Source of the DNA: Virgisporangium aurantiacum
Lineage (GTDB): Bacteria; Actinomycetota; Actinomycetes; Mycobacteriales; Micromonosporaceae
DNA length: 46,544 nucleotides
Assembly (NCBI RefSeq): GCF_016863635.1
Contig: NZ_BOPG01000010.1
Span: 1-46,544, forward strand
Reading direction: 5' to 3'
The notes beneath the pieces are model-generated. The model saw nothing but the letters and a program-made list of their open reading frames with translations, ran no database searches and had not been told where the DNA came from. Positions 1 to 46,544 of this stretch are shown here, piece by piece (the first letter of the stretch is position 1; every line of letters begins with the position of its first letter). The translations under genes were made by a program, and so were the position numbers.

Positions 1-70
1 GATCCGGACGCGGGATTATGCGACGCAAAGGTCTGCATCGCGGAGCCGGCCGAGCAGCTACGGTCAGTCG

Positions 71-463
71 GTGACCACGATCGAGCAGATCGACGGAGTG
101 GACCGGGGTGACCCGCCGCACGACAGCTCGACTCTGGTCCGACGCTGTACAACACTGCGACGCAAGTCTCTGGACCGCTTCACACCTGAGGACCTGCGGA
201 TCATGCTCGGGCAACGGGAAGCAGTGCCCATCCTGCTACCGCTCGCCGTCGACATGCTCGTGGACAACCCCCTCGCCGAAGGCGACTTCTATCCTGGAGA
301 CCTGTTGATGACCGTCCTCCGGCTGCCGTCGTCCACGTGGGTCACCCTGCAGGACGGACGAAGGCGCCTCACAGCGGCTGTCGCCGCCGTCGACCTCGAC
401 CCGGCCGACCTGCCGCCGGAGGTCATCGACGCCGTGGCGACAGCGAAGCAGAACTCCGTCTGA
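71..463 (+). CDS. CdiI_2-type contact-dependent inhibition immunity protein
   Basis: A 130-aa acidic protein beginning with GTG. The middle carries the pattern of the CdiI_2 immunity family: a basic patch (RRKSLDRF), then DLRIMLGQ, LLPLAVDML and the signature EGDFYPGDLL, followed by a short helical tail. Proteins of this family bind and neutralise a cognate polymorphic toxin, often the nuclease-like tip of a CDI or secreted toxin. No toxin gene is visible. The GTG overlaps a TGA in another frame (72-74), and this gene's own frame stays open to the left window edge, so an upstream gene or a longer N-terminus cannot be excluded. Family assignment is from recognised motifs; an orphan immunity role is inferred. 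Confidence 0.75.
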   Translation: MTTIEQIDGVDRGDPPHDSSTLVRRCTTLRRKSLDRFTPEDLRIMLGQREAVPILLPLAVDMLVDNPLAEGDFYPGDLLMTVLRLPSSTWVTLQDGRRRLTAAVAAVDLDPADLPPEVIDAVATAKQNSV

Positions 464-711
464 TCGACGATCAGCGTGCCGGAGACCATCTGCGCAGCGC
501 TGTTGGCGGCAGATCCGAGTTCCAAGATCGCGATGCGGACCAGATGCTGGTGTACTTCTTTCAGCGCGGCCCGAGCAGGAAGCTTGTGCCCACGGCTGGA
601 CGCCCGTGCTGGGCCCAGCGGAAGCACCGAACAGTGAGCCCGACGGCGGCTACGGGCGCAGGACGGGGCCGCAATCGGTGACGGCTCGCGATGCGGCCCC
701 ATCCGGAAGGG

Positions 712-1335
712 TCAGCCACTGACGGCGGTCCGTACCCCGAACCCGACCAGGACCACGCCGGACACCCGGTTGATGGCGGTCCTGAACATCCGCGACCTGA
801 TGACACGTCGCGCCGCGGCCACCACGAACGTCCATGCCGTCAGCCAGGTCACCGCCACCGTCACGTGGGCCGCGGCGAGCACGGCGATCTGCCCGGCCAC
901 GCCGGCACGGGGATCCAGGAACTGCGGTACCAGCGTCAGGTACACCGCGGCCGCCTTCGGGTTGAGCACGTTGCCCAGAAAACCCTGGAGATAGCCGCCG
1001 TGCCCGGCCCACGGTGGTCGCGCCGGCGCCTTTGTCGCCTCGGAAACTCGCCGCCCTGACCGGAATGTGGTGACCCCGAGCCAGATCAGATACACCGCTC
1101 CCGCGAGCTTGACCACCATGAAAGCCTCGGCCGACCGCATCACCACGGCGGAGAGCCCGACCGCGGCGAGGGTGGCGTGCACACAGAGTCCCGTCGCAGT
1201 GCCGGCCGCGACCAGCATCCCGTCTCGGCGCCGGCCAGCCGCTACCCGCTGGGTGACCAGCGTGAAGCTCGCCCCAGGTGTCAAACAGATGGGCGTCACC
1301 GCGAGCAGGAACCCCGCTATCAGATGCCACCGCAC
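712..1335 (-). CDS. LysE/RhtB-family amino-acid exporter
   Basis: A 207-aa integral membrane protein of normal length for the LysE/RhtB family, which exports amino acids such as lysine, threonine or homoserine lactone derivatives using the proton gradient. The N-terminal helix contains the family hallmark TPGASFTLV, followed by about five more hydrophobic segments. The central GFLGNVLNPKAAAVYLTLVPQF motif region is typical, with an Asn-Pro-Lys core. The start is GTG (GTG CGG TGG). It ends convergent to the immunity gene with about 250 bases between them, and no clear regulator is adjacent. The substrate cannot be predicted. Confidence 0.88.
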   Translation of the reverse strand: MRWHLIAGFLLAVTPICLTPGASFTLVTQRVAAGRRRDGMLVAAGTATGLCVHATLAAVGLSAVVMRSAEAFMVVKLAGAVYLIWLGVTTFRSGRRVSEATKAPARPPWAGHGGYLQGFLGNVLNPKAAAVYLTLVPQFLDPRAGVAGQIAVLAAAHVTVAVTWLTAWTFVVAAARRVIRSRMFRTAINRVSGVVLVGFGVRTAVSG

Positions 1336-1733
1336 GAGGCGATGTTAGCCGCCGGCACCCGAATGTGAGATCGTCCGCGGTAGCGGGACGAACCCTGACA
1401 CGGACGGGTCCAGTAACGGCCCGGGGTCGGAACCCGGGTTCAGGTCCGCGCCGGCGCCGTATCGAAGAGCAGATTCGCCCGAAAGCACGGCCGCGGTCAA
1501 CCGCCTCAACCCGAACGCCCACACGACCTTGCCGGGCCCTGCCCAACGGCCACCTTCATGTGCGCCGACATCGGCATGACCGAGCGCTGGGAGCATCCAA
1601 CTCTCGTCACGGTCGTTAGCGATCGGTCAGCGGCTAAATGAGGGCGCCTTGATCGCGGTCGTGGCAGGGTGGCGACATTCGAAGTGCAGATCGCTCTGCG
1701 GACGCTCGTTCGGCCGGCGGGACGAGTTGCTCC
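1336..1733. other. Intergenic stretch without a supportable gene
   Basis: About 400 bases between the LysE start and the TetR remnant. Several open frames cross it on both strands, but none has a ribosome binding site, family motifs or composition I would trust. It probably contains the promoter of the LysE gene and the lost N-terminal half of the TetR gene that follows. Confidence 0.4.
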
Positions 1734-1965
1734 GTCGTACTCGCGCTCGAGCCGTACGACGCGACCGATCTGGCGGCGGTGGACCCCGCCGGCCGGGCGG
1801 TGGACATCATCGCCGGCTCGCTGCTGGCGGCGGCCATCTGCCGCGCCCGCTACCTGGCCATCCTCGAACTGAGGCTGGAGAGCCTGCGCCGCCCCGCGCT
1901 GGAGGCCGCGGTAGTGCGCCTGTCCGACGCGACGGCGGGGGTGCGCTTTCTCATTGGTCAGTGCG
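1734..1965 (+). pseudogene. TetR-family regulator, C-terminal fragment
   Basis: The forward frame reads like the ligand-binding C-terminal domain of a TetR-type repressor. An acidic linker (ALEPYDATDL) is followed by a helix with SLLAAAICRARYLAILELRL and then ESLRRPALEAAV, the usual helix preceding the last helix of these proteins. No helix-turn-helix domain is found upstream in any frame and there is no plausible start, so the DNA-binding half appears lost. The frame runs into the 3' end of the convergent MFS gene. It may be the former regulator of the neighbouring efflux operon. Boundaries are approximate. Confidence 0.5.
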
Positions 1966-3315
1966 CCGCCGGCGGCGGTCGACGAGAAGGCGGTGCTGGC
2001 GTTGGCCGAGGCGATCGTGCGGCCAGCGGTCCCCGGCTGACCGGGCGGCGCCGGCCACGGCACCGACGAGCACCCCGGCGAACACCAGGTACGACGCGAT
2101 CAGACCCCGCGGGGTGTCTAGCGAGCTGATCGCGCCACCCACCGCCCGGCCGAGGAGGCTGCCGAACGTCTCTGCGGTGATCGCGGCGGTCGCCAGTCGC
2201 GTGGCGGTGAGTCCGCTGGTGCCGGCGGTTGTGGCGCGGATGTACAGGCCGGGGTAGGCGAGACCGACGCCGACACCCCCTACCGTCCACGCGACCAGCG
2301 CGGCGACGAACGACGGTGAGAAGGCCAGCACCACGGCGAGGGTCCCGACGCCGAGGGCGGTCAGAGCCAGCCCGAACGGCGGCAGGTGGCGCAGGTCCGG
2401 ACGGCGCATGAGGCGGGGCACGGCCAGGCTGGTCAGGGCCCAGGCCAGTGGCGCAGCGCTGAGCACGACCGCGGCGCGCGCCAGGCTCGTGCGATACCCG
2501 TCGGTGAGCATCAGCGTGATCAGGCTGTCGGCACCGAAGTAGCCGACGCCGAACAGGAGTAGCGCGCCGAGCGCGGCCGGCGTGCCCGGTCGGAGCGTGG
2601 CTGTGCCGCGCGGCAGGATCGCGGCGACGCCCACCACCGCGACCACCACCCCGACCACCTGTAGCGGCCACCATGCACCCACCACGAGCGCCGCCACGCC
2701 GAGCGGAACGAGCAGGCCGAGGGGCCGGTCCCCGTTCTCCTCCTGCGGATCCGGGCGCGCGGCGCGCGTCATGAGCAACCGTCCGACGAGGACGATCGGC
2801 ACCGGGGCCAGCAGGGTCCAGCGCCAGCCCGCCAGATGCTCCAGTCCAAGGGTCGCGGCGGGCCCGACGAGCGCGGGCACGATCCACATCGCCGACGCCA
2901 CGGCCACGACGCGCATCCGCAGCGCCTCGTCGAGGTGCTGGATCGCGGCGCTGAACCCGAACACGGCCAGCAGCCCGCTCGCCGCGCCTCCGACGAACTC
3001 GCCCAACGCAAAGACCCACGCGTGACCGGCGGTGGCCGCGATGGCCAGACCACCGACGTAGCCCACCATGCCGACGGTGAGGGTGCGACGTCCGCCCAGC
3101 CGCCGCACGACGCGGCCGGCCAGCGGCAGCGCGACGAACAACCCGAGGGTCGAGCCGGCCAGGAGCAGCCCGAGGTCGCCACGGGCATCGAGGTCACGGG
3201 CGATGACGGGCAGCAGGGTCGACGCCACGAACGTGGTGACGGCGGCGGCGAACTCGAGAGCCACGATGCCGACCGCCAGCGTCGTCGTTCCCGGCGGCCG
3301 GGTCGTCGTGGTCAT
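1951..3315 (-). CDS. MFS transporter (probable drug efflux)
   Basis: A 454-aa major facilitator superfamily protein with about 12 hydrophobic segments. After the first helix comes a periplasmic loop and the motif region LPLAGRVVRRLGGRRTL, which corresponds to the conserved cytoplasmic loop 2-3 of MFS antiporters. The ATG at 3315 overlaps the TGA of the VOC gene (ATGA), so the longer upstream-extended frame is artificial. Tight coupling to a VOC-fold resistance protein and an RHH repressor suggests export of a toxic compound. The substrate is unknown. Its 3' end converges on the TetR remnant. Confidence 0.88.
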   Translation of the reverse strand: MTTTTRPPGTTTLAVGIVALEFAAAVTTFVASTLLPVIARDLDARGDLGLLLAGSTLGLFVALPLAGRVVRRLGGRRTLTVGMVGYVGGLAIAATAGHAWVFALGEFVGGAASGLLAVFGFSAAIQHLDEALRMRVVAVASAMWIVPALVGPAATLGLEHLAGWRWTLLAPVPIVLVGRLLMTRAARPDPQEENGDRPLGLLVPLGVAALVVGAWWPLQVVGVVVAVVGVAAILPRGTATLRPGTPAALGALLLFGVGYFGADSLITLMLTDGYRTSLARAAVVLSAAPLAWALTSLAVPRLMRRPDLRHLPPFGLALTALGVGTLAVVLAFSPSFVAALVAWTVGGVGVGLAYPGLYIRATTAGTSGLTATRLATAAITAETFGSLLGRAVGGAISSLDTPRGLIASYLVFAGVLVGAVAGAARSAGDRWPHDRLGQRQHRLLVDRRRRRTDQ

Positions 3316-3659
3316 GTATAGAGCTCGCGGTCGTGCCGGTTGATCTGCACCCAGACACCGTCCGGGTCGCACACGCGCAGCGACTCGCCGAAGTTCTCGT
3401 CGACCACCGGCCCCGGCTCGAAGCCCGCGCGGCGCAGCCGGTCGGCGACCTGGGCCAGCGGCTCGTCGGCCTCGAACGCCAACTCGCACCGCCCGGCGTC
3501 GTCTTCCCCGGCCCGGTGCAGCGCGAGCATGCCGGCGGCCCCGGGCATCTCGACCCACGCACCGGGACGGGATCTCGCACCGACCTCGAGCCCGACTGCC
3601 CGGTAGAACCGCAGGGCCGCGTCGACATCGGTCGTGTACCGGATCGGGACGACTCTCAT
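3312..3659 (-). CDS. VOC-family (glyoxalase/bleomycin resistance-like) protein
   Basis: A 115-aa single vicinal-oxygen-chelate domain. It opens with the typical strand-helix unit ([20 protein letters not shown]), has the central [15 protein letters not shown] and ALHRAG strands, and ends with the second beta-alpha-beta unit and [13 protein letters not shown], close to the usual DPDGN.w.l ending. Small one-domain VOC proteins of this type are often antibiotic-binding or metal-dependent resistance proteins. Its ATG overlaps the stop of the RHH gene and its TGA overlaps the MFS start, giving a translationally coupled three-gene operon. Confidence 0.85.
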
Positions 3660-3823
3660 GACGGCTCCCTACGCTCGGATTCGAGCCGGTGCAGATACGC
3701 CTCCAGAGCCCGCTCCACGAAGGCGGACAGCGAGTCGTTGGCGTCGACCGACGCGTGCTTGACCCGCCGGATCAGATCGGCGGGCAGGTAGATGTTGAAC
3801 TGCTGCTTCGGCGGCGCGGCCAT
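3656..3823 (-). CDS. Ribbon-helix-helix (CopG-like) transcriptional regulator, 55 aa
   Basis: A short gene of 55 codons. The N-terminus [15 protein letters not shown] gives the DNA-contacting beta strand and first helix of the RHH fold, and [17 protein letters not shown] gives the second helix with the conserved turn. The preceding ATG runs straight into a stop, so the start at 3823 is the only ATG. The TGA overlaps the ATG of the VOC gene (ATGA). RHH proteins of this size are usually antitoxins or autorepressors; with no toxin adjacent, autoregulation of this resistance operon is the likely role. A CTAG-based operator lies directly upstream. Confidence 0.85.
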
Positions 3824-3830
3824 GCCTCAG

Positions 3831-3853
3831 GCTAGCATGCTAGCAAACTAGTC
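3831..3853 (-). promoter_or_regulatory. CTAG-repeat operator, probably for the RHH regulator
   Basis: Three CTAG tetramers occur exactly 8 bp apart (3832, 3840, 3848). The first two form a perfect 14-bp palindrome at 3831-3844 (gctagcatgctagc), and the third sits in a second small palindrome (actagt). RHH dimers bind tandem short sites on one DNA face, so this array 8 bp upstream of the RHH start codon fits an autorepression site. The ten bases CTAGCATGCT recur at 4093-4102, directly before the divergent WD-repeat gene. Binding is inferred. Confidence 0.6.
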
Positions 3854-3983
3854 CGATGTCGACGTACCTAGTGAAGAAGTACTGAATAGCTGCACCTGTC
3901 CGCTCGGTCATGGCGACGTACTGCCGCGCATTGCAGATCTTGCAGGCGAGGATGCGCGCACGGGTCGCTACTTGACAGCGCAC
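3840..3983 (-). pseudogene. Possible bL33-like small ORF or remnant
   Basis: A 47-codon frame starting GTG reads LACKICNARQYVAMTER near its middle, which resembles the first zinc-ribbon half of ribosomal protein bL33 (hydrophobic-A-C-x-x-C, then RNY and a basic stretch). The second CxxC half is missing; only one cysteine follows. The stop codon lies inside the CTAG operator array. It may be a decayed L33 paralogue, a small zinc-ribbon protein, or chance similarity. Confidence 0.25.
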
Positions 3984-4102
3984 GTGACCTTGGCTGCGGC
4001 GGATGGGTGCAGTCCGGTCGTGTGGCGGGTCGGCCCTCGCGGCTCTGCCAGACGTCGGCCCGTTGGTGGCGGTGCCAGTCGTTGCGGCCGGTCTAGCATG
4101 CT

Positions 4103-6211
4103 GTGGTGATCGATCGGATTCCGTTGGACAGCCCGCTGTGGGAGCAGGTGTCGGCCTGCTATTCGCGGCGGGATGCGGTCGAGAGTCTGCGGACAGTGGT
4201 GGCGACCCGGCAGCTGGGTCAGGCATGGAAGGACCTGCTCGGCGAGGCGTTGCACCAGGGTGACGTCTACGGGATCTCGTCGGCGGCGATCCCTCATCTG
4301 GTCGATCTGGCACCGCAGTTGTCGGTGTCGGATCGTCGCGAGCTGTGGATCTGTGTAGGGCTGCTGATCGGCAGCGGCGCCGACCGGTTCCCCTCGCCGC
4401 CGGCTGCGGGTCTGCAGGAGGGACTCACGTCCGCGTTACGGGTGGCAGTCGGTGCGTCGGTCCGGGACTTCCTGGCCGACACGGCCATGTCCGCGAGCGA
4501 CGCAGTGATGTTCGCGATGGCGTGTGTCTCGTTCGCCAGGCCCTGGGCCGGTCGCGACACACTGGAGGCTCCGTACCTGCCGATGGGGTATGTGCGCGGC
4601 ACGTGTCCCGGCTGTGAGGCCGGCCTCGAGATCGACGGGTTCTGCGATCCGTTCGCGCCGCCGTGTCCCGCGCCGGATTATCAGCCGACGGGGACCGGTG
4701 GTGGGCCGTGGTCGGCGGTCGCCGACTCGATCGATGACGTCAGGCGTGCCGGAGTCCTTGGTGCCGGCTGGGACGACTTCCTCGCCGTCGCCAGCCGGGT
4801 CGCCCGCAACGGCCTCCCACCGGATGCTCCGGCCCCGGTGATGTGGTGCTTGGTCGCGGCGATGCTGGCTACCAGACCCGTCGCGGATGCGCCGCGGTGG
4901 GCGCGGGCGGTTTTCCGCTGTGCGGGGCACGTGCGCTGCCCCGGCTGCGACCTGGTGTGGTCGGTGGCGGATGTGGTCGCCGTCCCGCCCGACGCGCACC
5001 CGGTCACCGTGACCGACCGCGTCCTGCCCGACCGCGTCCTGTCCGATGGCGTCCAGACCGCTCTGTTGCCGGCACCCGCAGGTGCGCCCGTGGCGCGGGT
5101 CGTGCCGGTGGCAACGGTCGCCGACCCGGTCAGCGGCTTCCGGCCGGCACCGGGTTGGACGCCGCGCGGGGTCGACGTGCCGGTGCGGATCCGGTGGCGT
5201 GCCGAGGCGGGCGCGGTGGACACCGTGGCCGTGGTGCCGGGCCGGCCCGGCATCGTCGCGGCGGGAACCGCCCGGGCCGTCACGTACTGGGACCTGGAGA
5301 CCGGAGCGGCCATGGGCCCGGCGTCGGCCGGTGGTGCGGTCGCCCTGGCCGCCGTCGCGGTCGCCGATCGCCATCTGCTCGCAGTAGCCGGCGCTGACGG
5401 GGCGTTGCGCTGGTGGGATCCGGGCACCGGGCGGCGCATCGGCCGCGATGCCAGAGGTCCGGCACCGCTCGTCTCGCTCGCGGCCATCACCATGCCAGCC
5501 GAACCGGCGGACCGGTACCGGACCGTGGGGTGGATGTCAGCCATCAGTGACGGACGGACCGTCCTGGCCGCCGGAGACCAGAACGGAGCGGTCCGGCTGT
5601 GGGATTCGCGGACCCGCAACCCGCTGCCGCAGCTGTTCCAGCGTGCCGGGCAGCCGGTCCTCGCCTTGGCTACCGGCGACGCCGTCGCGGGCGAGCGGCA
5701 CAGCCACGCCGATCTCGTCGCCATCTTCGACGACCTGACGGTGGACGTCTGGAGCTCCCACAGCGTCCATGGCCAACGCTCGACGATGGCACCGTCGCGT
5801 GCCAAGCTGGCCGCGGCCGGCCATCGCCACATCGTCGGAGCAGCCCCGTCCGTGACGCCAGGACGGAACCGGCCCATGCTGCTGGCGGACCGCAACGGCA
5901 CCACGTCCATGTGGGAGACCTTCGGGATCCGGCTGACCGACCCACTCCCAGCCGACCCCGACCACGCCCCTGTCACCGACGTCACCACCCTCCACGACTC
6001 ACGAGGCGACCTGGCCGTGGTCACCGCCGGCCGCAACGGCCTTCGTGTGTGGTACCCCCACCTCGGCACCGTCGCCACGATCGCCCTCGACACCCGGCCA
6101 CGCTGCCTCACCACAACCGGCGACAGACACAACCCGACCGTGATCGTCGGACACGACACCGGCCTACTCGCCCTGGCCCTCGACCAACCTGTCCCAACAC
6201 CCGGCCCGTGA
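4103..6211 (+). CDS. Large protein with helical N-terminal domain, two Cys clusters and a WD40-like C-terminal propeller
   Basis: A 702-aa protein with no signal peptide. The first 150 residues (WKDLLGEALHQGDVYGISSAAIPHLVDLA) match the HEAT-like domain often seen in actinobacterial immunity-type proteins. Two cysteine clusters follow: CPGC...C...C around residues 170-190 and CAGHVRCPGC around 275. From about residue 350 the sequence has WD-repeat features, such as VTYWDLETG, LRWWDPGTG, VRLWDSRTR and LRVWYPHLG, giving a likely propeller. GTG at 4103 is the earliest start because a TAG lies just upstream in frame. It is divergent from the RHH operon and a CTAGCATGCT site touches its start codon. 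Protein-protein scaffolding is inferred; the exact role is unknown. Confidence 0.7.
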   Translation: MVIDRIPLDSPLWEQVSACYSRRDAVESLRTVVATRQLGQAWKDLLGEALHQGDVYGISSAAIPHLVDLAPQLSVSDRRELWICVGLLIGSGADRFPSPPAAGLQEGLTSALRVAVGASVRDFLADTAMSASDAVMFAMACVSFARPWAGRDTLEAPYLPMGYVRGTCPGCEAGLEIDGFCDPFAPPCPAPDYQPTGTGGGPWSAVADSIDDVRRAGVLGAGWDDFLAVASRVARNGLPPDAPAPVMWCLVAAMLATRPVADAPRWARAVFRCAGHVRCPGCDLVWSVADVVAVPPDAHPVTVTDRVLPDRVLSDGVQTALLPAPAGAPVARVVPVATVADPVSGFRPAPGWTPRGVDVPVRIRWRAEAGAVDTVAVVPGRPGIVAAGTARAVTYWDLETGAAMGPASAGGAVALAAVAVADRHLLAVAGADGALRWWDPGTGRRIGRDARGPAPLVSLAAITMPAEPADRYRTVGWMSAISDGRTVLAAGDQNGAVRLWDSRTRNPLPQLFQRAGQPVLALATGDAVAGERHSHADLVAIFDDLTVDVWSSHSVHGQRSTMAPSRAKLAAAGHRHIVGAAPSVTPGRNRPMLLADRNGTTSMWETFGIRLTDPLPADPDHAPVTDVTTLHDSRGDLAVVTAGRNGLRVWYPHLGTVATIALDTRPRCLTTTGDRHNPTVIVGHDTGLLALALDQPVPTPGP

Positions 6212-6222
6212 AGCGGATCAGA

Positions 6223-6254
6223 TTCCTTGAGAAACAGATCACGTTCCTTGAGAA
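6223..6254 (+). repeat. Direct repeat TTCCTTGAGAA, two copies 21 bp apart
   Basis: TTCCTTGAGAA occurs at 6223 and again at 6244, two helical turns apart. It lies in the 340-base gap (6212-6552) after the WD-repeat gene, which otherwise holds no supportable gene. An inverted pair (gcggatca near 6214, tgatccgc near 6305) flanks the repeats. This could be a bound site or a remnant; nothing directly downstream is an obvious target. Confidence 0.4.
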
Positions 6255-6552
6255 CCCACAAATGGACCTTGGCCTGCGACCTAAACCACATCGGTGTAGT
6301 TCTTGATCCGCGAACTGAGCACTCTCGAGGGCTTCCGCGGCCGCTGAATCGGCCCCACGGGCGGACCAGCTGATGTATAGCCGTGCCGGATCAGTCCCCG
6401 GGTGGTGCCGCCCGAACCTGTCGGGCACGCCTGCGAGTTTCTCGGACGACATCGTCACCTCGCTCGTCGCCGGGTCAGCACGTCGTCCGCCGTCGACGCG
6501 ACGGACGGCATGCCGGGCCGCGCGGCATCCCGCCTTCGTGGTCACGAGTGGG

Positions 6553-7074
6553 CTAGGTGGATGGTGACTGACCGGCGCGTAGGCTCTCCGCGAAGCGCCG
6601 TCCCGGCGTCGGGTCGACCCCGAACATCTCGGCGTAGCGTTCGTGAATGTCCGCCCACGGCTTGTGCGCTTGCTCTTCGGACAGGTAACCGCCAGTGAGA
6701 TGGGGTTCGAGCCGTGAGAGGTAGGTCTCCCAGCCGGTTGCGGTCTGTGCCGCGAGCGCGCGGTCTGTGATGACGTGGGTGAAGGTCAACCGACAGCCGT
6801 CTGCGTGCACGGCCAGATCGAAGCTGTGCGGCTCGCCGGCGTAGGTCCAAGCCAGGCGACGGCCTGGAACGACGTCGGTTACCTCACCGGTGGCGCCGGC
6901 GGCCTCAAAGGTCTCACCTGTCGCCGGTGTCCAGTCGGCGGCTGCGGGAAACCAACACTCGATCTCGGCCGGCACGCTGACAGCCCGCCACACGCGCTCG
7001 ACGGGGTGGGTGAGCGTGCGTTCGAATCGCAGCGCTGGGCGGCCGCCGATCGTTTCCAGGGTTCCGTAGGTCAT
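6553..7074 (-). CDS. SRPBCC / AHSA1-family protein
   Basis: A 173-aa START-like protein of the activator-of-Hsp90-ATPase-like group. It shows the typical opening strand (ALRFERTLTHPVERVWRAVSV), the conserved turn ECWFPAAADW, then GETFEAAG, RRLAWTYAGE and the late GWETYLSRLE helix. Such proteins bind hydrophobic ligands and are often cotranscribed with ArsR regulators; none is intact here. ATG at 7074 has a GGAG site five to six bases upstream. However, the frame stays open to a GTG at 7173 that sits seven bases after a good -10 box, so a leaderless 206-aa form is possible. Confidence 0.82.
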   Translation of the reverse strand: MTYGTLETIGGRPALRFERTLTHPVERVWRAVSVPAEIECWFPAAADWTPATGETFEAAGATGEVTDVVPGRRLAWTYAGEPHSFDLAVHADGCRLTFTHVITDRALAAQTATGWETYLSRLEPHLTGGYLSEEQAHKPWADIHERYAEMFGVDPTPGRRFAESLRAGQSPST

Positions 7075-7179
7075 GGATTCTCCAGTTGTCGTTCGAGGGT
7101 GTCGGAGCACCTCGGCCGATGGCGTGGCAAAGCCCCGTTGGCTGCGGCTCAGCCAGAGGGTGCAGCAGCTCACAGTGGG

Positions 7180-7208
7180 ATATTAGTGCAAGGTTATATA
7201 GCGCACAA
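7180..7208 (-). promoter_or_regulatory. Putative vegetative promoter for the SRPBCC gene
   Basis: On the minus strand TTGTGC (7208-7203) and TAATAT (7185-7180) are separated by 17 bases, a good sigma-70/HrdB-like match in AT-rich DNA. The expected start point falls on the G of an in-frame GTG at 7173, allowing a leaderless transcript. Confidence 0.5.
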
Positions 7209-7317
7209 CTTATGTAACTAGGCACGTGGGCGGTCGCCGAAGGCCGATCGCCTACCGGGGGTGGACGCGTCGGGTGAACGGCGTCTGGCAGTGCCGCCCC
7301 GGGCCCTCGCGGACGCG

Positions 7318-7621
7318 CTGTAATCGGCATGTTCGCGCAGCAGAGCGGCGCCGTGTGACCTGGGCGGTCGGTCTTCGAGGTGCGCCGGCCGGTGCGGCGT
7401 CGACGCCCATGCACCGTCGCCGCCGCCGAGCGGCCGATGGGGGACGTCCGTAACGAAGCATGATCGAGGAGCCGGACGCCATCCTTGCGGGTTAATGGCA
7501 GTCCGGCTCCTTCACAGATCGCACGGTGCCGCCCAGCACTGCCAGCGTGATCACGAATCGGGGCACCCACCGACGGACCCTCACGCCGGCCATCAGGTAA
7601 CCGAGCCAATCGCGGCATTAG
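7318..7621 (+). repeat. Intergenic repeat element, copy 1
   Basis: Copy 1 of an imperfect element also found near 16.2 and 36.2 kb. The left block (taatcggcatgttcgcgc) matches copy 2. The right block (7461-7621) has a perfect 10-bp inverted repeat GGAGCCGGAC (7468-7477) / GTCCGGCTCC (7501-7510) with a 23-base loop, and ends with a shared ccgagccaatcgcggcat. About 100 bases unique to this copy separate the two blocks. Reverse-strand translations share a short hydrophobic stretch (FVITLAVLGG and variants), so a decayed IS end is possible; a MITE-like element is the alternative. It fills most of the gap 7210-7617. Confidence 0.6.
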
Positions 7622-8007
7622 CGGATGCCAAGCCCGCTCTCGTCCAGCACTTCAATGTCAACGACGGCGGTACAGGCCGGATCGAGGCTCAGCCAGATGA
7701 CGTCCTCGTCGTCTCGCTGAAGCTGGACCAGGTAGGGCCCAGCGGATCCGGCCGGTGCGGTCAGAATGTTCCTGCAGGTCGGCGTGCATGCGCAGCGGCC
7801 GTGGTGTCGGAGGTCTCCGACCCTGCCGGCCAGCGGATGCGACGGATCGACGATGCGCAGGAGCCGATCGATCTCGGCGACGAGCCCGGGGAATGTGATC
7901 ACCATCAGCGGCCGGTCGTGGTCATCCACGTCTGGCGACAACGGCTCGCGACGGTTGCCCTCACCACGAGCCACACGCCGATCATATGCCGAGCGACTTG
8001 CGGCCAA
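7618..8007 (-). CDS. Hypothetical protein
   Basis: A 129-aa frame with TTG as the outermost start; internal starts at GTG or at the methionine of MVITFPGLV (about 7905) are equally possible, and the first 30 residues look poorly coding. The body is acidic with a short Cys cluster (GRCACTPTC) and an ending rich in hydrophobic strands (VIWLSLDPACTAVVDIEVLDE). I do not recognise the family. It follows the 8033-8503 gene with 25 bases between, so the two may form an operon of small unknown or immunity-like genes. Confidence 0.45.
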   Translation of the reverse strand: MAASRSAYDRRVARGEGNRREPLSPDVDDHDRPLMVITFPGLVAEIDRLLRIVDPSHPLAGRVGDLRHHGRCACTPTCRNILTAPAGSAGPYLVQLQRDDEDVIWLSLDPACTAVVDIEVLDESGLGIR

Positions 8008-8032
8008 ATCAGGGCGTCATGATCAAGTTCTT

Positions 8033-8503
8033 TCAGTCGGTGAGTGCTCGCATGATGCGGTCATATTCGGCGGTCATGGCCGGCGCGGCGAGAAAGTCGA
8101 CCGGGTCAGCGTCTTCCACCTGGAAGTCGACCAACTCGATGGATCGGATGGCGAGTTCGTACAGCGCGTTGCGCTCGCCGGTCTCGCGGAAGGTCGCCCA
8201 ATGGTCGAGGGCGTCCAGAACCATGACGAGCAGGCCATCCATGTCACCATCGGTCAGTACGCCCGCGTCGATCTGCGCCAGGTAGCGGCGGAGTTCGGCC
8301 GGACCCGCTGTGAGGACGTGCCGGCACGAGTCGTTGAGCGCCTGCCACGCATTGCTGTCCAATTCATGCCTGGATACAGAGGTGAGCAGTTCGTTGTCTC
8401 GGGTGAGCCGTACAACGGTGTCGGCTCCGAAAGTGCTGAGCCTCTTCCAGTCGGCGGCGTTGATCGCATCAAGGATGGCGGCCTCGACTGCTTTGTACTG
8501 CAC
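8033..8503 (-). CDS. Hypothetical acidic protein, possibly immunity-like
   Basis: A 156-aa soluble, mostly helical acidic protein starting GTG. The C-terminal part (GERNALYELAIRSIELVDF, then DFLAAPAMTAEYDRIM) is orderly and looks genuinely coding. Size, acidity and location among orphan immunity genes (CdiI_2 type, DUF1877) suggest a toxin-immunity or similar accessory function, but no toxin is present and I cannot name a family. There is no obvious ribosome binding site before the GTG. It precedes the 7618-8007 gene in the same direction. Confidence 0.6.
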   Translation of the reverse strand: MQYKAVEAAILDAINAADWKRLSTFGADTVVRLTRDNELLTSVSRHELDSNAWQALNDSCRHVLTAGPAELRRYLAQIDAGVLTDGDMDGLLVMVLDALDHWATFRETGERNALYELAIRSIELVDFQVEDADPVDFLAAPAMTAEYDRIMRALTD

Positions 8504-8817
8504 CGGCGCAGCCTACAGATCCTCTCGTCCGCGCAGGGAAGATGACGAGCTGGCAAGGGACGCCCGAACGAATTTCGCCGATCAGCGCAGCCGCGCTGTC
8601 CGCGCCAGAAGCGGATGTCTGAGGGCTAGCTCGACATACTCGCCTCGGGCTGGCGACGGTGACCAGGAGCCGGCCCGGACCGCAACGCCCCCCGTAGAGC
8701 ATGAGCACGGATCCAGGGCCGGCAACCAACTCCCCGGCCTGGTCGGCATGAGAACCTGTCAGAAGGGGGCGGCATGGGCCGCCTGCGAGCGCCGCGAGGT
8801 TCGGAGACAGAGGCCTG
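8504..8817. other. Intergenic stretch, nothing recognised
   Basis: About 310 bases between the divergent hypothetical gene and the Dabb gene. It should carry promoters for both directions. I see no repeat, RNA or family-like reading frame in it; frames crossing it lack start sites and motifs. Confidence 0.4.
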
Positions 8818-9114
8818 ATGTCCATCCAGCACACCGTCGTCTTCCGGCTCGTCCACGAGCCGGGATCGACCGCCGAGATCGAGTTCCTCGCGAGCGGGCG
8901 GGCGACCCTGATCTCCATCCCCGGCGTCACTGCCTTCGCAGTCAACCGTCAGGTCAGCCCCAAGAGCGATCTCACGTGGCAGTTCTCGATGGTCTTCGCC
9001 GACCAAGCCGCCTACGACGCGTACAACGCGCATCCGGCGCACGTCGAGTTCGTCGAGACCCGATGGAAGACCGAGGTCGACGCCTTCCAGGAGTACGACT
9101 TCGTCGCCCACTGA
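8818..9114 (+). CDS. Dabb (stress-responsive A/B barrel) domain protein
   Basis: A 98-aa single Dabb domain of the dimeric alpha-beta barrel superfamily. It begins with SIQHTVVFRLVHEPGS (family pattern: hydrophobic-x-H-hydrophobic-V-x-F), then a helix, the GVTAFAVNRQVSPKSDL strand, and ends with the typical DQAAYDAYNAHPAHVEFVE helix-turn and a final FDF-like strand. A GGAGACAGAGG site precedes the ATG. Known members range from plant stress proteins to polyketide cyclases; the role here is unknown. Its 3' end borders a truncated DUF1877 gene on the opposite strand. Confidence 0.85.
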   Translation: MSIQHTVVFRLVHEPGSTAEIEFLASGRATLISIPGVTAFAVNRQVSPKSDLTWQFSMVFADQAAYDAYNAHPAHVEFVETRWKTEVDAFQEYDFVAH

Positions 9115-9149
9115 CATCTCCCCGTAACCGCCGGACCTCGGCCGCCTGC

Positions 9150-9348
9150 CGGCCTCATCCAACAGCCAACGCAGACCGGCCCACGCCTGGTCGGTATCCA
9201 TTCCTCGTGAGGACACTGCCTCGTCCTCGTCACCCATACGCAGATCACCGGCGTACTCGTGGGCACTGTCCGGCTCCTCGACCAGCAGCCGGCGAAGCTC
9301 AGCAAGTTCGTGTGGTCGCAACCTCACGTACTCCACGATCATGCTCAT
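9150..9348 (-). pseudogene. DUF1877 (YfbM-like) gene, N-terminal remnant
   Basis: From an ATG at 9348 the reverse frame reads the N-terminus of a DUF1877 protein: MSMIVEYVRLRPHELAEL, an acidic linker, then MDTDQAWAGLRWLLDEAG, the conserved D-K/Q-A-W-x-x-L motif. After about 65 residues similarity stops and the frame continues only as the antisense of the Dabb gene. The remaining two thirds of the family length are absent. The break probably marks a recombination junction. An intact but diverged DUF1877 gene lies at 16366-16848. Confidence 0.6.
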
Positions 9349-10159
9349 GAGCTCGGATTCTGCACCACCCTCAACGCCGGCGAGAACCAGCCAGCGCCAC
9401 AGCTCCAGGCGCGCGCAGGGCGGCCAGATCCGCGCACCTGATCTTGGTGATAATCGGCTCGCCCTGGCCCTCGGTGTTCATGGTGTGAGGCGATCATCAT
9501 CGTAAGGTCGGTGCTGACGCGTGTGCGGGGGTTGGAAGCCCACAACTGCTATCGGACCTGCTCTCGCGGTTGCTGCACTTGTTGAGCAGCGCAGATTGTG
9601 TGCGATCGGTTCGTGGGGCTGGGGCTGTTCTCCAACGATCTGGAGGGTGCCGTTCTCGGGGACTACCGCCGGCTGATCGAGGACGGCACCAGCTAAAGGA
9701 GGACGCGACCTCTCGAGTCCTCGCGCAACAACTTGGCTAGAAGGAACCGTCGCCTGGTGGGGTGATCGCGGCGCACGTGGGCGGGTGGGATGTCGGTCCG
9801 GTTCGGGGAGGTCCAGCTCACCTCTCGGCGTGCGCACCTGGGCTCGGCCCGGCGGCCGACAACGCCGGACGCTCATCCCAACTGGATGAGGCGTCGACGC
9901 GCCCACGGATGTTCTCCTTCTGTCAAGGCGTATGACGGACCTCGTGACTCGCTGATCTTCGAAGCAGTCGCCACCGGCCGCGATGACAGCTCACGCCATG
10001 AGACTGAGGGAACATGGGCCGCAACGCATGCTCGGCTGATCCGTCGGCGCCGCCGTCGACCAGGTTCCACCGCCCGGCGCCGACAGTTGATGGGACCGGC
10101 CGCCCGGATGCGGACGCCGCCATGTCCGAGATGTTCCGTGGCCCTACCGGGCTAATCCG
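9349..10159. other. Gene-poor stretch with possible decayed coding
   Basis: About 800 bases without a supportable gene. One forward segment near 9590-9700 ends in a reasonable-looking peptide (GLGLFSNDLEGAVLGDYRRL) before TAA and is followed by AGGAGG with no start codon after it, which suggests a truncated gene tail. Other open frames look like shadows. It sits between two recognised remnants, consistent with a decaying segment. Confidence 0.35.
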
Positions 10160-10332
10160 GCGAGCGCCGGACGTTGCGTGGCACGCGCTCACGGCGGACG
10201 AGGTCGCGAACTGTTTCGAGGTTGGTCCGGCGACGGGTCTTGATTGCGGCGGAGGCGCAGCGGCGGCTGGTGACCTACAGGCCGAACGCGATGGCCGAGG
10301 CGAAGTCAGCGACGACAGGAGAACCGCGATGA
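10160..10332 (+). pseudogene. P-type ATPase N-terminal fragment, frameshifted
   Basis: Two overlapping forward frames together match the cation-ATPase N-terminal domain. The first gives VAWHALTADEVANCFEVGPATGL, and after a frame change the second gives EAQRRLVTYRPNAMAEAK, ending at TGA (10330-10332). This is the same domain that begins the intact ATPase immediately downstream (EAWHTLAAADAAAHLGV... QRLATYGPNQLP). It is therefore the remnant of a second ATPase, or of a partial duplication, fused to the upstream side of the present gene. Limits are approximate. Confidence 0.6.
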
Positions 10333-10369
10333 GCAGCGCCGAGAAGCCCGCAGCTGGAGGGAAGTTGAC

Positions 10370-13102
10370 ATGACCGTGAGTGGGCGGCTCTCCGACAAGG
10401 AGGCCTGGCACACCCTGGCGGCGGCCGATGCAGCTGCGCACCTCGGCGTGCGCCCGGACCTGGGGTTGAGCACGCAGGACGTGGAGCAACGGCTCGCCAC
10501 GTACGGGCCGAACCAGTTGCCGACCGAGCCACCGCCGAGCCGCTGGGCGGTCGCGCGCGGTCAGGCGTCGAACCCGATGAACATCATGCTGGCGATCGTC
10601 GCGGTGGCCAGCTTCGCCATCGGTCAGGTCCCGACCGGCCTTGTGGTCACCGCCCTGGTCCTGTTCAACATCATCATGGGGACCAACCAGGAGATGAGCG
10701 CCCGGGCCAGCGTCGAGGCGCTGGCCGACTTGCAGGTCCCTCATGCCCGGGTGCGTCGCTCAGGGTCGGTGGAGCAGGTGGACTCGACCGGGCTGGTGCC
10801 GGGCGACGTGGGTCTGCTGGAGGCGGGCGACATGGTGCCCGCCGACGGTCGCATCATCAGCTCCGCGAGTCTGGAGGTGCAGGAGGCGGCGCTCACCGGC
10901 GAGAGCGCCCCCGTGCCCAAGGACCCGGGCGCGCTGGGCGCCGCCGAGACGGCGCTGGGCGACCGGACGAACATGGTGTTTCAGAACACCCAGGTGACCC
11001 GCGGAACCGCCGCGTTCGTGGTGACGGCGACCGGCCAGTCCACCGAGATGGGCCGCATCGCCGACATGGTGACCGCGACCAAGCGGCAACGATCGCCGCT
11101 CCAGCGCGAACTCGACGGCATGACGAAGATCTTCGGCCTCCTTGCCTGGGCCACGGTGACCGTGATTGCGATCGTGGGCATCCTCCGCGGCCAGGAGGTG
11201 GAGACGCTCCTGCTGCTGTGTATATCGACCGCCATCGCGTCCATCCCGGTCGGCCTGCCCACCTTCGTGCAGGCGATGCTGTCGTCCGGCGCCCAGCACC
11301 TCGCCGAGTCGAAGGCCGTCGTCAAGTCGCTGACCGACGTCGAGACCCTCGGCGGGACCACGGTCATCAACAGCGACAAGACCGGCACGCTGACGATGAA
11401 TGCGATGACCGCGACGTCGATGCTCACCGACGGCCAATGGTTCCGGATCGAGGGTGGCGGCTACCGGAAGACCGGTGCGGTCCTGGGCACCGCCGGCGCG
11501 GCCGTGCCGGACTTCCGGCGCCTGGGGCTCGGGCTGGTGCTGTGCTCCGACGCCACGGTGGCCGACGACGGTTCGGTCATCGGCGACCCGACCGAGGCCG
11601 CCCTCGTTGTGCTCGCTGCCAAGGTCGGCGTCGACGCCGAGGAGAGCCGCCGCTCACTGCCCCGTAGGGCGGAGGTTCCCTTCGACTCCGACTACAAGTT
11701 CATGGCGACCATCCACGACCGGCCCGAATGGCTGGCCGGTGGCGTCCTGCAGGCCGGGCATTTCATGACCGTCAAGGGTGCTCCGGACATCGTCCTGGAC
11801 CGTTGCGCCACCGCCCTGTGGAAAGGGCGCCAGGTGCCGATGGCCGATGTGCGAGCCGACCTGCTCGCGGCGAATCAGCAGCTGTCGGAGAAGGGCCTTC
11901 GCGTGCTGGCCTTCGCGGCTCGCGATCTCGAGGACGCCGACATGGCCACTGCGGACACGGACCCGATGGCGGCGGTCACGGACCTGATCTTCGTGGCGTT
12001 GGTCGGAATAATCGACCCCCTCCGTGCCGAGGCGAAGGCCGCCGTCCGGGTCGCCCTCGACGCCGGGATCGACGTCCGGATGATCACCGGCGACCACACC
12101 GTGACGGCCCGGGCGATCGCCGACGAGCTCGACCTTGGACCGGGCCTGATCACCGGCACGGAGCTGCAGCGGCTGCCCGACGACGAGGTGATCGCACGGC
12201 TGCCGCAGCTGCACGTGTTCGGCCGGGTCGCCCCGGAAGACAAGCTGCGACTGGCCAGTCTCATGCAGCAGGCGGGGGACGTGGTCGCGATGACCGGCGA
12301 TGCTGTTAACGACGCGGCCGCCCTCAAGCAGGCCGACATCGGTGTCGCGATGGGCAGCGGCTCCGAGGTCACCAAGCAGGCGGCCAAGCTCGTGCTCACC
12401 GACGACAACTTCTCCACGCTGGTACGTGCCGTCGAACTCGGCCGCGACATCTACCGGCGCATCACGACGTACGTGAAGCTGCAGCTGACCATCCTGTCCG
12501 CGGTCCTGCAGCTCATGCTGCTGGCGACCATCTTCAATATCAACAATGGTGTCGCGTTGTTCCCGATGCAGCTGCTGTTCTGCAAGTTCTTCATCGTCGT
12601 GACCGTCGTGATCGGCCTGGTCGCCGACGTGCCAGACCCGGGCGTGATGCAACGGCCGCCCCGCAAGCCCGGCACGAAGATCGTGACCGGCCCACAGATC
12701 GTGCGCTGGCTTGTGGGCGGCTTCGCCGTGGCGGGCGGCGCACTGGCCGTCCTGCAGTGGGGGCCGGACGAGCCGAGCACCACGGACCCGTCCGCCTCGA
12801 TGACGATGGCGTTCGCCATCGTCGCGCTCAGCGCGGTCAATCTCGGGGTGATCCTGCGTCGGGAGCGGCAGACCGCCTGGACGTCCCCGATGTTCCCCTA
12901 CATGGGCTGGATCATCCTTGGCTGGGCCCTGACCTGGGCCGCGGTGGAGCTGGGGATGCTGCAACGCCTGCTCGACACCGTCTCCTTGACCGGAAGGCAG
13001 TGGTCGGTCGTCCTCGCGCTCTCCCTGCTCGCACCGCTCATCGTCGCGATTGACAAGCACCTGCAGCTACGCAGGCAGCACCCGGCAGCCTCAGCCCGAT
13101 AG
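10370..13102 (+). CDS. HAD-type P-type ATPase with altered transport-site residues
   Basis: A 910-aa P-type ATPase with the P2-type domain order: N-terminal domain, M1-M2, actuator with LTGES (about 176), M3-M4, phosphorylation site DKTGTLT (Asp about 336), nucleotide domain, MITGDH (about 572), TGDAVNDAAALK hinge (about 642) and C-terminal helices. The catalytic core is intact, so it should hydrolyse ATP. The M4 motif is PVGLP rather than the PEGLP of calcium pumps. M6 has CKFFIVVTVVIGL where these pumps have NLVTDGLPA, removing the usual calcium ligands. Substrate specificity is therefore open. The ATG is preceded by GGAGGGAAG. It stands alone, behind a remnant of a similar gene. Confidence 0.9.
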   Translation: MTVSGRLSDKEAWHTLAAADAAAHLGVRPDLGLSTQDVEQRLATYGPNQLPTEPPPSRWAVARGQASNPMNIMLAIVAVASFAIGQVPTGLVVTALVLFNIIMGTNQEMSARASVEALADLQVPHARVRRSGSVEQVDSTGLVPGDVGLLEAGDMVPADGRIISSASLEVQEAALTGESAPVPKDPGALGAAETALGDRTNMVFQNTQVTRGTAAFVVTATGQSTEMGRIADMVTATKRQRSPLQRELDGMTKIFGLLAWATVTVIAIVGILRGQEVETLLLLCISTAIASIPVGLPTFVQAMLSSGAQHLAESKAVVKSLTDVETLGGTTVINSDKTGTLTMNAMTATSMLTDGQWFRIEGGGYRKTGAVLGTAGAAVPDFRRLGLGLVLCSDATVADDGSVIGDPTEAALVVLAAKVGVDAEESRRSLPRRAEVPFDSDYKFMATIHDRPEWLAGGVLQAGHFMTVKGAPDIVLDRCATALWKGRQVPMADVRADLLAANQQLSEKGLRVLAFAARDLEDADMATADTDPMAAVTDLIFVALVGIIDPLRAEAKAAVRVALDAGIDVRMITGDHTVTARAIADELDLGPGLITGTELQRLPDDEVIARLPQLHVFGRVAPEDKLRLASLMQQAGDVVAMTGDAVNDAAALKQADIGVAMGSGSEVTKQAAKLVLTDDNFSTLVRAVELGRDIYRRITTYVKLQLTILSAVLQLMLLATIFNINNGVALFPMQLLFCKFFIVVTVVIGLVADVPDPGVMQRPPRKPGTKIVTGPQIVRWLVGGFAVAGGALAVLQWGPDEPSTTDPSASMTMAFAIVALSAVNLGVILRRERQTAWTSPMFPYMGWIILGWALTWAAVELGMLQRLLDTVSLTGRQWSVVLALSLLAPLIVAIDKHLQLRRQHPAASAR

Positions 13103-13299
13103 CCGACACGACGTCCCGGAGCGTTGAACTGAAACAGCCGGGTGGCCCTGATAAGACGACGCCCATGGGTGCGCCGCCCCGAGGACCGCCGCATGGCGCG
13201 CGTCATCTCGAGCGGGTGCCGGTGCAACCGTTCCAACCTGAAACAACCGAAGGCCGAACGCTTGGACGGGCGGCGCCTCGTGTGTAACGCGGCGCAGGG

Positions 13300-13480
13300 C
13301 TTGCCCGCGGGGCGGCCGCCCTCGTCGAGGGCCACGATCTCGCCGTCGATCACGACATCCCGCCGGCCGAGCAAGATCAGGCAGGACGGCCAGTTCGGGG
13401 TAATGGCTGGTGACGTCGCGGTCATTGCGGCTGACCACTCGCACCCGACCCGGCTCGACGTGGAAGGCATCCAGCAGGCA
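13300..13480 (-). pseudogene. ATP-dependent DNA ligase fragment (LigD/LigC-like)
   Basis: Two reverse frames carry adjacent pieces of the adenylation domain of an ATP-dependent ligase: VRVVSRNDRDVTSHYPELAVLP in one and RRDVVIDGEIVALDEGGRP in the next. These correspond to the SRN.RD.T..YPEL segment and the conserved DGEIV(A/V)LD motif. The catalytic KxDG lysine motif and the rest of the enzyme are absent. It is a frameshifted fragment in the 670-base gap 13103-13773, where I see no other gene. It could be left over from an Mku/LigD-type repair locus. Confidence 0.55.
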
Positions 13481-13773
13481 GGGCCCGGGGCAGGAGCTGT
13501 CGCGCCGCACCGGTCAGGTTGATCGCCGCGTCCATCGGCGGTTGAATCACGCCGCGGTTGCCGGCGTGTTCGCCTTCGCTATCACTGTGACGGCCCACGG
13601 TCAAGCAGCGCCCTCACCGCGGTATATGTGGGCATATTGGGCCGTGCCAACCATGTCGTAGCCAGGTGCGGCACGATCCGCTTTGGGTGGGTTCCGGTCG
13701 CGATGTAGCGTAGGACGACTGCTCAAGACCGTGGCAGTGGCACGGGCTGCCGCTCGACCGAGGAGGGTGGTGG

Positions 13774-14526
13774 ATGGTGCGCGATGCGCGCTCGCACCTT
13801 CCTTTCGCCGCGGTCGAGGCGAAGATCCTGCGCCCTGTCCACCGAGAGGGCCTGATCGCGCGTGCCAGGCTGCTGGAGGCTCTCGCCGCAACGCCCGAGC
13901 GCATCTCGCTGATCCTGGTGACCGCGCCGGCCGGGTACGGAAAGTCGACCGCGCTGAGCCAGTGGGCGGCTGAGGATTCCCGGGAGTTTGCCTGGGTGAC
14001 CCTCGATGAGGCCGATGGGGACCCGGTCCGTCTCGCCGGCCACGTCGCCTTGGCGCTGCACCGCATCCAGCCGCTCGATCCGGCGGTGTTCCGGGCCCTC
14101 GCGGTCGGCGACGGGTCCCGGCATCTGACGGCGCTCGGTCACCTTCTGACGTCCATACGGAATGGGAACCGGCGGGGCGTCCTGGTGCTCGACGACGTCC
14201 ACGAGCTGCGCAACGTCACAGCCATGAACTTCATCCGCGCGCTCGCCGCCGGCCTGCCGGCGGGCTTCCAACTCGCGGTCGGGTCCCGGATGATGCTCGG
14301 CTTCGGTCGACTCCGCAGCGAGGACCGCTCCGTCGAGTTCGGCGTGGAGTACCTGGCGTTTACGAAGGACGAGGCCCGGGCTGTCCTCGCCCACGCCGGG
14401 TGGACTCCACGGACGACACCGTCGACACGGTCGTCCGGCGCACCGAGGGGTGGCCGGCCGGCGTCTATCTCGCCGCCCGGGCCATCCGCACCGCGTCGGA
14501 TCCCGCTCTCGCGGCGAAACGGCTGA
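13774..14526 (+). CDS. LuxR/MalT-type (LAL) regulator, N-terminal part before frameshift
   Basis: Start ATG with a strong AGGAGGG site. The protein has the MalT-like opening (FAAVEAKILRPVHREGLIAR), a Walker A (APAGYGKST, about residues 51-59), a Walker B-like VLVLDDVHEL and a sensor segment. At about residue 209 (HAGW) homology leaves this frame; the last 40 residues are out-of-frame reading. The continuation is in the frame beginning at 14400. Restoring one G in the GGG run at 14398-14400 would rejoin the halves (HAGVDSTDD). The two parts together would be a normal-length LAL regulator of about 750 aa, with ATPase and LuxR domains. Either a pseudogene or a sequence error. Confidence 0.7.
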   Translation: MVRDARSHLPFAAVEAKILRPVHREGLIARARLLEALAATPERISLILVTAPAGYGKSTALSQWAAEDSREFAWVTLDEADGDPVRLAGHVALALHRIQPLDPAVFRALAVGDGSRHLTALGHLLTSIRNGNRRGVLVLDDVHELRNVTAMNFIRALAAGLPAGFQLAVGSRMMLGFGRLRSEDRSVEFGVEYLAFTKDEARAVLAHAGWTPRTTPSTRSSGAPRGGRPASISPPGPSAPRRIPLSRRNG

Positions 14527-16019
14527 CCGGTGACGATCCGTACATCCTGGACTACATCCGGGACGAGTTCCTCGTCCGGGAGCCTCCCGAGATGGTGCGG
14601 TTCCTGATGCGTACGGCCGCGCTTGATCAGATGTCCGGCGCACTCTGCGACCACGTACTCGGCCGCAGCGACTCCGCCCACCGGCTGGCCGAGGCGGCGC
14701 GACGGAACCTGTTCGTCGTCCCGCTGGACCGGCGCGGGGAGTGGTACGGCTACCACGGCCTGGTCGCCGAGATGCTGCTGTCGGAACTCCGAACTCACGA
14801 ACCCGGCGAGGAGTCGCGGGTGCACCGACGCGCCGCCGAGTGGTACGAGAAGCAGGGCCAGCCCGAGAGGGCGATCGAGCACCGGCTCGCCAGTGGCGAC
14901 ACTCTCGCGGCGGCCCGGTCGATCAACCGCCACGCGCCGGACTTTGTCGCCGCCGGTCGGCTTCTGACGGTCCGCCGGTGGTTGGACGCCCTCGGCCAGG
15001 ACGGACTGGTGCGCTATCCGCCGTTGGCGATCACCTCGGCGTGGACGCTGGCGCTCATCGGAGACGGGCCGGGCGCGCAGCGGTGCCTGCACTCCGCGGA
15101 GCGCGGATCGTTCGACGGTCCCATGCCCGACGGCAGCAGCTCGCTCACGTCCGCCATCACGGTCCTGCGCGCGTCCCTGGGCGCGTTGGGAATCGACCAG
15201 ATGCTGCTCGACGCGACCGCGGCCACGAAGAGTGAGCCACCCGGCAGCCCGTGGTTTCCCTCGGCGATGACGACGCTCGGCATCGCCCACGTCCTGACGG
15301 GCGCCACCGATGCGGCGGTCAAAGAGCTCGCCCTCGCGGCCCAGCTCGGCGCGGAAGGGCGACCCCCCACTGCCACCGTTGCCGCCCTGGCCGAGCTGTC
15401 ACTCCTCGCCGCGGACCGCAACGACTGGACCGACGCGGAAGACAAGGCCGGCCAGGCGGTCAATGTGATCGAGACCGCCGGCATCGAGGAGCACCTGTTC
15501 AGCATCCTGGGCTACCTCGCCGTCGCCCGGACCGCCGCCCACCAGGGCAACCAGGCGGCCGCCCGCCGTCACGCCGGCACCGTCGTACGGATGAACACCA
15601 CGCTGTCACCGGCGGTGATCCCGTGGCTGTCGGCCCAGGTGGCGATCACGCTCGCCGAGATCTTCCTGGACCTCAACGACTTCGCCGCCGCGCGCTTCCG
15701 GGCGGAGGAGGCCGAACGGCATCTGGCCGGAATGCTGACCGAAGGAATGCTGCGACACCAACTGCGGCAGGTCTTGGCCCGCCTCACCCACGACGGCGGG
15801 CATGTCCGGGTCCCGAGCGCGATGGCGCTGACCGGCGCGGAAATGCGGGTCCTGCGACTACTGTCGACCCATCTCTCCCACGGCGAGATCGGCGAGGAGC
15901 TGCACATCTCCGTCAACACCGTGAAGGCCCACGCCACCGCGATCTACCGCAAACTGCAGTGCTCCCGCCGCACCCAAGCCGTCGCACGGGGCCGGGACCT
16001 CGGCCTGCTGCAGCCCTAG
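14400..16019 (+). CDS. LuxR/MalT-type regulator, C-terminal part after frameshift
   Basis: This 539-codon frame continues the preceding gene. It begins in the winged-helix/ATPase end (VVRRTEGWPAGVYLAARAI, a family hallmark), continues through a long helical, TPR-like region of about 350 residues, and ends with a LuxR helix-turn-helix (LTGAEMRVLRLLSTHLSHGEIGEEL, then SVNTVKAHATAIYRKL). The GTG at 14400 lacks a ribosome binding site, so independent translation is doubtful. If the one-base gap is real, the DNA-binding domain is separated from the ATPase domain. Targets are unknown; no operon is evident. Confidence 0.75.
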   Translation: MDSTDDTVDTVVRRTEGWPAGVYLAARAIRTASDPALAAKRLTGDDPYILDYIRDEFLVREPPEMVRFLMRTAALDQMSGALCDHVLGRSDSAHRLAEAARRNLFVVPLDRRGEWYGYHGLVAEMLLSELRTHEPGEESRVHRRAAEWYEKQGQPERAIEHRLASGDTLAAARSINRHAPDFVAAGRLLTVRRWLDALGQDGLVRYPPLAITSAWTLALIGDGPGAQRCLHSAERGSFDGPMPDGSSSLTSAITVLRASLGALGIDQMLLDATAATKSEPPGSPWFPSAMTTLGIAHVLTGATDAAVKELALAAQLGAEGRPPTATVAALAELSLLAADRNDWTDAEDKAGQAVNVIETAGIEEHLFSILGYLAVARTAAHQGNQAAARRHAGTVVRMNTTLSPAVIPWLSAQVAITLAEIFLDLNDFAAARFRAEEAERHLAGMLTEGMLRHQLRQVLARLTHDGGHVRVPSAMALTGAEMRVLRLLSTHLSHGEIGEELHISVNTVKAHATAIYRKLQCSRRTQAVARGRDLGLLQP

Positions 16020-16143
16020 CGCCCGACCGCGTCCACGGCGGCAGCAGCCAACGCGCCGTCCGTCGCGGCGAGAGCCACTTCCCGGGGCAACAACCGCGAA
16101 TCGACCAGTATCCAGGCGCTCTACTGACACCATGATCAGGTGA

Positions 16144-16327
16144 GCTGTAATCGGCATGTTCGCGCAGCAGAGCAGCGCGTGCGAGCGATCGAGGAGCCGG
16201 ACGCCGTCCTTGCGGTTAGTGGCAGTCCTACGTTGCCGCCCAACGCCGCCATCGTGATCACGAACTTGGCGATGCCGCCGACCAACGCTCACCCCGCTAC
16301 CACGTGATCGAGCCAATTGCGGCATAG
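16144..16327 (+). repeat. Intergenic repeat element, copy 2
   Basis: This copy joins the left block (taatcggcatgttcgcgc) directly to the right block (gatcgaggagccggacgcc), without the extra 100 bases of copy 1. The right arm of the hairpin is degenerate (cagtcctacg instead of cagtccggctcc). It ends with gagccaattgcggcatag, matching copies 1 and 3. It fills the 346-base gap 16020-16365 between the LuxR gene and the DUF1877 gene. Confidence 0.6.
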
Positions 16328-16365
16328 AGCGGAAGCCGGGCGACCCGCCGCCTTGATGGTCAGTG

Positions 16366-16848
16366 CTACTGATCGACAGTGAAGATGACGGCCCGCCCGG
16401 CGGCCGCGGCGTTGCGGTAGAAGTCACGTACCTGCGTGAACCAGTACCAGGTGTACTCGAAGTCCTCGTCGCTGAGCGCGCCCTGGTAGCTTGCCGGGTC
16501 GATACGGTCGTACCGCTGCCGCATCCACGCCGCATCCACAGTTTCAAGGGCCGCGGCGACCTGGACGACCTCATCAACGAGCACATGGGCCACGACGTAG
16601 TCCTCGCCTTCGTAATGATGGCCGCCGCCGAGCACGGCCAGGTCGAGCGGGGACAGGCGCCGGCCACTTCCGAGGGTTCCATCACTCAGACACCGGTGCA
16701 TGGCGTCCCACGCCTTGTCGGTCTCGCAGTCCAGCGGCTCACCGTCCCAGTCGCCCAAATCGACCTCCTCAACGAACGCCCGAACCTCAGCGTCGTCACG
16801 GGTCGCCATCAGCGCGGCTTCCTGATCGGCAGTGAGCGCAAAGAACAT
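16366..16848 (-). CDS. DUF1877 (YfbM-like) family protein
   Basis: A 160-aa protein matching DUF1877 along its full length: MFFALTADQEAAL at the start, the core LDCETDKAWDAMHRCL, PLDLAVLGG, the YVVAHV and VAAALETV segments, RYDRIDPASY, and the strongly conserved end DEDFEYTWYWFTQVRDFY...AVIFTVDQ. The frame extends upstream to an ATG at 16917, but family alignment favours the methionine at 16848. Function is unproven; members often sit in immunity gene clusters, so a toxin-immunity role is possible. A truncated relative lies at 9150-9348. Confidence 0.75.
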   Translation of the reverse strand: MFFALTADQEAALMATRDDAEVRAFVEEVDLGDWDGEPLDCETDKAWDAMHRCLSDGTLGSGRRLSPLDLAVLGGGHHYEGEDYVVAHVLVDEVVQVAAALETVDAAWMRQRYDRIDPASYQGALSDEDFEYTWYWFTQVRDFYRNAAAAGRAVIFTVDQ

Positions 16849-17151
16849 CCCCCGGCACGCCACGGCCGCACGGTACCCGAACCAGTTGAGGGGCGCAGGC
16901 CCGCTCAGAGCATGCAAGCGTCACACAGATGACGGAAGCGAGACCACGATCTGCGTCAGCGATCGACGCAGCCACTGCCTATGCCGCCGAGTTGGCACCC
17001 GACTTGTCGGCTGAACAGGCGTGAGACGTCGGCTCAAGGGTCGTTCGATCGCCGTCGGCGGCGATCAGCCGGCCGTACAAGCGGACCCGCGACCAGTGGG
17101 CCATGTGATCCACGTGGTCGCGGGCGCCGTCGTGCCGTCCGTCAGCTCGGG

Positions 17152-20100
17152 CTACCAGACGTACCTGTTGTTGAGCGCGGTCGTCACCGCTCGCCCGTAT
17201 GCCGCGGCACCGTAGGCGTTGGGATGACAGGATTCCATGCCGAGCACTTGTACCGGCTCGCCGTCCTCGTCCTCGATCAGGTCACCGGGCACCAGGGTGT
17301 TGAGGTAGTAGGGGAACCCGACTCCAAGCAGCTCGTGACCGGCGAACTCGGACCGGACGTCGACCGGGACGACACCCGCACCGACACTGCCCAGTACCTC
17401 GGTGGCGAGCAGGTTGGCCATCTCGTTCATGAATGCCACCTCGTTCGGATCGAAGCCGACCGTGACTACGTTGACCGTCCCCGGCGGCCACACAATCGGT
17501 ACGCTCAGCGAGCTCCCCGGGGCTATCAGCAGCGGGTAGCCGGCGAGCGCGATGAGGGCGTTCGGTGCCCTGGTACGGATTTCGGCGATCGACAGCTGGA
17601 CGTTCCGCCTGACCTCGTTCCGGATCCGGTCGCGGGTGACATCCGCCAACGTCCGACCGCCTTCGGATCGGACGGCGGGACAGTTCTCCTCCATCGCGCA
17701 GACCCTCAGGAGATTCGACCAGCCGGCATCGTTGCCGCCGATGGTGAGCGTCACCAGGGTGGTGTTCCCATCCAGGAAGCCCGAGTCGACCTGGTTGACC
17801 TCGCCCCACGAGCCACTTGGCTGCCCACCTCCCGCGGTTCGCAGATTCCTGGTCGTCGCCCCTACACACGCGACGGACTGGAAGTCGATGGTCGGATAGA
17901 GGACGTCCTTGAGGTCTCCGAACCGACCTGGTGAGCCGGGCAGCGCGATCAATCTCGCCCAGCCGTTGACACCTCGCCGGCAGGCGTTGCGGCGGGCCGG
18001 ATCTTCGGCGTACTGGTCGCTGACCCGGCTGTAGGTGCCGGCACCCTCGCCGGAGGAGTACGAATCGCCGAGCGCGACCACGAAGTGCTTCGGCTTGGCG
18101 CCCAACGGCTGCACCGCGATCGCGTCCCAGGCGACATCCTCGACGTAGCGGCCGTCCCCGGCGAAGTTCGACAGCTCGATCCGCGGATTGCCGGCACCGG
18201 TGAAGTCGAACACCCCGATGTCGATCCACTTGTTCTGCTCCCACCTGGTGGGGATGGTCCGGTGTTGGGTTGAGGTGGACTGGCCGGGCAGGTAGACCTT
18301 GTAGTCGGCCTGGCGGGTGTGCGCACCGTGGTCGGGGACGTGGACGAACACCCGGGTCCACGCGGTCGTGGGATCGACGGTCCAGGTGCCGGTCACCTTC
18401 CGGTAGTCGTTGGGGAGGCTCACATCGACCGGCTTCATGGTGTGGGCGAACCAGAAGTGCCCACCGAACCCGGCGCCGATCTGATGAAAATCCACTTTGG
18501 ACGGATAGATGGTGTACCCGTTCCGGACGTACTCGCCGAACTTGAGACTGAACGTGCCGCCGCGGGTCCAGTTCGGCGTGCACCCCCCGGGCCCTGCCTT
18601 CTGGGTGACGGTGATGTCGTCGATGATGCGTGCGCCGGCGGGCAGCCCGGCCACCGAGCACTGGGACGGGTAGACGCTGTCGACCAGCGGCCGCGGCTCG
18701 ACACTCGTGAAGCGCGAAGCTCCGGTACCGCAGTAGGCGGAGCAGTCGATCCACGTCTTCGGGTAGTGCCACCAGCAGGTCAGGTCGGGTCGGGTACAGG
18801 GACCGTAAGGGTCACCGAGGTTGTTCGGGTTCTCGGTGCCCGGCGCGCACTCGTTCCCGCCACCGTCGATGGCTGCCGGCGTGCAGAAGGCGAAGCGTCC
18901 GGGCTGCGCCGCCCACATGTCCGCTCCCGCACGCGCGGTGAGGTAGGTGGGCGCGAAGTCGTGCGCAGCATAGTCGATCTTGATGAGTGACGTGTATGCC
19001 CAGCCGATCACTCGCTCGGGGTAGGACCAGTGGTTGGGGTGCTTGGCGTTGTCGTAGCCGATGTTGTCGTCGATTCCCTGGCTCGGCACGTCGAGCGGGG
19101 CCTTGAGGAACAACTGCCGGTCCGCCGGGTACTTCGGGTTGGCCGGGTTGTTGGACCAGCCCACCCCCCACGATCCGTTGTGCTGGCCGCGGTCCTCGTA
19201 CCGCCAGAACCCGGTGTTGTACGCCCACAGGGCGAACCACCAGTTCTCGATGAACCGTGGATCCCCGTTGTTCGCGATCAAACCGGCGTTGCGGGTCTCG
19301 TTCCACTTGCCCTGCAGGATGCGCAGACCCGCGGCGATGTTCGTCGCGTAGTCCAGCGTGACGGCGTCCTGGTGCAGCTTGGTGATGGTCAGCCCGTCCA
19401 CGACCTGGCCGCGGTCCGCCAGGAGCATGCCGGTGGTCACCTGCGCGGCCCCGTAGCCGCAGTCCACCTTCGGGTTGGCGTCATGCCAGGTGATGTCCAT
19501 GACGCTGGGTGCTTCCAGATCCAGGCCGTAGTAGCCCGCGCTGGTCAGCGGGTTGCCGGCCGAGCCGTCCACCGCGTGCCAACTGGCCTGCCACAGGTTG
19601 GACTCCTGGGCGAGGATGCCCAGCAGCACCTGCTCCGGCACCGTCCCGCCGACGCCGGCGAGCGTGAGGGACGGGAACAGCCCCTGCGGCGAGTAGGCCG
19701 GAAGGCCGTTGTTGGACCAGTTCGCCGGCCGCTGGAACGTCAGCATGCCGCGCACCGCCAGATCGGCGGCCCACTCCACCTGCTTGAAGGAGGGCTGGTA
19801 CACCTGGACCGCCGGATCGTTGCGGGGTCCCGCGCACAGCCGGTCCGGCTCGTACGGCACGGTGGAGTAGTCGTACGGCGGAATGCGGTTGGTTCCGGCC
19901 GGCGGTCCGGCCGGCGGCTGTTGCCGGGTCGCGGCTTCGGGAAGCACCTCGAAGGCGACCGCCGATCCGGTGCCGGTACGCGCGTCGATGCGTACCTGGG
20001 CCGGCGCACCGTCGTTCGGCGTCATGGCCCCGCCCGTGACGTGGGTGTCGACGCGGGACACCGCCAGCGCCCCGGTGGTGGAGATGTCGCTGTCCGGCGC

Positions 20101-21117
20101 CGTGTCAATGGTCCTCCACCCGCCGGGCATCGGTTGGCGCAGTCGCTCGCCGGCCCGGTAGCCGGTGAGGAAGACCCGTCCGCCCGCCCCCGGGCGCAGT
20201 TTGAGCGTGCCGCTGGGCGCGCTGCCCACGTCGGTCACCTTGCCCCCCGCGTACCGGTGAAAGCGGACGCTCGAGGCGTCGATGGTCTGGAACGCCAGCC
20301 CGGCCTCCAGGTCGGGGTAGATCCGGAACGGCGTGCCGGGCGCACCGGTGAGCCGGCGTTCACGCCCGGCGGTGTCGAACGCGACGAGCGACGCGCCGCG
20401 CGCGGCCACCACCTCGCCGCGGTACGGGACGGGCGAGGTCACCTGGCCCGTGGCCCACGCCCGACGGGCCATCCGGCCGCCGGCCGCGTCCACCACGCCC
20501 AGCCAGGTCCTTGCCGTTCCCCGGTCGAACTCCAGGCGGGAGACCACCGCGGTCTCGTCGACCCCGCAGGCCGGGTTGTAGTAGGCCAGCGAGGCGCCGG
20601 TTCCCAATCTGGTCACCGCACCGGTCGACAGGTCCACCACGGCGGCGTACCCGCCCCGGTCCATCAGGTCTTCCCGGTTGGTGAACTGGCGTGGCGCATA
20701 CACCACGACCGCCCGCCGCCCCGAGCCGGTCACACAGAACTGGCCGATCCAGTGGTCGGTCTGCCAGCGCGGTTCGACCAGCGTGGCCACCGTTCGCCAC
20801 CGGTACGCGTCCTTCTCGTCAGCCACCAGCAGGTGAAACCCCGTCTCGTCGCCGGAACCGGTCACCGCCCGGTCGGTTGACGTACGCCAGTCGGCGCCCA
20901 GCATCCGGTCCGGCTCGCTCACCCGGTCCCGGTCCGTACCGACCCGCGAGTGGTCCGCGCCCTGCACGGGTGGGACGGCGGCGGCCGCCCCACCCGCGAT
21001 GGGCGTCAAGGGAACAACGGCAAGGGGGCACAGCAGGGTCGCGACCATCGCCAGGAGTCCCGGCCGCGAACGCCCCCGTGGCCGTTGCAACGCTCTCAAC
21101 AGACCCACCGGCTTCAT
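17152..21117 (-). CDS. Secreted multidomain protein: propeller-like region, transglycosylase-like domain, golvesin-like domain and SGNH hydrolase
   Basis: A 1321-aa exported protein. Residues 1-47 form a long signal peptide (basic start, hydrophobic core, AAAA near the cut). Residues 90-350 have repeated strand patterns like a beta propeller. Around 440-700 lies a lytic-transglycosylase-like region with LLGILAQESNLWQ, whose Glu fits the catalytic position, and SAGYYGLD. Next is a golvesin C-terminal-like domain (VTGTWTVDP, TRWEQNKWIDIG). The last 330 residues are an SGNH/GDSL hydrolase: GDSYSSGEG with the Ser, VACVGATT, GGNDAGW and CHPNAYG with the His. Cell-wall or glycan binding with esterase and perhaps muralytic activity is inferred. 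The ATG follows the stop of the DUF2690-like gene by one base, so they are coupled. Confidence 0.8.
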   Translation of the reverse strand: MKPVGLLRALQRPRGRSRPGLLAMVATLLCPLAVVPLTPIAGGAAAAVPPVQGADHSRVGTDRDRVSEPDRMLGADWRTSTDRAVTGSGDETGFHLLVADEKDAYRWRTVATLVEPRWQTDHWIGQFCVTGSGRRAVVVYAPRQFTNREDLMDRGGYAAVVDLSTGAVTRLGTGASLAYYNPACGVDETAVVSRLEFDRGTARTWLGVVDAAGGRMARRAWATGQVTSPVPYRGEVVAARGASLVAFDTAGRERRLTGAPGTPFRIYPDLEAGLAFQTIDASSVRFHRYAGGKVTDVGSAPSGTLKLRPGAGGRVFLTGYRAGERLRQPMPGGWRTIDTAPDSDISTTGALAVSRVDTHVTGGAMTPNDGAPAQVRIDARTGTGSAVAFEVLPEAATRQQPPAGPPAGTNRIPPYDYSTVPYEPDRLCAGPRNDPAVQVYQPSFKQVEWAADLAVRGMLTFQRPANWSNNGLPAYSPQGLFPSLTLAGVGGTVPEQVLLGILAQESNLWQASWHAVDGSAGNPLTSAGYYGLDLEAPSVMDITWHDANPKVDCGYGAAQVTTGMLLADRGQVVDGLTITKLHQDAVTLDYATNIAAGLRILQGKWNETRNAGLIANNGDPRFIENWWFALWAYNTGFWRYEDRGQHNGSWGVGWSNNPANPKYPADRQLFLKAPLDVPSQGIDDNIGYDNAKHPNHWSYPERVIGWAYTSLIKIDYAAHDFAPTYLTARAGADMWAAQPGRFAFCTPAAIDGGGNECAPGTENPNNLGDPYGPCTRPDLTCWWHYPKTWIDCSAYCGTGASRFTSVEPRPLVDSVYPSQCSVAGLPAGARIIDDITVTQKAGPGGCTPNWTRGGTFSLKFGEYVRNGYTIYPSKVDFHQIGAGFGGHFWFAHTMKPVDVSLPNDYRKVTGTWTVDPTTAWTRVFVHVPDHGAHTRQADYKVYLPGQSTSTQHRTIPTRWEQNKWIDIGVFDFTGAGNPRIELSNFAGDGRYVEDVAWDAIAVQPLGAKPKHFVVALGDSYSSGEGAGTYSRVSDQYAEDPARRNACRRGVNGWARLIALPGSPGRFGDLKDVLYPTIDFQSVACVGATTRNLRTAGGGQPSGSWGEVNQVDSGFLDGNTTLVTLTIGGNDAGWSNLLRVCAMEENCPAVRSEGGRTLADVTRDRIRNEVRRNVQLSIAEIRTRAPNALIALAGYPLLIAPGSSLSVPIVWPPGTVNVVTVGFDPNEVAFMNEMANLLATEVLGSVGAGVVPVDVRSEFAGHELLGVGFPYYLNTLVPGDLIEDEDGEPVQVLGMESCHPNAYGAAAYGRAVTTALNNRYVW

Positions 21118-21118
21118 C

Positions 21119-21670
21119 TCAGTAGCCGTACAGGGTGGGTGTGTAGGAGGTGCCCGGTCCGCTCGAGTAGGAGCCGACGCCCCAGATGCTGCCGATGCTC
21201 AACATCCGTGTGTAGCAGACACCGCTCGATGCCGGTCCGGTGGTCACGGCGCGCTGGTTGTTGAAGTCCGCGGTGTTGAGGCTGTAGAACCTGATGGTCG
21301 CGATCAGGTTCCCCTGGCCGTCGTAGCAGCCGCTTGCCCGGGTCCAGCCGGTCTTGCACGTCGGGCTGTACCGGAAGGCCGGCACCGTTCCGGTCGGCCG
21401 GTTGATGGTGATCGCGTCGTCCTCACACTTCAGGTTGTCCTCGCATGCCGGCCCGCAGTAGTAGATGTAGTAGGTGTGCGGGTTCTGGAAGTCACATTTC
21501 GTGCCACAGCCGGTGAGCGCGAGCTGAGCCGCGTCCGTCGGCACGGGCCGCTCCGACACCGCCGCCATGGACGCGGGCCGCTCCGATCCGGCCGCCTGGG
21601 CCGGGATCGCGGGACCGAGCGTCGCCAGCACGGCGATCGCCGTGCCGACAACGATGCGCCATCTGATCAT
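21119..21670 (-). CDS. Small secreted DUF2690-like protein
   Basis: A 183-aa protein with a clear signal peptide (MIRWRIVVGTAIAVLATL ending PAQA). The mature part has six or more cysteines (TGCGTKC, YYCGPACEDNLKC) followed by FRYSPTCKTGWTRASG, the typical C-x-D...RYS.TC.T.WAR pattern of DUF2690 extracellular proteins. A GAGGAG site lies before ATG 21670; the longer upstream frame has no support. It is the first gene of a two-gene operon with the SGNH protein (one base between) and is divergent from the SARP regulator, sharing its 160-base control region. It may be a secreted companion of the large hydrolase; function unknown. Confidence 0.7.
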   Translation of the reverse strand: MIRWRIVVGTAIAVLATLGPAIPAQAAGSERPASMAAVSERPVPTDAAQLALTGCGTKCDFQNPHTYYIYYCGPACEDNLKCEDDAITINRPTGTVPAFRYSPTCKTGWTRASGCYDGQGNLIATIRFYSLNTADFNNQRAVTTGPASSGVCYTRMLSIGSIWGVGSYSSGPGTSYTPTLYGY

Positions 21671-21762
21671 GTACGTCTCCTCGTTGCGTGGGTTCACGGC
21701 ACCGGGTGCCGACCCTCGTCGGCGCCCGGTGCCGACCGACGGTGACATCGTCCGGACCGTCG

Positions 21763-21795
21763 GTTCACCGCCGGTACAACCGCGATACAACGCGG
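21763..21795 (+). promoter_or_regulatory. Three contiguous 11-bp repeats, likely SARP operator
   Basis: Three imperfect 11-bp units follow one another without gaps: 21763-21773 (core GTTCACCG), 21774-21784 and 21785-21795 (both with core TACAACNGCG or close). SARP/AfsR-type regulators bind direct repeats with 11-bp phasing next to a -10 box, and AfsR sites contain GTTCAC-like cores. The array is 35 bases upstream of the SARP gene start at 21831 and in the shared divergent region with the 21670 gene. Autoregulation or control of the secreted pair is inferred. Confidence 0.55.
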
Positions 21796-21830
21796 AGCGC
21801 AGGGGCCATTTGACAGACGGAGTTCAATTG

Positions 21831-24800
21831 ATGACGGACATCGAACTCGTACGAGGGGCCGCGGTGGAGTTTCGAGTCTTGGGTGCTTTGCGGGTCATCA
21901 ACGACGGTGTGGAGCTGACCCTGCCCAGCGCCTACAAGCAGCGCCTGACCCTCGCCGTCCTGCTCGCGCACGCCGGCCGGTGGGTGCCCACCGACACTTT
22001 GATCTCCGCCGTGTGGTCGGGGGCCGAGCCGCCATCCGCGCGCCGCAACCTCCACCAGTACATCCACCGGCTCCGCGGGACGCTCGGCCCGCACCGGCTG
22101 CCCGGCCGGGCCGGCGGGTACTGCGTGGTCGTCGGCGACGGGCTCGACTCAGCCCGGTTCGAGAGCACCGTCGTGGCCGGCCGGGCGGCGCTGGCCGAAT
22201 CCGGCGCCGACCCTGCCGTCGCCGCCCGCACGCTCCGCAGCGCGGTGGACCTGTGGCGCGGCCCCGCCTACGCGGACTTCCCGGACTGCGACCTGGTCTC
22301 CCGCGAGGCCGAACGGCTGGACCGCCTCCGGCTCGACGCCGTGGAATCGTGGGCCGCGGCCACCCTCGCTCTGGGCCAGGCCAACGACGTGGTCACCGAG
22401 CTGACCGACCTGACCCGGTCCTACCAGTTCCGGGAGAGCCTGCGGGAGCAGCTCATGCTCGCGCTCCACCGGTGCGGCCGACGGGCAGAGGCGCTGGACG
22501 AGTTCCACCAGCTCCGGGACCTGCTGCGGGATCACCTCGGTATCGAGCCCGGAACGACGGTGCAGCGGCTGTACCTCCGCATCCTGCGCGGCGAGGAGGC
22601 GGACACCCGCACCGGCACGGAGGCGGGCGCCGACACCGGTTCGGTTGCCCGCGATTCGCGGTCGGGTGAAACGGCCGCGCCGCGCCCGGCCGCCCGGTCA
22701 CGCGGCGCACCGCCCACCGTGGACGCACCGGCACTGTTGCCGGCCGACGTCGCGGACTTCACCGGTCGCGCCGAGCACCTGGCCGCGCTGGACGCGTTGG
22801 TCCGGGGCATTCCCGACGCGCTAAGGATCGTCACCCTCGACGGTGCCGCGGGTGTCGGCAAGAGCGCTCTCGCCGTGCACTGGTCGCACCGGGTACGCCG
22901 AACGTTCCCTGACGGCCATCTTTTCCTGGACCTGCGCGGCTACTCGCAGGAGGCGCCGCTGCGCCCGATCGAGGCACTGGTCCGGCTCTTCTTCGCCCTC
23001 GGGGTACCACCGGACCGCGTACCGGACAACCTCGACGATGCAACAGGCATGTACCGCACCCTCCTTGCGGACCGCAAGATGCTGGTGGTTCTCGACAACG
23101 CCCGTGACGCCGAGCAGGTACGCCCGCTGTTGCCGGGCGTGGGCGAGTCGTTCACTCTGGTGACGAGCCGCGACCCGCTTACCGCACTGGTCGCCCGGGA
23201 CGGGGCCCGCCGGGTCAGGCTGGAACCGCTGCCGGCCGCGGAAGCGCGGGCGTTGCTCGCGTCGGTCCTCGGTGCGGGCCGGATCCGGCGGGACGCTGCG
23301 ACCGCCGACCTCGTCGAGGTCTGCGCCAGGCTCCCGCTGACGTTGCGCATCGCCGGGGTGTATCTCCTCGGTGAACCGTCCCTGTCCATCGCGTCCTATG
23401 TGGAGCGGTTGCGCGCCGATCCCCTCACCGGCCTGGATATCCCGGACGCGCCACAGTTCGGCGCCCGGGCCGCGTTCGAGTTCACCTACCGGATCCTGCC
23501 GATCGAGGTGCGGCGGCTGTACGGGCTCCTCGGCGGTGTGCCAGGTCCGCACATCAGCGACGCCGCGGCCGCCGCCCTGGCCGGTGTCCCGGTCGACCAA
23601 GCGGGGCAGCAGCTGCGCCGGTTGCTACGGGCGCATCTGCTGCACGAACACGCACCTGGCCGGTTCGGCATGCACGACCTGCTCGCCGCCTTCGCACGCG
23701 ACGTCGCAGTGCGCGACCTGTCACCCTCGACGCGCCAACAGGCGGTACACCGGCTGCTGGAGTGGTACCTCAACCTGGCCCGGGCGGCCGGGGAACGGCT
23801 GTACCCGGACGTGCTCCGCCTGCCCGCCGCCGCGCCCGCGCGCGCGTTCACCGATGACACCGACGCACTGGCCTGGTTGCGTGGCGACGAGCCCAATCTG
23901 ATCGCCGCGATCCACCACGCCGCCGGGCACGGCGAGCTGCCCGCCGCCTGGCAGCTCGCCGACGCGATGCGGGCCTACCTGAGCCAGCGCGGTGCCTCAC
24001 TCATCCTGCGCGAGGTCGGGCGGACCGCACTGGCCGCGGCCGGCGCAGCCGGAGACGCCGCCGGTCAGATCGCCAGCTACCTCGGCCTCGCGCACGAGGC
24101 GATGATGAGCAGCCGCCTCGCGGATGCCCGGGACCACTATGAGCGGGCACTGAAACTGAGCGAGACCGCCGGTTGGACCGAGGCACAGGCCGCACTCCTG
24201 AGCAACCTCGGCGTGCTGCACGCCCGCCAAGGCGAGCTGGACGACGCCCTCGACCGGCAGCGCCGGGCATTGATCCTGCACCGGCGCCTCGACAAGCCCG
24301 CCGGCGTCGCCGTCAACCTCGGCAACCTCGGCGGCGTCTACGACCGGCTCGGCCGGCTCAGGGAAGCGGCTGACGCGATGACCGAGGCGCTGGAGATCCA
24401 CCGGGCCGGCAAGGTGCTGTCCGGCCAGGCCATGCAGCTCAACAACCTTGCGGTGATTTACCGGGAGCTGGGCCACCTGCCGGAGGCCATCACATACGGC
24501 CGGGAGGCGCTCGCGGTATACCGGGAGCTGGGCAGTGCGGTCGGCGAGGGCATGGCCCTGTGCGACCTGGCCGAGACCTTCCGCGCGGCGGGTGACCCGG
24601 CCCGCGCCCTCGATCACGCCGAACGGGCACTGGCCATCCCGGAACTGGCCGACCATCCCGAGCACCAGGCCCAGTCGTGGCACCACCTTGGCCTCGTACA
24701 CGCCGCCATGGCGAGGCACGACACCGCGATGAGCGACTACGACCGCGCACTCGCGACCGCCCGTACGACCGGCAACCCGGAACTGGAGGCGCAGATCCTG

Positions 24801-25151
24801 GTCAGCCTCGCCACGGCCCACACCGGCCGCGGGCACCACGACCGAGCCGCCTTGCTGGCCGGAACCGCATTGGCGATCGCCGACACGATGCGTCTCGGGG
24901 TGCTCCGCGGTGAGGCCCGCTCGGCGCGGGCCTCAGTCCATCTGGCGCTGGGCGAGCTTGGCGAGGCGATCGCGTTGGCCACCGAGGCGTACGCCATCCA
25001 CGACGCCACGGGTCACCGGCAGGGACTGATCCGCGCGCTCCAACTCCTCGCCGACGCGTACACCGCCCGCGGCGATGAGACGTCGGCCGGCAGGTACCAC
25101 ACCCTGCTCGGCCAGGCGCGTCAATCATCGCCGGCCGGCGTCAAGGCGTAA
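21831..25151 (+). CDS. AfsR/SARP-type regulator (wHTH-BTAD-NB-ARC-TPR), 1106 aa
   Basis: The order of domains is that of AfsR-like regulators. An OmpR-type winged helix (EFRVLGALRV, LPSAYKQRLTLAVLLAHAG, about 10-100) is followed by a BTAD domain (about 105-250; REQLMLALHRCGRRAEALDEF), an NB-ARC ATPase with Walker A DGAAGVGKSAL (about 341) and Walker B-like LVVLDNARD, and at least seven TPR-like repeats from about 720 to the end (LLSNLGVLHARQGELDDAL, VNLGNLGGVYDRLGRLREA). The start ATG 21831 has an ACGGAG site; upstream frame extension is antisense to the 21670 gene. Such proteins activate secondary metabolism or peptide clusters; its position beside the peptide-export operon makes it the best candidate activator. 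Confidence 0.9.
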   Translation: MTDIELVRGAAVEFRVLGALRVINDGVELTLPSAYKQRLTLAVLLAHAGRWVPTDTLISAVWSGAEPPSARRNLHQYIHRLRGTLGPHRLPGRAGGYCVVVGDGLDSARFESTVVAGRAALAESGADPAVAARTLRSAVDLWRGPAYADFPDCDLVSREAERLDRLRLDAVESWAAATLALGQANDVVTELTDLTRSYQFRESLREQLMLALHRCGRRAEALDEFHQLRDLLRDHLGIEPGTTVQRLYLRILRGEEADTRTGTEAGADTGSVARDSRSGETAAPRPAARSRGAPPTVDAPALLPADVADFTGRAEHLAALDALVRGIPDALRIVTLDGAAGVGKSALAVHWSHRVRRTFPDGHLFLDLRGYSQEAPLRPIEALVRLFFALGVPPDRVPDNLDDATGMYRTLLADRKMLVVLDNARDAEQVRPLLPGVGESFTLVTSRDPLTALVARDGARRVRLEPLPAAEARALLASVLGAGRIRRDAATADLVEVCARLPLTLRIAGVYLLGEPSLSIASYVERLRADPLTGLDIPDAPQFGARAAFEFTYRILPIEVRRLYGLLGGVPGPHISDAAAAALAGVPVDQAGQQLRRLLRAHLLHEHAPGRFGMHDLLAAFARDVAVRDLSPSTRQQAVHRLLEWYLNLARAAGERLYPDVLRLPAAAPARAFTDDTDALAWLRGDEPNLIAAIHHAAGHGELPAAWQLADAMRAYLSQRGASLILREVGRTALAAAGAAGDAAGQIASYLGLAHEAMMSSRLADARDHYERALKLSETAGWTEAQAALLSNLGVLHARQGELDDALDRQRRALILHRRLDKPAGVAVNLGNLGGVYDRLGRLREAADAMTEALEIHRAGKVLSGQAMQLNNLAVIYRELGHLPEAITYGREALAVYRELGSAVGEGMALCDLAETFRAAGDPARALDHAERALAIPELADHPEHQAQSWHHLGLVHAAMARHDTAMSDYDRALATARTTGNPELEAQILVSLATAHTGRGHHDRAALLAGTALAIADTMRLGVLRGEARSARASVHLALGELGEAIALATEAYAIHDATGHRQGLIRALQLLADAYTARGDETSAGRYHTLLGQARQSSPAGVKA

Positions 25152-25282
25152 CCGTGGCCCGTCGTCGCGAGCAACCGCCGGAACAGCTCGGGCGGCAGGC
25201 ACCGGTCGAGCGCAAGACCGTTCCGGAACATGGCGCACGACGCCACCCCCGCAACGACAACCACGTAACGACACCGGCGCAA
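25121..25282 (-). CDS. Possible small membrane protein or lipoprotein at the end of the export operon
   Basis: A 53-codon frame starting at TTG 25282. A GGAGG lies directly after the TGA of the S26 peptidase gene (19 bases between genes), which suggests that something downstream is translated, although the spacing of 12 bases to TTG is long. The N-terminus is basic and then hydrophobic (RYVVVVAGVASC), either a membrane anchor or a weak lipobox. The rest has ALDRCLPPELFRRLLATTG. The last 31 bases overlap the 3' end of the convergent SARP gene. I do not recognise the product. Confidence 0.35.
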   Translation of the reverse strand: MRRCRYVVVVAGVASCAMFRNGLALDRCLPPELFRRLLATTGHGYALTPAGDD

Positions 25283-25301
25283 AGGCGAATCTTGCCTCCA
25301 A

Positions 25302-25769
25302 TCACGAAGGCATCGACGCCCGGCCCATCCGGCGCACCACCACGCCGCGAACCTGGCCGACCGGTAGGTACCCGAGCTGGCGCGAGTCACCACTGGCAGG
25401 CCGGTTGTCGCCGAGAACCACCAGCTGGCCAGGTGCCACCCGACCGGTCCAGGGCAGCTCGACCGGGACTGGGTCGCCAGGGAGGGCTGCGATCCGTTTG
25501 ACCAGCCACCGGGTCGGGGCAGGTGCACCTGGGCCGCCGTACCGATCGCCCATCCGCACCGGAGACCATTCGACGACGACGATCTGACCGACCGCAAGGC
25601 GGGCGCGCGGAACCCGCCGCGCGATCAGCCGGTCGCCCGGTTCGAGCGCCGGGCGCATGCTCGCTCCGTCGACCGTCACAATCACGAGGTATCGACGCAG
25701 CCACGCCAGCGTGGCGCCACCAACCACCACGGCGAGCACTCCGACCATGACCAGGCCTATCACGCTCAT
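25302..25769 (-). CDS. S26-family signal peptidase
   Basis: A 155-aa membrane-anchored serine peptidase. One N-terminal helix (MSVIGLVMVGVLAVVV) precedes the catalytic serine in VDGASMRPALEPGD, the Lys in TRWLVKRIAALPGDPV, and the conserved LGDNRPASGDSRQLGYLPV box. All elements of the Ser/Lys dyad of type I signal peptidases are present, with the short catalytic core typical of dedicated actinobacterial enzymes. Its ATG overlaps the TGA of the ABC transporter gene (ATGA). The nearby peptides end their leader in an A-x-A site, the usual recognition of this family, so it probably cuts them during or after export. Confidence 0.88.
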   Translation of the reverse strand: MSVIGLVMVGVLAVVVGGATLAWLRRYLVIVTVDGASMRPALEPGDRLIARRVPRARLAVGQIVVVEWSPVRMGDRYGGPGAPAPTRWLVKRIAALPGDPVPVELPWTGRVAPGQLVVLGDNRPASGDSRQLGYLPVGQVRGVVVRRMGRASMPS

Positions 25770-27601
25770 CGCGCGTCGACCGTGGCGGTCGGCAGGTAGC
25801 CCTCTGCCTGCATCCGGAACAGGCGCGCATAGGCGCCGTCGGCGGCCATCAGCCAATCGTGGTCGCCACGTTCGACGATCTGCCCGTCGTCCAGGACGAC
25901 GACGATGTCGGCGGTGCGGATCGTACCCAGCCGATGCGAGACGAGCAGGCTGGTCCGATCCCCGCGGTGACGACGCAGCCCGGCGTGGATCTCGTGTTCG
26001 GCAGCGGCGTCCAGTCCGGAGGTCGGTTCATCGAGGATGATCAGATCGCGTCTCTCGCGGACGAGTGCGCGGGCGACCGCGACACGCTGCCACTGCCCAC
26101 CGGACAGGTTCACTCCGTCGTCGGTGCCGAACGAGCGGCCGAGCAGGCTGTCGTACCCCTGCGGAAGCTCTGTCAGGACACCGTGGACACCGGCCAGCTC
26201 GGCGGCCCATTCGATCGTGGCCTTGTCGGCGGTCATGTCACCCAGGGCGATGTTCTCGGCGGCGGTCATGTCGTACCGCATGAAGTCCTGGAAGATCGCG
26301 CTGATCCGCTGGCGCAGGTCGGCCACCGGCAGGTCACGGAGATCGACGCCGTCCCACAGGATGCTGCCCCGGGTCGGGTCGTAGAACCGGCACAGCAGCT
26401 TGACCAGGGTGCTCTTGCCCGCGCCGTTGGCGCCCACTATGCCCACCGAGGCGCCGTACGGAATCGTCAGTGTGACGCCGCGCAGCGCCCATGGATGGTC
26501 CTCGGAGTAACGGAACCAGACGTCGCGCAGCTCGATCCCGCGCCGCAAACCCGGCACGGCATGGCCGGCCCCGGTACCGGCACTGGCTTTGGCACCGGGG
26601 CGGTCGCCGCTGGCTCCGACGACGCCCTGGTAGTGCCGGAAGATCGTTACGTGCTGGACGCACGCCGCCACGCCGAAAGCGAGCGAGTCGAGGCTGCCCC
26701 GAACTGCGGCCAGCGCTGCCAGCACCATCGACAGTTCGCCGATCGTCATGCCACCCGAGGTCGTCAACCAGATCGCCCACCCCAGAGCCAGGCCCGCGAC
26801 CGTGGCGGAGAGCAGGCCGAGGCCGCCCTGGACGGCGACGGTCCGGCGGTCGAGCCGGCGCTGCAACACATTGATCGCGGCCCGCTCCCCCAGCATCCGG
26901 GTGCGCAGGTGATCGCCGATGCCGAACAGCCGGACCTCCTTGGCGGCCTGCGGATCGCCCAGGAGCGAGGCGTAGAACCACTCGCGGCGCTGCATGCCGG
27001 TTGTCGTGACCAGCGCACCGACCCGCGCCCGGGCGAGGCGCAGCTCACCCAGGAAGGCCGGACCGGCCGCGAAGAGGACGATGGCGGTCAGCGGCGCGCT
27101 GATCACCATGATCGAGGCCACAAAGCCGATGCAGGTGACGCAGTTACGCAGCAGGGTCAGTGCGGCCATCGTGAGCTGCCCCGGGGTGGCGAGTCCGGCC
27201 TGCTCCGCCATCCGCAACCGGTCAAGGAACGCGGGACTCTCGAACGGCGCGAGACCGCTGATCCGGTTGACCGCCCGATACAGCCGGTCCTGCGCGGCGA
27301 GGCTGCTCCGCCGGCCGAGTTCCGCCTGGGCGTACCGGGAGGCATGCGGTTCGACGGCGCTGAGCAGCCCCGCGACGACCAAGCCCCCCGCCAGTGCCGA
27401 CACCTCCTGCCACGACGGCACCGTACCGGTCAAGTGGTCCAGCAGATGTTTGACCAGCCAGGCGGTGGCCACCGGCAGCACGGCGACGGCCAGTGAGAGC
27501 GCGATGACGCCGCACAGTGCGACCGGTGCGGCGCTCAGGCACAGCGCGAGCGCGGAGCTGACGGCACGCGGCCACGAGACCCCGCTCTCCCCCGGTGTCA
27601 T
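25766..27601 (-). CDS. ABC exporter, fused membrane and ATPase domains (peptide export)
   Basis: A 611-aa half-transporter. Residues 1-340 are an ABC-type membrane domain with about six helices. The ATPase follows: Walker A GANGAGKST (about 390), Q-loop, signature LSGGQWQRVAVARAL (about 497), Walker B DLIILDEPTSGLD and H-loop LLVSHRLGT, all intact. There is no C39 peptidase domain at the N-terminus, so cleavage must be done elsewhere, consistent with the adjacent S26 gene. The ATG overlaps the stop of the thioredoxin gene and the stop overlaps the S26 start. It resembles exporters of lantibiotic or other peptide clusters. Export of the Cys-rich peptides is inferred. Confidence 0.88.
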   Translation of the reverse strand: MTPGESGVSWPRAVSSALALCLSAAPVALCGVIALSLAVAVLPVATAWLVKHLLDHLTGTVPSWQEVSALAGGLVVAGLLSAVEPHASRYAQAELGRRSSLAAQDRLYRAVNRISGLAPFESPAFLDRLRMAEQAGLATPGQLTMAALTLLRNCVTCIGFVASIMVISAPLTAIVLFAAGPAFLGELRLARARVGALVTTTGMQRREWFYASLLGDPQAAKEVRLFGIGDHLRTRMLGERAAINVLQRRLDRRTVAVQGGLGLLSATVAGLALGWAIWLTTSGGMTIGELSMVLAALAAVRGSLDSLAFGVAACVQHVTIFRHYQGVVGASGDRPGAKASAGTGAGHAVPGLRRGIELRDVWFRYSEDHPWALRGVTLTIPYGASVGIVGANGAGKSTLVKLLCRFYDPTRGSILWDGVDLRDLPVADLRQRISAIFQDFMRYDMTAAENIALGDMTADKATIEWAAELAGVHGVLTELPQGYDSLLGRSFGTDDGVNLSGGQWQRVAVARALVRERRDLIILDEPTSGLDAAAEHEIHAGLRRHRGDRTSLLVSHRLGTIRTADIVVVLDDGQIVERGDHDWLMAADGAYARLFRMQAEGYLPTATVDAR

Positions 27602-28137
27602 ACCGGTGCCAGCATGGTGGTCGTGTCGCACAGATGCCGTCCGGAGTCGGTGACGACGCCGCCATCGACCAGGCACAGCGCCGGAAATCCGCGAACCTTG
27701 AACGCTTCGCTCACCACGGCGGCCTGCGCTCCCGATACCACGGTCGCCACCGCCGACAGCCGCTCGCGGTAGCCGACCTGTTCAGCGGGGTCGCCGTCGG
27801 TCACCACCGCGATCGCCGGCCGATCGGTCGCGGCCGCCGTCGCGAGGAAGCGCGGCAGCAGTTCGGCGCACGGCTGACAACCGGGAGCGAAGAACGCCAC
27901 CAACGTCGGGCCGGACAGCAGTCCGGGAGACACAACTGTGCCGTCGTCGGCCACCGCCGAGAAGTCCTCCACCGGCGTGCCCACCGGTAGGACCATGTCG
28001 TCGCCGACGTTCCGTCCGCCGCGCTGCGACAGCAGCTCGGTGTGCTGCCGCAAGCGCCTGATCACTCCGTAGGTCAGCAGCAGATTGACCAGCGCCACCC
28101 CGCCGACGAGAACGACGGCTGCGACAAGGATCGACAT
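27598..28137 (-). CDS. Membrane-anchored TlpA/MauD-like thioredoxin
   Basis: A 179-aa protein with an N-terminal membrane helix (SILVAAVVLVGGVALVNLLL) and an extracytoplasmic thioredoxin fold. The active site is APGCQPCAELLP, a CxxC of the TlpA/MauD type, and the cis-proline loop is GFPALCLV. In the methylamine dehydrogenase system MauD pairs with MauE to form disulfides; here the MauE-like gene lies directly upstream, 24 bases away, with a GGAAGGGG site before this ATG. Its stop overlaps the ABC start. A role in oxidising or shuffling disulfides in the eight-cysteine peptides is the natural inference. Confidence 0.85.
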   Translation of the reverse strand: MSILVAAVVLVGGVALVNLLLTYGVIRRLRQHTELLSQRGGRNVGDDMVLPVGTPVEDFSAVADDGTVVSPGLLSGPTLVAFFAPGCQPCAELLPRFLATAAATDRPAIAVVTDGDPAEQVGYRERLSAVATVVSGAQAAVVSEAFKVRGFPALCLVDGGVVTDSGRHLCDTTTMLAPV

Positions 28138-28161
28138 CGGTACCCCTTCCAGGTCCGTTAC

Positions 28162-28677
28162 TCAGGTGACGAATACCTCAACGAGGTCGTTGAGGTAGAT
28201 CAGCAGGCCGGCGACGATGACACCGGTGACGGCGGCCAGTACCTGGCCCGCGGATGCCACAGGTGCGTGCCCGTCCAGCAGCCACGCCAGCAGACCGGCA
28301 CCGGCGATCACCCACAGCACGCCGTTGCGGGCCAGGTCCAGGTAGCCGAGCCGGGCGCGGGCCGGGCCGAAGCACCGGCACCGCACCGCCGTCTCCCGCC
28401 GTACCAGTACCGCGATCGCGCCGATGAAGATTGTCAATAGCAGCCCGGCGATCAGGTAGCCGATCGGCGCACCGATCGCAAGCGCCACCGCGACGGCCAT
28501 CTCGGCCAGCACGATCATGACCGCCGCCGGCCGCAGCACTCCATTGCCGATGAGCCGAGTGGTCCGCAGCATGCCGACGAACTCGCCGAACGCGCGCGGA
28601 CCGGCGACCTTGCTGCCGGCCGACACCGCGAAGGTCAGCCCGACGACACAGCGGCAAACGACTTCCAGGTACTTCAT
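28162..28677 (-). CDS. MauE/DoxX-family redox-associated membrane protein
   Basis: A 171-aa protein with four to five membrane helices. It matches MauE/DoxX-type proteins: the opening LEVVCRCVVGLTFAVSAGSKV, then FGEFVGMLRTT, and the loop with a vicinal-type cysteine pair VRCRCFGPAR before the last helices. Such proteins feed electrons to or from a thioredoxin-like partner in disulfide chemistry; that partner is the next gene. A start four codons upstream (28689) is equally possible. It is the first gene of the export operon and is divergent from the peptide genes, sharing about 120 bases of control region. Confidence 0.82.
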   Translation of the reverse strand: MKYLEVVCRCVVGLTFAVSAGSKVAGPRAFGEFVGMLRTTRLIGNGVLRPAAVMIVLAEMAVAVALAIGAPIGYLIAGLLLTIFIGAIAVLVRRETAVRCRCFGPARARLGYLDLARNGVLWVIAGAGLLAWLLDGHAPVASAGQVLAAVTGVIVAGLLIYLNDLVEVFVT

Positions 28678-28705
28678 GAACCGGACCATACGGACAGCGA
28701 CGCCA

Positions 28706-28730
28706 GTTCGCGTACAACGCAAGCTGTATC
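28706..28730. promoter_or_regulatory. Candidate SARP-type site between MauE and peptide genes
   Basis: In the divergent region the words GTTCGC (28706) and GTACAACGC (28712) resemble the repeat units at 21763-21795, where GTTCAC and TACAAC cores recur at 11 bp. On the other strand a further ATACA lies 11-12 bases away. This is the only such similarity I noticed in the cluster. It could bind the 21831 regulator and drive both the operon and the peptides. The match is short and unproven. Confidence 0.35.
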
Positions 28731-28765
28731 GAGTCTGTCGGCTCGACTCGTAGCGTCTCCTCGCG

Positions 28766-28786
28766 CCGGCCGCATCTCGCGGCCGG
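28766..28786 (+). promoter_or_regulatory. Leader hairpin upstream of peptide gene A
   Basis: CCGGCCGC and GCGGCCGG form a perfect 8-bp stem around the loop ATCTC, ending 20 bases before the ATG of peptide A. The same hairpin precedes peptide B. It may control translation or mRNA stability, or act as a processing point; there is no U-tract, so a classic terminator is unlikely. Confidence 0.5.
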
Positions 28787-28806
28787 ATACGGCGAAGGGG
28801 AAACGG

Positions 28807-29031
28807 ATGCTCAGATTCCGGTCGGTGGCGGACGGCCTGCTCGGCCTGTTCGTGCCGAAACTGACCGCGGCCGCCGGGCCGCCATGCCAGGACCTGATCG
28901 AATACTGGTGCGCGTACAGCGCACGGTGCGCCAGCAACAGCAGCCCGTGGTACGTGCAGGCCTACCAGCGCGTCTGCAACACCTGCTACGGCTGCGGGTA
29001 CGGGTGGCAGGCTGGCTGCTGCTCGGTGTAA
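28807..29031 (+). CDS. Cysteine-rich precursor peptide A
   Basis: A 74-aa peptide with AAGGGG seven bases before its ATG. Residues 1-23 form a leader with a basic start, a short hydrophobic stretch (LLGLFV), PKLTAAA and an A-x-A cleavage site; a predicted mature form of 51 aa would begin GPPC. The core has eight cysteines spaced C-x7-C-x5-C-x15-C-x2-C-x2-C-x7-C-C and includes SNSSPWYVQAY and CNTCYGCG. Eight cysteines and the redox genes next door suggest four disulfides. No radical-SAM, lanthionine or cyclase gene is nearby, so extensive RiPP modification is unlikely. A secreted defensin-like, antimicrobial or signalling peptide is possible. I recognise no described family. Confidence 0.8.
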   Translation: MLRFRSVADGLLGLFVPKLTAAAGPPCQDLIEYWCAYSARCASNSSPWYVQAYQRVCNTCYGCGYGWQAGCCSV

Positions 29032-29075
29032 CGACCGGGCGACGGCGTGCCCCTCGACAACGCTCAACGGCTCCG

Positions 29076-29096
29076 CCGGCCGCATCTCGCGGCCGG
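29076..29096 (+). promoter_or_regulatory. Leader hairpin upstream of peptide gene B
   Basis: An exact copy of the first hairpin (stem CCGGCCGC / GCGGCCGG, loop ATCTC), located between peptide genes A and B and 21 bases before ATG of B. Being duplicated with its gene, it likely functions in the 5' leader of each peptide message; it could also separate the two transcripts. Confidence 0.5.
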
Positions 29097-29117
29097 ACAC
29101 GGCGAAGGGGGAGATCG

Positions 29118-29339
29118 ATGCTCAGATTCCGGTCGGTGGCGGACGGCCTGCTCGGCCTGTTCGTGCCGAAACTGACCGCGGCCGCCGGGCCGCCATGCCA
29201 GGACCTGGTCCAGAACGACTGTGGCGTATCGAGGTGCGTCAGCAACAGCAGCCCGTGGTACGTGCAGAACTACCGGCGCGTCTGCAACACCTGCTACGGC
29301 TGCGGCAACTGGCAGTTCTCCGGCTGCTGCTCGGTGTAG
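29118..29339 (+). CDS. Cysteine-rich precursor peptide B
   Basis: A 73-aa paralogue of peptide A. The first 30 residues are identical, including the A-x-A leader end. The core aligns on all eight cysteines with one residue fewer in the second loop (C-x7-C-x4-C-x15-C-x2-C-x2-C-x7-C-C). Conserved parts are SNSSPWYVQ, RVCNTCYGCG and GCCSV; the loops QDLVQND-C-GVSR and GNWQFSG differ from A. Its last 46 bases overlap the 3' end of the convergent SARP-type gene on the other strand. The pattern suggests two peptides with one scaffold and different surfaces. Confidence 0.8.
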   Translation: MLRFRSVADGLLGLFVPKLTAAAGPPCQDLVQNDCGVSRCVSNSSPWYVQNYRRVCNTCYGCGNWQFSGCCSV

Positions 29340-31111
29340 CGACCGGCGACGACGTGCCCCTCGACCGCGCTCGACGGCTCGCGTCGGGGGGCATCTCCGG
29401 CGGCCAGTTCGGTTGCCAACAGCCGGACGAACCTGGGTAACCGGAACCGGTCCGGGCCGACCGGGACGACGAAGTGGATCCGGCTCAATTGGTCCAGCAC
29501 CGTCTGGCAGGCCGGCCCGGTACGGCCCAGGCGACGCGCGATGTCCACCATGTCGAGCTCACCGGGCGCTACAAGGCAGGGCAGCGCCGACCGTACGCAG
29601 TCGTCGACCGCCCGCAGCGCCGCGCCCAGCCGGGAGCGGAGGCTGAGACCGTCGGTCACCATCTCCGCGAGCGCCCTTCGGTCGTCCAGCACCCGGTCCA
29701 CCAGTACCCCGACCGGTAGCTCGGGCTGGTCGATCAGACGTGCCGCCGCGATTCGCAGGGCCAGCGGCAGGCCTGCGCACGCGCGGGCGAGTCGGTCCAG
29801 GTCGGACCGGCTGGACCGGTCGGTATCCAGCAGCTCGGCCAGCAGGTCGACCGCCTCGGCGTCGGCCAGCGGGGCAAGGTGAACGCGACGGTCGGCGTCG
29901 ACCATCCCGAGCGGGCTGACGCTGGCCGCAAGCAGACAGCAACCCGTACCGACGGCCATGAGCGGACGGACGTGGGCAGCGACCGCGACGTTGTCGGCGA
30001 CGACCAGCAGCCGCCGATCGGCTGTGAACCGCTGGACCACGGCGGCCGCCTCGATCGCGTCGACAGCCGGCTCGTGCGGTCTCAGAAGCCGTGACAGTCG
30101 GCCCAGCACCCGCGCGACCGGATCCGGGTCGTCGGCACCGAGGTCTCCGAGATCCATGTACAGCAGACCGTCGGGGAAGTCGTCGGCGAGCTCGTGCGCG
30201 GCGCGCAACGCCATCGCGGACGTTCCAACGCCGACCGGCCCGTCGGCGACCACCACGTACGGTCCTCGGCCGACCTCCCGTGCCCGCACCGCGTCGACAA
30301 CGGCGTTCACCGTCGCATCGCGGCCGACCAGCCGGACCGGTGACGGCGCGAGCTGGACCGGTGCGGGACTGCGCGTGGTCGCGTTCCACCGCAGCAGGGA
30401 CCGGTGTGTCCGGGTGAGGTCCGGATCCGGGTCGAGACCCAACTCAGCGCCGAATACCTGTCGAGCGTCCTGGAACACGGCATCCACCAGATCGTGCTCA
30501 CCCAGCCGGTGGTGTGCCAGCATCCGCAGCTGCCAGGCCCGCACCCGTAACGGCGCCACCGCGAGCACGCCGGCCAAATCCCGGGCAGCGTCACGCGGCG
30601 TGCCTGCGGCGAGCCGCGCCTCGGCCAGGTCCTCCACCGCGCGTAGGCGCTCCTCGTCCAGGCTGTCGAGCCAGCAACCCAGCGGGCCATGGCGGGGAAC
30701 ACCCGCCGCTGCCCCCGAACCCCGCCAGAGCGCCTGCGCCCGGGTCAAGAGGTCGACGGCGACCGCCGGCTCACCCCGCGCGCAGGCCGCGCCGCCCGCG
30801 GACGCGAGCCGGCCGAAGGTCAGGTGATCACATCGCTCCGGCGCCACCCGCAGCCGGTAGCCGCCAGCCTCGAAGACCACGGTCGCTCCGGCCGGGTCGA
30901 GCGCGGTCCGCAGCCCGCAGGCGTAGCTGCGCAGGTTCGCGATCGCAGAGCGCGGCGGCTCCCCGTCCCACAGGACACGCACGAGCCGCTCGACCGACAC
31001 ACACTCGTTGGCGCACATCACAAGCGCCACCAGTAGCGCCTTCGGCTTGATCCCGCACAGTCGCGCGGCGCCCGCCACCTCCACCGAGCCGAGAATTCCG
31101 ATAGTCAGCAC
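29294..31111 (-). CDS. SARP/BTAD regulator with degenerate NB-ARC P-loop
   Basis: A 605-aa protein. GTG 31111 has GGGGAGG eight bases upstream; the upstream extension is not supported. A winged helix (LTIGILGSVEVAG, KPKALLVALVM, about 1-95) is followed by a BTAD domain (about 100-245; VRAWQLRMLAHHRLGEHDL) and an NB-ARC-like module. The P-loop region reads DGPVGVGTSAMAL (about 290): the lysine of GxGK(T/S) is replaced by Thr, so ATP binding is probably lost. The Walker B-like VVADNVAVA is also weak. There is no TPR tail, and the protein stops after the winged-helix part of the ATPase module. The 3' end overlaps peptide B by 46 bases. It may be a second, nucleotide-independent regulator of the peptides. 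Confidence 0.85.
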   Translation of the reverse strand: MLTIGILGSVEVAGAARLCGIKPKALLVALVMCANECVSVERLVRVLWDGEPPRSAIANLRSYACGLRTALDPAGATVVFEAGGYRLRVAPERCDHLTFGRLASAGGAACARGEPAVAVDLLTRAQALWRGSGAAAGVPRHGPLGCWLDSLDEERLRAVEDLAEARLAAGTPRDAARDLAGVLAVAPLRVRAWQLRMLAHHRLGEHDLVDAVFQDARQVFGAELGLDPDPDLTRTHRSLLRWNATTRSPAPVQLAPSPVRLVGRDATVNAVVDAVRAREVGRGPYVVVADGPVGVGTSAMALRAAHELADDFPDGLLYMDLGDLGADDPDPVARVLGRLSRLLRPHEPAVDAIEAAAVVQRFTADRRLLVVADNVAVAAHVRPLMAVGTGCCLLAASVSPLGMVDADRRVHLAPLADAEAVDLLAELLDTDRSSRSDLDRLARACAGLPLALRIAAARLIDQPELPVGVLVDRVLDDRRALAEMVTDGLSLRSRLGAALRAVDDCVRSALPCLVAPGELDMVDIARRLGRTGPACQTVLDQLSRIHFVVPVGPDRFRLPRFVRLLATELAAGDAPRREPSSAVEGHVVAGRYTEQQPENCQLPQP

Positions 31112-31418
31112 CGGCCCGACCTCCCCATGCCGACGTCCGGAAGAATCCGTCCGCCCACGATGCAACAAACCACCAGTACGCCCGGTCGATGATCGACTAC
31201 GAGCGATCGCCACAGACGTGCTGACACCGAACGGCCGAGCGCCAGGTTTGGGCAGGTTGTTCCGCTCACTACTCGCTCGACTCGAGTTCCACTCTGATGC
31301 ACGATCGGACGGGGCGGGAGGTAGGCCGGCGGCCACTCAGCGGCAGTTTCCGGGCGCCGGTTGCCCACCTTGGCCTTGTGCCTCGCCGAGCACTGTGGAT
31401 CCGCGGCGGAGGAGCGGG
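31112..31418. other. Divergent control region of two regulators
   Basis: About 300 bases between the starts of the SARP-type gene and the HTH-NB-ARC-TPR gene. It must hold both promoters. I see no strong hexamer pair and no clear direct-repeat array; a long open frame through it is an upstream extension of the 31419 gene without support. Confidence 0.4.
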
Positions 31419-33671
31419 ATGTTCGGTCAGCTGGTTCGCACGCACCGGCAGCGGCTTGGCCTGACCCAGCAGGAGCTGGCAGACAAGTCGGGTCTAGGGT
31501 CACGCAGCATCCGAAATCTGGAGGCAGGTCGGATCGCGTCACCCCGGCCGACGACCATACGGCTGCTCGCCGATGCCTTCGGTTTGACCGGCCCTGCCCG
31601 CGACCGGTTCTGCGAGGTGGCAGCCGGAGCGTCGACCGGTCAGCCCGTCAACGTGGTGACACCGGCACAGCTGCCCCCGGACGTGTTCGGCTTCACCGGC
31701 CGCCAAGCCGAGCTGGCCGAGCTTGACGCACTTCTCGCAGAACTGGATAGACGGGCACAGACCGCCGTGGTGATCTCGGCCTTGTCGGGCACCGCCGGCG
31801 TTGGCAAAACCGCCCTGGCGGTGCACTGGGCCCACCGGGTACGTGACCGGTTCCCCGATGGCCAGCTATATATCAACCTGCGCGGCTTCGACTCCGTGGG
31901 TACCGCAATGAGCCCTGCCAAAGCCACCCGCCGGTTGCTCGACGCCCTCCACGTGCCGTCTCATCACATCCCGACCGACCCCGACGCTCAGGTGGGGCTC
32001 TACCGGAGCATGATCGCCGACCGGCGGGTGCTGGTCGTCCTGGACAACGCCCGCGATTCGCAACAAGTACGGCCACTGCTGCCCGGCTCGCCGAACTGCC
32101 TGGCCCTGATCACCAGCCGAAACCGACTCACCGGTCTGGTCGCCGGCGACGGAGCCCACCCCGTCAGCCTGGACGTGCTGTCTCCTGCCGAAGCGCGGGA
32201 CCTATTGGCCCACCGCCTCGGCGCCGCCCGGCTCGAGGCCGAGGCAGACTCGGTCGAAAAGATCATCTCCGCCTGCGCACGGCTCCCGCTGGCGTTGGCC
32301 ATCGTGGCTGCCCGCGCCGCGACCCACCCTCGTCTCCCGCTCGCCGCACTGGTCGACGACCTGGATGACCGCCGCACCCGGCTGGAGGCCCTGGCCACCA
32401 CCGATCCGGCCACCGACGTACGTGCCGTGTTCTCGTGGTCCTACGACACGCTCACCAGCGCCGCAGCACGGCTGTTCCGGCTGCTCGGACTGCCCCCCGG
32501 CGCAGACATCACCCTCGCCGCCGCAGCCAGCCTCGCCGCCCTACCGACCAACCAGGTCCGGCCGCTACTGATCGAACTCGTCGACGCCAACCTCCTCGGT
32601 GAGCACGCACCGGGCCGGTACACCTTCCACGAGTTGCTCCGCGGGTACGCCCACCAACTCACGTACGTCCATGACCCGGAGGACCAACGGCACGCCGCGA
32701 CACGGCGCATCCTCGACCACCACCTGCACACCGCCTACGGGGCAGCCAGGCTCCTGTACCCGCATCGAGACCCGATCACCCTCAGCCCTCCCCAACCGGG
32801 GGTGACACCGCAGCGCCTGCTCGACCACCGGCGCGCGCTGGCCTGGTTCGCCACCGACTACCAGACGCTGCTCGCCAGCGTGGACTACGCAGCAGACAAT
32901 CGGCTCGACCCGTATCCATGGCAACTCGCTTGGACCCTCGCCGACTTTCTCGATCGGCAGGGCCACTGGCACGACCGGATCGCCGTCCAGCGTCACGCCC
33001 TCGCCGCGACCCAACGGCTGGGCGACCCGGCCGCGCAAGCCCTCGCCCACCGCTACCTCGCCCGCGCCTACCGCCAAGTTGGCCGCACCAACGAGGCCCG
33101 AGGCGAATTTGACCTGGCCCTCGATCTGTACCGCCGATGCGGGGACCGGGTGGGAGAGGCCGACACCCATCAGAATCTCGCCGCGATGTACGAGCGGCAG
33201 ACAAACTATCGCGACGCACTACACCACGCCCTGCAGGCCGTCGGCCTGTATCAGGCATGCGATCACCGGCCCGGACACGCCAACGCCCTCAACGCCGCCG
33301 GCTGGTGCCACGCCCACCTCGGCGAGCCCCACCAAGGCGTCACCCTGTGCCAGCAGGCTCTGGCCATCCAGCAAGTGCTCCGCGACCGCCCAGGCGAAGC
33401 AGCCACCCACGACAGCCTCGGTTACATCTACCGCCACCTCGGCGAGTGCGAACACGCCATCGACCATTACCGTTACGCCATTACCCTCTACCGCGACCTG
33501 GGCGACCGTTACCACGAAGCCGAATCACTCGCCAACCTGGGCCACACCGACCACACCGCTGGCCACCACGACGACGCTCAGCAAGCCTGGCAACAGGCGC
33601 TGACCATCCTGGACGAGCTGAGCCACCCCGACGCCGACCTTGTTCGCAACACACTCCGCAACTGCCGATGA
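31419..33671 (+). CDS. HTH-NB-ARC-TPR regulator
   Basis: A 750-aa protein preceded by GGAGGAGCGGG. It begins with an XRE-type helix-turn-helix (LVRTHRQRLGLTQQELADKSG, RSIRNLEAGRIASP), then NB-ARC with intact Walker A GTAGVGKTAL (about 125), VLVVLDNARDSQQV and GLPP-like motifs, and a TPR region from about 500 to the end (ATHDSLGYIYRHLGECEHAI). This is a common actinobacterial STAND-type regulator that couples ligand or protein sensing to DNA binding. It is divergent from the 605-aa SARP gene. A role in this cluster is possible but unproven. Confidence 0.88.
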   Translation: MFGQLVRTHRQRLGLTQQELADKSGLGSRSIRNLEAGRIASPRPTTIRLLADAFGLTGPARDRFCEVAAGASTGQPVNVVTPAQLPPDVFGFTGRQAELAELDALLAELDRRAQTAVVISALSGTAGVGKTALAVHWAHRVRDRFPDGQLYINLRGFDSVGTAMSPAKATRRLLDALHVPSHHIPTDPDAQVGLYRSMIADRRVLVVLDNARDSQQVRPLLPGSPNCLALITSRNRLTGLVAGDGAHPVSLDVLSPAEARDLLAHRLGAARLEAEADSVEKIISACARLPLALAIVAARAATHPRLPLAALVDDLDDRRTRLEALATTDPATDVRAVFSWSYDTLTSAAARLFRLLGLPPGADITLAAAASLAALPTNQVRPLLIELVDANLLGEHAPGRYTFHELLRGYAHQLTYVHDPEDQRHAATRRILDHHLHTAYGAARLLYPHRDPITLSPPQPGVTPQRLLDHRRALAWFATDYQTLLASVDYAADNRLDPYPWQLAWTLADFLDRQGHWHDRIAVQRHALAATQRLGDPAAQALAHRYLARAYRQVGRTNEARGEFDLALDLYRRCGDRVGEADTHQNLAAMYERQTNYRDALHHALQAVGLYQACDHRPGHANALNAAGWCHAHLGEPHQGVTLCQQALAIQQVLRDRPGEAATHDSLGYIYRHLGECEHAIDHYRYAITLYRDLGDRYHEAESLANLGHTDHTAGHHDDAQQAWQQALTILDELSHPDADLVRNTLRNCR

Positions 33672-33840
33672 TCGCTCGGAGTGCAAGCGCTCGCGGCTGG
33701 CCGCCGGATCCACTCTTGACAGCGGAGCGACGCCCCGGCATCGGCGTGCGCATCACCCGCTGTCGAGGTCGCGGTGAACTGACTTTCAGCGTGGACGTCT
33801 TGGCTTGACATCGCGGGCCGACCGAGGCTGACGTTGCGGG

Positions 33841-35094
33841 ATGCCGGTCCTCCAATCTCATGTGGCCCGCCTGCTGATCTCTGCCGGGCGCCGGAGTCGA
33901 GCACGTCAGCGGCTACGGGTACTCGGGGTGGCGCGCACGAACTACCTGTCTGCGCTCCAGACCCTTGTCGAGGTGCCGTTCCCTGACCCTGCTGTACGGC
34001 AGGTGCTACGACCGATTCTGCGAAGCTTCGCCATTCAGCAGGCCGCGTTGACCCTGGCTCGACCATGGCGCTTGTACGACCTGCTCAGGTTACTGTCCGG
34101 TATTGCGTGCGTGGTAGCTCCGGCATGGATTTCTGTCGGGTGGCTTCCGCCAGCGGCACCGGGCTCGCGACTGTCAGCGGGGAGCATCTACCTCGTCACC
34201 ATCGCGGCGATAGTGGTGACCTATGGACACTTCCGGGGTCTGGAAACGCGACCCAAGTTCGCCAGGTTGATTCGGCGGGCCCAGATCCCCGTCGGAATCA
34301 CGTTCGCCGCACTCGTCACTGCTGCTGTCGCCGTCGCACTGGTCGAATCAACCAATGCGTGGCTCACGCGCGGTCTCGGCGCGGCAGTCACGGCTGTATC
34401 GATCTTCATGGCCCTACTGGCGCTGCGCGAGGCGGCGCTGACCCTGACACGCCGTCGGGTGATCCGCCCCTGGGCCGCCCGGCCTGGAGGCTGGCCGATG
34501 CCGCCACAGCTGGCAGCCGTGCGGATCATGGAACTGCTCCACCGCCTACACGCGGTGCGGACACGATGCCGACAGTCCCGATTCCGCGCGGGCGCTGTTC
34601 GAGAGATGGAGACCCTCATCATCCGGACCGACTGGGAGATACGAAACGCCGCACCAGTGTTAGGCCTCGGCACAGCGGTCATCGCCGATGCCGCGAGCAA
34701 GGCCAGCCGGCTGACCGCTCACCTCCGACAGCTACAAGTCCGAATGATCCATGACGACCACCTACACGAATACGACCGTGTCGTCAGCGACGCTGTAGGG
34801 CTCGTCACCGCGCTTGCCCGCGGCGACTGGTCGCAGGTAACCACGGACGAGGACGATCCCCATCGACCAGCGATCGTGGTCCGCCTCGCCAAAGGCATCC
34901 TGCCCGCCAGCGTCCTCACCGCCGCCGCCATCGGTCTTCCCCACATACCCGGAGTCGCGGCAACCGGCGCCGCGCTGACCAGCATCCAAATCGGTCTCGC
35001 CGCAGCCGCAGCACTCAGCCTCATCCCTGTCGACGCTCCTCACCGCGATCACGTGCTGAACGCGCTTTCCAGCGCTACCCGCCGCAATCCCTGA
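33841..35094 (+). CDS. Hypothetical membrane protein
   Basis: A 417-aa protein with four to six membrane helices: LLSGIACVVAPAWISVGWL and SIYLVTIAAIVVTYGHF near 85-130, two more around 160-200, and a C-terminal pair (GILPASVLTAAAIGLP, IQIGLAAAAALSLIP). A charged helical region (about 210-320; RAGAVREMETLIIRTDWEI) lies between and is probably cytoplasmic. No known family is recognised. The ATG at 33841 has no strong ribosome site. It stands alone after the NB-ARC gene, with about 170 bases upstream. Confidence 0.6.
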   Translation: MPVLQSHVARLLISAGRRSRARQRLRVLGVARTNYLSALQTLVEVPFPDPAVRQVLRPILRSFAIQQAALTLARPWRLYDLLRLLSGIACVVAPAWISVGWLPPAAPGSRLSAGSIYLVTIAAIVVTYGHFRGLETRPKFARLIRRAQIPVGITFAALVTAAVAVALVESTNAWLTRGLGAAVTAVSIFMALLALREAALTLTRRRVIRPWAARPGGWPMPPQLAAVRIMELLHRLHAVRTRCRQSRFRAGAVREMETLIIRTDWEIRNAAPVLGLGTAVIADAASKASRLTAHLRQLQVRMIHDDHLHEYDRVVSDAVGLVTALARGDWSQVTTDEDDPHRPAIVVRLAKGILPASVLTAAAIGLPHIPGVAATGAALTSIQIGLAAAAALSLIPVDAPHRDHVLNALSSATRRNP

Positions 35095-35187
35095 CGACCG
35101 TCATATTTCGGCCATGCAGGACGCCTTAGCACAATTTCATGTGCGCTGCTCGCGGATGCGCGCACCGGTCTTTGACAATTGGACGGC

Positions 35188-36006
35188 TCAGCTTGGCGTG
35201 ACGGCATCGCCGACGTGTAGGTCGCCGTCGCCTGCCGGCACGAGCCAGATGCCGAAGTGGAGACGGTTGCCGTGTTTGCGGTGCCGGGCCAGGGTGCGGA
35301 GAGGTTCCTTGCCGCGGGCGAGCGTATCGGGGTCGATCAGCGTGACGGCGCATCGGTAGCAGGGCGCGGACGCGCGGAAGCCGACGTCGCCGACGGTGAC
35401 CCTTCGCCAGGAGTCCTCGGCGAAGGCCGGGAATCCGTCCACGACGATGTTCGGCCGGAATCGCATGACGTCTAGGGGTGGCGGCGCCGGTTCGGTTCCT
35501 GCCGTGATCCAGCGGTCCAGTTGGTGGAGGGAGACGATCGAGGTCAGCAGCACGGGTGCGGCATGGGCGAGACTGACCACATCTCCGTCGCGTCCACCGT
35601 CGTCGGCGGACATCGGTTTGCGATGCGGCTCGTCCTGCCGGACCAGCCGAGCGGGGCGACCCAGTACAGCTGCCAGCCAGGCATCGACGTCCGGGGCGCC
35701 CGCGACGGACAGATCGAGATCTGCGGATCCAACTGCGATGCGCGGGGCCTGCGGTCCGGGCAGCGCAACCAGCGCGGGCCGCCTCCCGGGCGCGGTGAGC
35801 ATCAGCCCTCCATCGGCCTGGACGTGGGGTGTAATGGTCATGATCGCCGGGCAGTTGACCACGTCGACCGTCCGGTGCCGGTCGTCGACGATCGCCCACC
35901 GCCGGTCGTCTGCGAGTCCCCACGGCTCGACCTTCGCGGTCGCCGACGCCGTACCCCGCGCGGCCTTCACCGGATAGGTCACGATCTGTTCAACTCGACC
36001 GGTCAC
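35188..36006 (-). CDS. MOSC-domain protein
   Basis: A 272-aa protein. The N-terminal beta-barrel begins with EQIVTYPVKAARG (the usual TYPVK motif) and contains GLADDRRWAIVD. The C-terminal MOSC domain has RFRPNIVVDGFPAFAEDSW, then ASAPCYRCAVTLIDPDT, with the conserved Cys for molybdenum cofactor or sulfur binding, and HRKHGNRLHFGIWLVP. Members are sulfur-carrier or molybdopterin-binding enzymes, mostly reductases of N-hydroxylated compounds. The start is uncertain: GTG 36006 fits the family, while the frame extends to a GTG at 36066. Confidence 0.85.
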   Translation of the reverse strand: MTGRVEQIVTYPVKAARGTASATAKVEPWGLADDRRWAIVDDRHRTVDVVNCPAIMTITPHVQADGGLMLTAPGRRPALVALPGPQAPRIAVGSADLDLSVAGAPDVDAWLAAVLGRPARLVRQDEPHRKPMSADDGGRDGDVVSLAHAAPVLLTSIVSLHQLDRWITAGTEPAPPPLDVMRFRPNIVVDGFPAFAEDSWRRVTVGDVGFRASAPCYRCAVTLIDPDTLARGKEPLRTLARHRKHGNRLHFGIWLVPAGDGDLHVGDAVTPS

Positions 36007-36117
36007 ACCGCAGCGTAGCGGAGGCCGACCGACAGCTTGACCGACATACGGCAGGCGCTCGGGCACCCTCGAACGCCGCCGAGCGACCGGCAGTGGACGG
36101 CCGCCATCTCAAGCACG

Positions 36118-36269
36118 GTCGAAGAGCCGGACGCCATCCTTGCGGGCTAATGGCAGTCCGGCTCCTTCACAGATCCTGCGGTGCCGCCCAGCGCTGCCCT
36201 CGTAATCATGAATCGGCGCCCCGCCGACCAACCCTCATCCCGCCTCGAGTGACCGAGCCAATCGCGGCC
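36118..36269 (+). repeat. Intergenic repeat element, copy 3
   Basis: The right block only: GAGCCGGAC (36124-36132) and GTCCGGCTC (36156-36164) with a 23-base loop, then the shared tail through ccgagccaatcgcggcca. The left block present in copies 1 and 2 is absent. It lies in the 500-base gap between the MOSC and sigma-factor genes, which otherwise shows no gene. See copy 1 for interpretation. Confidence 0.6.
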
Positions 36270-36511
36270 AGATGTGCTCAGCCGATCAAGCTGATTGTGG
36301 CCGCCGTGCTCGCGTTGACCCTCGGAGGAGCACCGCTGGAAATCCCGCACCCCGTCATGTATGGCCGCACCTGGCCAAGACCGCGACCGGCCTGTCGATG
36401 CTGAGTGCCCGGCCGGTCAACCCTGCCGGTGTGTTCAGCTGGCCGGCGTGCAGCGCCACGCAACGTCATGCGCGTCGTAAGAGCGTTGACGCCACCCCAA
36501 GGAGGGACCTG

Positions 36512-37009
36512 TTGGCAACCACCGACGACTTCCACACCTTCGTCGCCGCCCGACTCGACCGGTGGAGACGTAGCGCCTACCTGATGTGCGACGACTGGCA
36601 TCTGGCCGACGACCTGGTGGGCGACGCGGTGATGCGCGTGTGCCAGCACTGGTCGCGGGTCCGCCGGTCGGACAACCCGGACGCCTACGCGCAGAAGATC
36701 CTCGCGCGGTGCTGGCTGACCGAACGACGGCGGGCGTGGTGGCGGCGGGAACGGACGACCGGGACCGTGCCGGAGACCGGGCCCGTCACCGCGCACCGCC
36801 AGGACGAGCGGGTGATCGATCGGCTGCCGCTTGCGCAGCTGCTGGAGACTCTCGGCCCCCGCCAGCGGGCAGCGGTGATCCTGCGCTACTACCTGGACTA
36901 CTCGGTCGAGGAAACAGCCGGAATCCTCGGCGTCACGCCGTCGACCGTACGCGGCCAATGCACCCGCGCGCTGGAACAGCTCCGCAACACCTCGCCCACT
37001 TCCACCTGA
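36512..37009 (+). CDS. SigE-family RNA polymerase sigma factor
   Basis: A 165-aa ECF-like sigma factor. The TTG start at 36512 has a near-perfect AAGGAGG site six bases upstream; longer frames are not supported. Region 2 is FHTFVAARLDRWRRSAYLM, DWHLADDLVGDAVMRVCQHW and DAYAQKILARCWL. Region 4 is LLETLGPRQRAAVILRYYLD, YSVEETAGILGVTPSTV and RALEQLR. The length and sequence are typical of the SigE-like group common in actinomycetes. It is followed by a membrane gene 14 bases on, which is probably its anti-sigma partner. Confidence 0.9.
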   Translation: MATTDDFHTFVAARLDRWRRSAYLMCDDWHLADDLVGDAVMRVCQHWSRVRRSDNPDAYAQKILARCWLTERRRAWWRRERTTGTVPETGPVTAHRQDERVIDRLPLAQLLETLGPRQRAAVILRYYLDYSVEETAGILGVTPSTVRGQCTRALEQLRNTSPTST

Positions 37010-37023
37010 GAGGACCCGCGATC

Positions 37024-37752
37024 ATGCGTGCCCAGTTCGACGAGATCATCGGAACACCACCGCCGTCCACCATCGACTCCCATGTCATCGAACGGCGGGT
37101 GCGCCGGACCCGGACCACACGACGCATCGGGGTCGCCGCCACCGCCCTCGTCGTGGCGGGACTGACTGGCGCCGTTCTGATCGGCAACAACCCACCGGTC
37201 GACACGCCGCCGGTGGCCAAAGACGCGGCGACCCCGACCAGCGCGGCGCCCCCGCCGCCGGACAACCGGTTCCAGCTGAAGTCCGACACCAGGACCGACG
37301 GCGACGCGAGCGCCAAGCAGCTGGCCGCGCTGTTGGAGAAGGCGACGAAGGACGTTGCGGCCGGTGCCGTCTGGGTCGGCCCACTCAACATTAAGTTCAT
37401 CGACGACGGAACGAAACAGTGGACGGGCTCCGGCAAGCTCGAAGCGGGCGGGCGGGCCGGGACCATCTTCGTGATGACGGTGGGCGGCGTGGCCTCACCG
37501 ACGAGGGACCCCGCCCTCACGTGTCCTCCTGCTATGACCGGCTGTGTCCAGGGCACGTCGCCTGGTGGTCGGGACATGATGACGTTCGATGGTGGCAAGA
37601 TCGAGGATGGTTCCCGACTGGTCCGGGCCGCGGTCGAACTGCCGGGTCACCGGGTGATCATCATCCATCACACTCCCGAGGCGAGCGGATCGGTGCTGTC
37701 GGCGGAGCAGTTCCTGCAGATCGTCGACGCCGTCGCCGCACAACTCAGGTAG
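37024..37752 (+). CDS. Membrane protein linked to the sigma factor (probable anti-sigma or sensor)
   Basis: A 242-aa protein. A short cytoplasmic part with RRVRRTRTTRR precedes one membrane helix (IGVAATALVVAGLTGAVLIG), then a proline-rich stalk (PPVAKDAATPTSAAPPPPDN) and an outer domain of about 150 residues with a possible disulfide (ALTCPPAMTGC). It begins 14 bases after the sigma-factor stop with GAGAGG before the ATG. Single-helix proteins in this position commonly restrain the sigma factor or act as its sensor. No ZAS motif (HxxxCxxC) is visible, so it is not a classical zinc anti-sigma. Confidence 0.7.
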   Translation: MRAQFDEIIGTPPPSTIDSHVIERRVRRTRTTRRIGVAATALVVAGLTGAVLIGNNPPVDTPPVAKDAATPTSAAPPPPDNRFQLKSDTRTDGDASAKQLAALLEKATKDVAAGAVWVGPLNIKFIDDGTKQWTGSGKLEAGGRAGTIFVMTVGGVASPTRDPALTCPPAMTGCVQGTSPGGRDMMTFDGGKIEDGSRLVRAAVELPGHRVIIIHHTPEASGSVLSAEQFLQIVDAVAAQLR

Positions 37753-37896
37753 TGGCCGTCGCTTCGGCTCGATGACGTTCGTGTCACCGACAGGAGGCCA
37801 TGACGAAGCTGACCACGCGGCCCCGATCGTGTTGGCCAGCCGACGCCGTTGGAGATGTCAGCTCCTCGATCGTGTACTCCGCGGAGGCCGTCCGCA

Positions 37897-38568
37897 GTGA
37901 GTTTGGCTCATCTCCGCGGACGAGCTGGGGCGGGATGCATCGCGGACCGGATCGCCGACAAAGCCGACGAGCAGTGGATCGGCGTCGGTCAGACCGTCAA
38001 GTTTGCTGGCCTTGCCGTGTCCCGCAACGCGCTCGGCCTGCTCTCCGTCGTACTGCGTGCGATCCCGGCTCTGGATATGATGATCGAGTCGCGCGATGGC
38101 GGATCACAAGACACCATCCAGATCGATGCCGCCCCGACCGCCGTGGCCCCCAGCGGCACGCCCTCCTCAACTCACGTCACATTGCCGGGGACTGTCGATC
38201 CCCTCACCGGAATAGATACCGGTGTACGCATATCCGCAGGAGGGACAGTTCGGTTCGAGGCCTCCGGCCGAGTCGGATACGGCTACGAAGGCGCACCCGA
38301 CTGCGCCGGGTACCCGCAAACCGAGCCCGACGGACACCGCTGGCTCGGAGCCCACAGATGCACATCGAAACAGGACGCAAACGCACCCTTACCCAACGCC
38401 CCCGTCGGCGCCCTGATCGCCCGCATCGGCTCAGGACAATGGTTCCTGGTCGGCAGCACCCGTGCCGTCACAGCCGAGTCCGCCGGCACGATCGTTCTCG
38501 GCTACAACGACCAGTACACTCCCGACAACACTGGAACGTACAACGTGACGGTTTTGATCGGGCCGTGA
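37897..38568 (+). CDS. LecA/PA-IL-like galactose-binding lectin domain protein
   Basis: A 223-aa protein whose last 130 residues resemble the PA-IL lectin: GIDTGVRISAGGTVRFEASG at the start, PLPNAPVGALIARIGSGQWF (the family has L.G.....LIGKIG), and LGYNDQYTPDNTGTYNV, which aligns with the calcium and sugar-binding loop of LecA. The N-terminal third is unclear: a strong AGGAGG site at 37790 serves an ATG at 37800 in another frame. GTG 37897 has GGAGG nine bases upstream. Either the GTG start is right or a frameshift separates a longer N-terminus. No signal peptide is evident. The gene follows the sigma-factor pair, so stress-induced carbohydrate binding is conceivable. Confidence 0.65.
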   Translation: MSLAHLRGRAGAGCIADRIADKADEQWIGVGQTVKFAGLAVSRNALGLLSVVLRAIPALDMMIESRDGGSQDTIQIDAAPTAVAPSGTPSSTHVTLPGTVDPLTGIDTGVRISAGGTVRFEASGRVGYGYEGAPDCAGYPQTEPDGHRWLGAHRCTSKQDANAPLPNAPVGALIARIGSGQWFLVGSTRAVTAESAGTIVLGYNDQYTPDNTGTYNVTVLIGP

Positions 38569-38687
38569 TCTTGCCTGCCGAGGTTCATCCACGGTTTAGG
38601 AATGACGAGAAGGAGGCGATCTGGCCAAATCTGGGGCGGAGCCGTTGACTGTGTCGTCCAGGTCCGAGACTGACAACAGGAGCAAAG

Positions 38688-39230
38688 TTGGATTTCACGT
38701 ACTGGCCCCCGCTGGGATGGGAAGGGTGGTCTTACGAGAACGAAAGTGTCTACGCACGAAAGCAGCCTCCAGCGATCGATTGGAGCCATGCAGCCCGGCT
38801 CGTGGATAAGGGAACGTCCCAAGGCAACTTCGTAACGTTCGATTGGTGGACAACCAGATCAAGGGCTTGGGAGTCCGCGACAATTGGCGCACCACTGAGG
38901 AATGGCAACCGAGTTGTACGCATGACTCAGAGCAGGCGCGAGGGCACCGATGGAGAGGGGCGTCCGTGGCACGTTGGAGTTCTATACGCCGCGCCAGATG
39001 ACCGAGAGATGGGCGGTTTCGATCTGGTCGGGATTGTGACACGGTTCGGACACATCGGATGCCTGCATTGGCGTCATGGTCGGGACTACAGGCCCTTCGT
39101 CGTGGCGCTGGAAGGACAAGTTAAGTATTTGATCGTTCCGGTCATTTGCGGGATCGAGCCGGGGGTAGAACCAACCGTGATGTTGCCGGATCTCGATGAC
39201 CTTGCGCAGTCGCAGATGATCGGCTGCTGA
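38688..39230 (+). CDS. Hypothetical protein
   Basis: A 180-aa soluble protein starting TTG with CAGGAG five bases upstream. The sequence is aromatic-rich at the start (DFTYWPPLGWEGWSYENES) and contains GFDLVGIVTRFGHIGCLHW, then long hydrophobic strands (YLIVPVICGIEPG). Composition and start support real coding, but codon use is lower in GC than the surroundings, suggesting recent acquisition. No family is recognised. An IS remnant begins about 110 bases downstream. Confidence 0.6.
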   Translation: MDFTYWPPLGWEGWSYENESVYARKQPPAIDWSHAARLVDKGTSQGNFVTFDWWTTRSRAWESATIGAPLRNGNRVVRMTQSRREGTDGEGRPWHVGVLYAAPDDREMGGFDLVGIVTRFGHIGCLHWRHGRDYRPFVVALEGQVKYLIVPVICGIEPGVEPTVMLPDLDDLAQSQMIGC

Positions 39231-39339
39231 TCCGCCAACAGGATGCGCTGTACACGCTGCCGTCCGGATCTGCCGCGAGCTGCTCGGGGTGGGTTGCATG
39301 CGCGGCCGGAGTGATCAGACGGGTCGCAGACCGTTGATG

Positions 39340-39935
39340 GCCCCTGGGACGGCTGCTGGGCGTGCTCGGTGTGGGCCCGACACCGGACGCGAAGGAGGTC
39401 GAGATCGCCGTGTTGCGGCATCAGTTCGCGGTGCTGCAACGGTAGGTGGTCCGGCCGCGGTACACGCCAGCGGATCGGATTCTGCTCGCCGCCCTGGCCG
39501 GGATGCTGCCACGCAACCGGTGGCCGGCCTTCCTGGTGACCCCCGGCGACGCTGCTGCGCTGGCACCGCGAGTTGATCGCCCGCCGCTGGACCTTCCCGC
39601 ACACCGGCCGCGGCAGCCGTGGCCGCGGCATCCTGGTCTCGACGACCGGGCCGTGGAGCTCCTGGTGCGGCTGGCCGCCGAGAACCCCCGCTGGGGATAT
39701 GTCCGCATCGTCGGCGAGTGCCGGTCGCCTCGGCCCCGCACCGCGCCGAGGCGGACCTGCCTGGACTCAGTTCCTGCGCGCACAGGCGGACGGGCTGCTG
39801 GCCACGGACTTCTTCACCGTCGAGACAGTCGGCCTGACCCGCCTGTACGTGCTGTTCGTCGTCGAAGTCGAACGACGGAAAGTGCACCTGGCCGGGATCA
39901 CCGCCCACCCCACCGGAGCTGGGCCATACGCACCA
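39340..39935 (+). pseudogene. Decayed IS-type transposase / integrase-core gene
   Basis: Pieces of an integrase-core transposase occur in three frames, in correct order: EIAVLRHQFAVLQR, a TAG (39443-39445), then RPRYTPADRILLAALAGMLP; after a shift LLRWHRELIARRW; then LLVRLAAENPRWGYVRIVGE; after a deletion GPAWTQFLRAQADGLLATDF with the first catalytic Asp, and RLYVLFVVEVERRKVHLAGI. The C-terminal D/E residues are gone. This is the HTH-rve type transposase of IS3/IS481-like elements in actinobacteria, inactivated by a stop, a frameshift and a deletion. I could not find clean terminal repeats. Confidence 0.8.
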
Positions 39936-40245
39936 GACGATCGATCCGCGAACTGGCACCCCTCACGGTGCTCGCATCCGTCGAGTTCACCCAACGGATC
40001 CTGCCGGTCCTCGCGTCTCTACGATCGCCGGCACCCGGCATGCCGGTCCAGACGGCGCGTTGTCGCTGGAGACCGGGCTCGATGCCGCGACCCGCATCGG
40101 ATTGAACGCCGAGCAGGCGCGCCTCCGCGGCAAACTCGCCCGCAGATGCGCAGGAATCGGTCGCGTCGACGTCACCGCAGTCGAGGCTGTCTTGTGGAGT
40201 GCCGGTGAAGGTGCCGCCACCCAGGCTCAGCGACCGCAGGATCTG
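39936..40245. other. Intergenic stretch after the transposase remnant
   Basis: About 310 bases. A forward open frame (DAATRIGLNAEQARLRGKLA) covers part of it, but lacks a start site and family similarity. It may be non-coding or further IS debris. Confidence 0.35.
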
Positions 40246-40593
40246 CTAACTCCTGGACTGTCCCGCATCGTTATCGCGCTGGGCGCGCCTCTCAAGTACC
40301 GCATAGTGGCTTGACCGGTGGTCAAAGCGCGACAGTACCGCCTGTGCTTCCGCCGGTACGTGGCTCACCTCGTAGTCCTCTCCGACGAACGCCTGGATCG
40401 AGTCGATGTCGTCGAACCACATCGCGGTCAGGAACTCGACCTCGTCATCAAGATCGCGACGCATGAGATCGATGTGCTGGAAACCCGGGATGCGCATCGC
40501 CTCGATACCGGGAATGACTTGGCCACGGACGATCGATTCGTACTCGTCCGCATTCTCCTGCGTGGCCCACCCACGCCAGATCCGGCAGATCAT
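40246..40593 (-). CDS. Antibiotic biosynthesis monooxygenase-like (ABM fold) protein
   Basis: A 115-aa ferredoxin-like alpha-beta protein. It opens with MICRIWRGWATQENADEYE, continues with IPGIEAMRIPGFQHIDLMRR and DEVEFLTAMWFDDIDSIQAF, and ends VPAEAQAVLSRFD with HYAVLE. This is the usual pattern of ABM-superfamily proteins involved in monooxygenation, cyclisation or stress. The ATG at 40593 has GGAGG five bases upstream and is preferred over the ATG at 40605. It lies between an IS remnant and a P450 remnant, a region of decay, but appears intact. Confidence 0.75.
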   Translation of the reverse strand: MICRIWRGWATQENADEYESIVRGQVIPGIEAMRIPGFQHIDLMRRDLDDEVEFLTAMWFDDIDSIQAFVGEDYEVSHVPAEAQAVLSRFDHRSSHYAVLERRAQRDNDAGQSRS

Positions 40594-40765
40594 AGCTACC
40601 TCCATCGAAATCCATCAGACCTGAGCCCTGAGATGCGACAGGGTCTCCTTGTGCACCACAGTCGCTCGCATGCCGTGATCACCCACAATTGTCGGCTCCG
40701 CAACCGGTTCATACCGAGCCCATCACTTATCTGCCAGACCGTTGCCCACGCCGCCGACGCCGAGT

Positions 40766-40990
40766 GTGTGGCGGATGGCCAGACATGACACGGCGTTGGC
40801 CGGTGTCCCGATCCGTGCCGGCTCGGTTGTCGTGGCGCACCTGGGTGTCGCCAACCGCGACGCGGAACGCTACGCCGATCCGGACACGTTCGACATCTAC
40901 CGCCCCGCAGCGCCACACCTGGCGATCGGCCATGGTCGACACGTCTGTCTCGGCATGTCGCTCGTCCGAATCGAAGCCGCAGTCCTGACA
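40766..40990 (+). pseudogene. Cytochrome P450 C-terminal fragment
   Basis: The forward frame reads WRMARHDTALAGVPIRAGSV, then VVAHLGVANRDAERYADPDT and HLAIGHGRHVCLGMSL: the K-helix-to-meander region and the heme-binding loop (FGxGxHxCxG type, Cys present) of a P450. Nothing matching the N-terminal two thirds (I-helix, ExxR) is found upstream and the end of the L-helix drifts out of frame. It is a remnant of a biosynthetic or detoxifying P450. Confidence 0.7.
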
Positions 40991-41165
40991 ACTCACCGCG
41001 CATCGACGGCTCTACGAGCGCGTGCCAACGAACCTGCGGGCCGTCTTCGACCGGCGTTGAGACCGGCGTGGGCAACGCGGCTGGCCACACAGGTCCGGAA
41101 TCCTCTGCCACGTCGCCCTGCGGTTGAACGTCACTGTGGATTCGTCTCACCGTCGTCGTGGTGGG

Positions 41166-41732
41166 TCAGCCGTTGTACGGGGCTGCGGTGCGGGCGTCCC
41201 GGAGGATGTGGCCCCACCAGGTGAGCTGGCGCAGCAGGGTGGTCGCGGCGGAGTTCGCCCGCGAGGGCTCGCGGAGGTCGCCGGTGTCGTCGAACTGGTC
41301 CCAGACGTAGGGCAGGCCGACGGTCGCCTGCATCGTGACCGTGTGAAGTTCTGCAAAGACACTGCGGAGCTGTTCGACGGCGCGGAGGCCACCGGAGACG
41401 CCGCCGTAGGAGACGAATCCGATCGGCATGGCACGCCATTCCGGCAGGGCGGTGTCGATCGCGGTCTTCAGCGCGCCCGGATAGCCGCGGTTGTACTCGG
41501 GCGTCACCAGGACGACGGCGTCGGCGCTGTCGATGCGTTTGGTGAACAGCTCCGAGTCGCCGCCGCCGGCCAGGTCGTCGGGCAGGTTCAGCCCGGCGAG
41601 GTCGATGATGTCGACGTCGCGGAAACCGGCCGCGTCTGCCCGACCGAGGAACCAGCGGCCGACGCTGGGCCCGACCCGGTCCTTGCGGACGCTGGCGATG
41701 ACGACGGCGAGGCGCAACGGTTCGGGGTTCAC
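41166..41732 (-). CDS. NAD(P)H-dependent FMN reductase
   Basis: A 188-aa flavodoxin-like oxidoreductase. The start RLAVVIASVRKDRVGPSVGRW is the phosphate-binding loop region; the central ADAVVLVTPEYNRGYPGALKTAID is the family hallmark; FVSYGGVSGGLRAVEQLR follows. The GTG at 41732 overlaps the TGA of the acetyltransferase gene (GTGA), so both are coupled. It probably reduces FMN or quinones or xenobiotics with NAD(P)H. Part of the LacI-controlled operon. Confidence 0.9.
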   Translation of the reverse strand: MNPEPLRLAVVIASVRKDRVGPSVGRWFLGRADAAGFRDVDIIDLAGLNLPDDLAGGGDSELFTKRIDSADAVVLVTPEYNRGYPGALKTAIDTALPEWRAMPIGFVSYGGVSGGLRAVEQLRSVFAELHTVTMQATVGLPYVWDQFDDTGDLREPSRANSAATTLLRQLTWWGHILRDARTAAPYNG

Positions 41733-42556
41733 CGTGCCACCACCTTGTCGTCGATGAGCGCGGCGACCTCCGCGGGCGTTAGTGGCAGCCCGAACTCGCC
41801 GGTGAGCGTCTCGGCGACCTCGTCGTCGGCGAGCAGGCGCTGCCGGGTAGGCTCGCCGGGTCGTTCGATGCTGTATTCGCGACCGAGGAGCCTGCGCACC
41901 GACGCGTCGTCCTTGCGCACCACGACCGGCCGCTGGGTGAACGGCGAGTTCGGGTTCGTCGAGGTGTTGTAGTTGGCGACCTCGACATCGACGAGGTACT
42001 GCGGTTCCTCGGTGAACGTCATCAAGGTCGTCCAGGTGTCGCCATTGTGCTCGCGCAGCCGCCAGGCTCCGTCGTCTCCCCGTAGTAGCCGGTACGACCA
42101 CCCGCCTTGACGGTGGACGCCGTCGGCGGACAACGCCAGCGGTGCGAGCAGGCCGGACCCGAACCCGACGTCGGCAAGCCACCGGCGCGGACCGGTGGCG
42201 ACGCCGAGCACCATGTGCGAGCGGGGGCGCGGATGCTCGGCCGGGTCGCCGGTGCGGGCGAGAAGCCGGTCGACGCGGAAACCGATCCGTTCGAGTACCG
42301 CGCCGAACAGAACAGCGTGTTCGTAGCAGTAGCCGCCGCGGCCGTGCTCGACGAGCTTGTCCTGGACGTCGACGAGGTCGACGGATATACCCCGGCCGAG
42401 AATCACGTCGAGGTTCTCGAACGCGATGGACGCGATGTGTGCGCGGTGCAATGCCTCCAGTGTCCGCTCGTCGGGTTCCGGGGAGCCGGTGTACCCGACA
42501 CGGCGTAGATAGGCGTCGAGGTCGAGTCGCCGGGTGTGCCATTGGTCATTCGACAT
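41729..42556 (-). CDS. nat: Arylamine N-acetyltransferase
   Basis: A 275-aa enzyme transferring acetyl groups from acetyl-CoA to arylamines or hydrazines. The triad is complete: Cys in RGGYCYEHAVLF (about 75), His in RSHMVLGV (about 115) and Asp in LADVGFGSGLLAPL (about 127). The N-terminal IAFENLDVILGR motif is also typical. A GGAAGGAAC site precedes the ATG. It lies 17 bases after the LacI-type regulator gene and overlaps the FMN reductase start. The pair could detoxify aromatic amines and nitro or quinone compounds. Confidence 0.92.
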   Translation of the reverse strand: MSNDQWHTRRLDLDAYLRRVGYTGSPEPDERTLEALHRAHIASIAFENLDVILGRGISVDLVDVQDKLVEHGRGGYCYEHAVLFGAVLERIGFRVDRLLARTGDPAEHPRPRSHMVLGVATGPRRWLADVGFGSGLLAPLALSADGVHRQGGWSYRLLRGDDGAWRLREHNGDTWTTLMTFTEEPQYLVDVEVANYNTSTNPNSPFTQRPVVVRKDDASVRRLLGREYSIERPGEPTRQRLLADDEVAETLTGEFGLPLTPAEVAALIDDKVVAR

Positions 42557-42573
42557 GGAGAGTTCCTTCCGGA

Positions 42574-43629
42574 TCAGTGATGTGTCGCCGGTCCCGTGCT
42601 CGACCGCACGACCAGTTCCGTCGGCAGGATCACGCGGCGCTCGGTGAAGTCGGGGTCGAGCAGCATCCGGGCCATCAGCCGGCCCTTCTCCCGGACGGGT
42701 TGACGAACCGTGGTGAGGCCGGCCGGTCCGGCCAGCGACGAGTCGTCGAAGCCGGAGACCGATACGTCGCGCGCCGGCTCGAGATCGCGCTGGCGGAGCG
42801 CGTCGAGCACGCCGGCGGCGAGCATGTCGCTGTCGGCGGCGATGGCCGTCGGGCGCCGGTCACCGTCGAGGACCAGAGCCGCGGCCGCGCGTCCCGATTC
42901 GGGCGCGTTGCGACCGCCGCTGACCACGCGGACCCGCGCGCGGCGGCCGAGCCCTTCCCGGATGCCGGCCAGTCGCAGCGCCGAATACGGGTACAGCGTG
43001 GCCTCGTCGACCACGGGGACCGGCACGCCGGGCGGCTGCGGGCAGGCGACCACGACGGTCACGTCGCGGTGACCGAGGCCGGCCAGGTACCGACCGACGT
43101 CCACCCCCGCCGCGCGATCGTCGATGCACACGCTCGGTCCCGATGCGGTCGTAGAGGATCGCACCAGCGGGATGTTCCGGGCGGCCAGCGCCAGCACCGC
43201 GGGGTGGTCGTCGGCCGGGCCGTCGGCGATCGCACCGTCGATAACGGCGCGGTGCACCGCGACCAGTCCCTCCCGTAGCCCGTCATCGTCGTGTCCGTCG
43301 GCGCCGAGGTCGAACGGAATCAGGACGAGGCTCGTGCGGGCCGGCTCGGCCACCTCGGTGAGGCCGCTAAGCATTGCTAGCACGTACGGGTCCGAGAAGG
43401 CGTAGCTGAGGCCGACCGTGAAGATGACGCCGATCGCGCCGGCGCGCCGGGTCCGCAGGGTGCGTCCCGCGGCGTCCGGACCGGCGTAGCCCAGCTCCCG
43501 CGCCACGGCGAGGATGCGCTCGCGCACCGGCTCGGACAGCCGTCCCGGACGGTTGAACGCGTACGACACCGCCGCCGTGGATACGCCCGCCGCTGCGGCG
43601 ACCGTCTTCAGAGTGAGCCGTCCGTCCAT
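42574..43629 (-). CDS. LacI-family transcriptional regulator
   Basis: A 351-aa protein. The N-terminal helix-turn-helix and hinge (LTLKTVAAAAGVSTAAVSYAF, RPGRLSEPVRERI) is followed by a periplasmic-binding-type sensor domain (GAIGVIFTVGLSYAFSDPYV, SVSGFDDSSLAGPAGLTTVRQP). First gene of the operon with the acetyltransferase (17 bases) and FMN reductase. Regulators of this type usually repress their own operon until a small ligand binds; a sugar or aromatic effector cannot be told apart here. A palindrome 12 bases upstream of the ATG is a likely operator. Confidence 0.92.
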   Translation of the reverse strand: MDGRLTLKTVAAAAGVSTAAVSYAFNRPGRLSEPVRERILAVARELGYAGPDAAGRTLRTRRAGAIGVIFTVGLSYAFSDPYVLAMLSGLTEVAEPARTSLVLIPFDLGADGHDDDGLREGLVAVHRAVIDGAIADGPADDHPAVLALAARNIPLVRSSTTASGPSVCIDDRAAGVDVGRYLAGLGHRDVTVVVACPQPPGVPVPVVDEATLYPYSALRLAGIREGLGRRARVRVVSGGRNAPESGRAAAALVLDGDRRPTAIAADSDMLAAGVLDALRQRDLEPARDVSVSGFDDSSLAGPAGLTTVRQPVREKGRLMARMLLDPDFTERRVILPTELVVRSSTGPATHH

Positions 43630-43641
43630 GATCCTTCCCTT

Positions 43642-43655
43642 GTTAATCGTTTAAC
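43642..43655 (-). promoter_or_regulatory. LacI-type operator palindrome
   Basis: GTTAATCGTTTAAC is palindromic at 6 of 7 paired positions with a central CG, the form of LacI/GalR operators. It lies 12 bases upstream of the regulator's ATG, so it would allow autorepression of the whole operon. Confidence 0.6.
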
Positions 43656-43900
43656 GTCCTTCGACCGTAGCGGCCGTTCGGCGCCGCGTCCACTCGACGC
43701 GTGAACCGGCGGTCGTTTTCCATGGCCGCCGCCTACTGTGAGCCGCTCGATACGGGGAGCGCCACGATGGCTGTCGAGGCGTCCGCGCACCGCTTTCGCC
43801 TTCGCACCTCAAATCCCTGAGGTCGAGGCGCCTGTACCTCAAGATCGGATGCACTACGTTCGGCTACCAGATCCGCACGCCGCGCAGCCGGGCTGGCTAT

Positions 43901-44170
43901 GACGGTTTCATTTGGCTCCACCAGGACGGCTTGATTTGGACCCACCTCGGCCGCGCATGACGGCTTGAACTGGCCCCCTTGGCGATCTCTATGGGACGTC
44001 TCGGCTGGTGGGAGGTCGGGCCATTTCAACCTTCGTGGTGGGGATCTTGGGGCCAACATCGACACGTCGGGTTCCGATGATCACCGAGAATCTTGGCGTG
44101 ACCCCGCCGAGAAAGGCCGCACCATCAGCGACATCGAGACGTCGGGCCATTTCTTAGGGTTCCCTGGCGG
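43901..44170 (+). repeat. Cluster of short repeats resembling IS21-type ends
   Basis: Three related words (gacggtttcatttggctcc at 43901, gacggcttgatttggaccc at 43925, gacggcttgaactggcccc at 43959) follow each other. Further right, tcgggccatttc occurs at 44016 and 44142, with related acgtcggg words at about 44065 and 44135. IS21-family elements carry such multiple terminal repeats. No istA or istB gene is present, so only a footprint remains. It fills most of the 660-base gap 43630-44288, in which I see no gene. Confidence 0.4.
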
Positions 44171-44288
44171 CTCGGGAATCCTCTGATGCTCCACGATGTC
44201 GGGCCGAGTGAAATGACTGGGTGAGGGGCAATTGCACGGAAGATGACGCCGGGACTCGCGCACTGAACAGACTCGGCAGGATGTCGGC

Positions 44289-45071
44289 GTGAGTCCAGAG
44301 GTGGTTATCAGCACCGTGTCCGCGGTGGTGTCGTTGCTCGGAGCCGTCGTCGTAGGCTGGGCGACCGCGTGGTCGGCGCGGCGCGTCCGGCAGTTCGATC
44401 GGTCAATCGAAGTCCAGGACCGCGCCCAGAACAAGGCCGAGCAGGCCGAAGCCATGCTCAGCCGCTACCGTGAGCCTCTGCTCGGTGCGGCGCACAATCT
44501 GCAGGCCCGCCTCTACAACATCGTCAACAAAGACTTCCTGGCCAGCTACCTTACCGACGACGACCCCGACACACGGCGGTACGCCCGCGATTACACCGTT
44601 TACGTCCTCGCCGAATACCTGTGCTGGGCCGAGATCATCCGGCGTGATCTACGCTTCCTCGACCTACGCGGAATCGCTCGCAACCGAACCTTCGTCGAAC
44701 TCATCGAGGCCAGTCACCGAACCCTGTCCAGGGGGTGGGCGGCACAAGCATGGCAACTGTTCCGCGGCCAGCAACGCGCCATCGGCGAGTTGATGATGAC
44801 CGAGACAGATGCGGCCGACGCCGCCCGGCACGAGTCCATCGGTTACGTCGAATACTGCGCACGCCTCGACACCGACGCCACATTCGGGGCCTGGTTCGCC
44901 CGGCTCCGTAGAAACGTCGACGATCTCGTCCACCCTGATCGGGACAACCAGACCCGCCTCATCCGGCTGCAGAACGCGCTGGTCGACCTCATCGAATTCT
45001 TGGACCCCGACCGCGAACGGCTACCAGCCAAATACCGCGACCGGCTGGCTCCAGACGCGCGGAGCTCCTGA
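44289..45071 (+). CDS. Hypothetical N-terminally membrane-anchored protein
   Basis: A 260-aa protein starting GTG. One N-terminal helix (VVISTVSAVVSLLGAVVVGW) is followed by a charged, likely coiled segment (RSIEVQDRAQNKAEQAEAML) and a helical domain with YREPLLGAAHNLQARLYNI, RRDLRFLDLRG and RLQNALVDLIEFLDP. This layout of membrane anchor plus cytoplasmic helical domain is common in actinobacterial hypothetical proteins, some near defence genes, but no enzymatic motif is visible. No close partner gene exists. Confidence 0.65.
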   Translation: MSPEVVISTVSAVVSLLGAVVVGWATAWSARRVRQFDRSIEVQDRAQNKAEQAEAMLSRYREPLLGAAHNLQARLYNIVNKDFLASYLTDDDPDTRRYARDYTVYVLAEYLCWAEIIRRDLRFLDLRGIARNRTFVELIEASHRTLSRGWAAQAWQLFRGQQRAIGELMMTETDAADAARHESIGYVEYCARLDTDATFGAWFARLRRNVDDLVHPDRDNQTRLIRLQNALVDLIEFLDPDRERLPAKYRDRLAPDARSS

Positions 45072-45397
45072 TGAGGACCTATCCGCCGGCCATTATGGCG
45101 AGGTAGGCAGCGTCGGTAGCACTGTCAAACGTCATCCGTCCAGAGGTCTTCAATCATGCTGCGCCGTGCTGGACGGCGACGGAAGCGCACTGATATGCCG
45201 CTGGTCGTCCGCTACCTAGCGTTACGGAGATTCGAGAGCCGACGCTCGGTGCGACGAGCGATGCCTTATCACAAGACCGCGGCCGCAGAGCATCTCAGAA
45301 CGTTACTCAATCCGTCGACGGCCATCCAGAATCTCCCCGGCGGTCCGATGGTCCGTCGAGTGTGTTCGTACGCGGCTTCAGAGGCGGCTTGTTCGTT
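45072..45397. other. Intergenic stretch, nothing recognised
   Basis: About 325 bases between the 3' ends of two convergent genes. An open forward frame crosses it but lacks a family match or start signal. No hairpin with a U-tract was noticed. Confidence 0.4.
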
Positions 45398-46039
45398 TCA
45401 GGAGGGGTCGGTGACGCGGAACCCGTGTACGTGGGTGGCTTCTGCATCGACGTCGTCGGGGCGGGGGTGGCCTTCGATGATGAAGCCGAAGAGCCCTCGT
45501 AGCGCGTCCTCGCCGAGTTCGAGGGGGTGGAAAGGCAGCGGATACGGCTCCTCGTCTGGCCAGCCGTGCTCAGGCTCGACGGGGTGTTCGCCGGCCCAGT
45601 ACGGCCGCTCGAAGACGAAGGGCTCGCCGATATTCTCGATGATGCCGGAGTCCGGGGACAGGCTCAGCGAACGGACGAGGGTGCCGTCTTCCCAGACCGC
45701 GAAGCAGAGCCAGTCAGCTACTGAGTGCATCCCGTGCATGATGATCCGCCGCCCGGCGCCGGCCGTGCGCAGGTGCTCGGGCAGGTGCGAGGGGCGATCG
45801 AGGACGAGTCGGCCGTCGCACAGCAGTTCTGCCCCGGCCAGCACGGTGGCGTACGTGATGTCGTCCGGCGGGTCGGTGTTGTGGAGCAGCGTGCCGTCGC
45901 CGATGGGCGTCACGTCGTAGCCGGGATGGACCTCGCGGACGAGTTCCTCGGCCTCGGCCTGGTCGCAACGGGTGGCGCCGAGCAACGCCGGACACAAGTC
46001 GCCATCGGTAAAGGCGAGCAATGCGGTCTTCGCGCCCAA
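45398..46039 (-). CDS. DUF6928 family protein
   Basis: A 213-aa protein starting TTG with GAAGGAGCAGG directly upstream. It matches the DUF6928 pattern: GAKTALLAFTDGD, DRPSHLPEHL, the core MHGMHSVADWLCFAVWEDG, RSLSLSPDSGIIENIGEP, ERPYWAGEHPV, and LPFHPLELGEDALRGLFGF. Function is unknown for this actinobacterial family. It stands alone; no operon partner is visible. Confidence 0.85.
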   Translation of the reverse strand: MGAKTALLAFTDGDLCPALLGATRCDQAEAEELVREVHPGYDVTPIGDGTLLHNTDPPDDITYATVLAGAELLCDGRLVLDRPSHLPEHLRTAGAGRRIIMHGMHSVADWLCFAVWEDGTLVRSLSLSPDSGIIENIGEPFVFERPYWAGEHPVEPEHGWPDEEPYPLPFHPLELGEDALRGLFGFIIEGHPRPDDVDAEATHVHGFRVTDPS

Positions 46040-46123
46040 TCCTGCTCCTTCGGCTGTCTCCGCCGTCGCGGAGAGGGCAACGATGCAGCATCATGATGCA
46101 CGTAGCCGTTGATAGGGCGCTGC

Positions 46124-46330
46124 TCAGGTGGTCTCGACCCGCCGATCATCGGTCCGAAGGTCGTTCTGCTTCGCGCCGCCACAGCCGGTGAAGCGGCCGA
46201 CGTTGGTTAGGTCGCGCAGCGCGGCGGCCGAGACCGCGGTCGACAGCTCGACGAGCACGGCGCGGCCGGAGACCCGGCCATCGTCCTCGCCGCCATCGAC
46301 GACCAGCAGGCTACCCACGAGACCGGTCAC
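46124..46330 (-). CDS. Doubtful small ORF
   Basis: A 68-codon frame with an ATG at 46330 and a hydrophobic start (LVGSLLVVDGGEDDG), then VLVELSTAVSAAALRDL and two cysteines near the end. No clear ribosome site. It could be a small genuine gene or a fragment; there is no family to compare. Confidence 0.25.
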   Translation of the reverse strand: MTGLVGSLLVVDGGEDDGRVSGRAVLVELSTAVSAAALRDLTNVGRFTGCGGAKQNDLRTDDRRVETT

Positions 46331-46412
46331 GGCCAGCTGGCTTTGGAGGTCTCCACCAGCACCGCTTGTAGGTCAGTGCTGACACCACCCGGACCAGGAG
46401 GGCACCCTAGTT

Positions 46413-46544
46413 ATGGTGGGAGTTGACACCACCCTGGCGGGCGCGCAAGCGGAGCTCGTAGTGCAGGCCAAGTGGCGGGAGCACCCCAATCGGGACACCC
46501 CCGAGCACGTCCGCGATCAGGCCGAACTGTGGGCGGGACACGCA
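46413..46544 (+). CDS. Partial gene at the right edge
   Basis: An ATG at 46413 follows AGGAGGG by ten bases and opens a frame that runs off the window after 44 codons. The visible part is hydrophilic and helical (AQAELVVQAKWREHPN, EHVRDQAELWAGHA). No domain can be assigned from this piece. Confidence 0.5.
   Translation, partial: MVGVDTTLAGAQAELVVQAKWREHPNRDTPEHVRDQAELWAGHA

What the first reader, a model, noticed from the sequence alone, without database searches (positions are those of the whole stretch)
25121..31111. Undescribed disulfide-peptide secretion cluster
Seen: two Cys-rich precursor genes are divergent from an operon encoding a MauE/DoxX protein, a TlpA/MauD-like thioredoxin, an ABC exporter without C39 peptidase and an S26 signal peptidase, with SARP-type regulators on both sides. 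Three adjacent start/stop overlaps tie the operon together. Known: MauE with MauD acts in disulfide formation, S26 peptidases cut after A-x-A, and BTAD proteins regulate peptide or metabolite clusters. Inference: a dedicated route for producing, oxidising, exporting and trimming eight-cysteine secreted peptides, without the modifying enzymes of classical RiPPs. I recognise no named family with this combination.
Basis: partly seen in the sequence, partly recalled or inferred. Interest (0 to 1): 0.93.

Follow-up and report, generated by a model that had tools for sequence, protein, structure and literature searches.

The report
Bacterial factory for disulfide-rich peptides
This actinobacterium carries two small-peptide genes with eight cysteines each beside genes predicted to export the peptides, likely join their cysteines in pairs and likely cut off a shared leader; 44 of 80 related loci hold the whole set, 82 of 85 distinct peptide cores have an even number of cysteines, and this one genome has 17 copies of the set's thioredoxin-type gene, so it looks like a large and apparently little-studied store of toughened secreted peptides.

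Summary
Two tandem peptide genes (74 and 73 aa; identical first 23 residues; 8 Cys per core) lie divergent from mauE, a thioredoxin-fold gene (TRX), a C39-less ABC exporter and an S26 peptidase, with SARP regulators on both sides. No other gene family recurs in more than 10 loci, so no shared modifying enzyme is evident. Cores are variable, 18% Cys, with even Cys number in 82 of 85 distinct cores, the mark of full disulfide pairing. The leader ends A-x-A and carries a conserved charged pair; S26 probably cuts it. The genome holds 17 TRX loci and 23 peptides (contamination 9%). Prior art: decRiPPter (PMC7794033) flagged Streptomyces mauE clusters with peptides of at least 8 Cys in 2020; eight literature searches listed nothing later that I recognised. 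Export, oxidation, cleavage and role are inferred; the side of oxidation and Sec export remain open.

The parts
28807..29031 (+). peptide gene A, 74 aa: likely leader 28807-28875 (23 aa, ends A-A-A), core 51 aa with 8 Cys
   Evidence: (leader profile 33.7 bits)
29118..29339 (+). peptide gene B, 73 aa: identical likely leader 29118-29186, core 50 aa with 8 Cys
   Evidence: (leader profile 33.5 bits); my simple gene caller missed it
28162..28689 (-). MauE-type membrane protein with CxCFG (an alternative ATG lies at 28677)
   Evidence: PF07291 3.1e-21, above cut-off; CxCFG in 53 of 53 relatives
27598..28137 (-). membrane-anchored thioredoxin-fold protein (TRX) with CxxC
   Evidence: PF00085 23.9 bits against 23.5; CxxC in 80 of 80 relatives
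25766..27601 (-). ABC exporter half-transporter without a reported C39 domain; ATGA overlap with TRX
   Evidence: PF00005 and PF00664, no C39 model; overlap
25302..25769 (-). S26 signal peptidase (GASMRPA and LVKRIAALPGD boxes); ATGA overlap with ABC
   Evidence: PF10502 70 bits; sequence and overlap
29294..31111 (-). SARP/AfsR-type regulator (BTAD), tail to tail with peptide gene B
   Evidence: PF03704 1.1e-23
21654..25151 (+). SARP/AfsR-type regulator with BTAD, NB-ARC and TPR domains on the left side
   Evidence: PF03704 6.2e-40, TPR, NB-ARC below cut-off; gene call
28725..28756 (+). predicted SARP-type promoter of peptide gene A: two heptamers in 11-bp register, 8 bp before TAGCGT
   Evidence: 7 of 80 upstream stretches; 0.01 in shuffles, 0.14 from density
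28766..28786 (+). exact 8-bp inverted repeat before gene A
   Evidence: stretch folds with z -2.55
29076..29096 (+). the same inverted repeat before gene B
   Evidence: z -0.61, not significant as a fold

Best explanation
The genes encode two small eight-cysteine peptides with an identical N-terminal stretch (the likely leader), together with machinery predicted to export them, likely to join their cysteines into four disulfide bonds and likely to cut the leader off at A-x-A. Proposed order: SARP regulators would switch on the peptide genes from the predicted promoter; the C39-less ABC exporter would recognise the amphipathic leader (L-G/A-D-R-L-L-x3-V-P-x3-A-x-A) and carry the peptide across the membrane; MauE and the thioredoxin would take electrons from the thiols so that all cysteines pair; the dedicated S26 peptidase would cut after A-x-A and release a compact core of about 5.6 kDa. 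Shown by sequence: the gene set, its recurrence, the leader motif, the even-cysteine rule, and that no other gene family recurs in more than 10 of 80 loci. Inferred: expression, export route, oxidation, cleavage, order and regulation. The likely role is a secreted, variable, defensin-like antagonistic peptide; that is the least supported step.
For: Loci recruited by TRX alone (the best 80 of 98): ABC 70, S26 71, MauE 52, peptide 73 of 80 within 6 kb; all five in 44. Of 1297 called genes only TRX (80 loci), ABC (74), S26 (64), MauE (53) and SARP/TPR regulators (42) recur widely; the next family is in 10. A leader profile without core residues gives 124 hits of at least 8 bits, all 124 followed by at least 4 Cys (the 14 leaders that built it are among them, and some loci came from a Cys-containing profile). 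Even Cys number in 82 of 85 cores under 50% alike. Motifs: CxxC in 80 of 80 TRX, CxCFG in 53 of 53 MauE, SMxP[TA] in 63 of 71 S26. Leader: A at -1 in 69 of 70, A at -3 in 61 of 70. SARP-like promoter. Two Streptomyces plasmids show peptide-MauE-TRX-ABC-S26 or peptide-TRX-ABC-S26 in order.
Against: No expression, mass or activity data. By the positive-inside rule TRX (net charge after the membrane helix above that before it in 68 of 76) and the MauE CxCFG loop (mean 4.0 K/R against 0.6 D/E, 53 proteins) would face the cytoplasm, against oxidation outside. A crude hydropathy comparison did not separate the leaders from A-x-A-bearing protein starts (median 1.37 against 1.35, a mixed control), so Sec export is not excluded. 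MauE is absent within 6 kb in 28 of 80 loci and found at 1 of 17 own-genome TRX loci. No immunity gene recurs. 7 of 80 TRX loci have no peptide found within 6 kb; 3 of 17 in the own genome have none. 7 of 23 own-genome peptides, and 7 of 20 loci fetched by peptide profile, have no TRX. Three cores have odd Cys counts. AlphaFold was uninformative (pLDDT 43.6).
Confidence: 0.72

Rival explanations
1. The peptides leave by the general Sec route, S26 acts as their signal peptidase, and the ABC protein serves something else, such as self-protection.
For: The leader ends A-x-A and S26 is a signal peptidase family; the hydropathy comparison did not separate leaders from other protein starts.
Against: An acidic residue at -15 in 57 of 70 and a basic one at -14 in 53 of 70 leaders, plus a frequent K/R at -6, are unusual for a Sec signal (recalled); ABC lies within 6 kb in 70 of 80 loci.
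Confidence: 0.15
2. The redox pair faces the cytoplasm and keeps the thiols reduced, or pairs them there, before export.
For: By the positive-inside rule the TRX domain and the MauE CxCFG loop would lie on the cytoplasmic side.
Against: Speculated role of MauE in disulfide formation in the beta-subunit of methylamine dehydrogenase (PMC7794033 passage); that MauD acts outside is recalled.
Confidence: 0.2
3. The peptides carry thioether, azole or sugar modifications made by enzymes encoded elsewhere in the genome or by neighbours that differ from locus to locus.
For: Leader-core layout and cores with Cys, Ser and Thr; the neighbours of the 80 loci were clustered, not all scanned for enzyme families.
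Against: No other gene family recurs in more than 10 of 80 loci; even Cys numbers (82 of 85) are not expected for thioethers or azoles.
Confidence: 0.08
4. The genes mature a methylamine dehydrogenase or another redox enzyme and the small ORFs are incidental.
For: MauE and MauD-like similarity.
Against: Peptides co-occur in 73 of 80 loci and related ones are under purifying selection. No TIGR02661 or PF02975 hit in the genome, but the control genomes rang nowhere, so this is weak.
Confidence: 0.03
5. The peptides are surface or developmental proteins, or signals for the SARP/TPR regulators, not antagonists (the same machinery, another role).
For: SARP/TPR regulator families in 42 of 80 loci and no recurring immunity gene.
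Against: Variable cores behind a constant leader, 17 TRX loci in one genome and plasmid carriage fit antagonism better.
Confidence: 0.3

Closest known systems
decRiPPter mauE candidate RiPP families of Streptomyces (PMC7794033; passages and section 7 read)
   Same: mauE (one family also mauD) with a precursor of at least 8 Cys, in clusters filtered to hold a transporter, a regulator and a peptidase; Streptomyces viridosporus is named there, and L125 here comes from that species.
   Different: Flagged as candidates only. The leader motif, the A-x-A/S26 reading, the even-cysteine rule, the spread over 33 genera and the copy number are not in section 7. Their S2 Table was not open to me, so identity of the peptides is not shown.
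Glycocins (PMC12457901, passages found by term)
   Same: Leader plus Cys-rich core, thioredoxin-like proteins and an ABC exporter in one cluster; disulfides.
   Different: Glycocins have a glycosyltransferase and a C39 domain in the exporter; neither was seen here, but a separate S26 peptidase and often MauE.
C39 peptidase-containing exporters with double-glycine leaders
   Same: Leader predicted to be removed at small residues in connection with ABC export.
   Different: Exporter and peptidase are two proteins and the predicted cut is after A-x-A. A term search of the review PMC10885120 on RiPP leader proteases has no hit for signal peptidase, S26 or AxA.
Actinobacterial lanthipeptides (recalled)
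   Same: Leader plus Cys-containing core.
   Different: No Lan enzyme in the window proteins scanned; even Cys counts.

Membership tests
decRiPPter mauE-type candidate RiPPs | mauE homologue next to a precursor with at least 8 Cys | tested here: met
   PF07291 above cut-off; 8 Cys in each core
decRiPPter mauE-type candidate RiPPs | precursor similar in sequence to theirs | not testable with these tools
   S2 Table not readable here; only the shared species S. viridosporus (L125)
Glycocin | glycosyltransferase in the cluster | tested here: not met
   none among the 12 window proteins scanned with Pfam (9, 3); no further recurring family in 80 loci
Glycocin and double-glycine peptides | C39 domain in the ABC exporter | tested here: not met
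   no C39 model in the Pfam scan; median length of the ABC cluster 609 aa
Lanthipeptide, azole or radical-SAM RiPPs | class-defining enzyme beside the precursor | tested here: not met
   window: none among 12 proteins scanned. Other loci: only recurrence tested, not each neighbour; enzymes elsewhere in the genome not tested
Sec-secreted peptide | uncharged hydrophobic stretch before A-x-A | tested here: inconclusive
   charged pair at -15/-14 in most of 70 leaders, but hydropathy did not separate them from a mixed control; no signal-peptide predictor available
S26 signal peptidase | S26 profile with Ser and Lys boxes | tested here: met
   PF10502 70 bits against 22.9; boxes seen in the sequence
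MauE | PF07291 above cut-off | tested here: met
   76.5 bits against 27
MauD | TIGR02661 above cut-off | tested here: not met
   26.4 bits against 188.6
Methylamine dehydrogenase system | methylamine dehydrogenase subunit in the genome | tested here: inconclusive
   no PF02975 hit, but the control genomes rang nowhere either
Disulfide-bonded secreted peptide | disulfides in the mature product | not testable with these tools
   indirect only: even Cys number in 82 of 85 cores

The most novel reading that the evidence does not exclude
A class of its own among bacterial secreted peptides: variable, all-disulfide miniproteins behind one constant A-x-A leader, sent out by a C39-less ABC exporter, oxidised by a MauE/thioredoxin pair and trimmed by a dedicated S26 peptidase, with a single genome carrying more than twenty different cores, a bacterial counterpart of venom or defensin gene families.
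Probability: 0.5. Interest if true: 0.92.

Novelty: new variant of a known kind. Interest (0 to 1): 0.8.

Why it matters
Disulfide-rich miniproteins are valued for their stability, and to my knowledge (recalled) large bacterial gene families of them are not established. If the reading holds, 138 of 354 genomes of this family carry a gene set for exporting and oxidising such peptides; the leader motif is a simple search key for genes that a gene caller can miss (mine missed gene B); and the split ABC plus S26 design would add a leader-removal route to RiPP biology. It can be tested directly: predicted monoisotopic masses of 5658.264 and 5530.245 Da with four disulfides and four gene deletions.

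Tried and rejected
Led nowhere: a scan of named genomes with the single peptide found no relative, and the protein database gave only the window's own peptide and one JGI protein, so the family shows up with profiles. AlphaFold of the precursor gave pLDDT 43.6, so no fold search was made. NCBIfam, Pfam and PDB-sequence scans of 15 diverse precursors gave no credible family. The hydropathy comparison with other protein starts used a mixed control and did not separate the groups. The inverted repeat before gene B is not significant as a fold. The decRiPPter supplementary table could not be opened.

Rejected or disfavoured: glycocin membership (no glycosyltransferase or C39 seen), lanthipeptide or azole classes (no enzyme among window proteins, no recurring one elsewhere), methylamine metabolism (weak controls). 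Weak hits of the peptide profile (100 of 354 genomes at E <= 0.01, many probably chance) were not counted; 20 stretches were fetched, mostly around weak hits and a few around stronger ones, and 13 of them had TRX.

Dropped before counts: 4 of the 11 other genomes with a match had no true relative by eye. In one search two of 62 leader hits (0 and 2 Cys; L157:16039, L161:4882) are spurious, leaving 58 even of 60. In one search one 6.4-bit leader hit with no Cys was dropped. One search used an 8-bit cut and removed similar cores.

Full report
What is there. The window is one whole 46,544-base contig (C10) of a 14.1 Mb genome, 97.64% complete and 9.05% contaminated. Its family is probably Micromonosporaceae: the contig of relative G143 has the length of Micromonospora halophytica NZ_FMDN01000022.1 (97,490). 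Two tandem genes at 28807-29031 and 29118-29339 encode peptides of 74 and 73 aa, identical in the first 23 residues, with cores of 51 and 50 aa and 8 Cys each. On the other strand run mauE, trx, abc and S26. The junctions are two ATGA overlaps and one 24-bp gap, not three overlaps. SARP/BTAD genes lie on both sides.

Is the set real? A search of 300 family genomes with the peptide gave 12 genomes with a match at E <= 0.01, the own one included; by eye 7 of the other 11 hold a true relative. All seven loci carry TRX, ABC, S26 and SARP; a MauE-like gene stands beside TRX in each, by tblastn in four and by position and similarity of the called gene in three. I then turned the search round. A scan of named genomes with an alignment of seven TRX proteins found 98 relatives, of which the tool kept the best 80, from 33 named genera by my count of its titles. 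Within 6 kb of TRX in these 80 loci there are ABC 70, S26 71, MauE 52 and a peptide 73; all five in 44, all but MauE in 19. The peptide was sought with a profile of the leader alone, built from 14 leaders. Clustering 1297 called genes gave TRX 80, ABC 74, S26 64, MauE 53 and SARP/TPR 42 loci, then a drop to 10; these counts differ because they use gene clustering over the whole locus. Families too divergent for blastp would be missed, and I did not scan each neighbour for enzyme domains.

The even-cysteine rule. Over the loci in hand, 124 leader hits of at least 8 bits all have at least 4 Cys in the core; the leaders that built the profile are among them, and the loci and part of 57 came from peptide profiles that contain Cys. 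After removing cores at least 50% alike, 85 remain: 82 even (4 Cys: 4; 6: 21; 8: 41; 10: 15; 12: 1) and three odd (5, 7, 7). In the TRX-recruited set alone 58 of 60 are even (less two spurious hits). Parity of other residues in the same cores: S 45, T 48, Y 48, W 41, R 46, N 45, A 44 and G 27 of 85 even; G departs from half. Of 332 unrelated Cys-rich ORFs 132 are even (that set starts at 5 Cys, which favours odd). The cores share ancestry, so the printed p-values overstate; still, a rule kept across counts of 4 to 12 is what full disulfide pairing would leave.

The leader. In 70 distinct leaders: A at -1 in 69, A at -3 in 61, P at -7 in 57, acidic at -15 in 57, basic at -14 in 53. In a Sec signal that stretch is normally uncharged (recalled). 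A crude hydropathy comparison gave no separation (1.37 against 1.35, mixed control), and no signal-peptide predictor was at hand. I read the leader as a signal for the dedicated ABC protein with an S26 cut site, a split version of the C39 exporter; both are inferred. Of 71 S26 proteins 63 show SMxP[TA]; seven of the other eight have another residue after SMxP and one is cut short. All 71 have a K-R or K-I pair further on, a loose test.

Selection. Eleven relatives of equal length (Micromonospora type) give pN/pS 0.12 in the leader and 0.45 in the core; the window's own pair gives no change in the leader and about 0.77 in the core.

Regulation. The first peptide gene is preceded at 28725-28756 by TGT-8-TGT-12-TAGCGT. 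Heptamers with 4-bp spacers are known SARP operators (PMC5930380, passages); the 8-bp distance to the -10 box is recalled. The strict pattern is in 7 of 80 upstream stretches, against 0.01 in shuffles and 0.14 from its density in the loci; shifted spacings give 0, 0, 1 and 2. Five of the seven are Micromonospora orthologues. Gene B lacks it.

Copy number. TRX occurs in 138 of 354 family genomes at E <= 1e-20 (nine candidates scored per genome) and in 2 of 396 genomes drawn across the phylum at E <= 1e-15, one being the own genome (eight scored per genome). The own genome has 17 TRX loci. In the fetched stretches ABC is there in 15, S26 in 16, a peptide in 14 and MauE in 1 (the window). With TRX-less loci there are 23 peptides, 22 with even Cys; 7 of the 23 have no TRX beside them. 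Seven relatives of my choice, re-scanned in depth, had 1 to 7 TRX matches. Contamination may add copies. TRX relatives lie on 11 plasmid records (9 Streptomyces, 2 Embleya); I looked at the neighbours of two, and both have the peptide, TRX, ABC and S26 in order, one also MauE, with 6 and 8 Cys in the cores.

Against. Nothing was expressed. The topology puzzle leaves the side of oxidation open. MauE is not universal. No immunity gene recurs. Seven of 20 loci fetched by peptide profile have the leader but no TRX, so some peptides may be served in trans. AlphaFold gave nothing.

Prior art. decRiPPter (PMC7794033; passages, section 7) reports three Streptomyces candidate families with mauE, one also with mauD, each with a precursor of at least 8 Cys, suggests a role in precursor modification, and had filtered for transporter, regulator and peptidase genes. 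Their listings, capped at 8 to 20 titles where many papers matched, showed no characterised member that I recognised; the library lacks most subscription papers. A term search of the review PMC10885120 has no hit for signal peptidase, S26, AxA or disulfide. I therefore rate this a new variant of a known kind (leader-peptide exporters), flagged before by bioinformatics, and leave 'a class of its own' as the bold case.

Noticed in passing
own genome: window, L052, L053, L057, L059, L162-L164, L166-L174: One genome carries 17 TRX loci and 23 peptides with different cores; seven relatives re-scanned have 1 to 7. Of the 17, MauE is found only at the window's locus.
   Followed up: partly
L054:5766, L055:6117, L056:6010, L178:5305: Peptides with the family leader and 6 to 8 Cys but no TRX, ABC, S26 or MauE in the fetched stretch; they may use the machinery of other loci.
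   Followed up: partly
window 28690-28724 (minus strand): By eye, a weaker SARP-like repeat (TGTACGC, TGGCGTC) stands 8 bp before TATGGT upstream of mauE, which would make the promoter divergent; seen in this one sequence only.
   Followed up: no
window 28766-28786 and 29076-29096: An exact 8-bp inverted repeat with a 5-base loop precedes the ribosome-binding site of both peptide genes.
   Followed up: partly
TRX and MauE of L082-L161: Positive charges follow the TRX membrane helix and flank the MauE CxCFG loop, so the positive-inside rule would put both redox sites in the cytoplasm.
   Followed up: partly
L179, L180 (Streptomyces plasmids): Gene sets on plasmids, one next to an integrase gene, one between transposase genes, which suggests mobility.
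   Followed up: no
window 31419-33671 (+): A further HTH/NB-ARC/TPR regulator lies next to the right-hand SARP gene; whether it belongs to the set is unknown.
   Followed up: no
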